Shown here: positions 1-64,000 of the stretch, in pieces | Layout of the letters: every line of letters starts with the position of its first letter | Position numbering within the stretch: the stretch's first letter is position 1 | Assembly (NCBI RefSeq): GCF_001553785.1 | Contig: NZ_LOJP01000001.1 | Span: 303,935 to 367,934 of the forward strand | Direction of reading: 5' to 3' | Origin: Actinoplanes sp. TFC3 | GTDB taxonomy: Bacteria; Actinomycetota; Actinomycetes; Mycobacteriales; Micromonosporaceae | Length of the DNA: 64,000 bases | Position numbers and translations under genes: made by a program | Notes under the pieces: model-generated | The model's database searches: none | Told to the model about the DNA's origin: nothing | Seen by the model: only the letters and a program-made list of their open reading frames with translations

Positions 1-1266
1 ACCGGGATCCGGGCGGGTGGGCTCGGGCTGGGCCGGCTCGGGGCTCGCCGGTGCTGGCTCGGACGTCTCCAACACGGTCGTTCCCGGATCGATCGACGCG
101 GGCTTGGTCGATTCCGGCGTGGTCGACTCGGGGTTGGCCGACTCCAGCTTGGTCGACTCGGGCTCGGCCGACTGCGGCTTCGTGGGCTCGAGCAGGACCG
201 ATGTGGGGCCGGTCGAGTCGGGCTGCGAGCCGGTCGGCCAGTGCGATTCGGAAGTCGACGGCTCAGGCACTTGCGACTCCGCCAACGGTGACTGTCCGGA
301 ATTATCGGACTTGTCGGTGATGGGGCGGGAGCCGTAGACCGCGCCGCCGACCGGTGTTGGCTTAGCGGTCTTGCTGCCGGGTTTGCTCATGCTGGCCAGG
401 CTGGTCGGCCGCCCGGAGCGGGAATTCCCGGCGCTGGTCCGGCCGCCGGCATTGGAGTTTTCACTCGAACCGGAGACGCCACCAGCTTCAACGCCCGAGC
501 CGGAGCCGCCACCGTAGGTAGTGGCTCGGCCAGAGCCCGAGCCGGAGCCGCCACTGTTGGTAGTGGCGCGGTCGGAGCCCGAGCCGCCGCCGTAAATACC
601 GGTCCGGTCAGAGTCCGAGTCCGGGCCGTTGATAGCGGTCCGGTCAGAATGCGAGCCACCGCCATAGGTGGTGGTCCGCTCGGAAACGGCGGCGTCACCG
701 GCACCAGCAGAGCCATAGGTAGTGCCGTGCCCAATTGCCCGACCCGAACTCGATGAGCCGGAGTCCTTGGTCGGCGAGCGGCCGGCCGACCCGTTCGGCG
801 ATGCCTCCGGGAAGAACTCGGTCCGATCCGACGACTCCCGGCCAGCCGGCGAGCCATAAACAGCCCTCGAAACCGGCGCGGAACTAGGCGCCCCAGGAAC
901 CGAGCCCGAAGCCGCACCCGGCCCAGCTGGCCCAGACCCCGGAACAGTCCCGGACCGGAAGACAGACCCGGCCGCAGCGGCAGGCCGCGCCGACGAAGCG
1001 CCCGATGACGACCCGGACCCCGAAGCCGGCCCACCCAAGCCGGGCACCGAAGACACCGGCACAGCCGCAGACCCAGAAACCGGCGCTGCCGCAGATCCGG
1101 GGACCGGCGCGGAACCCGAAACCGGCGCAGCCGACCCGGCAGAGGCCCACAACGCTCCCGGGGCGGGGGGTGGCGGGAGTTCGTACCCCTGATCGGTCTG
1201 CGGCCGCGACCCTGCAGCGGGCGGCATCGTGCCGTCGCTGCCCGGTTTCGCCTGCTGCTCGTCCAT
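1..1266 (-). CDS. Ser/Gly/Pro/Thr-rich low-complexity protein, partial (3' end beyond left edge)
   Basis: This minus-strand frame starts at an ATG at 1266 and stays free of stops to base 1, so at least 422 codons lie in the window and the C-terminus is missing. A strong RBS (GGGAGG) sits 5 to 8 bases upstream of the ATG. The visible protein has no hydrophobic stretch and no known domain. It starts MDEQQAKPGSDG and continues with proline and alanine/serine runs such as PVSGSAPVPGSAA. Residues about 190-270 repeat a short motif of the type SDRT followed by YGGGSGS. Further on, PEST-like steps (PESTTPEST) recur. It reads as a long disordered region, perhaps ahead of a folded or membrane domain outside the window. 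Function unknown. The other minus-strand frames here (387-1034, 884-1360) are shadows. Confidence 0.7.
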   Translation of the reverse strand, partial: MDEQQAKPGSDGTMPPAAGSRPQTDQGYELPPPPAPGALWASAGSAAPVSGSAPVPGSAAAPVSGSAAVPVSSVPGLGGPASGSGSSSGASSARPAAAAGSVFRSGTVPGSGPAGPGAASGSVPGAPSSAPVSRAVYGSPAGRESSDRTEFFPEASPNGSAGRSPTKDSGSSSSGRAIGHGTTYGSAGAGDAAVSERTTTYGGGSHSDRTAINGPDSDSDRTGIYGGGSGSDRATTNSGGSGSGSGRATTYGGGSGSGVEAGGVSGSSENSNAGGRTSAGNSRSGRPTSLASMSKPGSKTAKPTPVGGAVYGSRPITDKSDNSGQSPLAESQVPEPSTSESHWPTGSQPDSTGPTSVLLEPTKPQSAEPESTKLESANPESTTPESTKPASIDPGTTVLETSEPAPASPEPAQPEPTRPDPG

Positions 1267-1429
1267 GGGTCCTCCCGAACGTCGCCACCGAGCGTGCCGA
1301 CGTCATCAATCGGACGCCGGGCAAGCCGGATGCCGGGCGCTCGTCACTACCGTGCCACACTCGCGCTCATTAGCGCACCCGGCGTCAGCCGGTCCCCGCA
1401 TAAAGATCAGGTGTCAGGTCAGCGTTGAC

Positions 1430-1450
1430 CAGCGGTCCGGCCGTCCGCTG
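1430..1450 (-). terminator. possible terminator hairpin after the NlpC/P60 gene
   Basis: Arms CAGCGG and CCGCTG flank 9 bases, starting 3 bases beyond the stop codon of the NlpC/P60 gene. A second small inverted repeat (GGTCA/TGACC) follows at 1417-1430. There is no T-tract, which is common for actinomycete terminators but makes this call weak. Confidence 0.3.
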
Positions 1451-1453
1451 CGA

Positions 1454-3247
1454 TCAACCGGATTGTTTCGCCTCGGCCGACGCGGCAGCCGAAGCCAACT
1501 TCGAGGACGAAGCTGACTTCGAGGACGAAGCTGACTTCGAGGACGAAGCTGACTTCGAGGACGGAGCGGACTTGGAAGCCGCAGGGGCCGACGAAGCCGG
1601 CTTGGCCGAGGATGGTGTAGCCGCGGAGGACGTAGCAGCGGAGGTAGGAACAGACGCCGCCGGCGACTTGGTGGTCTCGGACGGCTTCGGGTCCGCAGCC
1701 GGCGTGCTCTTGCTCGGGTCCGGAGTCGGGTTGGGCTTACTGGTCGAGGTTGACGTTGACGGCGACGGGCCCGGCTTGCTGGTGGACGCGGACGGCGACG
1801 GTCCCGGCTTGCTCGTGGAGACCGAGGGCGACGGGCCAGGGTTGCTGGTCGACGCGGATGGCGACGGTCCCGGCTTGCTCGTGGACGCCGACGGCGACGG
1901 TCCCGGCTTCGAGGTCTTCGACGGCGACGGGGCTGGCTTGCTGGTGGCCGGCGAGTGGTTGCTCGGCTTCTCCGGGTCAGGCGAGCCAAGCTTCGGGCCC
2001 TCGACCGTGCCCTCGACCGAGCCGTACACCCGGGTCGCCGCGAACAGGCGGGTCCAGCGCACCGGGGTGAGCCGGACGTCCAGGCCGGTGCGCGGGGCCT
2101 CGACCATCATGCCGTTGCCGGCGTACATGGCCACGTGGTGGATGTCCGTCCAGCTGCTTGATGAGCTGAAGAACAGCAGGTCACCGGGGAGCAGTGAGTA
2201 ACGGTCAACGGTCTTGTTGCGGGTCTGGTAGTACTGGTCGCGCGACACCCGGACGAGCGGGAAGCTGCCGGCCGCGGTCGAGCGGTAGGAGTAATACATC
2301 AGCCCCGAGCAGTCGAACTGGTCCGGGCCTTCCTCCGACCAGACGTACGGGTCGCCGCGTTGAGCCAGGGCGATCGTCAGGGCCGCCACGGCGCGCGGGT
2401 CGGCGCCGCGGCCCTGGTTCTCACCGGCCAGGATGCCCTTGCCGACCGCCGCGTCCTGGGCCGCCTCGGCGGCGTCCGCGGCGTTCACCACGTCGGAGTT
2501 CGCCTGCTCCAGCTTCTGCTGGGCGGTGTTCGCCTTGGTGAGGTCGGCCTGCTTCGCCGTCCGGTCGTCGGTGAGCGTCTTAACCTGCGCGGTGAGCGTC
2601 TGCTGCTCGGCCAGCGCCGCAGCGTAAGCCGCCTGCACGATGGTCAGTTGGCGCGCCGCCGCTTCCTGGCTCGCCGAATCACCCCGTTGCAGGCGAGCGA
2701 GGGAGTCCAGGTCCTGCAATCCGGTGCCGAAGCTGCCGGGCGGAAGAGCGGCTGCATCCCGTACGGCCAAAGCAGCCGCCGCCTCGACCTCTTGCTGGGC
2801 CACCGTCACCGCGGCCTGGGTCTGCGTCACCTTGGTGGTCGCGGTCTGCAGCTGTTGCGAGGAAAGCGCGAGGTCCTCGTCGACCTTGGTGAGTTCCTCG
2901 CCCTTCTTGTTGATCGCGGTGCGCCCGGCCTCGATCTTCTGCATGACCGGGTTGGTCGCCACCGGGCTCGTGGTCACCGGAAGCGAGGTGATCGGGGTCG
3001 AGGCAGCCGGGGTGGTGCTGGTGCCGGCCTGCTGACCCGGCATCGTGATGGCACCGTTGCCCGGCACGTACGGCGCGGAGCCGGTGTCGGGGATCGCGCC
3101 GGGAATCCCAGGGGCGGCGGGTGCGGCCATGGCGGGCAGGGGATTGAACAGCGACGCGATAGCCGCCGCGGTCACCGCGGTCAGCGCCAGCGGTCGCCAC
3201 CACGGGCGTGCCCGTAGAGCCACGCCACGTCTGCCCTGCCACCTCAT
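1454..3247 (-). CDS. secreted NlpC/P60 family cell-wall peptidase
   Basis: About 597 residues. An N-terminal arginine-rich stretch and hydrophobic core ending in PLPAMA form a signal peptide. Residues about 90-260 are an Ala/Gln/Glu/Lys-rich coiled coil. The NlpC/P60 domain follows (about 270-410), with the catalytic cysteine in DQFDCSGLMYYSY and the histidine in DIHHVAMYAGNG. These enzymes cut D-Glu to diaminopimelate bonds in peptidoglycan stems, and the coiled coil often holds the catalytic domain back (RipA-like layout). The last ~170 residues are low complexity: SKPGPSPSAST repeats, then (SASSSK) repeats. The start is taken at the ATG at 3247, 9 bases after AGGAG. In-frame ATGs at 3253 and 3280 are possible but less well spaced. 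It is divergent from mqnE. Confidence 0.88.
   Translation of the reverse strand: MRWQGRRGVALRARPWWRPLALTAVTAAAIASLFNPLPAMAAPAAPGIPGAIPDTGSAPYVPGNGAITMPGQQAGTSTTPAASTPITSLPVTTSPVATNPVMQKIEAGRTAINKKGEELTKVDEDLALSSQQLQTATTKVTQTQAAVTVAQQEVEAAAALAVRDAAALPPGSFGTGLQDLDSLARLQRGDSASQEAAARQLTIVQAAYAAALAEQQTLTAQVKTLTDDRTAKQADLTKANTAQQKLEQANSDVVNAADAAEAAQDAAVGKGILAGENQGRGADPRAVAALTIALAQRGDPYVWSEEGPDQFDCSGLMYYSYRSTAAGSFPLVRVSRDQYYQTRNKTVDRYSLLPGDLLFFSSSSSWTDIHHVAMYAGNGMMVEAPRTGLDVRLTPVRWTRLFAATRVYGSVEGTVEGPKLGSPDPEKPSNHSPATSKPAPSPSKTSKPGPSPSASTSKPGPSPSASTSNPGPSPSVSTSKPGPSPSASTSKPGPSPSTSTSTSKPNPTPDPSKSTPAADPKPSETTKSPAASVPTSAATSSAATPSSAKPASSAPAASKSAPSSKSASSSKSASSSKSASSSKLASAAASAEAKQSG
1499..1561 (-). repeat. 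18-bp tandem repeat, about 3.5 copies, in the NlpC/P60 3' end
   Basis: The unit CTTCGAGGACGAAGCTGA is repeated exactly at 1499, 1517 and 1535, with a partial fourth copy. On the coding strand it gives the (SASSSK) tail. Exact copies imply recent slippage, so copy number may vary between strains. Confidence 0.9.
1758..1915 (-). repeat. imperfect ~33-bp repeats coding for the SKPGPSPSAST linker
   Basis: Five near-identical blocks around the string GACGGTCCCGGCTTGCT or a close variant code for the Pro/Ser linker SKPGPSPSAST (once SNPGPSPSVST). Such stiff Pro/Ser linkers typically span the wall or separate domains. Confidence 0.75.
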
Positions 3248-3459
3248 GGACATGCGCTCCTGCCCCGGACCCGGTCGCACGCCGGTCCCCTAAAGGTCAT
3301 ACCCCAGAAGCAGTACCGGTGTCGATTGATTCAAGTTGAAAGGACCCTGTGAATCGTAAGCCTGATTCGTGACCTGTGCCGCCCGTTCCCCTGCGCCGGC
3401 GATGTTCTGTCAGAGGGCCGACGTAGGCTCTGCACGAATACCGGTGAAGGGCGGAACAG

Positions 3460-4629
3460 GTGGACGTCGGACGCAAGCGCGAACTCGAGGCGAAGGTGTA
3501 CGCCGGTGAGCGGCTGAGCCGCGAGGACGGCATCGCCCTGTACGAATCCGATGACCTGGCCTGGCTGGGGCGCCTGGCGCACCACAAGCGCACCGAGCTG
3601 AACGGCGACCGGGTGATGTTCAACGTCAACCGGCACCTCAACTTGACGAACGTCTGCTCCGCCAGTTGCGCCTACTGCTCGTTCCAGCGCAAGCCGGGCG
3701 AGAAAGACGCGTACACGATGCGCATCGACGAGGCCGTGCGCAAGGCCAAGGAGATGGAGGATGAGCAGCTCACCGAGTTGCACATCGTCAACGGCCTGCA
3801 CCCGACGCTGCCCTGGCGCTATTACCCCAAGGTGCTGCGCGAGCTCAAGGCCGCGCTGCCCAACGTCAAGCTCAAGTGCTTCACCGCGACCGAGGTGCAG
3901 TGGTTCGAAAAGATCAGCGGCCTGCCCGCCAGCGAGATCCTCGACGAGCTGATGGATGCCGGGCTCGAGTCGCTGACCGGGGGCGGCGCGGAGATCTTCG
4001 ACTGGGAGATCCGCCAGCACATCGTGGATCACAACACCCACTGGGAGGACTGGTCGCGGATCCACCGGCTGGCGCATGAGAAGGGCATGAAAACCCCGGC
4101 GACCATGCTGTACGGCCACATCGAGGAGCCCCGGCACCGCGTCGACCACGTCATGCGGCTCCGGGAGCTGCAGGATGAGACTGGCGGGTTCGCAGTCTTC
4201 ATTCCCCTGCGTTACCAGCACGACTTCGTCGACTCGGCGGACGGCAAGATCCGCAACCGCATCCAGGCCCGGACCACGATGGCCGCGCCGGCCGAGTCGC
4301 TCAAGACGTTCGCGGTGTCCCGGCTGATGTTCGACAACGTGCCGCACGTCAAGTGCTTCTGGGTCATGCACGGCCTGTCGGTGGCCCAGCTCTCGCTCAA
4401 CTTCGGCGCCGACGACCTCGACGGCTCGGTGGTCGAATACAAGATCACCCACGACGCCGACTCGTACGGCACGCCGCACACCATGCACCGCACCGACCTG
4501 CTCGACCTGATCTGGGACGCGGGCTTCCAGCCGGTGGAGCGCAACACCCGCTACGAGGTCGTGCGCGAATACGACAGGCCCACCTCGCTGGCCGAGCGCC
4601 GCAGCGAGCCGCAACGGGTCTGGGCCTAG
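3460..4629 (+). CDS. mqnE: aminodeoxyfutalosine synthase (radical SAM), menaquinone futalosine pathway
   Basis: 389 residues, GTG start with AAGGGCGG a few bases upstream. The radical SAM [4Fe-4S] motif is CSASCAYC (residues about 64-71), followed by FQRKPGEKDAYTM. The sequence runs colinear with MqnE/MqnC-type radical SAM enzymes through the SRLMFDNVPHVKCFW block. MqnE joins the product of MqnA (3-[(1-carboxyvinyl)oxy]benzoate) to SAM to form aminodeoxyfutalosine, the second step of the alternative menaquinone pathway. The CysX3CysX2Cys context CAYCSF and the absence of the MqnC block GGHHPDYG separate it from mqnC at 25099. Two small membrane genes follow in the same direction. The gene for the first step, mqnA, is 8 kb downstream. 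Confidence 0.93.
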   Translation: MDVGRKRELEAKVYAGERLSREDGIALYESDDLAWLGRLAHHKRTELNGDRVMFNVNRHLNLTNVCSASCAYCSFQRKPGEKDAYTMRIDEAVRKAKEMEDEQLTELHIVNGLHPTLPWRYYPKVLRELKAALPNVKLKCFTATEVQWFEKISGLPASEILDELMDAGLESLTGGGAEIFDWEIRQHIVDHNTHWEDWSRIHRLAHEKGMKTPATMLYGHIEEPRHRVDHVMRLRELQDETGGFAVFIPLRYQHDFVDSADGKIRNRIQARTTMAAPAESLKTFAVSRLMFDNVPHVKCFWVMHGLSVAQLSLNFGADDLDGSVVEYKITHDADSYGTPHTMHRTDLLDLIWDAGFQPVERNTRYEVVREYDRPTSLAERRSEPQRVWA

Positions 4630-4661
4630 GCGCGGGGCCCCGGCGTACCCTGTGTCTTGTC

Positions 4662-5090
4662 ATGGCCGAAACTGAGAGTGTGCGCCGTCCGCGCCGCGAC
4701 GCGGACGGACGCTTGGCGACCATCCAGGACCTGCTCGGGGTTGCGCTGGCCGGGCTGGTGTCCGGCTTGGTCATCCTGTTGATCTTCGAGGGCGCCATGT
4801 CGCTCGTGCGCGCCTCCGAGTTCGGCGACGCCAGCGGCTGGATTGCCATCGTGCTGCCGGTGTGGCTGTTCACCGAGGAGTTCCGGGCCGCCGACTACGG
4901 TGCTTACCGGATCATCGTCGCCGCGCTGGCCGCGGGCTTCGGGGTGGCGATCGGGATGACCCTGGCCGGGCTGGTGTCGCCGCTCTTCCCCGACCTGGTC
5001 AGCGGCGGCATGGGTGCGCTCGGGCTGACAGTGGTCTACAGCGTGGTCTGGTTCTACGGTCTGCGATGGCTCAGCCATCGGGCCGGCTGA
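4662..5090 (+). CDS. small four-helix integral membrane protein, unknown function
   Basis: 142 residues starting at the ATG at 4662, 33 bases after mqnE stops. A basic, charged N-terminus (MAETESVRRPRRDADG) is followed by about four hydrophobic segments: near residues 22-45, 52-70, 80-105 and 115-137. I recognise no catalytic motif. It lies between mqnE and a DUF4229 gene on the same strand, so it may be cotranscribed, but its link to menaquinone is only positional. A longer open frame starting at 4353 overlaps mqnE and is rejected. Confidence 0.75.
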   Translation: MAETESVRRPRRDADGRLATIQDLLGVALAGLVSGLVILLIFEGAMSLVRASEFGDASGWIAIVLPVWLFTEEFRAADYGAYRIIVAALAAGFGVAIGMTLAGLVSPLFPDLVSGGMGALGLTVVYSVVWFYGLRWLSHRAG

Positions 5091-5102
5091 CAGGAGTTTG
5101 CT

Positions 5103-5405
5103 ATGAGTCCCGCCGTCAAGTACACGCTCGGCCGCCTCGGCTTGTTCATCGTGGTCTTCGTGCTGCTGCTGCCGGTCCCGCTGAACTTCCTGGTCAAGGC
5201 GATGCTCGCGCTGATCGCCTCGGCCGGGTTCTCCTACTTCCTGCTGGCCAAGTGGCGCAACGAGATGGCCGAGCAACTCGGCGGCGCCGCCGAACGCCGA
5301 GCGGCCGAAAAGGAACGCCTGCGCGCGGCCCTGGCCGGCGACGAAGCCGCAGCAGCCGCCGGCGACCGCGCCGCCGAACCCCCCGCCGGCAAAGAGGCTC
5401 GCTAG
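5103..5405 (+). CDS. DUF4229 family small membrane protein
   Basis: 100 residues. Two hydrophobic helices (about residues 12-32 and 33-50), then [16 protein letters not shown] and a charged Ala/Glu/Arg-rich cytoplasmic tail. That is the arrangement of the actinobacterial DUF4229 family, which often sits next to mqnE. AGGAG lies 7 bases before the ATG, and the gene begins 12 bases after the previous stop, so the two are probably one operon. Function unknown. Confidence 0.8.
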
Positions 5406-5505
5406 CGCCCCCATCGCACCGGTATACGGGGCACATTGGCATATTGCCAGACATCGATGTCGGTGGTGGGGTGAGCAGACACGAACTCACCCCCGGAGGT
5501 CGTTC

Positions 5506-6786
5506 ATGAGACGACGCGTCACCGGTCTGGCCGCTGCCGCCGCGGCCGGCTTTGCCCTGATCGCCGCAGCTATCGCCGCTCCACCCGCGTCCGCGCAGCC
5601 CACCGCGAGCGCCGACAGCTCCGCCGCGTACGAAATCTACGATGTGCGCACGCTCGCGCAGCGCAACCTGATCGCCAGCACCGGCGTCTCCATCGACGCG
5701 GTTGAGCACGCTGTGGTGGAGGTGACCGCCACTGCGCAGGAAGTCCGCTCGCTCAAGGCGCTGGGGTTCACCGTCAAGAAGGTCGACCCCGTGTCCACGC
5801 TGGACTTCCCGTCACGCGACGCCGCTTATCACAACTATGCGGAGACGATCAGCGAGGTCAACGCCGCTGTGGCCGCGTACCCGGCGATTGCCAGCAAGCG
5901 GGTGCTCGGCAAGACCTATGAGGGCCGGGACATCGTCGCCATCAAGATCTCGGACAACGTCGGCACCGACGAGAACGAGCCCGAGGTGCTCTACGACGCC
6001 AACCATCATGCGCGCGAGCATCTGACCGTGGAGATGGCCCTCTACCTGCTCAAGCTCTACACCAGCAGCTACGCCAGCGACAGCCGGGTCAAGAGCATCG
6101 TCGACAGCCGCGAGATCTGGATCATCCCGTCGGTCAACCCGGACGGCGCCGAGTACGACATCGCCACCGGCAGCTACCGCTCATGGCGTAAGAACCGGCA
6201 GCCCAACAGCGGTTCCTCGTACGTCGGCACCGACCTGAACCGCAACTACGGCTACAAGTGGGGTTGCTGCGGCGGCTCGTCGGGCAGCACCTCGTCGGAG
6301 ACCTACCGGGGCCCGTCGGCGTTCTCGGCCCCCGAGACCAAGGTCGTCCGCGACTTCGTGCTGAGCCGGGTCGTCGGCGGTGTCCAGCAGATCAAGGCGG
6401 CGATGGACTTCCACACGTACTCCGAACTGGTCCTCTGGCCCTTCGGTCACACCACCGCAACCACCACGACCGGTATGACCGCCGACCAGAACCGCACCTT
6501 CGCGACGCTGGGGCGGCAGATGGCCGCCACCAACAACTACACGCCGGAGCAGTCCAGCGCCCTCTACATCACCGACGGCGACCTGCTCGACTACCTCTGG
6601 GGTACGCACAAGATCTTCGCCTACACCTTCGAGATGTACCCCACCAGCTCGTCGGCCGGCGGCTTCTACCCGCCCGGCAGCGTGATCACGCGCGAGACCG
6701 CGCGCAATAAGGAAGCCGCGCTTCTGCTGGCCGAGGCGGCCGACTGTCCCTACAAGGTGATCGGCAAGCAGGCCACATACTGCTGA
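5506..6786 (+). CDS. secreted zinc carboxypeptidase, M14 family
   Basis: 426 residues with a Sec signal peptide ([15 protein letters not shown] to about PPASAQP). After a short propeptide-like segment comes the M14 catalytic domain. Zinc ligands are His and Glu of NHHAREH and the His of [24 protein letters not shown] carries the substrate-binding Asn/Arg, and the catalytic glutamate is in [10 protein letters not shown]. It removes C-terminal amino acids from peptides outside the cell. Extra cysteines (GCCGG; the final ADCPYKV and ATYC) probably form disulphides. GGAGGT precedes the ATG by 6 bases. It is followed at once by a long hairpin (6802-6839) and the tetR gene. Confidence 0.92.
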
Positions 6787-6801
6787 CCGTTTGCGATCGC
6801 T

Positions 6802-6839
6802 GGCTACCTGTCGTAGCTTTCTGGCTATGACAGGTGGCC
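6802..6839 (+). terminator. 16-bp stem-loop between carboxypeptidase and tetR, covering the tetR RBS
   Basis: Bases 6802-6817 pair with 6824-6839 across a 6-base loop (TTTCTG), with only two G-T wobbles. It begins 16 bases after the M14 stop codon, so it can act as a terminator, although no T-tract follows. As DNA its arms (ACCTGTC...GACAGGT) also look like a TetR operator. The right arm contains the AGGTGG ahead of the tetR ATG (6843), so in RNA it would hide that RBS. Confidence 0.6.
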
Positions 6840-6842
6840 TCG

Positions 6843-7397
6843 ATGCCTAAGGCGGGACTCAACCGCGACGCCGTTGTCGACCTGGCGCTGGCCCTGGTCG
6901 ACGAGAAGGGCCTCGACGCGCTCAGCCTCGCGGCGCTCGCGGAACGGGCCGGAGTCGCTGCGCCGTCGCTCTACAAGCACGTCGGCGGGCTTCCTGACCT
7001 GCGTAATCTCATGGCTGTCAAAATTATGCAGGACATGGTGCGCGGCAGCACGGCAGCGGTGCTCGGGCTCAGCCGCGACGAAGCGGTCGCCGCGCTCATG
7101 CGGCACTTCCGCGCGTTCGTCGTGCAACACCCCGGCTGGTACGCGCTGGCGCCGCTCGACCCGATCAACCAGGGCTCGGCCGCCATGGCCGACGCGGGCA
7201 GCGAGTTCCTGCAGGTCTTCTACGCCGTCCTGCGCGGCTACGGCCTCACCGAGTCGCAAGCGATCCACGCCATGCGGCGGCTGCGGGCAGCGGTGCACGG
7301 CTTCGCCTCGCTGGAGGCCAACGGCGGCTTCGGGCTGGCCGAGGACATCGACGAGTCGTACGAGGGCGTCATCGCGATGGTGACGGCCAGCCTCTAA
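6843..7397 (+). CDS. TetR/AcrR family transcriptional regulator
   Basis: 184 residues from the ATG at 6843, with AGGTGG 5 bases upstream. A GTG at 6834 is in frame but lies inside that RBS. The N-terminal helix-turn-helix covers about residues 8-55 (LAERAGVAAPSLYKHVGG). The C-terminal part, with HPGWYALAPLD and RAAVHGFASLEANGGFGLAEDID, matches the WHG/TetR_C_11 type of ligand domain. The ligand is unknown. It converges on the glyoxalase-fold gene, the stop codons overlapping. A strong inverted repeat at 6802-6839 abuts its start and is a candidate autoregulatory operator. Confidence 0.88.
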   Translation: MPKAGLNRDAVVDLALALVDEKGLDALSLAALAERAGVAAPSLYKHVGGLPDLRNLMAVKIMQDMVRGSTAAVLGLSRDEAVAALMRHFRAFVVQHPGWYALAPLDPINQGSAAMADAGSEFLQVFYAVLRGYGLTESQAIHAMRRLRAAVHGFASLEANGGFGLAEDIDESYEGVIAMVTASL

Positions 7398-8149
7398 GCG
7401 GTCTGCAGGATGGCGAAGGTGCCGCCCTGCGGGTCCTGCAGAATCGCCGAGGGCCCGACCGGCAGCAGCGTTGGTGGCTGCAGCACCCGGCCGCCGAGCG
7501 ACTGGGCGTAGGCCGTCGAGTCCGTGCAGTCGAGGACCGCGAAGTAGATCATCCAGTGTGGCGGGAGGTCGTGCGGCCAGCCGTCGTCCATGGGCTGCAT
7601 GCCGGCGATGGCCTCGCCCTGGTGCTCCCACACGATGTACGGCCGCCCCTCCACGTCGCTCTCGCGGGCCAGCCAGCCGAATACCTCGCCGTAGAACGCG
7701 GCCGACCCCTCCACGTCGCGGGTGGCCAGCTCGTTCCAGGTCAGCGCGCCGGGCACGTCGAACACGTCGGCGCCTTTCATCGTGCCGGCCTGCCACACGC
7801 TGAACGGCGCACCCGCCTGGTCGAGGAACGCGGCCATCCTCCCCTGGTACATCACGTCGAACGGCGGCACCAGCACCTTGCCCCCGGCCGCCTCGACCCG
7901 GCCCGTCACCGCGTCGGCGTCGTCGGTGGCGATGTAGGTGCTCCACGCCGTCGGCTGGCCCTCGCCGAACAGCGGACCCGCGCCCGCGGTGGCCCGCCCG
8001 TCGATGCGGAACGTGGTGTAGCCGCCGTACTCCTCGCCGGAGATCTCGGCTTCCCAGCCGAACAGCCGGCTGTAGAACCGGATGGCGTCGTCCAGGTCGG
8101 CGGTGCCCAGATCTACCCAGTTCGGCACCCCGGGCATCGGATGGGTCAT
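7394..8149 (-). CDS. double-domain VOC (glyoxalase/bleomycin resistance fold) protein
   Basis: 251 residues with two tandem VOC domains: residues about 5-120 (NWVDLGTADLDDAIRFYSRLF) and about 128-250 (WNELATRDVEGSAAFYGEVF). Each begins with the typical beta-alpha-beta start and ends FSVWQA or FAILQTA. This pattern matches actinobacterial VOC proteins of unknown substrate. The ATG at 8149 follows a purine-rich GGGGCGGGGT; an upstream TTG at 8176 is the only longer choice and is unlikely. It is tail to tail with tetR, overlapping by 4 bases (CTAA holds both stop codons). It could be a detoxification or thiol-dependent enzyme, but no metal set can be assigned with confidence. Confidence 0.85.
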   Translation of the reverse strand: MTHPMPGVPNWVDLGTADLDDAIRFYSRLFGWEAEISGEEYGGYTTFRIDGRATAGAGPLFGEGQPTAWSTYIATDDADAVTGRVEAAGGKVLVPPFDVMYQGRMAAFLDQAGAPFSVWQAGTMKGADVFDVPGALTWNELATRDVEGSAAFYGEVFGWLARESDVEGRPYIVWEHQGEAIAGMQPMDDGWPHDLPPHWMIYFAVLDCTDSTAYAQSLGGRVLQPPTLLPVGPSAILQDPQGGTFAILQTA

Positions 8150-8260
8150 ACCCCGCCCCTTCAAGACGATCGCCAACGACGGTCAATCGTCGCACCACGA
8201 TGCACCAAGCGGCGCCTGTCAGTCGGAAGTCCAACTGTTAGGACCATAGGATTCGATGCT

Positions 8261-8683
8261 GTGGAGAATCTGACCGTGCGCACGGCTGACGCGCAGGATC
8301 TCGGCGCGGTCCTGCGCTTCTGGTCCGCCGCAGCCGAAAATGCCAACCGTCCCCCGGACAGCCACGCCGCCCTCGCCGCCCTGCACCTGCGCGATCCGGA
8401 CGCGCTGATCCTGGCCGTCGACGGCGCTGGCATCGCCGGCACGGTCGTCGCGGGCTGGGACGGCTGGCGGTGTCATCTCTACCGGCTGGCGGTGGACCCG
8501 GCCCGGCGCCGGTCGGGCATCGGACGCACGCTGATCGCGGCGGCTGAGCAGCGCTTCCGGGCGCTCGGGGGCACCCGCGCCGACGCCATGGTCCTGGACG
8601 ACAACGAGGGTGCCCACGCGATCTGGGCGGCCAGCGGCTATCGCCGCCAGCCGGAATGGTCGCGCTGGGTGAAAACGCTCTAA
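8261..8683 (+). CDS. GNAT family N-acetyltransferase
   Basis: 140 residues. The GNAT core is clear: LYRLAVDPARRRSGIGRTL contains the acetyl-CoA pyrophosphate-binding RxxGxG motif, and the C-terminal AMVLDDNEGAHAIWAASGYR is motif B. It transfers an acetyl group from acetyl-CoA to an amine; the substrate is unknown. The start is GTG 8261 or GTG 8276, the latter with GGAG about 9 bases upstream. An open frame continues upstream antisense to the VOC gene and is rejected. It converges on the HelD-type gene with a 4-base CTAA overlap of stop codons. Confidence 0.82.
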   Translation: MENLTVRTADAQDLGAVLRFWSAAAENANRPPDSHAALAALHLRDPDALILAVDGAGIAGTVVAGWDGWRCHLYRLAVDPARRRSGIGRTLIAAAEQRFRALGGTRADAMVLDDNEGAHAIWAASGYRRQPEWSRWVKTL

Positions 8684-10692
8684 AGAGGCTGCGGCAGCGG
8701 CTCGGCGTGCACCACGGACAGCCGGGAAACCGCGCGCGTCAGGACGACGTAGAGCCGGTGCAGACCGCGGGGTTCGGCTGCCACGATCTGGGCGGGTTCG
8801 ACGACGATGACGTGGTCGTACTCCAATCCCTTGACGATCGTGGCCGGCACGACAGTGACTCGCGCCTCGGAATCGACCTCGTCGGGCGTCGCGACCGGCA
8901 GGCCGGTGCGCGTGAGATGGGTGCGCAGCCGATCCACTGCAGCGTCCGCGGCAATCACCGCAACCGAACCCTCATGCTCCAGCGCCGCCGTCACCTCGAC
9001 CAGGGTCGCGGCAGCAACCTCGGCCGCGTCGTGGACCGGCACGATGGCCAGGTCGCCGTCACGACGAAGAGAAATCGCTTCCGGTACGTCCACAGCCAGC
9101 GCCGGCAGCAACTTGTTGGCCAGCGCCACCACGGACGCCGGCACCCGGAACCCGACGGTCAGCGGCACCACGGCCGCCCCCGCCTTGCCGAGATGACCCA
9201 GCGTGTCCTGCCACCGCGCGGCCGCCCACGGCGCGGTGCCCTGCGCAAGATCCCCGAGCAGAGTGATTGACCCGTGCTCGCTGCGCCGCGCAATGGCCCG
9301 CGCCTGCATCGGCGACAAATCTTGCGCCTCATCCACGACCACGTGCCCGAAGCTGCTCTCCCGTTCGAGCAACCCGGCCGCCTCGTCCAGCAACAACAGA
9401 TCCGCGGCGCTGAACTTGGCAGACTTAGGCGTTTTCGGAGCCTTGGCCCACAGCAATGCCGCCTGTTCCTCGGCAGTCAGAATGTCACCCGCAGCCAGCA
9501 ATTCCGGATCGGTCAGCAGCGCCACCACCAGCGCCTCCGGGGTCATCGCCGGCCAGGCGGCAGCAAGGAACTCCTTGACCGGCGCCACCTTTGCCATCTT
9601 CTTCAGCCACGTTTCGCTCGGCGAGTTCCCCGTCCGATACTCCGATTGCCGCTGCAACAACCCGACAACCCGGGCGCGCACCCGTTCCCGGCCTACTGAA
9701 TAGGGAAGCCCTTCCCGTCGCGCCTCGTCAACAATGCGCCGCAACGGCTCCGTGTCAATGCGCCACCTATACGAACCATCCGACACCATGATGGGCTCGG
9801 TCGGCTTGCCCAGCCGGTTCCACAACGCCCGCCGCAAAATTTCGGCCATCCGCGGGTCATGCTTGAGAAATTCCGCTTCCGGGCTGTCCTCACCCTTAAC
9901 CGGTACGCGCGAAATGAGGGCTTCCACCGTGGACTGCTGCACCTCGACCTCGCCCAACGCGGGCAGCACAGCAGAGATGTAGGACAGGAACGCGGTGTTA
10001 GGGCCAACGATCAGGACACCGGTACGGCGTAAGCGCTCTCGGTGGGCGTACAGCAGGAATGCGGCCCGGTGGAGTCCCACAGCCGTCTTTCCCGTTCCCG
10101 GCGCGCCCTGCACGCAGATCGAATCTTCGAGCTCGGCGCGGACCAGTTCGTCCTGTTCGGGCTGAATGGTGGCAACAATGTCGCGCATCGGCCCCACCCG
10201 CGGCCGCTCGATTTCCGCGGTCAGAATGCGGCTGCTGGTGCCCAACTCCTCGCCGCGATCCAGGTGCTCGTCTTCGAAGCTGGTCAGCTCGCCCTTGACG
10301 AACCCGAACCGGCGCCGGATCAGCACACCCCGGGGATCGCGGACGCTGGCTTGGTAAAAGGACTGGGACAGCGGTGCCCGCCAGTCGAGCACCATCGGTT
10401 CCCCGGCATCATCGGTCACATGCCGGCGCCCGATGTGGTACGCCGCCTCGGAAACAGCAAGCTTGCCGAAGAACAGCGCGGTGCCCGGATCATCAGCCAG
10501 TTCGGCAACCCGGCGCGACAACGTTCGCCCGAGCGTCTCGGCCGCGAACGGATCCCCGGCTACATCGGCGGAAGCGGAAAACAGGCTCTCGGCTCGATCC
10601 CGCATCCGCCCCAGAGCAGCACGCGAATCTGCAAGATGCCGGCGCTCGGCCGCTAATTCATCATCAAGGTCGGTGTGGGCAGGCAGCGTCAT
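8680..10692 (-). CDS. HelD-type superfamily I ATPase (RNA polymerase recycling factor)
   Basis: 670 residues. The N-terminal charged helical hairpin (1-45) precedes a split UvrD-like motor. Walker A is GAPGTGKT at residues 196-203, and Walker B is VVVDEAQDLSPMQ near 455. Other helicase motifs are FRVPASVVALANKL and the C-terminal VKGLEYDHVIVVEP and RLYVVLTRAVSRL. This order is that of HelD, which frees stalled RNA polymerase from DNA; Streptomyces HelR relatives protect against rifampicin. Assignment to HelD rather than a DNA helicase rests on the N-terminal coiled coil and the FGK/RAPLSQSFY region. No rifamycin-associated palindrome was found upstream. Confidence 0.85.
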   Translation of the reverse strand: MTLPAHTDLDDELAAERRHLADSRAALGRMRDRAESLFSASADVAGDPFAAETLGRTLSRRVAELADDPGTALFFGKLAVSEAAYHIGRRHVTDDAGEPMVLDWRAPLSQSFYQASVRDPRGVLIRRRFGFVKGELTSFEDEHLDRGEELGTSSRILTAEIERPRVGPMRDIVATIQPEQDELVRAELEDSICVQGAPGTGKTAVGLHRAAFLLYAHRERLRRTGVLIVGPNTAFLSYISAVLPALGEVEVQQSTVEALISRVPVKGEDSPEAEFLKHDPRMAEILRRALWNRLGKPTEPIMVSDGSYRWRIDTEPLRRIVDEARREGLPYSVGRERVRARVVGLLQRQSEYRTGNSPSETWLKKMAKVAPVKEFLAAAWPAMTPEALVVALLTDPELLAAGDILTAEEQAALLWAKAPKTPKSAKFSAADLLLLDEAAGLLERESSFGHVVVDEAQDLSPMQARAIARRSEHGSITLLGDLAQGTAPWAAARWQDTLGHLGKAGAAVVPLTVGFRVPASVVALANKLLPALAVDVPEAISLRRDGDLAIVPVHDAAEVAAATLVEVTAALEHEGSVAVIAADAAVDRLRTHLTRTGLPVATPDEVDSEARVTVVPATIVKGLEYDHVIVVEPAQIVAAEPRGLHRLYVVLTRAVSRLSVVHAEPLPQPL

Positions 10693-10943
10693 CCGAGAAA
10701 CCTTTCGGCGTCGGTATCGATGGTTCGGCTGACCTGGGCCGCCCGGCGCTCCGTCAAGAGGCGGTGTCGGCAGTGCCCGGCTGAACCCGCAGCACAGAGC
10801 GCGGGCGAGCGCACCAGCGTACGCCCGCCCCCGCCCCTCAGCGACCCATTTACCAGCCTGGCGCCTGGCGGATCTGCGTCTGCGCGCCGGCAGTGGCTTG
10901 AGCCGGGCGCGGGCCGGCTGGGGTGGCGCGGGATCATCAAGGG

Positions 10944-11573
10944 ATGGCTGAGCAGCGCACCTCGACGAAGATCACCGAGCCTCGGGTCATGCGGGCGCTG
11001 GCGCATCCGGCTCGGATTGCCATTCTTGAGCACCTGGACAGTACGGGTGGCGTTGCTACCGCTACGCAGTGTGCCGAGCTGGTCGGGTTGTCGCCGAGTG
11101 CAACCAGCTACCACCTGCGGGAGCTGGCCAAGGTGGGCCTGGTCGAGCAGGCGCCGAGCCGTGGGGACGGCCGCGAGCGGGTGTGGCGCAGCACGTCGGC
11201 CGGCTTGAGCGTCGATGGCGACACGGCTGAGCCGGAGACCCGGGCCGCTGAGCAGGCGCTGGTCGAGGTGTGGACCGCGCGCAACACCGCGCAGGTGCAG
11301 CAGTGGTGGGCACGCCGGCATGGCGAGCCGAAGGAGTGGCAGGAAGCGGCGACGTTGATGGTGCCGATTCTCCTGCTCACCGCCGAGGAACTGGTCGAGC
11401 TCAACGCCAAGGTCACCGCGCTGGTGGAACCGTACCGGCGGCGCAACCGCATCGGCAAAGCTCCCGAAGGGGCCCGCCCAGTCACTCTGCAATACGCCGC
11501 CGTGCCCCGTGACGAAGCCGAACGCGGCGAGCAGGGAAGCGACGAGCCGGGGAGAGCAGAGCTGCCGAGTTGA
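10944..11573 (+). CDS. ArsR-like winged-helix transcriptional regulator
   Basis: 209 residues from the ATG at 10944 (MAEQRTSTKITEP). A GTG at 10923 gives 7 more residues and has no better RBS. The winged helix covers residues about 12-85: RVMRALAHPARIAILEHL, then ELVGLSPSATSYHLRELAKVGLVEQ, typical of the ArsR/HTH_20 type. No metal-binding cysteine pair is visible, so this is not a classic arsenic sensor. The C-terminal half is helical and ends in a charged disordered tail. It lies 40 bases upstream of an MFS exporter gene and probably controls it; an inverted repeat at 11591-11626 lies between them. Confidence 0.82.
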   Translation: MAEQRTSTKITEPRVMRALAHPARIAILEHLDSTGGVATATQCAELVGLSPSATSYHLRELAKVGLVEQAPSRGDGRERVWRSTSAGLSVDGDTAEPETRAAEQALVEVWTARNTAQVQQWWARRHGEPKEWQEAATLMVPILLLTAEELVELNAKVTALVEPYRRRNRIGKAPEGARPVTLQYAAVPRDEAERGEQGSDEPGRAELPS

Positions 11574-11590
11574 AACCTTGCTTCCACCAT

Positions 11591-11613
11591 ATGTGAAGGA
11601 TTATTTTCGAAGT

Positions 11614-11626
<13 letters not shown>
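11591..11626. promoter_or_regulatory. inverted repeat over the MFS gene start, candidate operator
   Basis: Arms ATGTGAAGGA (11591-11600) and TCCTTCGCAT (11617-11626) match at 9 of 10 positions, with a 16-base AT-rich spacer. It spans the MFS start codon at 11614 and begins 17 bases after the ArsR-like gene's stop. It could bind the upstream regulator or fold in mRNA over the start. Confidence 0.45.
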
Positions 11627-13676
<2,050 letters not shown>

Positions 13677-13799
13677 AGCAAGCTGCGAGGCGAAAGCGCA
13701 GGCCGCGGAAGGCGGAAGCGCAAGAGAAAGACGATCAGAAGCAGAAGTCTGAGCAAAGCGGGGTAGCGCCGATACGGTCCCGTCCCCTACGTTGCCGCC

Positions 13800-15248
13800 A
13801 TGCGTCTGCACACTCTGCTGGGACGGGTCGCGTTGCCGGTCGTCCTCACTGCCCTGGCTACCACCGGGGCGGCCCTGCCCGCGCATGCCGGCCCGGGGGA
13901 CCTGCCGGCGCAGCCCGAGGCGATGCTTGTCCTGCCCGATCGCGTGGTCGCGGTGGGAGGCAAGTCGAAGACGATCGAGTTTTCGGTGTTCTCCTTCGGG
14001 GCCAAGCCGGCCGAGGGCCTGAGCGTCAAGTTCGGCAGCGCCACCCACCCGGTGCCCGCCAGCGTCGGGCTCACCCTGCCGAAGAGCTGCACGGACACCG
14101 GGTGCCCGCTCGAGGTCAGCGAGGAGGCGAAGCTGTCGTTCACGGTCAGCCCGACCGCCGCGTTGCCCAAGCTGGGGGAGACCTTCGAGGTCAGCGTGCA
14201 GGACGCGGCCGGGGTGCAGTTGGATCGCACGCACGTCACGGTGATCTCCGCGAAGTCCGGCGTCGACCTTGAGATGAAGAAGATCGACGACCTCGAGGTG
14301 GCGCCCGGCAAGAGTGCCACCGTGCCTGTTGTCATCCACAACTCGGGCACCGAGGTCGCGAAGGGCGTCGGTGTGGTGCTGGCCGGTTCGCCGTTCCTGG
14401 AGTTCCCGGCCAAGTACTCGAACTGCTCCAAGGTGGACGATCTTTTCGGCATCGTGTGCATGTTCAACGACACCATCGCGGCGGGTCAGACCTTCACGCT
14501 CGCGGACCGGACGCCGCTGAAGATCAAGGTGGCGGCGGATGCGCCCGGGCCAGCCGATTACTTCGCCGGGGCGTACGCGGGCTCACTCGACGACCTTGAT
14601 CTGGACGCTCCGGCCGCGGACCAGGCGGGCCAGCTCAGCCTGGAGCCGGTCATGCAGGCCCAGGGCGTGGCGCCGAAGGAGCTCAACGACTGGGACAACG
14701 CCCGCACCTTCGTCGTCAAAGTGCCGGACAACCCCGCAGACAACGTCGCCATCGGGGGTACGTTCACAGGCCCGTCCGGCGCCACCCGTACCGTCAAAGT
14801 GGGCCTGCGCAACGACGGCCCGGCGGCGACAAACGGTCCGCTTCAGGGCTGGGTCACGCTGGTGGATGTCACAGTCCCCAAGGGCGTCAAGGTAACCAAG
14901 GTCGACCCCTACTGCGAGGCCGACGGTGACCGTAAGTACGTGTGCGTGTCAGTGCAGAACGTACGCAAGGGTGAGAGGGCGCTGTTCTCGTTCACCGCGA
15001 CCATCGTCGGCGCCAGCGACCCCGGTTCGGTCAAGGTGAACGGTGGCAAGCAGGATCCCCAGGCGTCAAACGACACCGCGGAACTCGCCGTGGAGCTGGA
15101 GACCGGTGGCGAGGGCGGCGGCGGTGGCCTGCCCGTCACCGGCGCCCCGGGCGGCTGGATCGTGGGTGGCGGCTCAGCGCTGCTGCTCGCGGGCGCGATT
15201 GCCCTGTGGACAGCCCGTCGCCGCCGCATCATCACGCTGGCCGAATAG
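13800..15248 (+). CDS. secreted surface protein with LPxTG-type anchor
   Basis: 482 residues. Signal peptide MRLHTLLGRVALPVVL to about PAHAGPG. The body is beta-rich, with repeated CARDB/DUF11-like segments, e.g. DLEVAPGKSATVPVVIHNSG and GATRTVKVGLRNDGPAATN. The C-terminus has a Gly-rich spacer, the sorting motif LPVTGA, a hydrophobic helix (GGWIVGGGSALLLAGAIALW) and a basic tail TARRRRI. It is therefore probably linked to peptidoglycan by a sortase or held by its C-terminal helix. Two cysteine pairs (CTDTGC; C near 350 in DPYCEADGDRKYVC) may be disulphides. No sortase gene is in this window. No RBS is seen before the ATG, so leaderless translation is possible. Role unknown, probably adhesion or wall architecture. 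Confidence 0.82.
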   Translation: MRLHTLLGRVALPVVLTALATTGAALPAHAGPGDLPAQPEAMLVLPDRVVAVGGKSKTIEFSVFSFGAKPAEGLSVKFGSATHPVPASVGLTLPKSCTDTGCPLEVSEEAKLSFTVSPTAALPKLGETFEVSVQDAAGVQLDRTHVTVISAKSGVDLEMKKIDDLEVAPGKSATVPVVIHNSGTEVAKGVGVVLAGSPFLEFPAKYSNCSKVDDLFGIVCMFNDTIAAGQTFTLADRTPLKIKVAADAPGPADYFAGAYAGSLDDLDLDAPAADQAGQLSLEPVMQAQGVAPKELNDWDNARTFVVKVPDNPADNVAIGGTFTGPSGATRTVKVGLRNDGPAATNGPLQGWVTLVDVTVPKGVKVTKVDPYCEADGDRKYVCVSVQNVRKGERALFSFTATIVGASDPGSVKVNGGKQDPQASNDTAELAVELETGGEGGGGGLPVTGAPGGWIVGGGSALLLAGAIALWTARRRRIITLAE

Positions 15249-15367
15249 AAGTCGGCGCGTCCTGCTGCTGGCGCCCTTGTCGATGCGCTGCAGTGCGGTG
15301 CCGTCATGGGTACGGGCCGTGGTGGCTCCGGCCGAAGCCGCAGCCACCACCAGGGCCGCGTCCGAGA

Positions 15368-16600
15368 TCAGTGCTTCTCCGCGACGGTGACCCGCTCACC
15401 GCGGGACTGGCGCGGGATGACCGCCGGGCGCTGCGACGGCGTCCACCGGATGCCCCGCAGCGTCAGCAGGCTGGAGAACAGGCCGGAGAACACGCCGATG
15501 ACACCGAGCGCGATGGCCGTGGCCGACGGCAGCACCAAGCGGATCGTGCCGCGCGGGTCGAGCGGGCCGAAGTCGGCCTGACCCCAGCCGGCCACCGCGA
15601 CGATCGTGCCGGCCAGGCCGAGCGCCATCAGGGCCAGGCCGATCATGATGCAGCGCTCGAAGGTCAGCCAGCGGGCCCAGGCGTCCGGCTTGTCGTTGCG
15701 GACCAGGCCCTCGAAGCGGCCGTAGATCTCCGCGAAGCCGCCGAACAAGGTCAACTGGGCGCCGACCAGCACGGCGATGCAGGAGTAGACCAGGGCGTTG
15801 ATGCTGAACTCGACCCCGGCGATGGTGCGCGGGCCGGTGGCCAGGGTCACCGTGCTGGCCAGGCCGAGCAGCAGCAGCAGGAAACCGGGCCACACCAGCG
15901 TACGGCGGGGCGCGAAGACCAGCAGGAAGCGCAGATGCCGCCAGCCGTCGCGCCAGGTGCGCAGGTGCGGCGGGCGGCTGCGGCCATCGGGCTGCAACGT
16001 GGTGGGCACCTCGACCATGTCGTAATTGCTGAGCGAGGCCCGTACGACGAGCTCGGACGCGAACTCCATGCCCGGCATGCGCAGGTCGAGATCGCGGATC
16101 CGGTCGCGGTTGAAGCCCCGGATGCCGCAGTGGAAATCGCCGATGCCCTTGAGCTTGAACAGTGCCCGGCCCAGCCAGGACAGCACCGGGTTGCCCAGGT
16201 AGCGGTGCAGGGGCGGCATGGCACCGGGAGCGATGCCGCCGCGGAACCGGTTGCCCATGACCACGTCGTGGCCCTCGCGCAGCTTCTCGATGAACGGGCC
16301 CAGGTTCGACAGGTCGTACGAATCGTCGGCGTCGGCCATGATCACGTAGCGGCCGCGGGCTTCGTTGATGCCGTTGATCAGGGCGGCGCCGTAACCGCGC
16401 TGCGGGGCATGCACCACGCGGGCGCCGGCGGCGGTGGCGATCTCCTGGGAGCCGTCTGTGGAACCGTTGTCGCTCACCAGCACCTCGCCGTCCACGCCGA
16501 GTTCGGCGAGCGAGCGCAGGGCTTTGCGGACGCATACTTCCAGCGTCTCCGCCTCGTTGAGGCAGGGCAACAGGACTGTGACCTCGAGGTCAGTGGACAT
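15368..16600 (-). CDS. family 2 glycosyltransferase with C-terminal membrane helices (DPM1-like)
   Basis: 410 residues from the ATG at 16600. The GT2 domain covers residues 1-230: VTVLLPCLNEAETLEVC, then SDNGSTDGSQEIA and the catalytic DADDSYD. DFHCGIRGFNRD and the ELVVRASLSNYDMVEVPTTL block are typical of polyprenyl-phosphate hexose synthases. Two pairs of membrane helices follow (about 245-300 and 330-390), separated by a cytoplasmic segment. It likely moves a sugar from a nucleotide donor to polyprenyl phosphate. It starts 11 bases inside the previous gene, a membrane glycosyltransferase, suggesting that one makes the lipid-sugar and the other uses it. The longer frame up to 16825 is rejected. 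Confidence 0.87.
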   Translation of the reverse strand: MSTDLEVTVLLPCLNEAETLEVCVRKALRSLAELGVDGEVLVSDNGSTDGSQEIATAAGARVVHAPQRGYGAALINGINEARGRYVIMADADDSYDLSNLGPFIEKLREGHDVVMGNRFRGGIAPGAMPPLHRYLGNPVLSWLGRALFKLKGIGDFHCGIRGFNRDRIRDLDLRMPGMEFASELVVRASLSNYDMVEVPTTLQPDGRSRPPHLRTWRDGWRHLRFLLVFAPRRTLVWPGFLLLLLGLASTVTLATGPRTIAGVEFSINALVYSCIAVLVGAQLTLFGGFAEIYGRFEGLVRNDKPDAWARWLTFERCIMIGLALMALGLAGTIVAVAGWGQADFGPLDPRGTIRLVLPSATAIALGVIGVFSGLFSSLLTLRGIRWTPSQRPAVIPRQSRGERVTVAEKH

Positions 16601-18026
16601 GTTCGGCGGCTGCTTTCGTAGTCGTCTCGACGGATGTTCCAGCGGAGGGGGCAGACGGCGGGCGGCGCGACGCGGCGACCACCCGCTGGACGGCCAGCGC
16701 CGTCCCGACGGGAATGAGAAGCACAGCGGGGATGGCGTAGCGGTAGTCGAAGATGCTCGTGGCCACGGACGCGACGAGCAGCCCGAATCCGGCCCCCACG
16801 AACAGCAGGGCGTCCGCGGCATCACGCCACGGCACCCGGCGGGGACGGAACACCGCGGCGAACAGGGCGAGCAGCACGGCCACCGCGTAGAACGGCCCCG
16901 GCGTAGTCACCCACTGGGCGTACTTGCGCAGCCGAGCGCCCTCATGGTTTGGCACCTTGATGGTGGCCGAGGGGATGGCCAGCGGGGACGAGGTGTCCAG
17001 GTAATACACGGCGTTGCACCGCTCACCGGGGATCGCCGGGGGGAGCCAGCGATCCATCGCGCATTGGTTGGACGGGTTCAGGGGAGCCCGCCAGCGCAGG
17101 TGCCACGACGTCTCCTCGGCGACCATGCCGACGAAGTCCAGGGGTTGCTGCTTGATGACCGTGGTGGCGAACTCGTTGAAGAACTTGTCGTTCTCCACGC
17201 CCTTGTACAGCCGGTTCACCGGGCTCTGCGGGTTCCAGATGTAGGCGTCCGGACGTTGCTTCCACTCCGGCGGCGGGTTCTCCACGCAGAGGGTGCGCTG
17301 CTTGGCGGTCAGGTCCAGCTTGGGGCAGTCGGCGATGGTCATCACGCGGGCGTACAGGAAGCGGCCCTGATATTGGCCCATCGCATAGACCTGGTACGTC
17401 ATGTGGTACCAGACCATGTAGCCGCCCAGCACCAGCCCGGCCGGCGCCACGAACGCCAGGATCCGTAGCCAGCCCGCGCGCCGGACGATCAGATACACGG
17501 CCACCAGCCCGATCACCGGCAGCCCGACGGTACGGGTGATCGCCGCGAAGCCGAGCAGCAGCCCGGCGATCGGGGCGGCCACCCAGCCGACCTTTTCCCG
17601 CCACGCCAGCAGGAACAGCGCCGCAGCCGTGATCGCCACGTACGTCGTCTCGGCCAGCACGAAATGCTCGATGGTCAGCTCGCGGGCGTCCACCGCGATC
17701 GGCACCACGGCCAGCGCGGCCAGCCAGGGCCGGGTGCCACGCCGGATCAGAAACGCGTAGGCCGCGATGATCAGCGCGATGGCCAGGACGTGCTGCGCGA
17801 TCGCCACCGGTTCGAGGGGGCCGGGGACGAACGGCTTGAGCAGGATCGAATAACCGAAGGGGCGGATCTGGTACGGAATGTTGCTGTACGCCCCCGCGAC
17901 GTACGGCCGACTGTCCGAGAAGTAGAACGCATAGGGGTAGGCGTGCACCATGAGCACACGCAGGGTGATCGCGACGGCGAGTACGGGCAGCAGGAAAAGG
18001 TGTCGGCGTAATCCCGCGAAAGCCAC
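16590..18026 (-). CDS. polytopic membrane glycosyltransferase-like protein (GT-C type)
   Basis: About 478 residues from a GTG at 18026; the frame opens further to a TTG at 18113, so the start is unsure. There are about 10-11 hydrophobic segments. The first extracytoplasmic loop is YPYAFYFSDSRPYVAGAYS, whose acidic residue is where GT-C enzymes carry their catalytic Asp/Glu. A large extracellular domain between the last helix groups (about 230-385) contains several cysteines. The fold suggests a phospholipid-sugar-dependent glycosyltransferase acting outside the membrane. The GT2 gene overlaps its 3' end by 11 bases, supporting a joint role in wall glycan or protein glycosylation. The acceptor is unknown. 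Confidence 0.75.
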   Translation of the reverse strand: MAFAGLRRHLFLLPVLAVAITLRVLMVHAYPYAFYFSDSRPYVAGAYSNIPYQIRPFGYSILLKPFVPGPLEPVAIAQHVLAIALIIAAYAFLIRRGTRPWLAALAVVPIAVDARELTIEHFVLAETTYVAITAAALFLLAWREKVGWVAAPIAGLLLGFAAITRTVGLPVIGLVAVYLIVRRAGWLRILAFVAPAGLVLGGYMVWYHMTYQVYAMGQYQGRFLYARVMTIADCPKLDLTAKQRTLCVENPPPEWKQRPDAYIWNPQSPVNRLYKGVENDKFFNEFATTVIKQQPLDFVGMVAEETSWHLRWRAPLNPSNQCAMDRWLPPAIPGERCNAVYYLDTSSPLAIPSATIKVPNHEGARLRKYAQWVTTPGPFYAVAVLLALFAAVFRPRRVPWRDAADALLFVGAGFGLLVASVATSIFDYRYAIPAVLLIPVGTALAVQRVVAASRRPPSAPSAGTSVETTTKAAAEHVH

Positions 18027-18220
18027 ATTCAGGACACCGTTGCGCGTGTCGATGTCGGAGCTTAAGGATCCGGCAAGGGGCGTCAAAGTGAATCCACAGT
18101 TTCTAGACAGCAAAGCGGTGTATCACTATGGCACCCACGCGCCAGTCGGCGACGCCCCGAAAAGTCGAGTATTGATGACAACTGCACAACTGGGCGTGAC
18201 CTGACTCACAACAATCCACA

Positions 18221-18245
18221 GGGGACGGTCGCCCCGACCGCCCCC
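18221..18245 (-). terminator. terminator hairpin after the aldo/keto reductase gene
   Basis: Arms 18221-18231 and 18235-18245 pair at 10 of 11 positions around a 3-base loop, 9 bases beyond the reductase stop. On the minus strand it is followed by a T-containing stretch (TGTGGATTGTTGTG). Confidence 0.6.
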
Positions 18246-18254
18246 TTGCGCAGG

Positions 18255-19211
18255 TCAGGCGTCGAGAATCCGGTCCAGCGCGGCCACATCGTCGGCCGTC
18301 AACTGCCAGCCACCTGCTGTTGCATTCGCCTTGACCTGCTCCGCGCTCGTCGCCCCAGCGATCACACTGGTCACTGCGGGGCGTGCGGCCAGTCCGGCGA
18401 TTGCCACCTCCAGCAACGAATGACCCCGTTCCTTCCCGTACGCCGTGAGCGCCTCGATCAGATCCCAGTCAGCGCCTTCGAGCCATCGCCGATAGCGCTC
18501 CTGCGAGAGCCGGCTGCCCGCTGGGGCCTGCTGGCCGCGCTGGTATTTGCCGCTGAGCAGCCCGCTGTCGAGCGGGAAGAACGGCAGCAGCCCCAGCCCG
18601 AAGCGCTCGCAGGCCGGCACCACTTCGGCTTCGACCTCGCGGTGCAGCAGGCTGTACTGGTTCTGGGCGCTGATGAACGGGGTGCGCCCGTCGGCCCGCG
18701 CGGTCCAGTCGGCATCGGCGATCTGCCAGCCGGCGAAGTTCGAGTTGCCCAGGTAGCGCACCTTGCCCGAGCGGACCAGGTCGTCGAGCGCCGCGAGGGT
18801 CTCGTCGATCGGGGTGGCCTCGTCGGGCTGGTGGATCTGGTACAGGTCGAGATAATCGGTGCCGAGCCGGCGCAGTGAGGCCTCCACCGCGCGGATGATG
18901 TACCCGCGGGCGCCCCGGGCTCCGCGGTCGGCGCCGTTGAGGCCTTCCATGTCCATGCCGAACTTGGTGGCCAGCACGATCTCGTCGCGGCGGCCCTTGA
19001 GCGCCTCGCCGAGCAGCTCCTCGGAGCTGCCGTGCGGCGTGCCGTAGATGTCCGCCGTGTCGAACAGGGTGATCCCGGCATCGAAGGCCGCGTCGACCAC
19101 CTCACGGGTGCCGTCCAGGTCGAGCTTGCGCCCGAAGTTGTTGCAGCCGATCCCGACCGCGCTCACGACCAGGCCAGAAGCGCCGAGACGGCGGTAGCTC
19201 ATGTCACTCAT
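18255..19211 (-). CDS. aldo/keto reductase
   Basis: 318 residues, the usual length. The N-terminal YRRLGASGLVVSAVGIGCNNFG is the family start. The catalytic tetrad is visible: Asp and Tyr in LFDTADIYGTPHGSSEELLG, Lys in VLATKFGMDM, His in YLDLYQIHQPD. The C-terminal part carries NADPH-binding ASVIAGATSAEQVKAN-like sequence (here TSVIAGATSAEQVKAN). It reduces aldehydes or ketones with NADPH; the substrate cannot be inferred. It is alone between two minus-strand genes with its own hairpin behind it. ATG 19211 is taken; ATG 19202 is equally possible. Confidence 0.9.
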   Translation of the reverse strand: MSDMSYRRLGASGLVVSAVGIGCNNFGRKLDLDGTREVVDAAFDAGITLFDTADIYGTPHGSSEELLGEALKGRRDEIVLATKFGMDMEGLNGADRGARGARGYIIRAVEASLRRLGTDYLDLYQIHQPDEATPIDETLAALDDLVRSGKVRYLGNSNFAGWQIADADWTARADGRTPFISAQNQYSLLHREVEAEVVPACERFGLGLLPFFPLDSGLLSGKYQRGQQAPAGSRLSQERYRRWLEGADWDLIEALTAYGKERGHSLLEVAIAGLAARPAVTSVIAGATSAEQVKANATAGGWQLTADDVAALDRILDA

Positions 19212-19267
19212 GAACCGACCCTATGCCGGTGCCGGGGCGGTCTGCCCCGGCACCGGCCGGTTACCCG

Positions 19268-20869
19268 TCAGCCCTTGTGAAACTTCTGGTTCGTGGTGCC
19301 CGCGCAGTCCCACAACTGCAGCCGGCCACCGTCGTTGGCGTTCCAGTCCTTGATGTCGATGCACCGGTTCGCGGCCACGTTGACCAGGTCGCCGGCGCCG
19401 GACAGGACGAACTGCTGAGCCCCGGTGCCGTTGCAGGTGTAGAGCTGGATGGCCGAGCCGTTGGCGGTAGCGCCGGCCGACACGTCCATGCACTTGCCGC
19501 CGGCCGTCACGGTGTTGCCGTTGAACGTCCACTTCTGGGCGGCCGAGCCGTTGCACGACCACATCTGCAGCGGCGCGCTGTCGACGAAGCTGCCGTTCGG
19601 CACGTCGATGCACTTTCCGTTCCAGTCATTGATGATCGGCACGCCGCTGCTGGAAGGCGGCGGAGTGGTGCCACCGGCGCCGAACGGGGTCAGGATCAGC
19701 GCGGCTGAACGCGGGTCGCCGTCGTGCACCAGCGACTCGAAGTTCGCCACATCGTCGAACGCGAACGCGTAGGCCTTACCGTCGACCATGTTCTGGTGAA
19801 TGATCTTGGCGTACTGGTTGGCCGGGTTGTTCTGGTAGAACTGCGCCGCGTTTGTCGACGGCTGGGTGTCGATGGTGCCCAGCGTGCCACGGTTGAGCGC
19901 GGCGCACAGCGTCCGGGAGATCGGGCCGCGCACCTGGTCGTTGGGGGCGGGCAGGTCGCCGTCACAGCCCCACACCGAGGCCGAGGACGGCTTGTTGAAC
20001 GAGGTCACCGTCTGCCCGGAGGTGTTGGTGAAGTTCATGACGTTGCCCGACGTACGACCGAAGTACTTGACGTTCGGCTGGTCCAGGAACGGCGTCACGG
20101 TCAGCGTCTTGCTGGTGTACGCGTTCCACGCCGAGTTGATGTACGAGTCGTAGTAGTTGGAGGCCAGCAACCCGGCCCCGGCCGCCTTGCCCGGCGACAG
20201 GGCTCGCAGCACGGTGCCGTCCGAGCGCGACACGACCGTGTTGCCCCAGCCCGGCTGCGCCTTGATGCCGTTCAGGACCTTGTTGCGCCCGTCGCTGACC
20301 AGGTCACCGGTGCGCGAGGTAACGCCGTTGGCCCCGGTGACGGCGACCGCGTGCGGTACCGAGAACATGTCGACCTGCGAGCTGTTCAGCCACAGGCCGT
20401 CGTTGTTGTAGGTGAACTCGCTCCAGTCGAACAGGATGTTGTAGTTCGGGTCGCCGGTCGCCCACGGAGCCGGCTGAACGAGACCATCGGGGGTGAGGAA
20501 GAACTTGATCTTCTCGCCGAGAGAGAAGTAGACGCGGCCGGAGAAGCCGAGCGGGAACCGGACCGTGGTGGAGCCGCCGTTGCCGGGTCCCCCCTGCGAC
20601 ACGTCGGGAGCCGCCGAGGGCGGGTTCGAGCCGGCCGGCCAGTTGGAGAAGGTGCCGGCGTTGTTGACGTAGCCGAGCCGGCCGGTGTTGAGGTTGACAC
20701 CGATGACGTACACGTAGACCGCTTCGCCGCGGCCGGTGTTGTTGGTGATGGTTACGGGAAGCACGGCCGGGCCGACCGCTTGCGCGGGGGACGCGACGGC
20801 GGCGACCGCGGCGGGAACGCTCATCGCCAACGCGGCGAGCGTCTGTAGAAGCCTTCTTCTGGTACGCAC
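19268..20869 (-). CDS. secreted GH64 beta-1,3-glucanase with C-terminal ricin-type (CBM13) lectin
   Basis: 533 residues from a GTG with GGAG 5 bases upstream. Signal peptide to about PAQAVGP. Residues about 35-400 match glycoside hydrolase 64 (thaumatin-like). In the block FDWSEFTYNN...NSSQVDMFSVPH a Glu and an Asp lie 16 residues apart, the spacing of the known catalytic pair (E154/D170) of the Streptomyces matensis enzyme. A GGTTPPPSSS linker leads to a ricin-B domain with three QxW/F-like repeats (QKWTF, QQFVL, QKFHK). It would cut laminarin or fungal wall beta-1,3-glucan into oligosaccharides. A promoter and palindromic operator lie upstream (20943-20986). Confidence 0.92.
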   Translation of the reverse strand: MRTRRRLLQTLAALAMSVPAAVAAVASPAQAVGPAVLPVTITNNTGRGEAVYVYVIGVNLNTGRLGYVNNAGTFSNWPAGSNPPSAAPDVSQGGPGNGGSTTVRFPLGFSGRVYFSLGEKIKFFLTPDGLVQPAPWATGDPNYNILFDWSEFTYNNDGLWLNSSQVDMFSVPHAVAVTGANGVTSRTGDLVSDGRNKVLNGIKAQPGWGNTVVSRSDGTVLRALSPGKAAGAGLLASNYYDSYINSAWNAYTSKTLTVTPFLDQPNVKYFGRTSGNVMNFTNTSGQTVTSFNKPSSASVWGCDGDLPAPNDQVRGPISRTLCAALNRGTLGTIDTQPSTNAAQFYQNNPANQYAKIIHQNMVDGKAYAFAFDDVANFESLVHDGDPRSAALILTPFGAGGTTPPPSSSGVPIINDWNGKCIDVPNGSFVDSAPLQMWSCNGSAAQKWTFNGNTVTAGGKCMDVSAGATANGSAIQLYTCNGTGAQQFVLSGAGDLVNVAANRCIDIKDWNANDGGRLQLWDCAGTTNQKFHKG

Positions 20870-20942
20870 AGAGACTCCTCGGGGATAGAGGGACTGCGCG
20901 CCGACAAGGCCCCGCGACGGGGACCGCCGAGGGGAGGGGCCT

Positions 20943-20956
20943 AGAGAGCGCTCTCA
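20943..20956 (-). promoter_or_regulatory. LacI/CebR-like palindromic operator of the GH64 gene
   Basis: The palindrome GAGAGCGCTCTC (20944-20955) within AGAGAGCGCTCTCA resembles the TGGGAGCGCTCCCA box bound by CebR/CelR-type sugar repressors in actinomycetes. It lies immediately downstream of the -10, as expected for a repressor of a glucanase gene released by its product sugar. Confidence 0.6.
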
Positions 20957-20957
20957 C

Positions 20958-20986
20958 AGCATCGAAGCATGAACAGCCTGTGTCAA
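20958..20986 (-). promoter_or_regulatory. sigma-70-type promoter of the GH64 gene
   Basis: On the minus strand TTGACA (20986-20981) is a perfect -35. After 17 bases comes GATGCT (20963-20958), a fair -10. The operator begins 1 base later. Confidence 0.6.
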
Positions 20987-21020
20987 TAGACAACATTTGA
21001 TGTAACTTGCAGACGGCCTC

Positions 21021-21192
21021 AAGCCCCGGCATCCTCGGCGCGCAGGCCGGTCCTTCCCGGTACTCCTCCCGGCCGCCGTCGTTTTGTCGGCAATGACCGC
21101 AGCGGCACTCATCGCATGCAGCGACAACTCGGCGCCAGGTACACCGCTGCCTCGCCGCGCGGTTGGCGCAGGCCACCGGGGTCGGAGATCAA
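21021..21192 (+). pseudogene. possible relic of a lipoprotein gene start
   Basis: The 322 bases between the GH64 and SWIM genes hold, besides the promoter, a plus-strand frame (open 21006-21257). It reads like a lipoprotein signal: basic KPRHPRRAGR, hydrophobic PVLLPAAVVLSAMTAAALIA and a lipobox cysteine (LIAC, Cys codon 21117-21119), then SDNSAPG. There is no start codon before the hydrophobic stretch, and the frame then runs into the 3' end of the SWIM gene. It may be a decayed gene or chance. Confidence 0.25.
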
Positions 21193-22014
21193 CTAGTCAG
21201 CGGCCAGGTCCCGGTAGGCCGGGCGCAGCACGTCGGTCAGCGGGATGTGCCGCACCTTGATCGGTGGGGCGTCGAGGACCCGGAGCAACAATTCCGGGGG
21301 TACGGTCGTGCGCGCCGGGCGTTCGCGTAGCCGGCCCAGGGAGATGGCCGGTGCGTAGTAATCGGTGAGCCGGGACTCCAGGTCCTGCTTGTCGATGGCG
21401 AGCGGGTCCACCTCCTCGACCGGCTCGGGCAGCCCGCGCAAAGCCGACAGAACCCCGTCGCGGTCCCGGCCACGCCACGCGAGCACCAGGAACGGGTCGT
21501 TGTCGAACGCCTCGGCGAGCACGTACAGCACCGCCGAGGCATGCTTGCACGGCACACCCCAGTCCGGGCAGGTGCAGCGCATGTCCAGGTTGGACGGGAA
21601 GAGCGGCAAGCCGAGGCCGGCGAACACGTCGACAATCTCGTGCGGCATGTCCCCGGCCAGCAGGGCGGCGCGGTACAGAGCTTGGGCGCCGAGCACGGTC
21701 AGGATCTGCGTCCACTGTGCTTCGTCGTACGCCGGAATGGTGATCGTGATCTCGTAGGGCGCCGGCCGGGAGCCTTGCACCCGGCCGAACACGCGCCCGG
21801 GGGTGAGCTCGAAGTCGATGACCTGCCCTTTGCGCGCGTAGCTGCGCCCGCGCCCCAAGCGGCCGGGTTGGCAGATATTTTCCAGCAGGTCAACGAAGCG
21901 CCGCGACCACCATTGTTCGCCGATTTTCCCGCGTTGCGCGCGCACCGCGATGCCGCCGTCCACGCGGATCGGCCCGTTGTTGTCGAACCAGCGTCCGTCG
22001 GGATCCACCGGCAT
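21193..22014 (-). CDS. SWIM zinc-finger protein, partner of the SNF2 helicase
   Basis: 273 residues from the ATG at 22014, one base after the helicase stop. The SWIM motif lies near residues 160-180 as CTCPDWGVPCKHASAVLYVL (CxC...CxH). N-terminal features are WWSRRFVDLLE, then GRGRSYARKGQV and a beta-rich segment. SWIM fingers bind DNA or proteins, and this family is regularly found directly downstream of SNF2-type helicases in actinomycetes, so the two probably work together on DNA or nucleoprotein. The frame can be opened to 22062 inside the helicase gene, but that start has no merit. Confidence 0.87.
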   Translation of the reverse strand: MPVDPDGRWFDNNGPIRVDGGIAVRAQRGKIGEQWWSRRFVDLLENICQPGRLGRGRSYARKGQVIDFELTPGRVFGRVQGSRPAPYEITITIPAYDEAQWTQILTVLGAQALYRAALLAGDMPHEIVDVFAGLGLPLFPSNLDMRCTCPDWGVPCKHASAVLYVLAEAFDNDPFLVLAWRGRDRDGVLSALRGLPEPVEEVDPLAIDKQDLESRLTDYYAPAISLGRLRERPARTTVPPELLLRVLDAPPIKVRHIPLTDVLRPAYRDLAAD

Positions 22015-22015
22015 G

Positions 22016-24997
22016 TCAGCGCACCGCCGCGGCTTGAAGTGAGAACAGGTCACGCAGCTCATCGGTGGTGAGGTCGGTGACCCATTCCTCGCCGGTCCCG
22101 ACCACTGTGGATGCCAGAGCCTTCTTACGCTCGATCATCGCGTCGATCTTCTCCTCCAGCGTGCCGGTGCAGATGAACTTGCGCACCTGCACGTTGCGCG
22201 ACTGTCCGATGCGGAATGCGCGGTCGGTGGCCTGATCCTCGACCGCGGGATTCCACCAGCGGTCGTAATGGATGACGTGGTTGGCGGCGGTGAGGTTGAG
22301 GCCGGTGCCCGCCGCTTTCAGGGAGAGCAGGAACAGCATCGGCTCGGGCTCGTTCTGGAAACGCTCAACCATCTCGTCGCGTCTGGACTTGGGGAGTCCA
22401 CCATGGAGCCACAGCACGGGGCGTTCGAGATGGGCGGCGAGATATGGCTGCAACATCGAACCGAATTCCGAATATTGCGTGAAGATCAGCGCCTTGTCGC
22501 CGTCCTCGATGATTTCCTGGGCCAACTCCTCAAGCCGGGCCAGCTTTCCCGACCGGCCCGGCAGCCGCGAGCCGTCCTTGAGCAGGTGCGCCGGGTGGTT
22601 GCAGACCTGCTTGAGTTTCGTCATTGCGGCGATCACGTTGCCGCGGCGCTGGATGCCTTCGCTGCCTTCGATCACCGCGAGCATGTCCTCGACCACCGCT
22701 TGGTACAAAGTGGCCTGTTCGGGGGTCAGTGGGCACCACACCTTCATCTCGTTCTTCTCCGGCAGGTCGGAGATGATCGACTTGTCGGTTTTGAGGCGGC
22801 GCAGGACAAACGGGCCGGTAGCGCGCTTGAGGGCGGTGGCCGCATCGGTGTCGCCGCGCACCTCGATGGGTTCTTGGAAACGCTTACGGAAACGTTTTGC
22901 CGAACCGAGCAGCCCAGGATTGGTGAACTCCATGATGGACCACAGTTCGGCGAGATGGTTCTCCACGGGCGTACCGGTCAGAGCCAATCGTGTCCGGGCC
23001 GGGATGGAACGTACCGCTTGAGCCTGCCTGGTTCCGCTGTTCTTGATTGCCTGCGCTTCATCACAAACCACGCGGCCCCAGCGGATTTCCTGCAATACGG
23101 CCAAGTCGCGCAAGGCGGTTCCGTAGGTCGTGATGACCACATCGGACTCAACCGTCATGGTCTGGAACTCGGTATCGCGTTTACGAGCGCCGCCATGGTG
23201 AACGTGCACGCGCAGATCCGGTGCAAAACGCGCTGCTTCCTTCTGCCAATTGCTCACCAGTGACATGGGACAGATGAGAAGTGTGGGTGCCAGTTGCGCA
23301 CCGCCCGCCCGTTCGGTCAGCAACAGCGAAAGCGTCTGCGCGGTCTTTCCCAACCCCATGTCGTCCGCCAGAATGCCACCGAGCCCCAGCCGCGCCAGGA
23401 AATGCAACCACGACAGACCCCTTTCCTGGTACGGCCGCAGCACCCCCTGAAACCCGTCGGGAGTAGCCATCGGTTCGAGTCGCTGGTCGGCCTCCCCGGA
23501 CAGCAGGTCACCGAGCCGCCCGTCGGCATCCACCTCGACCAGCGGCAGATCCTCCTCGCCGCCATCGGCTACCTGCTGCAGCACCTCACCAACGGTGATC
23601 TCGCCATCACGGCGCTGTCCCACCGCCCGCAGGGCCGCCTTGAGCTGCCGGTCATCCAGCTCAACCCACTGCCCGCGCACCCGGACCAGCGGCACCTTCA
23701 ACCGGGCCAGCTCGGCCAGTTCGCCGGCGCTGATCGCACTGTCCCCGATCACCAGGTCCAACCGGAACGCGACCAGCTCCTCCAACCCGAACCCGGAGCC
23801 GGCGGCGGCCTTACCCGAGGGCGCCATGCCCTTGCTCCGGGTGGTGAGCTTGAGCCCGACCGCCTTGCGCCCGGCCCAGGCCGGCAACTGGACGCCGAAC
23901 CCGGCCGCCTGCAGCAGCGGCGCGGCCTGGCTGAGGAACTCGTGCGCCTCGGCCGTGCTCAGCACCATGCCCGACGGCTGCGCCTCCAGCAGCGCGCCGT
24001 GCAGAGCGGGGAAGAGACGCACGGCCCGGCCCAGCCCGGCCAGCAAGGTCTCGTCGGCGCGCCCGGTCAGCCCCGGCAGCCGGTCGCCGTCCCAGACGCC
24101 TTCGGCTGGCAGGTACAGGCCGAGGTCGTCGGCGGACTGCAACGCGAAGCCGAGAAGCCATTCGTCCTCGCCGGGCTCGGGCTCGACCAGCCGGAAGCTC
24201 ACCCGGATCGGCCCGTTCGCGTCGTGCGCAGCCCGCAGCCAGGCCTCGAGCGCGATGCTCAGCTTGGCCACCTCCGCCGGGTCGGCCCCGGGCAGGGTCG
24301 GATCGGTGGCGGTCAGCGCGGACACCCACCGGTCGGTGAGCTCGGCCCGGGTGCCGGGTCGCATACCCAGCAGCAGGCGTTCGGGCATGGCCTGACGGGC
24401 GGCCGAGTCGGTCATCGCGCCGAGCGCGTCGCGCAGGGTGGCGCCGGCCGCGGCGCCGCTGACCCGGGCGACCGGGGGCATGCCGGTGGCGAAGTCACGG
24501 AACATCACGGCGTCGGCACCGGTGAGCACCGGGCGCCAGCGGGCGGTGGGTGTGCCGGCCTCGGTGACGAGCTGGGGCAGCATGCGCCCGCGTTTGGCCA
24601 GGTCGCAGGCCCCCCCGGCGAGCAGCGAGAGGTAGCGCAGGGAGGGTGCGGCCAGCCACGGGCCGCCGGGGCCGGGGCCGGCCAGGGACGCGAGGGTCGC
24701 CAGGGCGTCGGCACCGTCAACGGCCAGCACGGGTACGTCCCAAGCGCCGAGCCGGAGCCCGCGGGTGGGCGGTTCACTGCTCGAAGCCAGCGGACCCTTC
24801 CCGGTGCTGGGCAACTGCAGCGACAGCACGAGCTCGTCGCCCTCGACGTCGCTGAGCACCCCGGCCAGCGCACTCGCCGGCGCCGCGAACGGGTGCGCGC
24901 GGCGCCGCGCCCGGGAAGCCGAAGTTGGCGGAAGCTCCGGATCCTCCGCCCAGAGCACCAGCCGGCCAGTGCCCCACCCGCCGTGCACCACCAGCAC
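22016..24997 (-). CDS. SNF2/SWI2-type DEAD/DEAH-box helicase
   Basis: About 993 residues from a GTG at 24997, with GAGGGGGG 5 bases upstream; the frame opens to 25069. The N-terminal ~480 residues carry the bacterial SNF2 accessory region. The motor follows: motif I DDMGLGKTAQTLSLL, Ia TLLICPMSLVSNWQKE, II as VVCDEAQAIKN (DEAQ, not DEAH), III RLALTGTPVENHLAELWSI, IV/V LSLKAAGTGLNLTAANHVIHYD, VI DQATDRAFRIGQSRNVQV. It is an ATP-driven double-stranded DNA translocase rather than a strand separator. It is coupled to the SWIM gene and divergent from mqnC. Proteins of this pair are seen widely in actinomycetes and their job is unsettled. Confidence 0.92.
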   Translation of the reverse strand: MLVVHGGWGTGRLVLWAEDPELPPTSASRARRRAHPFAAPASALAGVLSDVEGDELVLSLQLPSTGKGPLASSSEPPTRGLRLGAWDVPVLAVDGADALATLASLAGPGPGGPWLAAPSLRYLSLLAGGACDLAKRGRMLPQLVTEAGTPTARWRPVLTGADAVMFRDFATGMPPVARVSGAAAGATLRDALGAMTDSAARQAMPERLLLGMRPGTRAELTDRWVSALTATDPTLPGADPAEVAKLSIALEAWLRAAHDANGPIRVSFRLVEPEPGEDEWLLGFALQSADDLGLYLPAEGVWDGDRLPGLTGRADETLLAGLGRAVRLFPALHGALLEAQPSGMVLSTAEAHEFLSQAAPLLQAAGFGVQLPAWAGRKAVGLKLTTRSKGMAPSGKAAAGSGFGLEELVAFRLDLVIGDSAISAGELAELARLKVPLVRVRGQWVELDDRQLKAALRAVGQRRDGEITVGEVLQQVADGGEEDLPLVEVDADGRLGDLLSGEADQRLEPMATPDGFQGVLRPYQERGLSWLHFLARLGLGGILADDMGLGKTAQTLSLLLTERAGGAQLAPTLLICPMSLVSNWQKEAARFAPDLRVHVHHGGARKRDTEFQTMTVESDVVITTYGTALRDLAVLQEIRWGRVVCDEAQAIKNSGTRQAQAVRSIPARTRLALTGTPVENHLAELWSIMEFTNPGLLGSAKRFRKRFQEPIEVRGDTDAATALKRATGPFVLRRLKTDKSIISDLPEKNEMKVWCPLTPEQATLYQAVVEDMLAVIEGSEGIQRRGNVIAAMTKLKQVCNHPAHLLKDGSRLPGRSGKLARLEELAQEIIEDGDKALIFTQYSEFGSMLQPYLAAHLERPVLWLHGGLPKSRRDEMVERFQNEPEPMLFLLSLKAAGTGLNLTAANHVIHYDRWWNPAVEDQATDRAFRIGQSRNVQVRKFICTGTLEEKIDAMIERKKALASTVVGTGEEWVTDLTTDELRDLFSLQAAAVR

Positions 24998-25098
24998 CGC
25001 GACCCCCCTCACGCTCAACCTCGTCGAGATTAGCGACCCGGGCAGGCAGTGACCCGCACCGCTGACCACTCGTACGCGGGAGACGTACTCTTCAGAAC

Positions 25099-26331
25099 GT
25101 GACGGTGAACGCGGAGATCGACAGCATCCTGCAGCGGGCGGCCGACGGCGGGCGGATCACGCCCGAGGAAGCGCTGCTGCTCTACACCGACGCGCCCTTC
25201 CACGCTCTGGGCGAGGCGGCCGATGCGGTACGCCGCCGCCGCTACCCCGACGGCATCGTCACCTACCTGATCGACCGCAACATCAACTACACGAACGTGT
25301 GCGTGACGGCGTGCAAGTTCTGTGCGTTCTTCCGGGCCCCGAAGCACAAGGAGGGCTGGTCGCACCCGATGGAGGAGATCCTCCACCGCTGCGGCGAGGC
25401 CGTCGACCTCGGTGCCACCCAGGTCATGCTGCAGGGCGGGCACCACCCCGACTACGGCATCGAGTACTACGAGAACCTGTTCTCCTCGGTCAAGCAGGCG
25501 TACCCGGAGCTGGTCATCCATTCCATCGGGCCCAGCGAGATCCTGCACATGGCCAAGGTGTCGGGCACCTCCATCGAGGAGGCCGTCCTGCGGATCAAGG
25601 CGGCCGGGCTCGACTCGATCGCCGGAGCCGGTGCCGAGATGCTGCCCGAGCGCCCGCGCAAGGCGATCGCTCCGCTGAAGGAGTCCGGCGCGCGCTGGCT
25701 GGAGGTCATGGCCATCGCCCACCGCAACGGGCTGAGCAGCACCGCGACCATGATGATGGGCACCGGCGAGACCAACGCCGAGCGCATCGAGCACATCCGG
25801 ATGATCCGCGACGTGCAGGACCTCGCGGTGGCCAACGGCTACCAGGACACCCCGGTCGAGGCCGAGGGCACCGGCGGGTTCCGCTCGTTCATCCCGTGGA
25901 CCTACCAGCCGGAGAACAACCACCTCAAGGGCCGCACCCAGGCCACGAACATGGAATACCTGCGCTTCGTGGCGATGTCCCGGCTCTTCTTCGACAACGT
26001 CGCCCACCTGCAGGCGTCCTGGCTGACCACGGGCAAGGACGTCGGTCAGCTGTCGCTGCACATGGGCGTCGACGACCTCGGCTCGATCATGCTGGAGGAG
26101 AACGTCATCTCCTCGGCCGGCGCCAAGCACCGTTCCAACCTGCTTGAGCTGATCTCGATGATCCGCACGGCCGACCGCATCCCGGCGCAGCGCGACACGC
26201 TCTACCGCCACCTGGCGGTGCACCGCACCGAGGCCGACGACCCCACCGACGAGCGGGTCATGTCGCACTTCTCCTCGATCGCGATCGCCGGCGGCGGCCG
26301 CAAGAACCTACCGCTGGTCGAGGCAAGCTGA
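25099..26331 (+). CDS. mqnC: cyclic dehypoxanthinylfutalosine synthase (radical SAM)
   Basis: 410 residues, GTG start. The radical SAM motif is CVTACKFC (residues about 68-75), followed by AFFRAPKHKEGW. The MqnC-specific block QVMLQGGHHPDYGIEYYENLF and the later GTGGFRSFIPWTYQPENN are clear. It turns dehypoxanthine futalosine into its cyclic form, the fourth step of the futalosine route. It is divergent from the SNF2 helicase with a 101-base gap. About 300 bases separate it from menG, including a strong hairpin. Confidence 0.94.
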   Translation: MTVNAEIDSILQRAADGGRITPEEALLLYTDAPFHALGEAADAVRRRRYPDGIVTYLIDRNINYTNVCVTACKFCAFFRAPKHKEGWSHPMEEILHRCGEAVDLGATQVMLQGGHHPDYGIEYYENLFSSVKQAYPELVIHSIGPSEILHMAKVSGTSIEEAVLRIKAAGLDSIAGAGAEMLPERPRKAIAPLKESGARWLEVMAIAHRNGLSSTATMMMGTGETNAERIEHIRMIRDVQDLAVANGYQDTPVEAEGTGGFRSFIPWTYQPENNHLKGRTQATNMEYLRFVAMSRLFFDNVAHLQASWLTTGKDVGQLSLHMGVDDLGSIMLEENVISSAGAKHRSNLLELISMIRTADRIPAQRDTLYRHLAVHRTEADDPTDERVMSHFSSIAIAGGGRKNLPLVEAS

Positions 26332-26460
26332 GGGGTCCGGCTCCGCCTTACGACCGGTCGGTCAAGCCGATCGGTCAGGTGCTGCTCGGTGGACCGGGGA
26401 GGGGCTGATTGCTCCTCGGTAACGAGGTCCGTGTCGCTCTGGTACGGCGTGTTCCCGCTG

Positions 26461-26479
26461 GTTACGTTGCCTTCGTAAC
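26461..26479. repeat. perfect inverted repeat GTTACG-7-CGTAAC
   Basis: It lies in the ~300-base stretch between mqnC and menG that holds no gene I can support. The repeat is framed by GGTAC (26441) and GTACC (about 26486), so an RNA would fold into nested stems. CCTCG/CGAGG (26414-26427) is another small hairpin upstream. Function unknown: possible operator or leader RNA. Confidence 0.35.
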
Positions 26480-26567
26480 AAGCAGTACCTGAAGCGTCGC
26501 CGAGGCAGCTGACCGCCGGCGGTGGGTTCGGACCCGACCGATGGCGGTCGTATATATAACGCACAAG

Positions 26568-26601
26568 GAACGGGCGGGATGGGTCACCATCCCGCCCGTT
26601 C
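26568..26601 (+). terminator. perfect 15-bp hairpin just upstream of menG
   Basis: Arms GAACGGGCGGGATGG (26568-26582) and its exact complement (26587-26601) enclose a 4-base loop (GTCA), then CTGTTTG. It ends 29 bases before the menG GTG. A TATATATAAC box lies about 10 bases before the stem, so a transcript started there would meet the hairpin at once. It could end mqnC-side transcription or attenuate menG. Confidence 0.7.
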
Positions 26602-26630
26602 TGTTTGCCCCGGGTGGCAGTATTCGTGGC

Positions 26631-27326
26631 GTGACGCGCGCAGACCTGGACAAGCAGCCGCATGAGGTCGCCGAGATGTTCGACGGCGTGGCGAAGCGGT
26701 ACGACCTGACCAACACCGTGCTCGCCTGCGGGCAGGACCGCGGTTGGCGGCGGGCGACCCGCTCCGCGCTCGGGCTGCGACCCGGCGAGCGGGTTCTCGA
26801 CGTGGGCGCGGGCACCGGGGTGTCGACCGAGGAGCTGGAGCGCTCGGAGGCCTTCGCGGTCGGGGCCGACCTGTCGACCGGGATGTTGCGGGCCGGGCGG
26901 TCCAGTGGTCGTACGGTGCCGTTGGTGGCCGGGGACGCGTTGAAGCTGCCGTTCGCCGACGAGTCGTTCGACGCGGTGACGATCTCCTTCGCGCTGCGCA
27001 ACGTCGTTGACACCGAGGCCGCGCTGCACGAGCTGGCCCGGGTCACCCGGCCCGGCGGGCGGCTGGTGGTGTGCGAGTTCAGCACGCCCACGATGCCGGC
27101 CTTCCGCACGGTCTACATGCAGTACCTGATGCGCAGTCTGCCAGTGGTGGCCCGCAGCGTGTCCAGCAACCCGGACGCGTACGTCTATCTCGCCGAGTCG
27201 ATCCGCGCCTGGCCGGACCAGCAGGCGCTGGCCGCTCGCATCGCCGGGTCGCTCGCCTGGCGCCGGGTGGGCTGGCGCAATTTGACCGGCGGCGTGGTCG
27301 CCCTCCATCGAGCAATTAAGGGCTAA
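26631..27326 (+). CDS. menG: demethylmenaquinone methyltransferase
   Basis: 231 residues from the GTG at 26631 ([25 protein letters not shown]); an earlier in-frame start at 26541 would run through the hairpin and is rejected. UbiE/MenG family: [15 protein letters not shown] is the family motif, SAM motif I is [15 protein letters not shown], then [23 protein letters not shown] and [17 protein letters not shown]. It adds the last methyl group to demethylmenaquinone. It has no clear RBS and may be translated leaderless or from the hairpin leader. Its stop codon lies within a small hairpin (27320-27332). Confidence 0.92.
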
Positions 27327-27332
27327 AAGCCC
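27320..27332 (+). terminator. small hairpin at the menG stop codon
   Basis: GGGCT-AAA-AGCCC, followed by GTTTCGTC. It overlaps the TAA of menG. Weak as a terminator because the stem is only 5 bp. Confidence 0.35.
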
Positions 27333-27365
27333 GTTTCGTCGGCTATTCGGGTGTTAGCTCGATGT

Positions 27366-27608
27366 ATGACGACTACCGATCTGCTTGTCGACGACGCGGA
27401 CATCGACGTCCCCATCGACGACCGCGATGAGGGAGAGCGCCGGGCATTGAAGCTGGCGGATTTACTACGCAGAGTCGCGGTACACAACCCCGCGTATGCC
27501 CAGGTGCTCCTGGATGAACTCGTCGAATCGCTGGACCAGGCCACCGACGGCAAATTCCGCGACTATGTCGAGGCGGTCAACCGCGGCCTCGGGGCGCACA
27601 CACAGTAA
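27366..27608 (+). CDS. small acidic helical protein, unknown
   Basis: 80 residues from the ATG at 27366; a GTG at 27351 is an alternative and neither has a good RBS. The N-terminus is strongly acidic (LLVDDADIDVPIDDRDEGE). The remainder is predicted helical (RRALKLADLLRRVAVHNPAYAQVLLDELVESL), with no membrane segment or known motif. It lies between menG and the menJ-like gene with hairpins on both sides, so it is probably its own transcription unit. Codon choice (strong GC3) supports a real gene. Confidence 0.6.
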   Translation: MTTTDLLVDDADIDVPIDDRDEGERRALKLADLLRRVAVHNPAYAQVLLDELVESLDQATDGKFRDYVEAVNRGLGAHTQ

Positions 27609-27619
27609 TCCTCGCATTG

Positions 27620-27638
27620 CGGGCAATTCACACGCCCG
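27620..27638 (+). terminator. short hairpin after the small acidic protein gene
   Basis: CGGGC (27620-27624) and GCCCG (27634-27638) around AATTCACAC, 11 bases after the stop. There is no T-tract. Confidence 0.35.
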
Positions 27639-27644
27639 AAACAC

Positions 27645-27662
27645 TTAGGGTTCCCTAACCCT
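27645..27662. repeat. overlapping palindromes TTAGGG/CCCTAA and AGGGTT/AACCCT
   Basis: Two nested perfect inverted repeats share the same 18 bases upstream of the menJ-like gene and its Rex-like site. Possible operator of another regulator; nothing links it to a known family. Confidence 0.35.
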
Positions 27663-27704
27663 GATCCGCCTCGATGCCGGTCTTAGACTCCGGACTGGGC
27701 TAGC

Positions 27705-27722
27705 TTGTGAACTGTTTCACTA
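27705..27722 (+). promoter_or_regulatory. Rex-type redox operator upstream of the menJ-like gene
   Basis: TTGTGAACTGTTTCACTA matches the Rex consensus TTGTGAA-N4-TTCACAA at 17 of 18 positions when the four spacer bases are left free. The -10-like TAGCTT (27701-27706) overlaps its left end, fitting repression. In Streptomyces, Rex senses NADH/NAD and controls nuo and terminal oxidase genes. The site lies 55 bases before the GTG. Confidence 0.65.
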
Positions 27723-27776
27723 GCACCGCTTTCAGCAGCATTGCTGATCTAGCCCAGCGCGATACGGAGGTATGCC

Positions 27777-29057
27777 GTGAACGAGACCGTCGCCGACGAG
27801 GCAGACGTGATCGTGGTTGGGGCAGGGCCCGGTGGATCCGCCGCGGCCTACCACATGGCCAGGCACGGTCTGAGAGTACTTCTGCTGGAAAAGACGGAGT
27901 TTCCCAGGGAGAAAGTTTGTGGCGACGGACTCACTCCGCGGGCTGTACGCCAGCTCGTCCGGATGGGCGTCGACACCTCTGAGAAGGCCGGCTGGCTGCA
28001 GAACCGCGGCCTGCGGGTCATCGGCGGCGGGGTCCGGCTGGAACTGGACTGGCCCGACCTGGCGAGCTTCCCCAATTACGGACTCGTTCGTACCCGCCTC
28101 GATTTCGACGACATGCTGGCCAGGCGCGCGGTGGAAGCCGGCGTGCTGCTGCGCACCGGTGTGAACGTCACCGGCCCGGTGCTGGACGCCGACGGCCGGG
28201 CCATCGGGGTCGAGGCCAAGGCCGGGCCGGGTAAGGAGCCCGTTCAGTATCGCGCACCTTTGGTTGTGGCGGCGGACGGGGTGTCCGGCAAGCTCCCGCT
28301 CGCCATGGGCCTGGCCAAGCGTGACGACCGCCCGCTCGGCGTGGCCGTCCGGCGCTACTTCCACGCCCCTGGCTGGAGCGGTGACGACTACCTCGAGTCC
28401 TGGCTTGAGTTGCGCAGCGCCTCGGACCCCGACCGGCTGCTGCCCGGCTACGGCTGGATCTTCGGGCTCGGCGAGGGCCGGGTCAACGTGGGGCTCGGCA
28501 TCCTCAATTCCTCAAGCGCCTTCGGCAAGACCAATTACCGGGCGCTGCTCACCGACTGGCTCGCCACCACCCCCGAGGACTGGGGGATGCGCGACGAGGC
28601 CAACGCCGAGGGCCCGACCCTGGGGGCCGCGCTGCCGATGGGCTTCAACCGGGTGCCGCACTACACCCGGGGAATGCTGCTGGTCGGCGACTCCGGCGGC
28701 ATGGTCAACCCGATGAACGGCGAGGGCATCGCCTACGCCATGGAATCCGGCGAGCTGGCCGCCGAGGTCGCGGTGCAGGCGCTGGCCCGGGCCGCGGGCG
28801 CCGATCGCGAGCGGGCTCTGCAGGCTTATCCGGCCGAGCTCAAGAGCCGCTTCGGTGGCTACTACCGGGTCGGCGGCATCTTCGTGAAGCTGATCGGCAA
28901 CCCGCAGATCATGCGCATCGCCACCAAGCACGGCATGCCGCACCCGACGCTGATGCGCTTCGTGCTGAAGCTGCTCGCGAACCTCACCGATCCCCGGGAC
29001 GGCGACGCCATGGACCGGGTCATCAATGCCCTCACGAAGGTGGCACCGGCGGTGTAG
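27777..29057 (+). CDS. menJ: geranylgeranyl-reductase family flavoprotein, probable menaquinone side-chain reductase
   Basis: 426 residues from a GTG with GGAGG 6 bases upstream. The FAD-binding dinucleotide motif is VIVVGAGPGGSAAAYHMARHG, then LLLEKTEFPREKVCGDGLTPRAV, the signature of the geranylgeranyl reductase/MenJ family. The second FAD motif is GMLLVGDSGGMVNPMNGEGIAYAMESG. MenJ in mycobacteria saturates one isoprene unit of menaquinone. The symbol rests on this family match plus position between menG and nuo; archaeal-lipid-type roles do not fit a bacterium. A Rex-like site and a folded leader (27697-27755) precede it. nuoA starts 78 bases downstream. Confidence 0.85.
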   Translation: MNETVADEADVIVVGAGPGGSAAAYHMARHGLRVLLLEKTEFPREKVCGDGLTPRAVRQLVRMGVDTSEKAGWLQNRGLRVIGGGVRLELDWPDLASFPNYGLVRTRLDFDDMLARRAVEAGVLLRTGVNVTGPVLDADGRAIGVEAKAGPGKEPVQYRAPLVVAADGVSGKLPLAMGLAKRDDRPLGVAVRRYFHAPGWSGDDYLESWLELRSASDPDRLLPGYGWIFGLGEGRVNVGLGILNSSSAFGKTNYRALLTDWLATTPEDWGMRDEANAEGPTLGAALPMGFNRVPHYTRGMLLVGDSGGMVNPMNGEGIAYAMESGELAAEVAVQALARAAGADRERALQAYPAELKSRFGGYYRVGGIFVKLIGNPQIMRIATKHGMPHPTLMRFVLKLLANLTDPRDGDAMDRVINALTKVAPAV

Positions 29058-29074
29058 TAATTCGGGCACCCCGG

Positions 29075-29118
29075 TCGACAACAGGCAAAAGCACACAAAT
29101 AGTGTGAAGCGGCTAACA
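29075..29118 (+). promoter_or_regulatory. candidate nuo promoter with overlapping weak Rex-like site
   Basis: -35 TCGACA (29075-29080), 19-base spacer, -10 TAGTGT (29100-29105). TGTGAA-GCGG-CTAACA (29103-29118) has one perfect Rex half-site and one with 4 of 6 matches. The stretch is AT-rich for this genome. It starts 61 bases before the nuoA ATG. Confidence 0.45.
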
Positions 29119-29135
29119 GTCGAGCAGGAGACGGC

Positions 29136-29501
29136 ATGACGCTCAATCCCTACGTACCGATCGTCGGACTGCTGATTCTCGGCGCGCTCTTCGCCCTTTT
29201 CTCGGTGTCGATCGCCCCGATCGTCGGTCCGAAGCGCTACAACCGGGCGAAACTCGAGGCGTACGAGTGCGGCATCGAGCCGGCCCCGCAGCCTATTGGC
29301 GGCGGCCGTTTCCCGGTGAAGTTCTACCTGACCGCGATGCTTTTCATCGTCTTCGACATCGAGACGATTTTCCTCTACCCGTGGGCCGTCAACTTCGAGG
29401 CGCTGGGCCTGTTCGGGTTCGTTGAGATGGTCCTCTTCATCGTCACCGTCTTCATCGCCTACACCTATGTGTGGCGGCGCGGCGGACTCAACTGGGACTG
29501 A
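29136..29501 (+). CDS. nuoA: NADH-quinone oxidoreductase subunit A
   Basis: 121 residues with three membrane helices. Family blocks are [42 protein letters not shown]. The loop containing this cysteine lies at the quinone-site entrance of complex I. AGGAG precedes the ATG. It is the first gene of a 14-gene operon on the plus strand that ends at 45302. Confidence 0.97.
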
Positions 29502-29511
29502 GGCGCAACCT

Positions 29512-30183
29512 ATGGGAATCGAAGAGAAACTCCCGAGCGGCATCCTGCTGACGTCGGTGGAGAAGCTGTCCAACTGGGCCCGTAAGTCGTCCTTCTGGGG
29601 CGCGACCTTCGGCCTGGCCTGCTGCGCCATCGAGATGATGGCCGCCGGTGGACCCCACTACGACCTGGGCCGGTGGGGCATGGAGGTGTTCCGCGCCTCG
29701 CCCCGCCAGGCCGACCTGATGATCGTGGCCGGCCGGGTGAGCCAGAAGATGGCTCCGGTCGTACGCCAGATCTATGACCAGATGCCCGAGCCGCGTTCGG
29801 TCATCTCGATGGGCGTGTGCGCCTCGTCCGGCGGCATGTTCAACAACTACGCGATCGTGCAGGGCGTCGACCACATCGTCCCGGTCGACATCTACCTGCC
29901 GGGCTGCCCGCCGCGCCCGGAGATGCTCATCGACGCGATCCTCAAGATGCGCGAGAAGGTCATGGCCACCCCGCTGGGCCCCAACGGCCGCAAGATGCTC
30001 GAGGCCCGTCGTGAGCGCGGTGACGTGCCGGTCGTGGCGCCGGGCGCGATGCCCTCGTCGTACCGGGTGGACAAGGTCCGCCGGGCCGAGTGGACCCAGG
30101 CCGTCAAGGAGGGCCGCGAGGAGCAGTTGCGCATCGAGAACTGGATGAAGCTCCAGCCGCACCTGCGGGAGGGTGGCAAGTGA
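29512..30183 (+). CDS. nuoB: NADH-quinone oxidoreductase subunit B (cluster N2)
   Basis: 223 residues from the ATG at 29512, 10 bases after nuoA. Ligands of the N2 [4Fe-4S] cluster are the tandem cysteines of GLACCAIEM, then [10 protein letters not shown] and GCPPRPE. N2 hands electrons to menaquinone. A C-terminal charged extension of about 50 residues after the core is usual in actinomycetes. It ends in GTGA overlap with nuoC. Confidence 0.96.
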
Positions 30184-30899
30184 CAACGCATTCCGAATCC
30201 GACGGCGGCGTACCGGCCGCCCAGCCGGTCGGCGCCAACGTCGACGCCCCGGCCCAGATCCCGCCGAGCCCGCTCAAGGGCATGTTCGGCGTCAAGGGCA
30301 CCGGTGACGTCTCCGGCTTCGGTGGCCTGGCCCGCAAGCGGCCGACCACCGCGGACAGCCAGCGGCCCTTCGGCGGCTACTTCGACGAGGTCTACGACGC
30401 GCTGGAGGAGGCGTATCCCGGCTTCTCCGACGCGATCGAGAAGGTGGTCGTCGATCGTGGCGAACTCACTCTTCACATTGTGCCGGAGAAGATCGCCGAG
30501 GTTTGCCGAATCATGAGAGACGACGAATCTCTGCGGTTCGAACTCTGCTCCTCGGTGGACGGCGTCGACTACCTGGGCTCGGACAACCGCCGGCTGCACG
30601 TGACCTACCAGCTGACCTCCATGACGTACCGCCGCCGGGTGCGCCTGGAGATCGCGGTCGCCGCAGGCACCCCGGTGCCGAGCGTGACCGGGATCTACCC
30701 GACCGCCGACTGGCAGGAGCGGGAGGCGTACGACATGTTCGGCGTCGTCTTCGAAGGTCACCCCAACCTCACCCGGATCCTCATGCCGGACGACTGGGAT
30801 GGCCACCCCCAGCGCAAGGACTACCCGCTCGGCGGCGTGCCCGTCGAGTACAAAGGCGCCGAAATTCCGCCTCCTGACCAGCGGAGGGTCTACCAATGA
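30180..30899 (+). CDS. nuoC: NADH-quinone oxidoreductase subunit C
   Basis: 239 residues from the GTG at 30180, overlapping the nuoB stop. The family core is near residues 85-220: [14 protein letters not shown], then [37 protein letters not shown] and [12 protein letters not shown]. The first ~60 residues are a disordered N-terminal extension ([15 protein letters not shown]) not found in Escherichia coli NuoC. It is part of the peripheral arm next to NuoD. The frame opens upstream to 30090 but that is inside nuoB. Confidence 0.95.
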
Positions 30900-32221
30900 C
30901 ACAGTCCGGATACGCCACCGAACGCGAAACCACCGAGGGCCGCGTCTTCACGGTCACCGGTGGCGACTGGGACACGGTCACCAGCAGCGTCGACCCGCTC
31001 AGCAACGAGAAGATCGTCGTCAACATGGGCCCGCAGCACCCGTCGACGCACGGCGTGCTGCGGCTCGTGCTCGAACTCGAGGGTGAGACGGTCACCGAGG
31101 TCCGGCCGGTCATCGGATACCTGCACACCGGCATCGAGAAGAACCTCGAATACCGCAACTGGACCCAGGGCGTCACCTTCGTGACCCGGATGGACTACCT
31201 GTCCAACATGTTCAACGAGGCGGGTTACTGCCTCGCGGTGGAGAAGCTGCTCGGCATCACCGACCAGATCACCGAGCGGACGAACACGATCCGGGTCATG
31301 TTCATGGAGCTGCAGCGGATCGCTTCGCACCTGGTGTGGCTGGCGACCACCGGCATGGAGCTCGGCGCGATCTCGATGATGCTGTACGGCTTCCGCGAGC
31401 GCGAGTACATCCTCGACATTTTCGAGGAGACCTCCGGGCTGCGGATGAACAACGGCTACATCCGTCCGGGCGGGCTGTCGCAGGACGTGCCGGAATCCGC
31501 GATCAAGAAGATCCGCGAGTTCCTGACGTACATGCCGAAGAAGCTCAAGGAGTACGAAGCCATGCTCTCCGGCCAGGTGATCTGGCAGGAGCGCACCCAG
31601 GGCGTCGCCGTGCTCGACGTGACCGGCTGTCTGTCGCTGGGCATCACCGGCCCGGTGCTGCGCGCTTCCGGCCTGGCCTGGGACCTGCGCAAGACGATGC
31701 CGTACTGCGGGTACGAGACGTACGAGTTCGACGTGCCGACCGCCCAGACAGCCGACGTGTGGGGCCGCTACCTGGTGCGGGTGGCCGAGATCCGCGAGTC
31801 GCTGAAGATTGTCGAGCAGGCGCTCGACCGGCTGCGTCCCGGGCCGATCTACGTCGAGGACAAGAAGATCGCCTGGCCGTCGCAGCTCGCGCTGGGCGTG
31901 GACGGGCTCGGCAACTCGCTGGAGCACGTCGCCAAGATCATGGGTCAGTCGATGGAGTCGCTGATCCACCACTTCAAGCTTGTCACCGAGGGCTTCCGGG
32001 TCCCGCCGGGCCAGGTGTACGTGGGCATCGAGCACCCGCGCGGCGAACTCGGCGTGCACGCGGTGTCCGACGGCGGCACGCACCCCTACCGGGTGCACTA
32101 CCGCGACCCGAGCTTCGTGAACCTGCAGGCCATTCCCGCAATGGCCGAAGGTGCGCTGCTGGCCGACGTGATCGCCGGCGGCGCCTCCCTGGACCCCGTG
32201 ATGGGTGGGTGTGACCGATAG
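30896..32221 (+). CDS. nuoD: NADH-quinone oxidoreductase subunit D (49 kDa, quinone-binding)
   Basis: 441 residues, overlapping nuoC by ATGA, with GGAGG upstream. The quinone-site motif is [15 protein letters not shown]; other blocks are [18 protein letters not shown] and the C-terminal [27 protein letters not shown]. It ends VMGGCDR rather than the usual GEVDR, a small variation at the extreme C-terminus that normally sits near cluster N2. nuoE follows with no gap. Confidence 0.96.
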
Positions 32222-33417
32222 ATGTCCGAGACCACAGTGGAGTTCACTCCCGCCGCAGCGCCGCTGGCGGAGAAGCTGCTTGCTCCGGCCCTGGAAATTC
32301 TGGACCGCTACCCCGCGGGCCGCGAACGTTCCGCGCTCCTGCCGCTGCTGCACCTGGTGCAGACCGAGGAGGGCTACGTCAGCCCGGCCGGCGTCGCGTT
32401 TTGCGCCGAGATCCTGCGCATCAACAAGGCGCAGGTCGGCGCGGTGGCCACGTTCTACACGATGTACAAGCGCAAGCCGACCGGTGACTACCTGATCAGC
32501 GTGTGCACGAACACCCTGTGCAACGTGCTCGGCGGCCAGGAGGTCTACGACGGCCTGGTCGAGCACCTGGGCGTGGGCCACGACCAGACCACCGCCGACG
32601 GCGCGATCACCCTGGAACATGCCGAGTGCCTGGCGGCCTGCGATTACGCGCCGGTCGTGACGGTCAACTACGACTACGCGATCGACGAGGCCACCCCGCA
32701 GGCGGCGGTGGACCTGGCCGAGCAGTTGCGCCGCGGCGAGCGCCCGGTGCCCAGCCGCGGCTCGCGGATCTGCTCGCTCAAGGAGATGCAGTTCCAGCTC
32801 GCCGGGTTCGCCGACGAGCGCGAGGGCGCTGTCGCGGACGGCCGGGCCGGTGCTCCGTCGCTGCGCGGCGTCAGCCTGGCCCAGGAACACGGTGTGGCGG
32901 TGGCGAACTTCACCATCGACACCCCGATCCCCACCACCAAGCCGGCTCGCGACGAGTCGGCCAAGGCGGTGAAGGATGCCGTACGGCCCAGCGCCGCCCC
33001 GGCCGAGCCGCACCACGAGAGCAAGCTCGCCAGCGTTGCCCGCAAGGCGGCCGGCGCGGTCAAGGCGGTAGTGGAGAAGGTCGAGCACCGCCACTCCGGC
33101 GAGCCGGTCAAGGCCGGCGACGTCAAGGACCCCGAGGTGCGCGCGGCCGAGGCCCGCAACCCCGACGCCGCCACCCCGGGATCGGGCGCGGCCAGTGCGG
33201 GCACCCGGCCGCAGTCCGGCCCCGTCCCATCGAATGCGGCCGAGGCCACGGCCACCGGCGACAACGCGGCGGCGGGGGACGGCAAGCCCGCCGGCGACAG
33301 CGAGCGCGGCGAAAGCATCGTGAGCGACACCAATGCCGCCCACCGGTCGAACGAGCAGTCCACCGGTAAGGACAACCCCGGGTGGCAGAACGCTCAGCGC
33401 GGTAGTGAGGAGACCAA

Positions 33418-33421
<4 letters not shown>
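32222..33421 (+). CDS. nuoE: NADH-quinone oxidoreductase subunit E with long C-terminal extension
   Basis: 399 residues; E. coli NuoE has about 166. The thioredoxin-like [2Fe-2S] domain ends near residue 230, with ligands CTNTLC and ECLAAC (cluster N1a). The rest (about 235-399) is a low-complexity tail rich in Ala, Lys, Glu and Pro (e.g. SKLASVARKAAGAVKAVVEK, which could form an amphipathic helix), ending NPGWQNAQRGSEETK. Actinomycete NuoE proteins often carry such a tail; its role is unknown. It overlaps nuoF by GTGA. Confidence 0.94.
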
Positions 33422-34733
<1,312 letters not shown>

Positions 34734-34734
<1 letters not shown>

Positions 34735-37205
34735 TGACCGACGTCGCCAAGAAGACCGATGAGGTCACGCTCACCATCGACGGCGTCGAGGTGACCGCCG
34801 CCAAGGGTGAGCTGGTCATCCGGGTCGCCGAGCGGATGGGCATCGCGATCCCGCGGTTCTGCGACCACCCGCTGCTGGCCCCGGCCGGCGCCTGCCGCCA
34901 GTGCCTGGTGGAGGTGGAGGGCCAGCGCAAGCCGGTGGCCTCCTGCACCCAGACGGTGGCCGAGGGCATGGTGGTCAAGACCCAGCTCAGCTCGCCGGTC
35001 GCGCAGAAGGCGCAGGGCGGCGTGATGGAGCTGCTGCTGGCCAACCACCCGCTGGACTGCCCGACCTGCGACAAGGGCGGCGAGTGCCCGCTGCAGAACC
35101 AGGCGATGACCAACGGGCGCACCGACTCGCGCTTCCACGAGCACAAGCGCGAGTATGAGAAGCCGATCCACATCAGCAGCCAGGTCCTGCTCGACCGCGA
35201 ACGCTGCATCCTGTGCCAGCGCTGCACCCGCTTCTCCGAGGAGATCGCCGGGGACAAGTTCATCGACCTGATGGACCGCTCCTCCGGCGAGCAGATCAAC
35301 GTCTACCGCGACGACTTCTTCGGTGGCGAGGGGACCGGCGACGGGCAGGTCGGCGAGGGTGCCGGCGATGTCCCGTTCAACTCCTACTTCTCCGGCAACA
35401 CGATCCAGATCTGCCCGGTCGGCGCGCTGACCGGCGAGCAGTACCGGTTCCGGGCCCGCCCGTTCGACCTGGTCTCCACGCCGACGGCCTGCGAGCACTG
35501 CGCGGCCGGCTGCGCGATGCGAGCCGACCACCGGCGCGGCAAGGTGCTGCGCCGGCTGGCCGGTGACGACCCCGCGGTCAACGAGGAGTGGAACTGCGAC
35601 AAGGGCCGGTGGGGCTTCCGCTACACCACCGGCTACGACCGCATCACCACCCCGCTCATCCGCGACGCCGGCAGCGGTGAGCTGCGCGAGGCTTCCTGGT
35701 CCGAGGCGCTGCTCGCGGCGGCCGAGGGGCTGGCTGCGGCCAAGGGCCGGGGAGTGGGCGTGCTCACCGGCGGACGGCTGACGGTGGAGGACGCGTACGC
35801 GTACGCGAAGTTCGCCAGGGTCGCGCTCGGCACCAACGACATCGACTTCCGGGCGCGCCCGCTGTCCACGGAGGAGGCCGACTTCCTGGCCGCCTCGGTG
35901 GCCGGGGTCAGCGACGTCACCTACGAGGACGTCGAGAACGCGCCATCGGCGGTCATCGTCGGGTTGGAGCCCGAGGAGGAGTGCCCGATCCTGTTCCTGC
36001 GCCTGCGCAAGGGACACAACAAGAAGAAGCTGCAGGTCACGGCGGTGGCGCCGTTCCTGAGCCGGGGCTTGGAGAAGCTGGGTGCGGCGCTGGTCGCAGC
36101 GGTGCCCGGCGACGAGGCCCGGCTGCTCGGCACCGACCCGGCCGTGGCCGCCGCGCTGGCCGCCCCCGGTTCGCTGCTGATCGTCGGTGAGCGGCTGGCC
36201 GGTGTGCCCGGTGGGCTGTCCGCCGCAGCCGCGCTGGCCGCCCGCACCGGTGCCCGGATCGCCTGGGTGCCGCGGCGGGCCGGGGACCGCGGTGCGGTCG
36301 ACGCCGGCTGCCTGCCCAACCTGCTGCCCGGGGGCCGTCCGGTCGCTGACGCCGGCGCTCGCGCGGAGCTTGCCCGTGCCTGGGACGTCGCCGCGGACGC
36401 GCTGCCGGCCGGGGTGGGCCGCGACACCGACGCGATCGTGGCGGCCGCGGCCGACGGCACGCTCGCCGCCCTGCTGGTCGCCGGTGTGGACCCGAACGAC
36501 CTGGCCGACCCGCGCCGGGCTGAGCAAGCCCTGACCGCGGTGCCGTTCCTGGTCAGCGTGGAGCTGCGGCACAGCGCCGTGACCCGGCACGCCGACGTGG
36601 TGCTGCCGATCGCCCCGGCCGCCGAGAAGTCGGGCACGTTCATGGACTGGGAGGGCCGGCTGCGCACCTTCGAGGCCGTCCTGCCGACCGGTGCCATGAC
36701 CGACGGGCGGGTGCTCGAAGCCATCGCCGCGCTGTTGGACGTGGTGCTGGGCACCGGGGACGTCGGCGCGATCCGCCGCGAGCTGGGTGCGATGCCGGCC
36801 AGCGCGTCGGCACGCCCGGCGCTGCCCGGGGTGGCCGCGGGCAGCCTGCCCAAGCCCGGTGCGGGCGAGGCGGTGCTGGCGTCCTGGCACCAGCTGCTCG
36901 ACAACGGCACGCTGCTCGACGGCGACGAGGTGCTGGCCGGCACGGCCCGGCCGCCGGTCGTGCGGCTCGGCAAGGACCTCGCCGAGTCGCTGGGCATCGC
37001 CGACGGTGACGCGGTCACGGTCGGCACCGACCGGGGGGCAATCACCCTGCCGGCCGCCATCACGGAGCTCGCGCCGCAGGTGGTGTGGGTGCCGACGAAC
37101 TCGCCCGGATCGACGCTGCGGCGCAGCCTGGGCGTCACGTCCGGGGCCGTGGTGCGGCTGACCGCCGGTAAGCCGGGGCCGATCCTCGCTCAGGGGGACA
37201 ACTGA
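34734..37205 (+). CDS. nuoG: NADH-quinone oxidoreductase subunit G
   Basis: 823 residues from the ATG at 34734; the same frame stays open back to 33636 inside nuoF, which is not coding. The order of iron-sulphur ligands is [2Fe-2S] in [16 protein letters not shown] with [26 protein letters not shown] with ICPVGAL, and CEHCAAGC with a cysteine about 27 residues on. The last set is the extra N7 cluster of the molybdopterin-like domain, present in E. coli and Thermus but absent from mitochondria. The remainder is a degenerate molybdopterin-oxidoreductase domain plus a C-terminal beta domain. It overlaps nuoH by TGATG. Confidence 0.96.
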
Positions 37206-38581
37206 TGAACATCCTCGCCGCCGCGCAGGATCCGACGCTGCAGACGTTCGAGGACGACGTCTGGTGGATCACGCTGATCAAGCTGTTCGGCGTGTTCGTG
37301 ATCCTGCTGCTGCTGACGCTTTTCACGATCAACTACGAGCGCAAGGTCGTGGCCCGGATGGCCGTGCGGCCGGGCCCCAACCAGGTCGGCCCCAAGGGCT
37401 GGCTGCAGAGCCTCACCGACGGCATCAAGCTGCCGTTCAAGGAGGAGATCATCCCCAAGACCGCCGACAAGGTGGTCTACTTCATCGCCCCGGTCATCTC
37501 GGCGACCTGTGCATTCACCGCGTTCTCGGTGATCCCGTTCGGCCCGGTGGTGTCGATCTTCGGCCACCACACCGCGCTGCAGCTCACCGACGTGCCGGTA
37601 TCGGTTCTGGTGTTGCTCGCTTGCTCGTCCATGAGCGTGTACGGCGTGGTGCTGGCCGGTTGGGCGTCCGGGTCGACGTACCCGCTGCTCGGTGGCCTGC
37701 GGTCGAGTGCGCAGATGATCTCGTACGAGGTCGCCATGGGTCTGTCGATCGTCGCGGTCTTCATGACGGCGGGGTCGATGTCCACCTCGCAGATCGTCAA
37801 GGCGCAGGCCGGCAACGGCGAGGCGGGCTTCGACATCCTGGGCTGGAACCCGACCGCCCCCAGCTGGTATGCGGTCCTGCTGCTGCCCAGCTTCATCATC
37901 TACTGCATCGCGGCCGTCGGTGAGACCAACCGCGCGCCGTTCGACCTGCCCGAGGCGGAGTCCGAGCTGGTCGGCGGATTCCACACCGAGTACTCGTCGT
38001 TCAAGTTCGCGCTGTTCTTCCTGGCCGAGTACATCAACATGATCACCGTCTCGGCGTTCGCCACCACGCTGTTCCTCGGCGGCTGGCGGGCTCCGGCTCC
38101 GATCACCAGCTTCTGGGCCGGGGCCAACTCCGGCTGGTGGCCGCTGGTCTGGTGGCTGGTGAAGGTGCTGATCCTGCTGTTCGGCTTCATCTGGCTGCGG
38201 GCCACCCTGCCCCGGATGCGCTACGACCAGTTCATGCGCTTCGGCTGGAAGGTGCTGATCCCGATCAACCTGGTCTGGATCCTGTTCCTGGCAGGTGTGC
38301 GGGTCACCAACGACCGGATCGACGGCGGCCAGCGCTGGCTGGTCTACTTCGTTGCGGCGGTGATCGTGCTCGGCATCGCGCTGCTCTGGCCGGCCAGCAA
38401 GAAGCAACGCAGCTACTCCATCGAGGAGCAATTGGCCGCGCGGCCGCCGGGCAGCTTCCCGGTGCCGCCGATGGATCTGCAGGTTCCCCCCAGCCCCCGG
38501 GCCCGCCGCGCGGTGGCCGAGCGCCAGCCCGCCACGGCCGGCGGCATCCCCGCGCCGGACGACGAAGAGAAGGAGGTGTGA
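37205..38581 (+). CDS. nuoH: NADH-quinone oxidoreductase subunit H
   Basis: 458 residues, longer than the ~325 of E. coli. About eight to nine helices carry the family motifs [28 protein letters not shown] (first matrix-side loop) and [26 protein letters not shown], which lines the quinone channel. After about residue 400 there is a hydrophilic Pro/Ala-rich tail ([14 protein letters not shown]...) typical of actinomycetes. It joins the quinone chamber to the proton-pumping arm. Confidence 0.96.
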
Positions 38582-38582
38582 C

Positions 38583-39215
38583 GTGGGTACGTTCACCGGC
38601 TCCTTCAAGGGCTTCGGGGTGACCTTCGCGCACATGTTCCGCAAGGTCATCACCACCGACTATCCGTTCTCACCGCCGAAGCCGGCGCCGCGCTACCACG
38701 GGCGGCACATCCTCAACCGGCACCCGGACGGCCTGGAGAAGTGCATCGGCTGCGAGCTGTGCGCGTGGGCCTGCCCGGCCGACGCGATCTACGTCGAGGG
38801 TGGCAACAACACCGACGAGCAGCGCTTCTCGCCCGGTGAGCGCTACGCGAGCATCTATCAGATCAACTACGCGCGGTGCATCTTCTGCGGACTGTGCATC
38901 GAGGCCTGCCCGACCCGTTCGCTGACCATGAGCAACGAGTACGAGCTGGCCCGCGACAGCCGCCAGGACCTCATCTTCACCAAGAAGGAACTGCTGGCCC
39001 CGCTGCTGCCGGGCATGGAGCAGCCGCCGCACCCGATGCGGCTCGGCGAAACCGACAAGGACTACTACGTCGGCGCGCTGACCAACCCGGGCACCTCGGC
39101 CGGCGCCGAGCGGGCTCCCTGGGCTCAGACCGGCGCGGATGACGCCGCGACCGCTGTGGACCCGGCCGGGCGCCCGGAGACGGCGGGCACCGTGCGGAAG
39201 GAAGGCGCGCGATGA
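38583..39215 (+). CDS. nuoI: NADH-quinone oxidoreductase subunit I (2x[4Fe-4S])
   Basis: 210 residues from a GTG with GGAGGT upstream, one base after nuoH. Two ferredoxin-type motifs hold clusters N6a/N6b: [12 protein letters not shown] and [12 protein letters not shown]. The C-terminal ~50 residues are an Ala/Pro-rich extension. It overlaps nuoJ by ATGA. Confidence 0.96.
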
Positions 39216-39979
39216 TGTACTACGCGGCCGACGCCGCCGCCCAGGTGTCCACGGGTGAGGCCTGGGGGTTCTGGATCCTCGGCAGCCTGGCGGTCATCGG
39301 CGGCCTGGGCATGGTGCTCGCGCGCAACGCTGTGCACTCCGCCCTGTGGCTCGTCGTGACGATGCTCTGCCTCGGCTTCCTGTATGTGGTCAACTCCGCG
39401 CCGTTCCTGGGCGCGGTGCAGATCATCGTCTACACCGGCGCGATCATGATGCTGTTCCTGTTCGTCCTGATGCTGGTGGGCCGGGATGCCTCCGACTCGC
39501 TGATCGAGACGCTGCGGGGCCAGCGGGTCGCGGCGATCCTGCTCGGGGTCGGTTTCGGGGTGCTGGTCGCGACCGGGCTGGCCCGCTCGCTGGGCGACGC
39601 CGACGTGGCCGGGCTGGCCGACGCCAACGCGGCCGGCAACGTGCAGGGCATCGCCCGGCTGCTGTTCACCAAGTACGTGTTCGCCTTCGAGGTCACGTCC
39701 GCGCTGCTCATCACGGCGGCGGTTGGTGCGATGGTGCTCGCCCACGTGGAGCGGGCCAAGGCGGACATCGCGGACCAGGTCACGCGCATGAAGGAGCGTT
39801 TCCGGCCCGGCAACTACCCCGGTCCCAAGGCTGGCCCGGGCGTGTACGCCAACACCATGTCGGTAGCCGCGCCGGCTCGCCTGCCCGATGGCAACGAGTC
39901 CGAACGCAGCCTGTCGCCGATCCTTCCCGTCCGCGAGCTGACTGCCACCGAGGCCGCACCCAAGAGGACAGAGAAGTGA
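39212..39979 (+). CDS. nuoJ: NADH-quinone oxidoreductase subunit J
   Basis: 255 residues with five helices. [17 protein letters not shown] is the conserved third helix with its pi-bulge region. A hydrophilic C-terminal tail of about 70 residues follows. The start ATG is doubled (ATGATG). It overlaps nuoK by GTGA. Confidence 0.95.
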
Positions 39980-40275
39980 CTCCTGACTATTACCTCGTAC
40001 TGGCGGCCATCTTGTTCACCATCGGCGCTGCCGGGGTGCTGGTTCGCCGCAACGCGATCGTGCTGTTCATGTGCATCGAGCTGATGCTGAACGCGGCGAA
40101 CCTCGCGCTGGTCACGTTCAGCCGGATCAACGGCAGCCTCGACGGTCAGATCATCTCGTTCTTCGTGATGGTCGTCGCGGCGGCCGAGGTCGTGGTCGGG
40201 CTCGCGATCATCATGTCGATCTTCCGGACCCGGCGCTCGGCAAGCGTCGACGACGCCAACCTCCTCAAGTACTAA
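39976..40275 (+). CDS. nuoK: NADH-quinone oxidoreductase subunit K
   Basis: 99 residues with three helices. The key membrane glutamates are in [15 protein letters not shown] and [15 protein letters not shown]. It is a subunit of the membrane arm's first proton channel. GTG start overlaps the nuoJ stop. Confidence 0.96.
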
Positions 40276-40287
40276 AGGGGCCGTCAC

Positions 40288-42228
40288 GTGGAACAGACAG
40301 TGGACTATGGCCACGCCACGGGCCTTCTGTCCGGTATATGGTTACTTGTCGCTATCCCGCTGGCCAGCGCGGCGATTCTGCTGCTGCTCGGCAAGCGGTC
40401 CGACAAGTGGGGGCACTGGCTCGGTGTCCTGGCCGTAGCGGCAACGTTCGTGCTGGGCCTGACGATGTTCATCAAGCTCGGCTCGCTCGACGAGGCGCAC
40501 CGGTCGGCTCAGCAGAGCCTGTGGGACTTCATCGTCGTCGGCACCCAGGGTGCCGGCGGCCTGCACGTCGACTTCGGGCTGCTGTTCGACCCGTTGTCCG
40601 GCATCTTCGTGCTGCTGATCACCGGCGTCGGCTCGCTGATCCACCTGTACGCGGTGGGTTACATGGAGCACGACCCGGGACGGCGCAGGTTCTTCGCGTA
40701 CTTCAACCTGTTCGTCGCGGCCATGCTGCTGCTGGTGCTCGGCAACAACTACGTGATGCTGTACTTCGGCTGGGAGGGCGTGGGTCTCGCGTCGTACCTG
40801 CTGATCTCGTTCTGGTACAACCGGCCGTCCGCGGCCACCGCCGGTAAGAAGGCGTTCCTGATGAACAGGATCGGCGACGCCGGCCTGGCCATCGGCATCT
40901 TCACGATGTTCGCCACGCTCGGCACCACCCAGTACGACGAGGTCTTCAACGGCGTCTCGGCCCTGTCCGGCGCGACAGTGCTCGTCATGGGTCTGTTGCT
41001 GCTGCTCGGAGCGGCCGGTAAGTCCGGTCAGTTCCCGCTGCACGCCTGGCTGCCTGACGCGATGGAGGGCCCGACCCCGGTCTCGGCCCTGATCCACGCG
41101 GCCACGATGGTCACCGCGGGCGTCTACCTGATCGCCCGCTCGCACGCCATCTTCACCGCGAACGCCACGCTGCAGACGATCGTGGTCAGCGTCGGCGCGC
41201 TCACGCTGCTGATGGGCTGCATCATCGGCGCGGCCAAGGACGACATCAAGCGGGTGCTCGCCTGGTCCACGGTCAGCCAGATCGGTTACATGTTCCTTGG
41301 CGTCGGGCTCGGCGGGGCGGCGTACGCGCTGGCCATCATCCACCTGCTCGCGCACGGCTTCTTCAAGGCCAACATGTTCCTCGGCGCCGGCTCGGTCATG
41401 CACGGCATGCACGACCAGGTCGACATCCGCCGCTTCGGCGGGCTGCGCAAGTACATGAAGTGGACCTGGCTGACGTTCATGATGGGCTGGCTGGCCATCA
41501 TCGGCATCCCGCCGCTGTCCGGCTTCTTCTCCAAGGAGCCGATCATCGTGGCGGCCTTCGAACGCGAGGGCTGGACCGCTTGGCTGTACGGCCTGGCCGC
41601 GCTGCTCGGCGCCGGGCTCACCGCGTTCTACATGACCCGGCTGTTCGTGCTCACCTTCCACGGTCCGGAGCGCTACACCGAGGACAACAAGCATCCGCAC
41701 GAGTCGCCGTTCATCATGACGGTGCCGCTGATGCTGCTGGCGCTCGGCTCGATCGGGGCCGGTTACCTGATGTCGACCTCGGTGCCCGACTGGCTGGAGC
41801 CGGTCTTCGGCCAGGAGGAAGCCGAGGCCACGCCGGTGCTCGCGCACTGGTTGCTGACCACGCTGAGCATCGTCGTGACGCTGGTGGGCGCGGGCCTGGC
41901 CTGGGCGCTGTTCCGCAAGGGCACTGCGCTCGCGCCGGAGCCGGCCGGTGTGGTGGTCACGGCCGCCCGCCGCAACCTCTACACCGACGCGATCAACGAA
42001 GCGGTGTTCGAGCGGCCCGGCATCTACCTCACCCGCGCCCTGGTCTACCTCGACAACCGGGGGATCGACGGGGCGGTCAACGGGCTTGCGGCGGCGGTCG
42101 GTGGCGGCTCCGGGCGGTTGCGCCGGCTGCAGACCGGGTTCGTGCGGTCGTACGCGTTGTCCATGCTCACCGGCGCCGTGCTGGTCGTCGGCGCGTTCCT
42201 CGCGATCCAGCTGGGGTGGTTGGCGTAA
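40288..42228 (+). CDS. nuoL: NADH-quinone oxidoreductase subunit L (antiporter-like)
   Basis: 646 residues from a GTG, with AAAGGGG upstream. Antiporter motifs: FGWEGVGLASYLLISFWYNRP (glutamate on helix 5), GKSGQFPLHAWLPDAMEGPTPVSALIHAATMV (lysine and histidine of helices 7-8) and the HGFFKANMFLGAGSVMH block. The C-terminal long amphipathic helix that runs along the membrane arm precedes the last membrane helix. It is the outermost proton pump. Its stop overlaps the nuoM ATG (TAATG). Confidence 0.96.
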   Translation: MEQTVDYGHATGLLSGIWLLVAIPLASAAILLLLGKRSDKWGHWLGVLAVAATFVLGLTMFIKLGSLDEAHRSAQQSLWDFIVVGTQGAGGLHVDFGLLFDPLSGIFVLLITGVGSLIHLYAVGYMEHDPGRRRFFAYFNLFVAAMLLLVLGNNYVMLYFGWEGVGLASYLLISFWYNRPSAATAGKKAFLMNRIGDAGLAIGIFTMFATLGTTQYDEVFNGVSALSGATVLVMGLLLLLGAAGKSGQFPLHAWLPDAMEGPTPVSALIHAATMVTAGVYLIARSHAIFTANATLQTIVVSVGALTLLMGCIIGAAKDDIKRVLAWSTVSQIGYMFLGVGLGGAAYALAIIHLLAHGFFKANMFLGAGSVMHGMHDQVDIRRFGGLRKYMKWTWLTFMMGWLAIIGIPPLSGFFSKEPIIVAAFEREGWTAWLYGLAALLGAGLTAFYMTRLFVLTFHGPERYTEDNKHPHESPFIMTVPLMLLALGSIGAGYLMSTSVPDWLEPVFGQEEAEATPVLAHWLLTTLSIVVTLVGAGLAWALFRKGTALAPEPAGVVVTAARRNLYTDAINEAVFERPGIYLTRALVYLDNRGIDGAVNGLAAAVGGGSGRLRRLQTGFVRSYALSMLTGAVLVVGAFLAIQLGWLA

Positions 42229-43766
42229 TGAAGGACTTCCCGTTCCTGTCCATCCTGACGCTCCTGCCCCTGGTAGGCGCGGCGGTGGTGGCCTTCATCC
42301 CGCGCGGCAAGGCGAAACTCGCCAAGACCGTCGCGCTGGCTTGGTCGGTGGTGGTGCTCGCGCTGAGCATCGTCATGTGGGTCGCGTTCGAGGCCGGCGG
42401 CGACCGGTTCCAGTTCCGTGAGTCGTACCAGTGGATCCCCACCTGGAACGCCCGCTTCACCTTCGCCACCGACGGCATCGCGCTGGTCATGCTAGTGCTC
42501 ATCGCGCTGCTGGTGCCGCTGGTGATGCTGGCCTCCTGGCACGACGTCGACGAGAACGAGCGCTCGGTGCCCACGTACTTCGCGCTGCTGCTGGCGCTGG
42601 AGTGCACGATGATCGGCGTCTTCGCGGCCGCCGACGTCTTCCTGTTCTACGTGTTCTTCGAGGTCATGCTCGTGCCGATGTACTTCATCATCGGCTCGTT
42701 CGGCGGCCAGCGCCGGCAGTACGCCGCGGTGAAGTTCTTCCTCTACTCGCTGGTCGGCGGTCTGTTCATGCTGGCTGCGGTGATCGGCCTGTGGGTGGTC
42801 GGCGGTCACACGTTCGACTGGCAGGCGCTGACCGACGCGTCGAGCTCGTTCAACACCGGCACCGCGCGCTGGCTGTTCCTGGGCTTCTTCATCGCGTTTG
42901 CGGTCAAGGCGCCGTTCTTCCCGTTCCACACCTGGCTGCCCGACGCCGGTGGGGCCGCTCCGGCACCCGCGGCCGCGCTGCTCGTGGGCGTGCTGGACAA
43001 GGTGGGAACGTTCGGCATCCTGCGTTACTGCCTGCCGATCTTCCCGGAGGCGTCGCGCTGGTTCGCCCCGGCGGCGCTGATCCTGGGCGTCATCGGCATC
43101 CTGTACGCCGCCCTGCTCGCGATCGGCCAGCACGACCTCAAGCGCCTGGTGTCGTACACCTCGATCGCCCACTTCGGGTTCATCGGCATCGGCATCTTCG
43201 CCTTCACCACCCAGGCGGGCACCGGCTCGGTGCTGTACATGGTCAACCACGGTCTCGCCACCGGCCTGCTGTTCCTGGTCGTCGGCATGTTCGTGGCCCG
43301 CCGCGGCTCGTCGCTGGTCAGCGACTTCGGCGGGGCCGGCAAGCTGGTGCCGGTGCTGGCCGGGCTGCTGTTCTTCGCCGGTCTGGCGTCGCTGGCGCTG
43401 CCCGGAACCGCGCCGTTCGTCAGCGAGTTCCTGGTGCTGATCGGCACCTTCACCACCCACAAGGTGTACGCGGTCATCGCCACCGCCGGCATCATCCTCG
43501 CCGCGGCCTACGTGCTCTGGATGGTGCAGCGCACCACGCAGGGCACGCTCAACCCGGCCGTCGAGCAAACCCCGGCCATGCACAAGGACATCACGTTGCG
43601 CGAGAAGGTCGTCGTCGCGCCGCTTGTCCTTCTGCTGCTGCTCCTCGGCTTCTACCCGAAGCCGGTCACCGATGTGATCAACCCCGCGGTGCAGGCGACC
43701 ATGCAGGACGTCGGAAAGACCGACCCGGTGCCCCCAGCGGTCGCGAACGGAAGGGTGGCGCGGTAA
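42228..43766 (+). CDS. nuoM: NADH-quinone oxidoreductase subunit M (antiporter-like)
   Basis: 512 residues from the ATG at 42228. Motifs: FYVFFEVMLVPMYFIIGSFGG (glutamate), KAPFFPFHTWLPDAGGAAPAPAAALLVGVLDKVG (lysine in helix 8; usual DAHTEAPT reads DAGGAAPA here) and the HDLKRLVSYTSIAHFG block. A longer open frame upstream lies inside nuoL and is not coding. nuoN follows after 3 bases. Confidence 0.95.
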   Translation: MKDFPFLSILTLLPLVGAAVVAFIPRGKAKLAKTVALAWSVVVLALSIVMWVAFEAGGDRFQFRESYQWIPTWNARFTFATDGIALVMLVLIALLVPLVMLASWHDVDENERSVPTYFALLLALECTMIGVFAAADVFLFYVFFEVMLVPMYFIIGSFGGQRRQYAAVKFFLYSLVGGLFMLAAVIGLWVVGGHTFDWQALTDASSSFNTGTARWLFLGFFIAFAVKAPFFPFHTWLPDAGGAAPAPAAALLVGVLDKVGTFGILRYCLPIFPEASRWFAPAALILGVIGILYAALLAIGQHDLKRLVSYTSIAHFGFIGIGIFAFTTQAGTGSVLYMVNHGLATGLLFLVVGMFVARRGSSLVSDFGGAGKLVPVLAGLLFFAGLASLALPGTAPFVSEFLVLIGTFTTHKVYAVIATAGIILAAAYVLWMVQRTTQGTLNPAVEQTPAMHKDITLREKVVVAPLVLLLLLLGFYPKPVTDVINPAVQATMQDVGKTDPVPPAVANGRVAR

Positions 43767-43769
43767 GCC

Positions 43770-45302
43770 ATGGACGACCTGAAACTTCCCGACATCAACT
43801 ACGCCGCGTTGGCGCCGATGCTGATCCTGTTCGGCGCGGCCTGCCTTGGCGTGCTCTTCGAGGCGTTGGTGCCCCGGGCCCGGCGGCACGTCGTGCAGCT
43901 GGCCCTGGCGCTGGTAGCGCTGGTCGCCGCGCTGGTCACGGTGATCCTGGTGCGCGACACCCGGATTGTCACCATCGGCGGTGCGGTGGCGGTGGACGGC
44001 CCGACGCTGTTCCTGCAGGGCTCGATCCTGCTGCTCGGCATCGTGTCTCTGATGCTGATCGGCGAGCGCGCGATCGAGCCGGGTGGCTCGTTCGTATCGC
44101 AGGCCGCGGTGACGGTCGGCTCGCAGAAGGACCTCAAGCAGGTCGGCGGGCAGCCCGGGGCCACCGAGGTGTACCCGCTGACGATCTTTGCGCTGGGCGG
44201 CATGCTGCTGTTCGTCGCGGCGAACGACCTGCTGACGATGTTCGTCGCGCTCGAAGTCTTCTCGCTGCCGCTCTACCTGCTCTGCGCGCTGGCCCGGCGC
44301 CGCCGCCTGCTGAGCCAGGAGGCAGCGTTGAAGTACTTCCTGCTGGGCTCGTACGCGTCGGCCTTCTTCCTGTTCGGTGTGGCCCTGATCTACGGCTTCA
44401 GCGGGGGCGTCGACCTGGCGTCCATCCACGCTGCGGTCGCCGACCCGTCGCGCAGTGAGGTGCTGCTGTTCGGCGGGCTGGCCCTGGTGTCGATCGGGCT
44501 GCTGTTCAAGAGCGCTGCGGTGCCCTTCCACGTGTGGACGCCGGACGTCTACCAGGGCGCTCCGACCCCGGTGACCGCGCTGATGGCAGCCTGCACCAAG
44601 GTTGCCGCGTTCGGCGCCCTGCTGCGGGTGCTGTACGTGGCCTTCGACGGGGTGCGCTGGGACTTCCAGCCGGTGCTCGGGGTCATCGCGGTGCTGACGA
44701 TGCTGGTCGGCGCGGTGCTGGCGGTCACGCAGACGGAGATGAAGCGGCTGCTGGCCTACTCCTCCATCGCCAACGCGGGCTACCTGCTGGTGGGGGTGCT
44801 GGCGCTCAACAAGGAGGGCTTGTCCAGCACGATGTTCTACCTGGTCGCGTACGGCTTCTCGGTGCTGGCCGCGTTTGGCATCGTCTCGCTGGTGCGTGAC
44901 TCCGAGGGCGAGGCCACCCACCTGTCCCGCTGGGCCGGGCTGGGTCGCAAGAGCCCGGTGTTCGCCGCGATCTTCTCGTTCATCCTGCTGGCGTTTGCCG
45001 GCATCCCGCTCACCAGCGGCTTCACCAGCAAGTTCGCGGTGTTCGGGGCGGCGATCGACGGCGGGCAGACCTGGCTGGTCATCTTCGGCGTGATCACCAG
45101 CATGCTGCTCGCCTTCCCGTACCTGCGGGTCGTCGTGCTGATGTGGCTGTCCGAGCCGGGCGAGACCACCCCGGCGGTGTCGATCCCGGGCTTCCTGACC
45201 TCTGCGGCCCTGGCGATCGGGGTCATCGCGACGTTCGCGCTGGGCGTGGTGCCGGCGCCGCTGCTCGACCTCACCAACGACGCCGCGCAATTCGTCAGAT
45301 AG
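43770..45302 (+). CDS. nuoN: NADH-quinone oxidoreductase subunit N (antiporter-like)
   Basis: 510 residues. Motifs: FVALEVFSLPLYLLCALARRR, KYFLLGSYASAFFLFGVALIYG, KSAAVPFHVWTPDVYQGAPTPVTALMAACTKVAAFG and MKRLLAYSSIANAGYLLVG. It is the last gene of the nuo operon and is followed 13 bases later by a strong terminator. The 932-residue open frame on the other strand is a shadow. Confidence 0.96.
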   Translation: MDDLKLPDINYAALAPMLILFGAACLGVLFEALVPRARRHVVQLALALVALVAALVTVILVRDTRIVTIGGAVAVDGPTLFLQGSILLLGIVSLMLIGERAIEPGGSFVSQAAVTVGSQKDLKQVGGQPGATEVYPLTIFALGGMLLFVAANDLLTMFVALEVFSLPLYLLCALARRRRLLSQEAALKYFLLGSYASAFFLFGVALIYGFSGGVDLASIHAAVADPSRSEVLLFGGLALVSIGLLFKSAAVPFHVWTPDVYQGAPTPVTALMAACTKVAAFGALLRVLYVAFDGVRWDFQPVLGVIAVLTMLVGAVLAVTQTEMKRLLAYSSIANAGYLLVGVLALNKEGLSSTMFYLVAYGFSVLAAFGIVSLVRDSEGEATHLSRWAGLGRKSPVFAAIFSFILLAFAGIPLTSGFTSKFAVFGAAIDGGQTWLVIFGVITSMLLAFPYLRVVVLMWLSEPGETTPAVSIPGFLTSAALAIGVIATFALGVVPAPLLDLTNDAAQFVR

Positions 45303-45315
45303 CTCACCGTGAAAC

Positions 45316-45345
45316 AGCCCCGGCTCATGGTGGCCGGGGCTTTTT
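45316..45345 (+). terminator. intrinsic terminator of the nuo operon
   Basis: Perfect 9-bp stem AGCCCCGGC/GCCGGGGCT with an 8-base loop, then TTTTT. This is the clearest rho-independent terminator in the window. Confidence 0.92.
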
Positions 45346-45531
45346 CATTGGTGTCAATCTTCCGTCATGCGCGCTTGACGGCTTGACCGAGCGGACGGGC
45401 CGGCCGGGGGGTGAGGGTGGGAAGCGGCTCGCGTGCTGGTTGGGCGCGCTTTGGTCGTACCGGAGCAGGTTTTTGATCTTCAAGACCCTGACACCCTGGG
45501 TATCAGGTTCGTATGGCATCGTGAAACCGTG

Positions 45532-46545
45532 GTGAGCACCGGTGACACAGCGCTGACGTCGCTCGGAATCGACATCGACCCCAAGGTCGACGCGTCGGTC
45601 TCGGCGACGCTGGCCGTGGTGGAGGAAGCGCTGCGCGACAACGTGGTCAGTGCTGATCCGCTGATCGCGGATGCGGCGCGGCACCTGATGGATGCCGGCG
45701 GCAAGCGGTTCCGGCCGCTGCTGGTGGCGCTCGGGGCGCAGTTCGGGGACCCGCAGGCGGCCGGCATCGTGCCGGCGGCCCTCGTGGTCGAGCTGACCCA
45801 CCTCGCGACGCTCTACCACGACGACGTCATGGACGAGGCTGCCGTGCGCCGCGGTGCGCCCAGCGCCAACGCCCGCTGGGGCAACGCCGTGGCCATCCTG
45901 GTCGGCGACTTCCTGTTCGCCCGTGCCGCCGACATCGCCGCCACGCTGGGCGTCGAGGCGGTCCGGCTGCAGGCCCAGACGTTCTCCCGGCTCGTGCACG
46001 GGCAGATCGCCGAGACCGCGGGCCCGCGTGGCACCGACCCGATCGAGCACTACCTGCATGTCATCGCCGAGAAGACAGCCTCGCTGATGTCCACCTCGGT
46101 GCGCTACGGCGGCATGTTCTCCGGGGCCAAGCCCGAGCACATCGAGGCACTGGCCGGCTATGGCGAGATCATCGGCGTCGCCTTCCAGCTCTCCGACGAC
46201 CTGCTCGACATCGCTTCGGAGTCGGTGCAGTCCGGCAAGACGCCCGGCACCGACCTGCGCGAGGGCGTGCCGACCCTGCCCGTGCTCTACGCGCTGGCCG
46301 GCGACGACACCGACGCCTCCGCCGTGCGCCTGCGCGAGCTGCTCAGTTCAGGTCCGCTGGTTGATGACGCGCTGCACGCCGAGGCGCTGGGGCTGCTGCG
46401 CGAGTCCGCGGCGATGAAGCGGGCGCGCGAGACGGTCCGCAGCTACGCCGAGGAGGCCCGAGCCTGCCTCGCGCCGCTGCCCGACGGCACGCCACGCCGG
46501 GCGATGGAAGCCCTCTGCGACTTCATCGCCGACCGCACTAGCTGA
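45532..46545 (+). CDS. long-chain polyprenyl diphosphate synthase
   Basis: 337 residues from one of two adjacent GTG codons (45529, 45532); the frame opens to 45433. The first aspartate-rich motif is LYHDDVMDEA, the second is FQLSDDLLDIA, with GGKRFRPLLVALG before them. Small residues ahead of the first motif (ELTHLATL) fit a long-chain (C35-C45) product. It most likely makes the menaquinone tail, as expected next to nuo and the mqn/men genes; chain length cannot be read from sequence. Its stop overlaps the convergent MFS gene by 8 bases. Confidence 0.88.
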   Translation: MSTGDTALTSLGIDIDPKVDASVSATLAVVEEALRDNVVSADPLIADAARHLMDAGGKRFRPLLVALGAQFGDPQAAGIVPAALVVELTHLATLYHDDVMDEAAVRRGAPSANARWGNAVAILVGDFLFARAADIAATLGVEAVRLQAQTFSRLVHGQIAETAGPRGTDPIEHYLHVIAEKTASLMSTSVRYGGMFSGAKPEHIEALAGYGEIIGVAFQLSDDLLDIASESVQSGKTPGTDLREGVPTLPVLYALAGDDTDASAVRLRELLSSGPLVDDALHAEALGLLRESAAMKRARETVRSYAEEARACLAPLPDGTPRRAMEALCDFIADRTS

Positions 46546-47719
46546 GTTTGCGGAGCATGCGGCTGCCCACCACCATGAGGGCGGCCGCGCCCAGCATCGC
46601 CACCGCCGCCACCGTCCACATTGCCGGATAGTCGGCGCCCGACGCGACGGCGCCCAGTCCGAGCGGTCCGATGCAGCCGCCCGCGTACACGCCGGTCTGC
46701 GTGATCGAGGTGGCCGCGGCAGGCGCCTGGGGGTGCAGGCGGACCACTGCGAAGTTCATCAGCCCGGGCCACGACCAGCCCAACCCGAAGCCGAGCACCA
46801 CGCCCACAATCAGCGCGGGCAGGCCCGGTGCTGCCAGCAGGGCCAGGCCGACCGCTCCGGCGGCCAGCAGCGCAGCAATGACGGCCACTTGCCGCGCCGG
46901 GAAGAGGTCTGCCTGCCAGCCGCCGCTCACGCGCGCCGCCACGCACACCGCGCTGCCCAACGTGAGCGACAGGCCGGCTGGGCCGGGGGAGATGCCTCGC
47001 GCCACGGCGGCGTCCACCAGGAACGTACCCAAAGCATTTGCCGACCCGGCGGCAAGAGTCGCCGCGATCCCGATCACGACCAAGGCCGCAGTGGCGCGCT
47101 CCTCGCGGTCGGCCGACGACTTGCGAGGGTCATCCCCTTCCACCGGTACGAGCCAAAGCGCGCCCGCCGCCCCCACCGCAGCCGCCACAAACGCCCAGCG
47201 CCAGCCCACGGTCAACGCCACAATGGGCACCGCAGCCCCGGCGATCAACGTACTGACCGGGATGGCTGCCTGCTTCACGCCGAAGGAAAGGCCCTGGCGA
47301 CGTACCGGAACATGCCGGGAAAGGCTGGTGTTGCTCGCCAGCTGACCCATCGCGTTGGCGCCCGCCCCGAGCGCGAGAATCGCGATGAGGCTCCACAGTG
47401 AACGCGCCGCCACCGCGACCGCGAGCAGCGACACCACCGCAAGGGCAATCCCGGCGCGGGCAATCCTCGTCGATCCGTACCGCTCGACCAGCGCCCCCGC
47501 CGGTACCGAAGCCAGCGCGCTCGCCCCGAAGTACGCCGAGACGGCCAGTCCCAGCCCGGCCGGCGAGAAGTGCAACTCCTCGCCGATCTGCACCGCCAAT
47601 CCGCCGACCAGGAACACCGGAACGGAGCAAGCGATCGTCGTGGTAAGTGCGCTGCCCGCCGCTCTCCACGGCCCGATGGCGTTCCCGCTGCTCGCGGCGG
47701 TGCCGGACGAGTCCTTCAT
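46538..47719 (-). CDS. MFS transporter (CynX/NimT-like)
   Basis: 393 residues from the ATG at 47719; an in-frame GTG at 47776 is possible. About 12 helices, with the loop motif PAGALVERYGSTRIARAG. The sequence style (PVFLVGGLAVQIGEEL; SITQTGVYAGGCIGPLGLG) resembles the CynX/NimT subfamily of small anion or drug carriers. It is divergent from the IclR gene with a 153-base gap, a typical regulator-transporter arrangement, so the IclR protein may control it. Confidence 0.82.
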   Translation of the reverse strand: MKDSSGTAASSGNAIGPWRAAGSALTTTIACSVPVFLVGGLAVQIGEELHFSPAGLGLAVSAYFGASALASVPAGALVERYGSTRIARAGIALAVVSLLAVAVAARSLWSLIAILALGAGANAMGQLASNTSLSRHVPVRRQGLSFGVKQAAIPVSTLIAGAAVPIVALTVGWRWAFVAAAVGAAGALWLVPVEGDDPRKSSADREERATAALVVIGIAATLAAGSANALGTFLVDAAVARGISPGPAGLSLTLGSAVCVAARVSGGWQADLFPARQVAVIAALLAAGAVGLALLAAPGLPALIVGVVLGFGLGWSWPGLMNFAVVRLHPQAPAAATSITQTGVYAGGCIGPLGLGAVASGADYPAMWTVAAVAMLGAAALMVVGSRMLRKLS

Positions 47720-47872
47720 GATCTTCGAGCCTAGGCCGGGGCTGCCGATTGCTGGACGGTGAGTGTCAATAACCACACGACGCGTAAAGATTCGTCATGG
47801 TCGACACGCAATAGGCATTCCCACCGAGGAAGATTATTCATATGGTGTAAGTCCCCGGCGTCGGAGGTAGCT

Positions 47873-48667
47873 GTGCGCGACCCCCTGGCGGAGCCGTCAG
47901 ATCTCATCCGGAGCGTGTCACGCGCTTTGCGTGTGCTCGAGTCGGTTGGGCGTGCTCCGCGCGGTCTCACCGTGAAACAGATCGCGCGACGATGCGAATT
48001 GACCGTCGCGACGACGTACCACCTTGTGCGCACCTTGGCGTACGAGGGCTACGTGATCCGCCGTGAGGACGGCACCTACATCGTCGGCCTCGAGATCGCC
48101 GATCGTTATCGCGAACTCGTCTCGGCGTTCCGCGGCCCGCCCACCGTCGGCGAGGCGCTGCGCCGGGCCGCTGTCGACACCGGCTACAGCCACTTCCTCG
48201 GCCGATTCGTCGGCGGTCGGATCGCCGTGACCGCCTCGGCCGAAGGCGCCCGCTCGCCGTTCATGGACGACATCGCCCCCGGCTTCGACGAGGGCGGGCA
48301 TGCCACCGCGCTGGGCAAGGCGCTGCTGGCCACGCTTACCCCCGACCAGCGGGCCCGTTATCTGCGCGACTGGGGCATGCGAGCGTTCACGCCGGCCACC
48401 CTGACCACGCCCGAGGCGCTGGAGGCCGACCTGGCCGCCGGTGAGCGCCGGGGCATGCAGCTGGAGATGGGCCAGTTCCGTCAGGGGCTCGCCTGCGCCG
48501 CGGTCAACGTGATCACCGACCGCGACATGGAACGCCGGCTGGTGCTCGCCTGCGCGTTGCCGGCCGCCGAGATGCTGACCTCGGCTCGGGTGGTCCGGGC
48601 CAAGCTGACCGCTGCGGCGCGCAGTGTCGCCGAGGCGCTGTCAACCGGGGACGCGGCGACGGCCTAG
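47873..48667 (+). CDS. IclR family transcriptional regulator
   Basis: 264 residues from the GTG at 47873, preceded by GGAGG at 5 bases. The winged helix is at residues about 10-70 (SVSRALRVLESVGRAPRGLTVKQIARRCELTVATTYHLVRTL). The IclR effector domain follows, with the HATALGKALLATLTPDQRARYL signature. Its effector is probably a small carboxylate or aromatic, as in the family, and it may regulate the divergent MFS gene. The TATGGT box at 47841 could be its -10. Confidence 0.88.
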   Translation: MRDPLAEPSDLIRSVSRALRVLESVGRAPRGLTVKQIARRCELTVATTYHLVRTLAYEGYVIRREDGTYIVGLEIADRYRELVSAFRGPPTVGEALRRAAVDTGYSHFLGRFVGGRIAVTASAEGARSPFMDDIAPGFDEGGHATALGKALLATLTPDQRARYLRDWGMRAFTPATLTTPEALEADLAAGERRGMQLEMGQFRQGLACAAVNVITDRDMERRLVLACALPAAEMLTSARVVRAKLTAAARSVAEALSTGDAATA

Positions 48668-48694
48668 GCCTCAGACCCGCTGCGTGAACGCCGT

Positions 48695-48720
48695 TGAACT
48701 TCCTCGCGGCCTCATCCGTA
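48695..48720 (+). promoter_or_regulatory. candidate ECF-type promoter of the sigma operon
   Basis: TGAAC (48695-48699) and CGTA (48717-48720) separated by 17 bases match the GAAC-N16/17-CGT form of ECF promoters, 34 bases before the sigma gene. A second TGAAC lies at 48684. This suggests autoregulation. Confidence 0.45.
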
Positions 48721-48753
48721 TGAACGGGTGACGCGCGAGGGAGGTCGGCAGGC

Positions 48754-49269
48754 TTGGAAGATCAGGACGCCGAGCTGCTGCGCGCGTTACAGGACGAGCA
48801 CGGGGAAGCCCTCTACGCGCACGCCGTCCGCCTTTCCGGCGGGGATCGGCAGCGCGCCGAGGACCTTGTTCAGGAGACCCTGCTGAGGGCCTGGCGATAT
48901 CCGGAATCGCTGGACCCCGCGCGGGGCACGGTGCGGTCATGGCTGTTCACCACCGCGCGCAACCTGGCGATCGATGCCTGGAGACGCCGGTCGGTGCGGG
49001 TCGGCGAGGTGGTCACGGACATGATTCCCGAGCCTCCGCCCAGCGCGGACGAGGCGGACCGGGCCGTCGAGGCCTGGACGGTCGCTGAGGCGCTGGCCCG
49101 GCTCTCCGACATGCACCGCGAAGTCTTGATCGAATGCTTCTACCAGGGGCGCTCGGTCGCTGAAACAGCGTCCCGCCTGGGCGTGCCACCCGGCACGGTC
49201 AAGTCACGCACGCACTACGCCTTGCGCTCGCTGCGCATGGTCCTGGATGAGATGGGGGTGACAGGATGA
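48754..49269 (+). CDS. ECF RNA polymerase sigma factor
   Basis: 171 residues from a TTG, with GGAGG about 9 bases upstream. Region 2: HAVRLSGGDRQRAEDLVQETLLRAWRYP then RSWLFTTARNLAIDAWRRR. Region 4: LARLSDMHREVLIECFYQGRSVAETASRLGVPPGTVKSRTHYALRSLR. No extra C-terminal domain. Its target genes are unknown. The next gene, overlapping by ATGA, encodes its likely anti-sigma factor. A promoter of ECF type upstream suggests self-activation. Confidence 0.92.
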   Translation: MEDQDAELLRALQDEHGEALYAHAVRLSGGDRQRAEDLVQETLLRAWRYPESLDPARGTVRSWLFTTARNLAIDAWRRRSVRVGEVVTDMIPEPPPSADEADRAVEAWTVAEALARLSDMHREVLIECFYQGRSVAETASRLGVPPGTVKSRTHYALRSLRMVLDEMGVTG

Positions 49270-49964
49270 GATGCGATCACGAGCACGACGACGGCGCGTA
49301 CGTCCTGGGCGCCCTCTCCCCGGCCGAGCGCACCGCGTACGAGCGTCACCTCGCGACCTGCTCGTTCTGCCGCGAGGCGGTGGCCGACATCGCCGTGCTG
49401 CCGGGCCTGCTCGGCCGCCTCGACCCGGCGGACTTCGAACGGCTCCTCGACCCCCCGCCCATCCCGCGGCGCCGGGCCACCACGCCGGACCTGGTCACGG
49501 CGGTGCAGACGACCCGGCGTCAGGAGCGCAAGCGGATCCGGTGGCGGGTGATGGGCACCGCGCTGGCGGCGGCCTGCCTGGCCCTGGTGGTTGGCATCGG
49601 CGCGGTGTTCTGGATGGGCCGCGGGGCTATGACGTCCGGGCCGAGCGGTCCGGCGGTCGCCATGACCCCGGTGAACGAGCGGGTGCAGGTGACGGCGCAG
49701 ATCAATCTCGCGGGGGCGCAAGGCGGGACCAAGGTCACGCTGGTTTGCGCGTACGACCGGGGCAACGAGCAGTCCGAGCCCTACACGATAAGGCTCATGG
49801 CTTACGGGCCGGACGAGGAGAGCGAGCAGTTGGGCTCGTGGACCGCCTCGCCCGGCAAAGAGGTCAGCATGTCCGGCTTCACACACTTCACCGACGGGGT
49901 GCTGTCCCGGTTGGCGCTGGTGCGCAACGACGGGCGGATGCTGCTGGCGTACGACGTCCCCTGA
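49266..49964 (+). CDS. membrane zinc-finger anti-sigma factor
   Basis: 232 residues. The N-terminal zinc-binding anti-sigma domain holds HLATCSFC (HxxxCxxC) with an earlier histidine cluster (CDHEHDDG). One membrane helix follows (residues about 95-118, GTALAAACLALVVGIGAVFW). The extracytoplasmic C-terminus (about 115 residues) is beta-rich and carries a single cysteine (VTLVCAYDRG). This is the ZAS membrane type: it holds the sigma factor until an outside or redox signal arrives. It is translationally coupled to the sigma gene. Confidence 0.9.
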   Translation: MRCDHEHDDGAYVLGALSPAERTAYERHLATCSFCREAVADIAVLPGLLGRLDPADFERLLDPPPIPRRRATTPDLVTAVQTTRRQERKRIRWRVMGTALAAACLALVVGIGAVFWMGRGAMTSGPSGPAVAMTPVNERVQVTAQINLAGAQGGTKVTLVCAYDRGNEQSEPYTIRLMAYGPDEESEQLGSWTASPGKEVSMSGFTHFTDGVLSRLALVRNDGRMLLAYDVP

Positions 49965-49980
49965 TCTGGCTCCGGCGAGA

Positions 49981-50928
49981 TCAAGCGGGCGGAAGGGTGG
50001 TGGCCGGCTCCGCGGTGGCGGCCGCGGGGTCGGCCACTGCCCTTCTCTTGCTGCTGGTGCGCGCGGTCCGGATCCCGTCGACCGTGAAGATGATCAAGGC
50101 GACCCACACCAGCGCGAACCCGGCCAGCCGCGCCCCCGGAAGCGGCTCATGGAACAGCAGAACCCCACAAGCCAACTGCAAAATCGGCGCGACGTACTGC
50201 AAAATCCCGATTCCCACGAGCGGCACCCGGTTGGCGGCAGCAGCAAAAAGCAGCAACGGTACGGCCGTGGCCACACCCGACAGCACCATGAGCGTCGTGT
50301 GCCCACCCGAAACGTGCCCGAACTCGGCCCTGTGGCTGGCATTCAGCCAGGCAAGATAGCCCAGCGCAGGCAGCGCCAGCACAGCCGATTCGACAAAAAG
50401 CCCCTCGGCCGGCGGCAACTTCAACCTCTTCTTGATCAAGCTGTACGACCCAAAGCTCGCGGCCAGCGTCAACGCGATGTACGGCAGGTGCCCGTAGTCA
50501 ACGGTCAGCACGGCTACCGCGATCGCGCCCACCCCAACGGCAGTCCACTGCCAGATGCTGAGTCGTTCCCGCTGCACGGTGACGCCGAGCAGCACGACCA
50601 CCAGCGGGGTGATGAAATACCCCAGCGCCGTTTCCACCACGCGATCGGAATTGACGCCGTAAATGTACGTGGCCCAGTTCACTCCGATGAGAACTGCGGC
50701 GAGCGTGACGCCCCCGAGCAGCCGCCCATCCTTGACCAGCCGCGGAAGAAACCGCCAATTCCGGGCCACCCCGAGAAGCACGCTGATGAACACCACGGAC
50801 CAGACAACGCGGTGGGCCAGAATTTCGAGCGGCGGGGAAGGCTCAAGCAGCTTGAAATAGATCGGAAAGAAGCCCCACAGCGCGTACGCAATCAGCCCGT
50901 ACAGATACCCGCGACGCTCCTCACCCAT
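49981..50928 (-). CDS. rarD: RarD/EamA family transporter
   Basis: 315 residues with ten helices in two EamA halves. The start MGEERRGYLYGLIAYALWGFFPIYFKLL is typical of RarD, as are ILAHRVVWSVVF, NWATYIYGVN, ALGYFITPLVVVLLG and LQYVAPILQL. RarD is named for chloramphenicol sensitivity but its substrate is not firmly known. It converges on the anti-sigma gene. Confidence 0.88.
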   Translation of the reverse strand: MGEERRGYLYGLIAYALWGFFPIYFKLLEPSPPLEILAHRVVWSVVFISVLLGVARNWRFLPRLVKDGRLLGGVTLAAVLIGVNWATYIYGVNSDRVVETALGYFITPLVVVLLGVTVQRERLSIWQWTAVGVGAIAVAVLTVDYGHLPYIALTLAASFGSYSLIKKRLKLPPAEGLFVESAVLALPALGYLAWLNASHRAEFGHVSGGHTTLMVLSGVATAVPLLLFAAAANRVPLVGIGILQYVAPILQLACGVLLFHEPLPGARLAGFALVWVALIIFTVDGIRTARTSSKRRAVADPAAATAEPATTLPPA

Positions 50929-51019
50929 GGCCTTACCGTAAGGGTCGAACGATGATCGGGTCCTTGCATATGTCGAAGCTCACGGCCGTTGCGGGCTGGC
51001 GTCGGATGGCTCGATCCGG

Positions 51020-51403
51020 TCAGTCGTCGTCCCCGTCCGGGACGAGCATGTTGAGGATCCAGCTGACGATGCCCACAATCAGGGCCCCCAGGACCGCGCT
51101 CGGCCAGAAATGGTCAACGTGGAAGGGCAGATCGAACTGCCCGGCGATCCAGCTTGTGAGCAGGAAGAGCAGACCGTTGATGACCAGCGAGATCAAGCCG
51201 AGCGTCAGAACGTACAGGCCGCACCCGATGGTCTTGATGATCGGCCGCAGCACAGCGTTGACAATCCCGAAAATGATCGCAACCGCCAGCAGCGTCCCGA
51301 CCTTGCCGCCGAACGAGTCAGTCCGCAGCTCGATGCCCCCCACAACCACGGTGGCAATCCACAACGAAACGGCAGTACTCACAAGCCGGATGATGATGCC
51401 CAT
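51020..51403 (-). CDS. phage-holin-4_2-like four-helix membrane protein
   Basis: 127 residues from the ATG at 51403 (MGIIIRLVSTAVS); the longer frame to 51553 lacks support. Four membrane helices and the pattern GIVNAVLRPIIKTIGCGLYVLTLGLISLVINGLLFLLTSW match the small bacterial membrane family named after phage holins (PF04020). These chromosomal members are not part of prophages, and none is seen here. Function unknown. Confidence 0.82.
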   Translation of the reverse strand: MGIIIRLVSTAVSLWIATVVVGGIELRTDSFGGKVGTLLAVAIIFGIVNAVLRPIIKTIGCGLYVLTLGLISLVINGLLFLLTSWIAGQFDLPFHVDHFWPSAVLGALIVGIVSWILNMLVPDGDDD

Positions 51404-51569
51404 GTCACGCGATGGTGCCACGCCCGAGCCACCCCACGCGGCGACACACCACGGGCGGGCCCAGGAGATCGACAAAGCTGGCTCATGGTCCGGGTGCGGG
51501 CGCTGGGTTTGGCTTGCTGGCGGGTGCGTTTCGAGGGCCACGCCGGGCCTCAACCGCCCAGGCCGCTGA

Positions 51570-53432
51570 TCAGCCGCGTACCGGGGTGCCGATCAACTGG
51601 GCTTCTATGGAGGTCTGGGAGAGGACTGCCCAGCGGACGGCGCGGCGGTTGATGACGGCGAGCATGTCGGCTCGGATCCGGGTCAGCCAGTCTGCTGTTT
51701 CGCCTAGGCCCAGGGCTGCGCCTACTAGTTGGGCTTCTTCGGGGCGTAGGGGTTGGACCAGGAGGAGGTCGGCGCGGGAGGCTACGTCGGCGTCGGCGGG
51801 GGTGAAGTCGTCGCGGACGACCATGGTGGCTTGCCAGCCTGCGCCGGGGCGGTTGTCGGCTCCTACCGGGCCGATGTCGACGATGACGAGCAGGGGGTGC
51901 AGGGCTGAGCCGGGCGGGATTTCGACCGCGCGGCCCGGGGGGATCACCGCGATGGATTCGCCGGGGACTGCGGCGCCGCGGACGAAGGGTTCCCAGGCTT
52001 GAGGCCGAGCCGTTTGTACGACCACGCGCGCACCCAAGGCCATGGCGCGCAGGGCCAGTAGTTGGGCGCAGCGAACTCCGCCGACCAGCAGGGCCCGGGT
52101 CTGCTCGGGACGGAACAGGCGGGCGATCACCGGTTCCTTGTGCCTGTTCTGGCCAACCATGAGGCCGGCATTGCCGATCGGGAGGTACAGATCGTTCAGG
52201 TCGCTCTCGTGGACCCCTGTCTCGCCGGCGCGGCCCGGGATGGCTGCGGTTGCCGGGATGCCGAGCGGCAGCGTTGCGGTCAGGCCCTCCAGGTGCTCGC
52301 CGTCGAGGCGGCGGGCGGTGGCTCGTTCGTTGGCGAGCAGTTTGCGGAGGGCCTGCGTGGCTGTGGACAGGGTGGTGGCGTCGGGGGCGGCTAGCCGGAC
52401 GGTCAGGTCGACTGCTGTGGACGTACCGGAGGAGGCTCGTGGTCCTGCTCCGAGCGCAACCGTTGTCGCTGCCGCGGGCAGTCCCAGCATGCGGGCGATC
52501 AGCCTGCGGGAGGTCTCGATGCGCAGGTCGGGCCAGCGGTTGAGGCGGAACGTGGCCTGCGTCATGCCGCCCACCTGCAGGCCCGGCCAGCTTTCTTGCG
52601 CGGCGCCGACGCCGTCGTCATGGGCGAGTTCGGCGATGACCCGCAGTGCTGCCGTCTCGCCGAGGGGGCGCGCGGGGGTGGGGGTGAGGCGGCGGAGCAG
52701 CTTGCGGACCAGGCCGGACAGGGCGCGGCGCAGGTCGTCCTCGGACCAGCCTTCGCCGCGCAGCACGCGGACAGCGAGGAAGGCGCGGCTGTAGCCGAGC
52801 AGGCGGCCCTCGGAAAGCTGACGATAGGAGTTGGCGGGCGTGCCACCACCAGCACGTAATGATGGGGCCGGAGCGCCGGTCAGCAGGATCTGGATGCGGC
52901 ACGGCGGGTGCTCGGTGGCGGTCGGCGGGAGCAGGCTCGCGGGGGAGGGGATGGTGGTGATGTCCTCGGCGAGCAGACCGGTCGGGTCGCCCAGCTCAAG
53001 AACCGCTGTGTAGCCCTGGCCGTCCACGATGATCGCGGCAGGATCGCCGGCCAGCTCGGTCTGCTCGACGCGGGAGCCGGGCGCGACGAATCCCAGCAGC
53101 GCGGTGGGAGCGCTGTCCACCGAGACGAGGTGATTGCGCCGGGAGTAACGCAGGGCCGTGCCGAACCACTCGAACGCCCAGCGGCCGCGCAGGTGTAGCC
53201 AGGTGACGACGAGGATGATGAGCGCGACGAACGCGCCTGCTCCGAGCGCGATGGGTCCGTTGATGGCACCGATGAGCGCGACGGCCAGGGCGATTTGGGT
53301 GCTGACGAGCTGTCCGGTGCGAATGCCGAAAACTCGTCCATGTCGGACACGCTGGCGCGGGAGTTTGGGCAGTTGCTGGCCGGCACCGCTCAGCTCCGGG
53401 AAGCTGCGTCCGGTTGCCACCTGTGCCGTCAC
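51570..53432 (-). CDS. eccE: type VII secretion protein EccE
   Basis: 620 residues from a GTG. Two membrane helices near residues 42-80 (LVSTQIALAVALIGAINGPI; LGAGAFVALIILVVTWLHL) are followed by GRWAFEWFGTALRYSRRNH and a long cytoplasmic domain, the EccE layout. EccE sits at the rim of the ESX membrane complex. The protein is longer than mycobacterial EccE (about 400-460). It diverges from the two WXG100 genes across a 310-base gap. eccB, eccC, eccD and mycP are not in the window. The gap 53433-53742 has no gene; it holds a GGTTAACC palindrome and a direct repeat ATACGTC twice, near 53660-53675. Confidence 0.82.
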   Translation of the reverse strand: MTAQVATGRSFPELSGAGQQLPKLPRQRVRHGRVFGIRTGQLVSTQIALAVALIGAINGPIALGAGAFVALIILVVTWLHLRGRWAFEWFGTALRYSRRNHLVSVDSAPTALLGFVAPGSRVEQTELAGDPAAIIVDGQGYTAVLELGDPTGLLAEDITTIPSPASLLPPTATEHPPCRIQILLTGAPAPSLRAGGGTPANSYRQLSEGRLLGYSRAFLAVRVLRGEGWSEDDLRRALSGLVRKLLRRLTPTPARPLGETAALRVIAELAHDDGVGAAQESWPGLQVGGMTQATFRLNRWPDLRIETSRRLIARMLGLPAAATTVALGAGPRASSGTSTAVDLTVRLAAPDATTLSTATQALRKLLANERATARRLDGEHLEGLTATLPLGIPATAAIPGRAGETGVHESDLNDLYLPIGNAGLMVGQNRHKEPVIARLFRPEQTRALLVGGVRCAQLLALRAMALGARVVVQTARPQAWEPFVRGAAVPGESIAVIPPGRAVEIPPGSALHPLLVIVDIGPVGADNRPGAGWQATMVVRDDFTPADADVASRADLLLVQPLRPEEAQLVGAALGLGETADWLTRIRADMLAVINRRAVRWAVLSQTSIEAQLIGTPVRG

Positions 53433-53742
53433 CGCGCGCCGTCCTTCGTTTGGGGGCTTTCCTGCCGGCTCATCGTATGAGGTGGGCGACGTCGGCGGGG
53501 GGCGGCCTGTGGATGGCAGGCTTGCCAGGCATCGATATCCACAGCTTGACCGGCGACGTTACCGTTAGCGCGTCTGGACAACTACGGTCAGCCATGAACG
53601 GGGACTTAGTCCAGGTCAGGAGTGCCCCCCATCGTGTGCGGGGAAGGGTTAACCTGATGCATACGTCAATACGTCGATGGTCGGAAAGCTCAGTACGACC
53701 AAGTCCATTCCGGACACGGCGCGGGACGACAAGGGAAGCGGG

Positions 53743-54087
53743 GTGACGTCCGGGATGTCCGGAACCGAAGCTCAATCTCCGGTGATGGCTCAGGCCGCCG
53801 GAAAGTTCGAGCAGGTCAACCAGGACCTGACGACCATGCTGAGCCAGCTCATGACGCGGCTCTCCGTGCTTCAGACGGCCTGGGCCGGGCGGGGTGCGAA
53901 GGCGTTCGAGACCGTCCGGGCGCAGTACGAGGCGGATCTGACCAAGATCAACCAGGCGCTGGCGGAGACGGCTGAGGCGATCAAGACCTCGGGTGTCAGC
54001 TACCAGAACACCGACGAGTCGGCCGCGAGTTCGTTGACCAACGCCGGTGGTGGCGGTGGCGGCGGCTACCTGCCGCTCGAGAACTGA
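53743..54087 (+). CDS. WXG100 family type VII secretion substrate
   Basis: 114 residues from the GTG at 53743, with AAGGGA 8 bases upstream; an in-frame ATG at 53677 would add 22 residues. Two helices are broken by the WxG turn in LQTAWAGRGAKAFETVRAQY. The C-terminus is a flexible glycine run (GGGGGGGYLPLEN). WXG100 proteins form helical dimers secreted by the ESX system. The neighbour at 54105 is the likely partner, 17 bases downstream. Confidence 0.88.
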   Translation: MTSGMSGTEAQSPVMAQAAGKFEQVNQDLTTMLSQLMTRLSVLQTAWAGRGAKAFETVRAQYEADLTKINQALAETAEAIKTSGVSYQNTDESAASSLTNAGGGGGGGYLPLEN

Positions 54088-54104
54088 AGGCAGGGGAGCG
54101 CGCG

Positions 54105-54398
54105 ATGACCGATGGACTGCTCAAAGTCAACTTCGGCACGCTGGCGACAGCCGGCGCCGATATCCAGCGGGCCGTTAGTGAGATGGAGCAGAAGCTCGCC
54201 GATCTCGACAGCTTCGCGAAGCCGCTGGTCGACACGTGGTCGGGTGACGCGCAGAGCGCTTACGCGGCCCGTCAGCTGAAGTGGACCACCGCTTCCACCG
54301 ACCTGAAGAACATTCTTCACAACATCAAGGTTGCGGTCGACCAGGCGGCGCAGGACTACGCGACGACCGAGGCGAACGCGGCGAAGCGCTTCTCCTGA
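54105..54398 (+). CDS. WXG100 family type VII secretion substrate, partner
   Basis: 97 residues, ATG with GGGGAG 7 bases upstream. Classic size and fold: helix, WxG turn as VDTWSGDAQSAYAARQLKW, helix. The C-terminus is AVDQAAQDYATTEANAAKRFS, containing YATTE, the YxxxD/E-like export signal of ESX substrates. It forms a probable heterodimer with the product of the gene before it. A terminator-like hairpin follows at 54444. Confidence 0.9.
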   Translation: MTDGLLKVNFGTLATAGADIQRAVSEMEQKLADLDSFAKPLVDTWSGDAQSAYAARQLKWTTASTDLKNILHNIKVAVDQAAQDYATTEANAAKRFS

Positions 54399-54443
54399 TC
54401 TTGCGAACGGTCCGGCACCAGGGCCAGCAGAGATCTGACGGAC

Positions 54444-54477
54444 GCGGCCGGGACATCCTTCGGGGTGACCCGGCCGC
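54444..54477 (+). terminator. hairpin after the WXG100 pair
   Basis: GCGGCCGGG (54444-54452) pairs perfectly with CCCGGCCGC (54469-54477), loop 16 bases, no T-tract. The remainder of the 336-base gap up to 54735 holds no supported gene; it contains the likely promoter of the SseB gene (TAGGTT near 54688). Confidence 0.5.
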
Positions 54478-54734
54478 AGTCGGGTGCGCTGGGTGTTGTC
54501 CGGCCCTTTGGGTGCAGGTAGCCGTTGTGGGATGCTGATGCCGATCGTCGATTCTGACGCGATCCCTCCGGAAATGCGGCTACACAAAGTCATCAAACGG
54601 TATCGCTGCGCCACGAATGAGCAAGATCCGGGTTCGGTTTGGTGTACGCGTCCAGCCGCCCATTGTGATCGGGCTCTGACCTTGTAGGTTGTACGCGTTG
54701 AGGAGGCCCGTTCGCCGCGAAGGGAGAGGTGGAC

Positions 54735-57614
54735 GTGACCGAGTGGGAACCGGCTACGGACGCCGAAGTCGCCATGCGCAATGCTCTGCGCGCGGACGAT
54801 CAGGAGTCCTATTTCCGCATTCTCGCCGGCGTCGACCTGCTGTTACCCGTTACCGCGGATGCCCTGGCCGGCCTTGAGCCGCTGGGCTGGGGAACGTGGA
54901 GCACCGGCGGGCGAACGCACGTGCTTGCCTTTACCTCACCTGCCGCGCTGCAGGGTTGCCTGGCCGACTACACCGGCTCGGCCCGCCGCGTCGCATACCA
55001 GGAACTCGCCGAAACCTGGCCCAACCTCGAGTGGTGGCTAGCCGTCAACCCCGGCCTGCCCATCGAGGGCTACCTGCCGGCCTGGTTCGTCGCCCAGCTC
55101 AGCCGAGGTGACCTGCGCCTGCCAACCCGAGGCCCAGGCCGCGACGCCACCGACAGCCGCATCCCGGACCTGCAGGCCGCAGCCATGGCGGCCAGCGCGG
55201 CGGCGGCTCAGGATTATGCGAACCCGGGCTCCGGGGGACCGGTCCAGGTGGCGGCGCCTGCGGTAGCAGCGCCTTCCGCCGCCGGATTCGCGGCGAACGG
55301 ACCTTCCCCAGCGGAGTCCTCAGCGGCCGGTATCGCCGCAGCGGGAACTCCAGCGGGTGGGCCTCCGGGAGCTGGGCACCCAGAGACGAGGCCTTCGGGG
55401 GCTGGGCTTTCGGCGGCCGAAACGGCGCCGCGGTTGGAAGCCGTAGGGGCGCAGGCTGGCAGCGGTGCCGGCGCACCTGGGCAGACCAGTGGTGGCGCTG
55501 ACGCACACGGGCAGGCCGGCGGGATTGCGGATCGTGGGTTCGGCGCCGGTGGGGCCGAGGATCGTGGGTTCGGCGCCGGTGGGGCGCGGGGCTACCGGCA
55601 GGACAACTACGCGCAAGGCCAAGGCGGTGAGACGCAAGCTCCGGTGGGACCTGGCGGCCTTCCCTTGCGTACGCCCGGAGCGGTCCTGCCCAGCGGGCTT
55701 CCCTCGCGCGTGCCCTCCACTCCGCCGGGGATGGGCGGCAGCGGACCGACCACCTCCTTCAGCGGGTTCACGCCGACCGGTTCGCGGCCCAGCGACGGCG
55801 GGCCGAGCGCGGAGCCGGGCCGAGGCACCGACCGGCAGGATGAGACGCGGCGCCCGGACGAGCGTGACGACAGTGGCAGCGATGATCTCGGCCAGCCGGC
55901 CTGGGACAGCCGCCAGACGCAGAACCGGCAGCAAACCCAGAACTGGGAGCAGGGCCAAGGCGACCAGCAACCCCAGACCGGACAGCGGGCTCAGCGAGAG
56001 CAGCAGCCGGCCGCAGCCCCGCAGAACAGCCAGGACGATCAGCCGCGGGTAACGCCACTAGCAGCCCAAGCTCCAGCCACCCGCGCCGGAGCAGGCAGCT
56101 TCAGCAGCTCGATCGCCAGCGGCAGCGCGCTCGATGCCCTCGCCAGCCGCTCCGGCACCACCGCACCCGCGTCCGGCCCGAGCGCTCTCGATGCTCTCGG
56201 CAGCCGTAGCGCGCCCCGCCCCGCCGAACCGCTGCCGCCGTTGCAGCCGTTGGACGGGCCGCTGCCTACGCGTACCCCGATGGCTCAGACTCCTCCGGTA
56301 CCGAGCCACATCCCGACGCCCGACCCAGCCAGCGACACCGGCCCGACCAGCTCCGAGACCAGCAGCGGCCTGCCCCGGCGCCAGGTCACCCCGCCGTCCG
56401 AGCGGCCCTCTTCGATGGCCGCTGCGGCTCAGGCTCTTGCGGCTAAGGGGGAGGCTGGGGCCTCGCCGGAGGTGCCGCCGACCGCTGCTGATCCGGCCGT
56501 CACCTCTCGGCTGACGTTGCCGGGGCCGGCGACCGTGCAAACGCCGGCGCCTCGGCCTGCTCAGCCGGCACCCGGTCCGGCCGTCGTACCGCCAGTCATT
56601 CCGGGCACGGCCGGCGCGAATCCGGCGGCGCAGACGGGCCCGAATCCGGCGCCGCAGGCGGCCGAGTTCTTGCCGGCTAACGACGTTGAGCGGGATCTGT
56701 ACCACGCCTCGCTGGAGCACAGCACCGACACCTACCTGTCCACGTTGCTGTTGGCCAACGTTCTCGTGCCGGTGGCTGACCAGTCGCGGCCGGGCAGCTC
56801 GCCCGGCGAACCCGGTTTTGCTTTCCGCACCGAGGAGATCGGCGGGGAGCGGTTCCTGGTGGTGTTCACCAGCCGGGAGCGGTTGGGGGATCACTTTGAT
56901 GAGCCGGTACGCACAGTCAGCGCGCGGTTCGTTGAGCTGATCCGGAACTGGCCCGACCCGGCTTGGGCGTTCGCCGTGAACCCCGGGTCTGTGGTGGGGG
57001 CCAAGTATCCCGGGCAGCAGGTTGTGGCGCTGGCCAGCTGGGCGGTTGAGGCCGGGCTGGGCGGCGACGGCGATGAGCTGCCCCTCGACGACGTGGCGCC
57101 GGAGATCGACGGCGAGCTTGACGCGTTGCCGACGATGATGCAGAAGACCGTGCCGCCGCATCAGGTCGACTTCTATCTTGACCGGGGGTACGACCGGGTG
57201 GCCGGGTTCGTGCACCGGTGCGCCGAGGTTGAGCATCTGCGTACACCGGGTGAGCTTTTTGCCGCGTTGGGGCTGGTCCACGACGGGTCTCCGTACCAGG
57301 AGGACGCCAAGGAAGCCTTCCTGCTGCGGTGGTCGGCCTTCCGCCCCAGCCTGTACCGCATCCCGTACGGCGGGCAGAGCGAGCAGGCGTTGCGAGCCAT
57401 GGACGGCTGGGTCATCGAGCGGCCGCCGTTCCGGGGCAACGGGTTCGCGCCGGGTGAAGGGCGTGACGTGATCGCCGAGTTCAAGGTGGACAGCGTGCGG
57501 CTGCCAAGCGGGGCTCAGTTGTGGCGCATCGACGCCGACGGGGACGAGCGAATCGTGGCTTTGTTCGACAGCGATGCCCCGGCGTGGCGGAGGGTGGGTG
57601 AGCAGAATGCGTGA
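54735..57614 (+). CDS. large protein with two SseB-like domains and a long disordered linker
   Basis: 959 residues from the GTG at 54735 (GGGAGAGG 5 bases upstream). Domain 1 (about 5-135): AMRNALRADDQESYFRILAG, LLLPVTADAL, THVLAFTSPAALQ, WWLAVNPGLPIEGYLPAWFV. Domain 2 (about 645-800) repeats it: DLYHASLEHSTDTYLSTLLLA, NVLVPVADQ, RFLVVFTSRERL, WAFAVNPGSVVGAKYPGQQV. Both match the SseB N-terminal fold. Between them lie ~500 residues of Ala/Gly/Pro/Gln/Ser. The last ~130 residues form a separate domain, including FLLRWSAFRPSLYRIPYGG. Position next to eccE and WXG100 genes suggests a type VII accessory or substrate-handling role. It overlaps the next gene by 8 bases. Confidence 0.8.
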   Translation: MTEWEPATDAEVAMRNALRADDQESYFRILAGVDLLLPVTADALAGLEPLGWGTWSTGGRTHVLAFTSPAALQGCLADYTGSARRVAYQELAETWPNLEWWLAVNPGLPIEGYLPAWFVAQLSRGDLRLPTRGPGRDATDSRIPDLQAAAMAASAAAAQDYANPGSGGPVQVAAPAVAAPSAAGFAANGPSPAESSAAGIAAAGTPAGGPPGAGHPETRPSGAGLSAAETAPRLEAVGAQAGSGAGAPGQTSGGADAHGQAGGIADRGFGAGGAEDRGFGAGGARGYRQDNYAQGQGGETQAPVGPGGLPLRTPGAVLPSGLPSRVPSTPPGMGGSGPTTSFSGFTPTGSRPSDGGPSAEPGRGTDRQDETRRPDERDDSGSDDLGQPAWDSRQTQNRQQTQNWEQGQGDQQPQTGQRAQREQQPAAAPQNSQDDQPRVTPLAAQAPATRAGAGSFSSSIASGSALDALASRSGTTAPASGPSALDALGSRSAPRPAEPLPPLQPLDGPLPTRTPMAQTPPVPSHIPTPDPASDTGPTSSETSSGLPRRQVTPPSERPSSMAAAAQALAAKGEAGASPEVPPTAADPAVTSRLTLPGPATVQTPAPRPAQPAPGPAVVPPVIPGTAGANPAAQTGPNPAPQAAEFLPANDVERDLYHASLEHSTDTYLSTLLLANVLVPVADQSRPGSSPGEPGFAFRTEEIGGERFLVVFTSRERLGDHFDEPVRTVSARFVELIRNWPDPAWAFAVNPGSVVGAKYPGQQVVALASWAVEAGLGGDGDELPLDDVAPEIDGELDALPTMMQKTVPPHQVDFYLDRGYDRVAGFVHRCAEVEHLRTPGELFAALGLVHDGSPYQEDAKEAFLLRWSAFRPSLYRIPYGGQSEQALRAMDGWVIERPPFRGNGFAPGEGRDVIAEFKVDSVRLPSGAQLWRIDADGDERIVALFDSDAPAWRRVGEQNA
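55531..55584 (+). repeat. direct repeat in the disordered linker
   Basis: A 24-base identical string (beginning ATCGTGGGTTCGGCGCCGGT) occurs at 55531 and 55561, encoding DRGFGAGGA twice with a 30-base period. It indicates recent slippage in the linker. Confidence 0.85.
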
Positions 57615-57969
57615 CGGGTACGTCGTTACCTGGCGCGGGCGTGAATACGACGCCTCGCCCGACGGGGAGAACGTGCGCATCTACGCGCCGGAGGCCGGGG
57701 ACGGCTTCGAGCAGGTGCGACCCGGCCGCTACGTCAAAGTGCTGGGCCCCGACGAATTCAGCGACCTGACGTACGTGCGCACCACCTGCACCTGGCGTGG
57801 TCAGCCGTTCGTCGTGCTGGCCGAGGCCGACGCCTGGCTGCGGGTCGAGTACACCGGCGGCCGCGCTCCCGTTGCCGAAGCGCTCGGGCTCGAAGAGTTC
57901 GACTTCGGGGTGTACCAGGGCTGGGCGCCCGCGAACGAGGTCACCGAGCTCTACGAACACCGGGTTTAG
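57607..57969 (+). CDS. small protein translationally coupled to the SseB-domain gene, unknown
   Basis: 120 residues from the ATG at 57607, which lies inside the last codons of the previous gene; a GTG at 57598 is an alternative. Soluble, no signal. It looks internally duplicated: residues 6-50 (VTWRGREYDASPDGENVRIY) and 68-110 (CTWRGQPFVVLAEADAWLRV) share WRG and a beta-strand pattern. The second part continues EYTGGRAPVAEALGLEEFDFGVYQGW. I do not know the family. Its tight coupling to the double-SseB gene suggests a partner or chaperone. Confidence 0.72.
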   Translation: MRDGYVVTWRGREYDASPDGENVRIYAPEAGDGFEQVRPGRYVKVLGPDEFSDLTYVRTTCTWRGQPFVVLAEADAWLRVEYTGGRAPVAEALGLEEFDFGVYQGWAPANEVTELYEHRV

Positions 57970-58010
57970 GGCCGCCGCAGCCCGGCCATCCCCTGCGGAA
58001 CAGACCCTGG

Positions 58011-58931
58011 CTAGCTCTTCAGCCAGCGCAGGATCTCCCCGGTCACCACGTCGGTGGCCTCCTGGTGCAGGAAATGGCCCGCGTTGTCGATCAGCCGCCA
58101 CTCGTAGGGGGCGATGACGTAGCGGCCCGACCCCTGCGCCGTGCGCGGCAGCGTTGCGGTGTCCAGAGCGCCGTGCATCTGCAGCGTCGGGGTGATCAAC
58201 GGCTTCTGCATCAGCTTCACAAAGCGATAACCCTGCAGGCGAAGGGCCGAGCGGAAGACCCAGCGGTACGCCTCCAGCGCGCAAAACGCCGCCTGGGGAA
58301 TCTGCATCGCCTCTCGGCACCGGGCCACATAGTCGGCGTGCTCGGCGGTCTGGGCCCACTCGGGGCTGCTCCACCGGGTTATGAGCTCGCCGATCATCGC
58401 GGCGTCGTCCTTGGTGAGCACGTGTTCGTACCGGGGGACCTGGAATTTGAGGATTGAGGCGCTGGCCGAGAGTTGGCCGCGGGGGTCGGCGAACAACGCC
58501 GTGCGCAGCCGCAACGGGTGGGCGGCGCCGAGCACGACCAGGCGGCTGACCATCTTGGGGTGGAATGCCGCGGCGGCCCAGCCGATCATGCCGCCCGCGC
58601 CGGCGCCCACGATCATGGCCGAGCGTTCGCCCAGCGCCCGGATCAGGCCGGTGACGTCGGCGGCCATGGTGTAACCGTCGTAGCCGCGCGGTGGCTTGTC
58701 GCTCGCGCCGTAGCCGCGCAGGTCCATCGCCACCGCTCGGAAGCCTGCGTCGGCCAGCCGGGGCAGCATGTCGTGCCAGGCCCACCAGAACTCGGGGAAG
58801 CCGTGCAGCAGGAGCACCAGTGGACCGGTGCCGGCTTCGACGACGTGGAACCGGCTGCCGTTGGCGCCGACGAAACGGTGGGTCCAGGGGCCCTCCGTCA
58901 GCACGGCTGACTCGTCCACCTGCGAACTCAT
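58011..58931 (-). CDS. alpha/beta-hydrolase fold protein lacking an obvious nucleophile
   Basis: 306 residues from the ATG at 58931; the longer frame to 59123 is rejected. It has the epoxide-hydrolase-like start: GSRFHVVEAGTGPLVLLLHGFPEFWWAWHDMLPRL, then GFRAVAMDLRGYGASDKPP. The acid (HGALD) and the histidine (DNAGHFLHQE) of the triad are in place. The nucleophile elbow, normally GHDxGG or GxSxG, reads VGAGAGGMIGW, with glycine at the Asp/Ser position. It may be non-catalytic or use another residue. A cap domain lies between. Confidence 0.85.
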   Translation of the reverse strand: MSSQVDESAVLTEGPWTHRFVGANGSRFHVVEAGTGPLVLLLHGFPEFWWAWHDMLPRLADAGFRAVAMDLRGYGASDKPPRGYDGYTMAADVTGLIRALGERSAMIVGAGAGGMIGWAAAAFHPKMVSRLVVLGAAHPLRLRTALFADPRGQLSASASILKFQVPRYEHVLTKDDAAMIGELITRWSSPEWAQTAEHADYVARCREAMQIPQAAFCALEAYRWVFRSALRLQGYRFVKLMQKPLITPTLQMHGALDTATLPRTAQGSGRYVIAPYEWRLIDNAGHFLHQEATDVVTGEILRWLKS

Positions 58932-58974
58932 GCGAAACAGCGTACGGGCACCGCGCTGCTGACCGACATTACGG

Positions 58975-59445
58975 TTACGAGACGTGTTCGACGGCTTGCA
59001 TCTCCACCTGGGTGCCCTCGCCGCAGTCGATGCGCAGCTTGCTCGGGGTGACCCGGACGCGGACGTGGTCGCCCTTGGCCAGCGTGGTGCCGGTGGTGGA
59101 GTACATGGCGTACGGGAAGCCATCCATGTCGAGCAGCCCGTAGCAGGGCCCGCTGCCGCCGCGCACGATGTAGCCCTCGGTCCAGCCCGGGCTGTGGATG
59201 ATGTCCGTCGGCGTCTTCGGCGGCCGGCTCGGCACCTGCGGATCCACCGGCCGGGATGAGGCCGCGAGCGGAGGTGCAGCCGGGGAAGCAGGCGCTGACG
59301 AGGGCGGCGAGGTGGGCAGTGCGGAGGGCAAGGACGAGGCCTGTGCGGGGGACGAGGAGGCAGGCGCTGCGGACGGCTGCGACGCGCAGCCAGAGACAGC
59401 CGCCGTGAGCAGGACGACTGCTGTGAACGTACCGGTAAATCTCAT
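58975..59445 (-). CDS. secreted lipoprotein with Ser/Pro/Ala-rich stalk
   Basis: 156 residues. Signal peptide MRFTGTFTAVVLLTAAVSGC, with the lipobox VSGC giving lipidation at Cys20. Residues 21-85 are a Ser/Pro/Ala stalk that would span the wall. The small C-terminal domain (about 90-156) has two cysteines (GGSGPCYGLLD; LRIDCGEG), probably a disulphide, and a beta pattern. Function unknown. Confidence 0.8.
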   Translation of the reverse strand: MRFTGTFTAVVLLTAAVSGCASQPSAAPASSSPAQASSLPSALPTSPPSSAPASPAAPPLAASSRPVDPQVPSRPPKTPTDIIHSPGWTEGYIVRGGSGPCYGLLDMDGFPYAMYSTTGTTLAKGDHVRVRVTPSKLRIDCGEGTQVEMQAVEHVS

Positions 59446-59491
59446 GCTGGTTCAGACTCCCGGCTGGCGCCGATGGTTCCGTGGGAAAGGG

Positions 59492-59525
59492 CAACGCCCG
59501 GAGGCTGAGCGGCCTCCGGGCGTTG
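59492..59525 (-). terminator. terminator hairpin after the first M6 protease gene
   Basis: Perfect 14-bp stem (59492-59505 with 59512-59525), 6-base loop, 14 bases beyond the stop; on the minus strand CCCTTTCCC follows. Confidence 0.75.
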
Positions 59526-59539
59526 CTGGGGTGCGTGGT

Positions 59540-61921
59540 TCAGGAAATCTTGATCTTCATCGAGGTGCCGTCCTGGTCGGCAACCTTGATCTTGACGCCG
59601 ACGGCCGGGAGCTTGACGCCCGCCCACGGAACCTCTTCGTAGAAGTACTTGTCGGTGTCGTCGAACGTCTTGTTGCCGGCCTGGCCGCGGATGTAGCTGG
59701 CCTTGCCGTTGATGTGCAGCGTGAACGAGTCAGCCTTCTCGCGGCTGAACGGCGCGTCGTACATCTGGATGCGGTTGCGCCACGGCAGGCCCTCGAGGTT
59801 GTACATCGGCTCGGGGTGCGAGTCGATGATCAGGTTGAGGCCCTGACCCGGGTGCTGGTTGATGTTGTTGTTGGCCTGGGAGGTGTCCCAGTAGGAGATC
59901 AACAGACCCTGCTGGTACGAGAAGTGCTCGGCCCAGTCCGGCTTGGCCGGGAAACCGAAGTTGTACGGGCCGGTCTTCAGGTACTTGTCATACGACACGT
60001 AGCTGCGGTTGCCGGCGATGTAGAAGTTGTCGTAGTCCTGCGTGACCGAGGAGCCCACGATGCTGAAGCCCTTGGCGGTCCACGTCGGGGTGCCCTCGGC
60101 GCCATCCACCGGACCGGCAACGCCGTTCGTGGTGATGGTGAGGTTGTCGCCGAAGAAGCCACCCGCGGACAGGCCACCGTCGGTCAGGTAGTGCAGGCGG
60201 ACCTGCACGTTCTTGCCGGCGTACTGGTCCAGCGGGATGTGGATGTCCTGCCAGGCACCGTTGCTCGAACCGCCGAGCGCCGGGCGTCCCGGGTTGCCAC
60301 CGTCGGTGCCGAGCGGCGCGCCGTTGACCGTGCCGTTGAGCGGGGTCCACGTGGTGCCGTTGTCAGCCGAGCCCTCGAAGTAGAGGTAGTCGTAACCCTC
60401 TTCGATGTTGTAGCGGCCCTTGAGGTCGAGCGCCGCCGAGGTCTTACCGGTCAGGTCGACCGACTTGGTCAGCGTGGTGTTCAGGTTGTCGTCGTTGCCG
60501 GAGAACCACTGCTTCGTACCGGCGAACGGCGCCCCGAGGTCACTGGTGACCTCCTTGTCGGGCAGCACGACAACCGCACCCTGCGCCTTGGCGGTGTTGT
60601 ACTCCTGCGGGCCAAGCTCAAGGGTCTTCTTCTGACCCGCGACCACGGTCTCGTAGTCGAGCCAGCCGAGCTGCAGCTTCTGCCACGCACCGAGGTCGCC
60701 TGGGCGCGTGCCGAGGGCCTCACCGGCACCCGAGAGGCGGCTCTGCGCCATCAGGGTCCAGTACTCGGGGTTGGCGTTGGTGCCGCCGCTGGTGTCGTAG
60801 TCATCCGGCAGGCCGAGGTCGTGGCCGTACTCGTGAGCGAAGACGCTCAGGCCACCGTTCTCGGGCTGGATGGTGTAGTCGGAGATCCAGACGCCGGTGT
60901 TGCCGATCTGCTGGCCGCCGTACTGGTTGTAGGCCGGGCCGGTGACGCCGACGTCGGTCAGGTACGCGTTCCAGCGGTGCGCCCAGATGGCGTCCTCACC
61001 CTGCTGCGGGTCACCGTCGGACTGGTCGCCGCCGGCGTGGACGATCTGGAAGTGGTCGATGTAGCCGTCCGGCTCGTTGAAGTTGCCGTCGCCGTCGTAG
61101 TCGTTGCGGTCCCACTGGTCGTACTGCTTGACCTCTTCGGCGATCTGCGCGTCGGTGCGGCCGGCCGCCTTGCGCTCGGCCACCCACTTGTTCACCGCGT
61201 CGGTGATCAGCGCCCAGGTGTTCTGGTCGGTGCAGACGCCGTGGATGTCGCAGTCCCGGCCGTAACGAGCCTCGTTGTACGGCACCTTGACCCAGTCCGA
61301 GACCTCACCCTCGACGCTGTAGCGCCCGGACGACTGGGTCTCGTAGTAGGTCTTGAGCGACTCGGCACCGTCGCCCTTGCCGAAGTACAGCTGCTCGAAG
61401 TGTGCCTTGTTGTAGTCCGCCTGCCAGACCGTGGTGTTGTCCTTGCTGCGGTCAGGCTGGGGGATGTTGTTGTGCAGCGGACCCTCGAACGTGGTCGGAC
61501 CGGGCGTGGCCGGGTCGCTGTCGACGTCCGGGTAGTCCGGGTGCCGCTCGTTGCCGAACTCCGCCAGGATCACGAAGATCTTGTCGGTGCGCTCGTTGTC
61601 GAGCTCGACGTACTGGTCCTGCCCGGCCGCCTTCACCGTGCGGGCCGCGAAGCCGCCGCCCTTGGTGTTGCCGACCTTCGCAACGGTGCTGCCGTTCCGC
61701 TGCTGCGTCTTGAACTTGCCCTTCAGGACACCCTGAACGGCTTCCTGGCGCAGCTCGCGGCGCTTGTCTTCAAGGGGGTTGGGTAGGTCGTCCTTCTTCG
61801 GCGCCTTGCTGGCGACCGGAGCCGGCTCCACCGGAGGCGCCGCCTGGGCCACGGTCGGGAGCGAGATCCCGACTGCGCTGACCATGGCGGCGCTGAGTAG
61901 TCCCACGACTACTTTGCGCAC
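59540..61921 (-). CDS. secreted M6 (immune inhibitor A type) zinc metalloprotease
   Basis: 793 residues from the GTG at 61921, with GGAGG 6 bases upstream; the frame opens to 61972. Signal peptide MRKVVVGLLSAAMVSAVGIS to about VAQA. A propeptide-like region (about 30-95) leads to the M6 domain. The zinc site is HEYGHDLGLPDDYD (HExxHxxGxxD), with many Asp-rich loops that likely bind calcium (DRNDYDGDGNFNEPDGYIDHF). C-terminal beta domains follow, including a MAM/jelly-roll-like segment with SVDLTGKTSAALDLKGRY. It digests extracellular proteins. It is a tandem paralogue of the gene at 62119. Confidence 0.92.
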   Translation of the reverse strand: MRKVVVGLLSAAMVSAVGISLPTVAQAAPPVEPAPVASKAPKKDDLPNPLEDKRRELRQEAVQGVLKGKFKTQQRNGSTVAKVGNTKGGGFAARTVKAAGQDQYVELDNERTDKIFVILAEFGNERHPDYPDVDSDPATPGPTTFEGPLHNNIPQPDRSKDNTTVWQADYNKAHFEQLYFGKGDGAESLKTYYETQSSGRYSVEGEVSDWVKVPYNEARYGRDCDIHGVCTDQNTWALITDAVNKWVAERKAAGRTDAQIAEEVKQYDQWDRNDYDGDGNFNEPDGYIDHFQIVHAGGDQSDGDPQQGEDAIWAHRWNAYLTDVGVTGPAYNQYGGQQIGNTGVWISDYTIQPENGGLSVFAHEYGHDLGLPDDYDTSGGTNANPEYWTLMAQSRLSGAGEALGTRPGDLGAWQKLQLGWLDYETVVAGQKKTLELGPQEYNTAKAQGAVVVLPDKEVTSDLGAPFAGTKQWFSGNDDNLNTTLTKSVDLTGKTSAALDLKGRYNIEEGYDYLYFEGSADNGTTWTPLNGTVNGAPLGTDGGNPGRPALGGSSNGAWQDIHIPLDQYAGKNVQVRLHYLTDGGLSAGGFFGDNLTITTNGVAGPVDGAEGTPTWTAKGFSIVGSSVTQDYDNFYIAGNRSYVSYDKYLKTGPYNFGFPAKPDWAEHFSYQQGLLISYWDTSQANNNINQHPGQGLNLIIDSHPEPMYNLEGLPWRNRIQMYDAPFSREKADSFTLHINGKASYIRGQAGNKTFDDTDKYFYEEVPWAGVKLPAVGVKIKVADQDGTSMKIKIS

Positions 61922-62067
61922 TACGTACCTCCGTCGACGTGCCCGAAGCGCTGGGGTACAGCGGTTCGGCATGCAGAGTCCCGTGTTCGGAACCTAGGTG
62001 AACGTATGTAAAAGAAACGATGCTTGGGAAGTAGTGCAGGCAAATTAACCAAGATCTTTACCCTTGT

Positions 62068-62103
62068 GAAAAGGGCGGCACCGAGATAAACCCGGCACCG
62101 CCC
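62068..62103 (-). terminator. intrinsic terminator after the second M6 protease gene
   Basis: On the minus strand an 11-bp stem (62103-62093 with 62083-62073, two G-U pairs) is followed by TTTTC. It lies 15 bases past the stop codon. The rest of the 197-base gap (61980-62070) is unusually AT-rich and probably holds the promoter of the first M6 gene. Confidence 0.75.
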
Positions 62104-62118
62104 CTTGCTGGGGGTACG

Positions 62119-64000
62119 TCAGTTGAGCGCGATCTTGGCAGAAGTCCCGGTCTGCTCCAGCACCTTGATCTTGACGCCGACGGCCGGCAGCTTCACGCCG
62201 GCACTGGGCAGCTCGTCATAGAAGTACTTCTGGGTGTCGTCGAACAGCGGCTGCGCGGCCTGGCCCCGGACGTAGCTGGCCTTGCCGTTGATGTGCAGGG
62301 TGAACGAGTCGGCCTTCTTCAGCCCGAACGGTGCGTCGTAGATCTGCACCCGGGGACGCCACGGCAGACCCTCCACGTTGTAGAACGGCTCGGGGTGCGC
62401 GTCGATGTAGAGGTTGCGGCCCGTGCCGGGGTGCGTGCTGACGTTGTTGTCCGGCACCGAGGTGTCCCAGTACGAGATCAGCACGCCGGTCTGGTACGGG
62501 AAGTGATCCACAAAGTCCGGCTTGGCCGGGTAGCCGAAGAAGTACGGGCCGGTCTTGAGGTACTGGTCGTACCAGGTGTAGTTGCGGGCGCCGACGATGT
62601 AGAAGTTGTCATACGCCGCGGTCACCGACGAGCCCACGATCGAGAAGCCGTCGAGCGTCCACGTGCTGGCCGCCTCGGCGCCGTCGGTCGACAGAGCCGC
62701 GCCGTCAGCGGTGATGGTGATGTCGTCGCCGAAGAAGCCGCCCTCGGAGACGCCGCCGTCGGTGCGGTAGTGCAGGCGGAAGGAGATCTTCTTACCGGCG
62801 TACGCGTTCAGCGGCACGGCGATGTCCGTCCAGGCACCGTTGCTGCTGCCGGTCAGGGCCGGGGTGCCGCTGCCGTCGGTCGGGAAGGGGGCACCGTTCA
62901 CCGTGCCGTTGAGCCGGGTCCAGGTCGTGCCACCGTCCTGCGACGCCTCGAAGTAGAGGTAGTCGTAGTCCTGCTCGATCGCGTAGCGGCCCTTGAGGGT
63001 GACTGCGGCGCTGGTCTTGCCGGTGAGGTCGATCGTCTTGGTCATCGACGTGTCGAGGTCATCGGCGTTGCCCGAGAAGAACTGCTTCGAGCCGGCGAAC
63101 GGCGCTCCGAGCTGCGTGGTCACCTGCTTGTCGGGCAGCACGACAACCGCGGCCTGCGCCTTCGCCGAGTTGTACTCCTCCGGGCCCAGATCGAGCGTCT
63201 TCTTCTGCCTCGCGACCAGGGTCTCGTAGTCCAGCCAGCCGAGCTGCAGCTTGTTCCAGGCGCCCATGTCGCCCGGGTGGGTGCCGATGCCCTGGTCACC
63301 GGCCGCGCTGAGCCGGTTCTGGGCCATCAGCGTCCAGTACTCGTTCGGGTTGTCGCCGCGCCCGGTGGTGTCGTAGTCGTCGGGCAGCGTCAGGTCGTGG
63401 GTGTACTCGTGCGCGAAGACGCTGAGGCCACCGTTCTCCGGCTGCATCGTGTAGTCACCGATCCACAGGCCGGTGTCGCCGATCTGGGTGCCGCCGTACT
63501 GGTTGTAGGCCGGGCCGGTGTGGCCGATGTCGCCCTGGCTCACGTACGAGCGGTGGCTCCAGATCGCGTCCTCGCCCTGCTGCGGATCGCCGTCGGCCTG
63601 GTCGCCGCCGGCGTGCACGATCTGGAAGTGGTCGAGGTAGCCGTCGGGCTCGTTGAAGTCGCCGTCGTGGTCGTAGTCGTACCGGTCGTGCTGGTCGAAC
63701 GACTTGAGGTCGGCGACGATCTCGGCCTCGGTGCGCCCGGCCGCGCGCTGGTCGGCGACCCACTTGTTGGCGGCGTCGCGCACGAGCTGCTGCACGTTGC
63801 TGCAGACGTTGCTGCCGCACAGGTCACGGCCGTAGCGGGCCTCGTTGTACTGGACCTTGACCCAGTCGGTGACCTCGCCGTCGACGCTGTAACGCCCGGA
63901 GGACTGCGCCTGCATGTACGTCTTGAGCGACTCGACGCCCGGAGCCTCACCGAAGTACAGGTTCCGGTAGTAGTCGGAGCTGTAGTCCGAGCGCCAGATG
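62119..64000 (-). CDS. second M6 (immune inhibitor A type) metalloprotease, 5' end beyond right edge
   Basis: The frame is open from the stop at 62119 to base 64000; at least 627 codons, N-terminus missing. It aligns along its length with the first M6 gene, e.g. ISDYTIQPENGGLSVFAHEY against IGDYTMQPENGGLSVFAHEY, and KADSFTLHINGKASY in both. The zinc motif differs: HEYTHDLTLPDDYD, so the glycine of HExxHxxG is threonine. The calcium-type loops and C-terminal beta domains are kept. This is a tandem duplication whose second member may have altered activity. Confidence 0.9.
   Translation of the reverse strand, partial: IWRSDYSSDYYRNLYFGEAPGVESLKTYMQAQSSGRYSVDGEVTDWVKVQYNEARYGRDLCGSNVCSNVQQLVRDAANKWVADQRAAGRTEAEIVADLKSFDQHDRYDYDHDGDFNEPDGYLDHFQIVHAGGDQADGDPQQGEDAIWSHRSYVSQGDIGHTGPAYNQYGGTQIGDTGLWIGDYTMQPENGGLSVFAHEYTHDLTLPDDYDTTGRGDNPNEYWTLMAQNRLSAAGDQGIGTHPGDMGAWNKLQLGWLDYETLVARQKKTLDLGPEEYNSAKAQAAVVVLPDKQVTTQLGAPFAGSKQFFSGNADDLDTSMTKTIDLTGKTSAAVTLKGRYAIEQDYDYLYFEASQDGGTTWTRLNGTVNGAPFPTDGSGTPALTGSSNGAWTDIAVPLNAYAGKKISFRLHYRTDGGVSEGGFFGDDITITADGAALSTDGAEAASTWTLDGFSIVGSSVTAAYDNFYIVGARNYTWYDQYLKTGPYFFGYPAKPDFVDHFPYQTGVLISYWDTSVPDNNVSTHPGTGRNLYIDAHPEPFYNVEGLPWRPRVQIYDAPFGLKKADSFTLHINGKASYVRGQAAQPLFDDTQKYFYDELPSAGVKLPAVGVKIKVLEQTGTSAKIALN

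What the first reader, a model, noticed from the sequence alone, without database searches (positions are those of the whole stretch)
51570..57969. Unusual type VII module: eccE, WXG100 pair, double-SseB protein and coupled small protein
eccE diverges from two WXG100 genes and, without eccB/C/D in view, is followed by a 959-residue protein with two SseB-like domains joined by ~500 disordered residues. A 120-residue protein overlaps it by 8 bases. SseB domains are chaperone-like in other secretion systems. The set could be a chaperone or tether module of actinomycete type VII secretion that has not been characterised, as far as I know.
Basis: inference. Interest (0 to 1): 0.6.

Follow-up and report, generated by a model that had tools for sequence, protein, structure and literature searches.

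The report
Conserved type VII accessory protein pair

Summary
In detail: eccE, two WXG100 genes, a 961-aa double-SseB protein and a 120-aa protein overlapping it by 8 bases. The small partner is modelled as all-beta with an SH3-like second half. CTD is in 200 of 200 sampled genomes of the family (195 at E<=4e-40) and is better conserved than EccE or the WXG proteins. In 150 genomes of the order, 28 of 31 SseB-CTD genes lie within 20 kb of eccE, and all 34 CTD genomes have EccE. In 9 of 15 loci from other families a single-SseB version sits between an EccA-type ATPase and eccE. This constancy argues against a polymorphic toxin-immunity pair, although homologous pairs occur in giant toxin-like frames. 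Best reading: a cytosolic type VII accessory (SseB adaptor plus ART-like head and partner), possibly working with EccA. Function is inferred.

The parts
51570..53432 (-). eccE, type VII secretion membrane component
   Evidence: TIGR03923 107.1 bits, cut-off 108; 109.4 bits in the genome search
53677..54087 (+). WXG100 protein a (136 aa)
   Evidence: PF06013 54.6 bits
54105..54398 (+). WXG100 protein b (97 aa)
   Evidence: PF06013 60.9 bits
54729..57614 (+). SseB-linker-SseB-CTD protein (961 aa)
54729..55163 (+). SseB domain 1 (approx. aa 1-145)
   Evidence: PF07179 22.5 bits, cut-off 21; mean pairwise identity 80% in 66 loci
56649..57137 (+). SseB domain 2 (approx. aa 641-803)
   Evidence: PF07179 41.3 bits; model resembles TTHA0547, Foldseek E 1.5e-3, and weakly Tic22
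57138..57611 (+). CTD: C-terminal domain (aa 804-961), weakly ART-like model; E917 invariant in 37 of 37 aligned copies
57607..57969 (+). small partner (120 aa), modelled all-beta with SH3/KOW-like second half; start overlaps the upstream stop by 8 bases

Best explanation
The last two genes encode a conserved cytosolic accessory of an actinomycete type VII secretion system. Shown: a constant protein made of one or two SseB domains plus CTD, followed by a translationally overlapping partner, is kept near EccE, with WXG100 genes in this family and, in other families, an EccA-type ATPase and sometimes EccB/C/D. Suggested by models: SseB is TTHA0547/Tic22-like, CTD is weakly ART-like, the partner is partly SH3-like. 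Inferred: the SseB domains bind type VII substrates or a machine subunit, the tether lets two SseB domains reach separate clients, and the CTD-partner complex is a docking or regulatory head, possibly handing clients to the EccA-type ATPase. That would make it an analogue (not a homologue) of mycobacterial EspG-EccA. Whether CTD still binds or cleaves NAD is unknown.
For: Universality: CTD in 200 of 200 genomes of the family, 195 at E<=4e-40; EccE in 199 of 200. Linkage: 28 of 31 SseB-CTD genes within 20 kb of EccE in 150 genomes of the order, in four families; all 34 CTD genomes have EccE, 82 of 150 do overall. Context: of 15 fetched SseB-CTD loci of other families, 9 have a relative of this genome's beta-helix EccA-type ATPase on one side and EccE on the other (L059, L063, L064, L066, L068, L072, L073, L075, L084), a tenth (L060) has it beside SseB; 4 also show EccC, EccD and/or EccB in the stretch held (Pfam check of L059 and L064). 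Double-SseB matches without CTD also sit in clusters with EccB/C/D/E and the ATPase (L178, L179). Constraint: mean pairwise identity in 66 loci is SseB1 80%, CTD 79%, partner 73%, SseB2 67%, WXG 57-63%, EccE 55%. Coupling: partner start between 2 bases after and 8 bases before the end of the CTD stop in 72 of 80 loci.
Against: No functional data. Homologous CTD-partner pairs occur in giant toxin-like frames beside type VII cores, and a partner-like domain heads TNT-domain proteins, which suits a toxin context. In one genus of the family (g4) 3 of 3 SseB-CTD genes were not found near EccE: one 110 kb away, two on other contigs. Of the 15 other-family loci only L060 showed a WXG match with the queries used. 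29 of all 60 CTD places in the order lie more than 15 kb from a listed EccE or on another contig, mostly fused paralogues and giant frames. The conservation figures come from loci chosen by CTD similarity. The ART resemblance is weak (Z<=5) and part of the CTD model is unreliable.
Confidence: 0.5

Rival explanations
1. Toxin-immunity pair: CTD is an ART/NADase-type toxin carried by an SseB protein and exported by the type VII system; the overlapping small protein is its immunity protein.
For: CTD resembles the ART-fold toxins Tne2, TreX and TreTu a little better than other rows; homologous pairs lie in giant frames beside type VII cores, one with a papain-fold toxin domain; overlapping genes.
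Against: Constant in 200 of 200 genomes of the family and among the best-conserved parts of the locus, unlike polymorphic toxins; CTD and partner lie in one open frame in L070, L075, L076-L079 and L082, which a plain immunity role does not predict; no WXG/LXG/PPE match in the SseB-CTD protein.
Confidence: 0.22
2. Intracellular ART-type modifier: SseB recruits a type VII subunit or client and CTD ADP-ribosylates it, with the partner as regulatory subunit.
For: Weak ART-like fold; E917 invariant in 37 of 37 and R867 in 34 of 37 CTD sequences; SseB domains occur in ADP-ribose-processing systems (PMC9503650, passages).
Against: No invariant Arg or His on the first strand (K806 in 26 of 35 with a residue there); STS and ExE motifs were not identified; whether E917 sits at the catalytic place was not checked with coordinates.
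Confidence: 0.15
3. The neighbourhood is incidental: SseB-CTD-partner has a general cellular role and merely lies near eccE.
For: A fused CTD-partner paralogue lies in what looks like a housekeeping neighbourhood (metG-, ksgA-, ispE-like genes; names recalled from the sequence starts); 41 of 46 SseB loci without CTD are not near EccE.
Against: Linkage to EccE is kept in four families with different gene orders.
Confidence: 0.13

Closest known systems
Mycobacterial ESX (T7SSa) with EccA and EspG
   Same: EccE, EccB/C/D and a cytosolic EccA-type AAA ATPase; EccA-like proteins act on type VII substrates (PMC10659427, passages); a dedicated accessory beside them (EspG recalled)
   Different: No EspG match, and PPE only below cut-off, in the window proteins scanned; here the accessory is SseB-CTD plus partner, and the ATPase carries a beta-helix, a form PMC10659427 mentions for EccA
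SseB family PF07179 (E. coli K-12 SseB)
   Same: SseB N-terminal domain, twice
   Different: E. coli SseB carries SseB_C (PF14581) behind it; here a linker, a second SseB and CTD follow
ART-fold toxins Tne2, TreX, TreTu
   Same: Similar predicted core (Z 3.5-5.0, 85-103 residues aligned) and an adjacent partner gene
   Different: Constant rather than variable, no invariant first-strand Arg/His, single-frame CTD-partner forms
T7SS variants T7SSc-T7SSj (PMC11217815)
   Same: Type VII clusters with extra accessories
   Different: Seven of its eight new types are in Bacillota (abstract); SseB has 0 occurrences in its main text

Membership tests
T7SSa component EccE | Match to TIGR03923 at its cut-off | tested here: met
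   109.4 bits, over the cut-off, in six-frame search; the protein alone scores 107.1 against 108
WXG100 | PF06013 above cut-off | tested here: met
   54.6 and 60.9 bits, cut-off 27.3
SseB (PF07179) | SseB N-terminal domain above cut-off | tested here: met
   22.5 and 41.3 bits, cut-off 21
E. coli-type SseB | SseB_C domain PF14581 behind SseB | tested here: not met
   Present in K-12 SseB, not listed for the window protein at E<=0.1
Polymorphic toxin with immunity gene | Variable C-terminal domain behind a constant N-terminus | tested here: not met
   CTD in 200 of 200 genomes of the family
Polymorphic toxin with immunity gene | Small gene immediately downstream | tested here: met
   Tight overlap or abutment in 72 of 80 loci
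Polymorphic toxin with immunity gene | WXG/LXG/PPE-type export domain in the toxin protein | tested here: not met
   Only SseB listed for the protein at E<=0.1 in Pfam
Polymorphic toxin with immunity gene | Toxicity neutralised by the partner | not testable with these tools
   Needs expression experiments
ART superfamily | ART fold | tested here: inconclusive
   Z 3.5-5.0 to Tne2, TreX, TreTu and pertussis S1, next unrelated row 3.2; Z under 8 may be only a common arrangement; no Foldseek match at E<=0.001
ART superfamily | Invariant first-strand Arg/His and catalytic Glu | tested here: inconclusive
   E917 in 37 of 37, but K806 in 26 of 35 and no invariant Arg/His there; placement on the fold not checked
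TNT (PF14021) | Sequence match of CTD to TNT | tested here: not met
   hhalign probability 0.3 of 100 against three TNT sequences; no Pfam hit for the window CTD at E<=10
EspG-like type VII substrate chaperone | Binding of type VII substrates | not testable with these tools
   Needs pull-down

The most novel reading that the evidence does not exclude
An actinomycete branch of type VII secretion has a built-in ART-derived subunit: an NAD-binding or ADP-ribosylating domain fused to Tic22-like SseB chaperone domains and held by a partner protein, coupling client handling (with a beta-helix EccA ATPase) to NAD. It could be a toxin-immunity pair domesticated into machine components.
Probability: 0.25. 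Interest if true: 0.8.

Novelty: new variant of a known kind. Interest (0 to 1): 0.58.

Why it matters
Outside mycobacteria it is poorly known how actinomycete type VII systems choose and prepare substrates. A protein pair present throughout the sampled family, tied to EccE and in other families to an EccA-type ATPase, is a concrete candidate for that role. It makes the question testable by single gene deletions in harmless laboratory strains. If CTD proves to be a non-toxic ART relative, it would be a case of a toxin-immunity pair recruited into a secretion machine.

Tried and rejected
Sequence searches: no Pfam match for the window CTD or partner at E<=10. Scans of family members gave only weak single-member hits (CTD in Pfam; partner in NCBIfam; partner in Pfam, among them KorB_C 0.047 and SH3_3 0.073). 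CTD was scanned against NCBIfam only as part of the whole protein; PHROGs and PADLOC were not used. PDB sequence searches gave nothing convincing (SseB1). Foldseek: no match at E<=0.001 for either model in PDB nor for SseB2-CTD in BFVD. VIA-align for the partner: best Z 5.7, KorB C-terminal domain, on its second half; the first half was barely tested. Promoter and terminator scan of 53300-58200: 0 and 1 found, 0.3 and 1.9 expected.

First idea, dropped: a plain type VII polymorphic toxin with immunity gene. I began with it (labels TOX and IMM remain in the outputs) and dropped it after the single-frame CTD-partner forms, the family-wide constancy and the conservation figures.

Second idea, dropped: that 3000-4600 aa open frames are single proteins holding both domains. 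The partner gene is in another frame there; in such G+C-rich DNA a frame that starts at codon position 3 of a gene is open almost by default (reasoning). Why the CTD frame has no stop of its own in 5 of 5 such loci stays unexplained.

Rows dropped before counts; 8 of 80 partner starts fell outside the range and were not re-examined; only the 66 loci with all seven parts; in 11 loci cut close upstream the 'SSEB1' hit is the second SseB again, so a separate first SseB is seen in 69 of 80; the CTD list was typed without the fused, giant-frame and weak second copies; the G077:C21 gene (partial CTD hit) and the G084:C16 fragment (CTD on contig C31) count as 'without CTD'; six weak or partial EccE rows were left out, none on the contig of a counted gene within 20 kb by their positions; one search's table was itself cut. 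One search used all 60 listed CTD places: 31 within 15 kb of EccE in 29 genomes, 6 giant-frame places at 18-21 kb. One search kept the best 80 of 233.

Outside the order: a CTD profile match in 5 of 296 genomes of the phylum, two of them this genome and a family member; only 13 candidates per genome were scored, so absence is weakly tested.

Literature: 'SseB' with 'type VII secretion' and 'WXG100': none; 'SseB' with 'EccE': 3, unrelated by title and abstract; 'SseB family protein' with 'secretion': none. 'Undescribed' rests on these searches of open-licence papers. Seen as passages: PMC9503650, PMC10659427, PMC4182475, PMC3482391; PMC11217815 as abstract, outline and passages. PMC4182475 lists Micromonospora lupini eccE in one cluster with eccB/C/D and other esx genes in a second cluster; I did not reconcile this with locus L146 of that strain, where EccE lies near SseB-CTD.

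Full report
What is there. The window (G000:C1:303935-367934) carries, after respiratory complex I genes and several unrelated ones, a type VII group: eccE on the minus strand, two WXG100 genes and a 961-residue protein on the plus strand, and a 120-residue protein whose start overlaps the preceding stop by 8 bases. The closest named relatives of its C-terminal domain are in Couchioplanes, Actinoplanes and kin (84-85% identity); Couchioplanes and Plantactinospora, both among the named loci, belong to the Micromonosporaceae. That the unnamed family f1 is this family is inferred from this. EccCb, EccD, EccB, an EccA-type ATPase and more WXG100 genes lie about 209-228 kb away on the same contig; a second EccB is on another contig; the only EccE match is the one in the window.

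The overlooked domain. Behind the second SseB domain are 158 residues (window 57138-57611, 'CTD') without Pfam match. They recur behind SseB in other families, in one frame with the partner, and in giant frames. Over 37 aligned copies E917, G826, G905, P926 and W953 never change and R867 is kept in 34. The AlphaFold model of SseB2 plus CTD has mean pLDDT 79; model residues 147-165 and 244-278 are below 50. For the CTD part the best structural matches are ART-fold toxins (Tne2 Z 5.0, TreX 4.8, TreTu 4.5 and 3.5, pertussis S1 3.7-4.0), the next unrelated row being 3.2. The tool warns that Z under 8 may be only a common arrangement, and Foldseek gave no match at E<=0.001. I call this a weak ART resemblance. 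SseB2 matches TTHA0547 (Foldseek E 1.5e-3, probability 1.00; Z 7.0) and Tic22 weakly (Z 4.1 and 3.3).

The partner. The 120-residue protein is modelled at mean pLDDT 93, nearly all beta; its second half resembles SH3/KOW-like barrels, best Z 5.7. A related domain is the N-terminus of TNT-domain proteins of another family (hhalign probability 98.7%).

Linkage to type VII secretion. In 150 genomes of the order CTD is found in 34 and EccE in 82; all 34 have EccE. Of 31 SseB genes with CTD, 28 are within 20 kb of EccE; of 46 SseB loci without CTD, 5 are. The three exceptions belong to one genus. In 80 named loci chosen by CTD, the partner and the adjoining SseB are in 80, a separate first SseB in 69, the WXG pair in 68 and EccE in 66; 12 of the 14 without EccE end less than 2.6 kb upstream of CTD, L142 ends at 4.3 kb, and L139 has 10 kb without an EccE match. 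Of 15 fetched SseB-CTD loci of other families (L058-L064, L066, L068, L071-L073, L075, L083, L084), 9 have the order EccA-type ATPase, SseB-CTD, (partner) EccE, and 4 also show EccC, EccD and/or EccB. Two further clusters hold EccB/C/D/E, the ATPase and a double-SseB match without CTD.

Constancy. CTD is in 200 of 200 genomes of the family, 195 at E<=4e-40; G445, G473, G570, G580 and G590 have only weaker matches, 2e-11 to 2e-8. EccE is in 199 of the 200. Mean pairwise identity in 66 loci: SseB1 80, CTD 79, partner 73, SseB2 67, WXGb 63, WXGa 57, EccE 55%. These loci were chosen by CTD similarity, which favours CTD; in four genomes of the order-wide sample (L051-L054) identity to the window is CTD 68-69%, partner 70-73%, SseB1 63-71%, EccE 48-60%, WXG 43-53%.

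Interpretation. A toxin in a polymorphic system varies between strains; this one does not. A plain immunity protein is not fused to its toxin; here CTD and partner share one frame in L070, L075, L076-L079 and L082. The SseB-CTD protein and its partner stay near EccE, and often near the EccA-type ATPase, through rearranged gene orders. I therefore favour a type VII accessory, with SseB as the client- or subunit-binding part. That EccA-like ATPases act on type VII substrates and may carry a beta-helix is stated in PMC10659427 (passages); that SseB is related to Tic22 chaperones is stated in PMC9503650 (passages). The analogy with EspG is recalled. The steps from context to function are inferences.

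Known or new. EccE, WXG100 and SseB are known families. The SseB-CTD-partner set turned up in none of my paper searches, and a 2024 survey of T7SS variants has no occurrence of SseB in its main text. I rate it a new variant of a known kind.

Noticed in passing
L060:16847-17804, L065:12691-13525, L067:13433-14363, L069:4186-5038, L080:4160-5132: Near type VII cores of one genus, giant open frames hold a CTD-like domain followed by a partner gene in the +1 frame behind a purine-rich, ribosome-binding-site-like stretch, while the CTD frame has no stop (5 of 5); in L065 it runs on into a papain-fold toxin domain, PF15644. Nested gene or frameshift; unexplained.
   Followed up: partly
L174:3910-5964, L176:2679-4643, L177:3811-5811: A partner-like domain is the N-terminus of about 650-aa frames ending in a TNT (PF14021) domain in another family.
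   Followed up: partly
L070 (G000:C12:564831), L076-L079, L082; L085: CTD and partner in one frame, without SseB match, apparently one per genome; L085 showed only the partner half by tblastn, its CTD being seen. L075 has SseB, CTD and partner in one frame.
   Followed up: partly
L178, L179: Second type VII clusters with EccB/C/D/E, a beta-helix EccA-type ATPase and two SseB matches without CTD.
   Followed up: partly
window 59540-61972 and 62119-63915 (-): Two neighbouring immune-inhibitor-A type M6 metallopeptidase genes.
   Followed up: no
L018:3891-7136: A 1081-aa open frame between EccB and the EccA-type ATPase in this genome's type VII core has no Pfam match at E<=0.001 and no NCBIfam match at E<=1e-5.
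   Followed up: no
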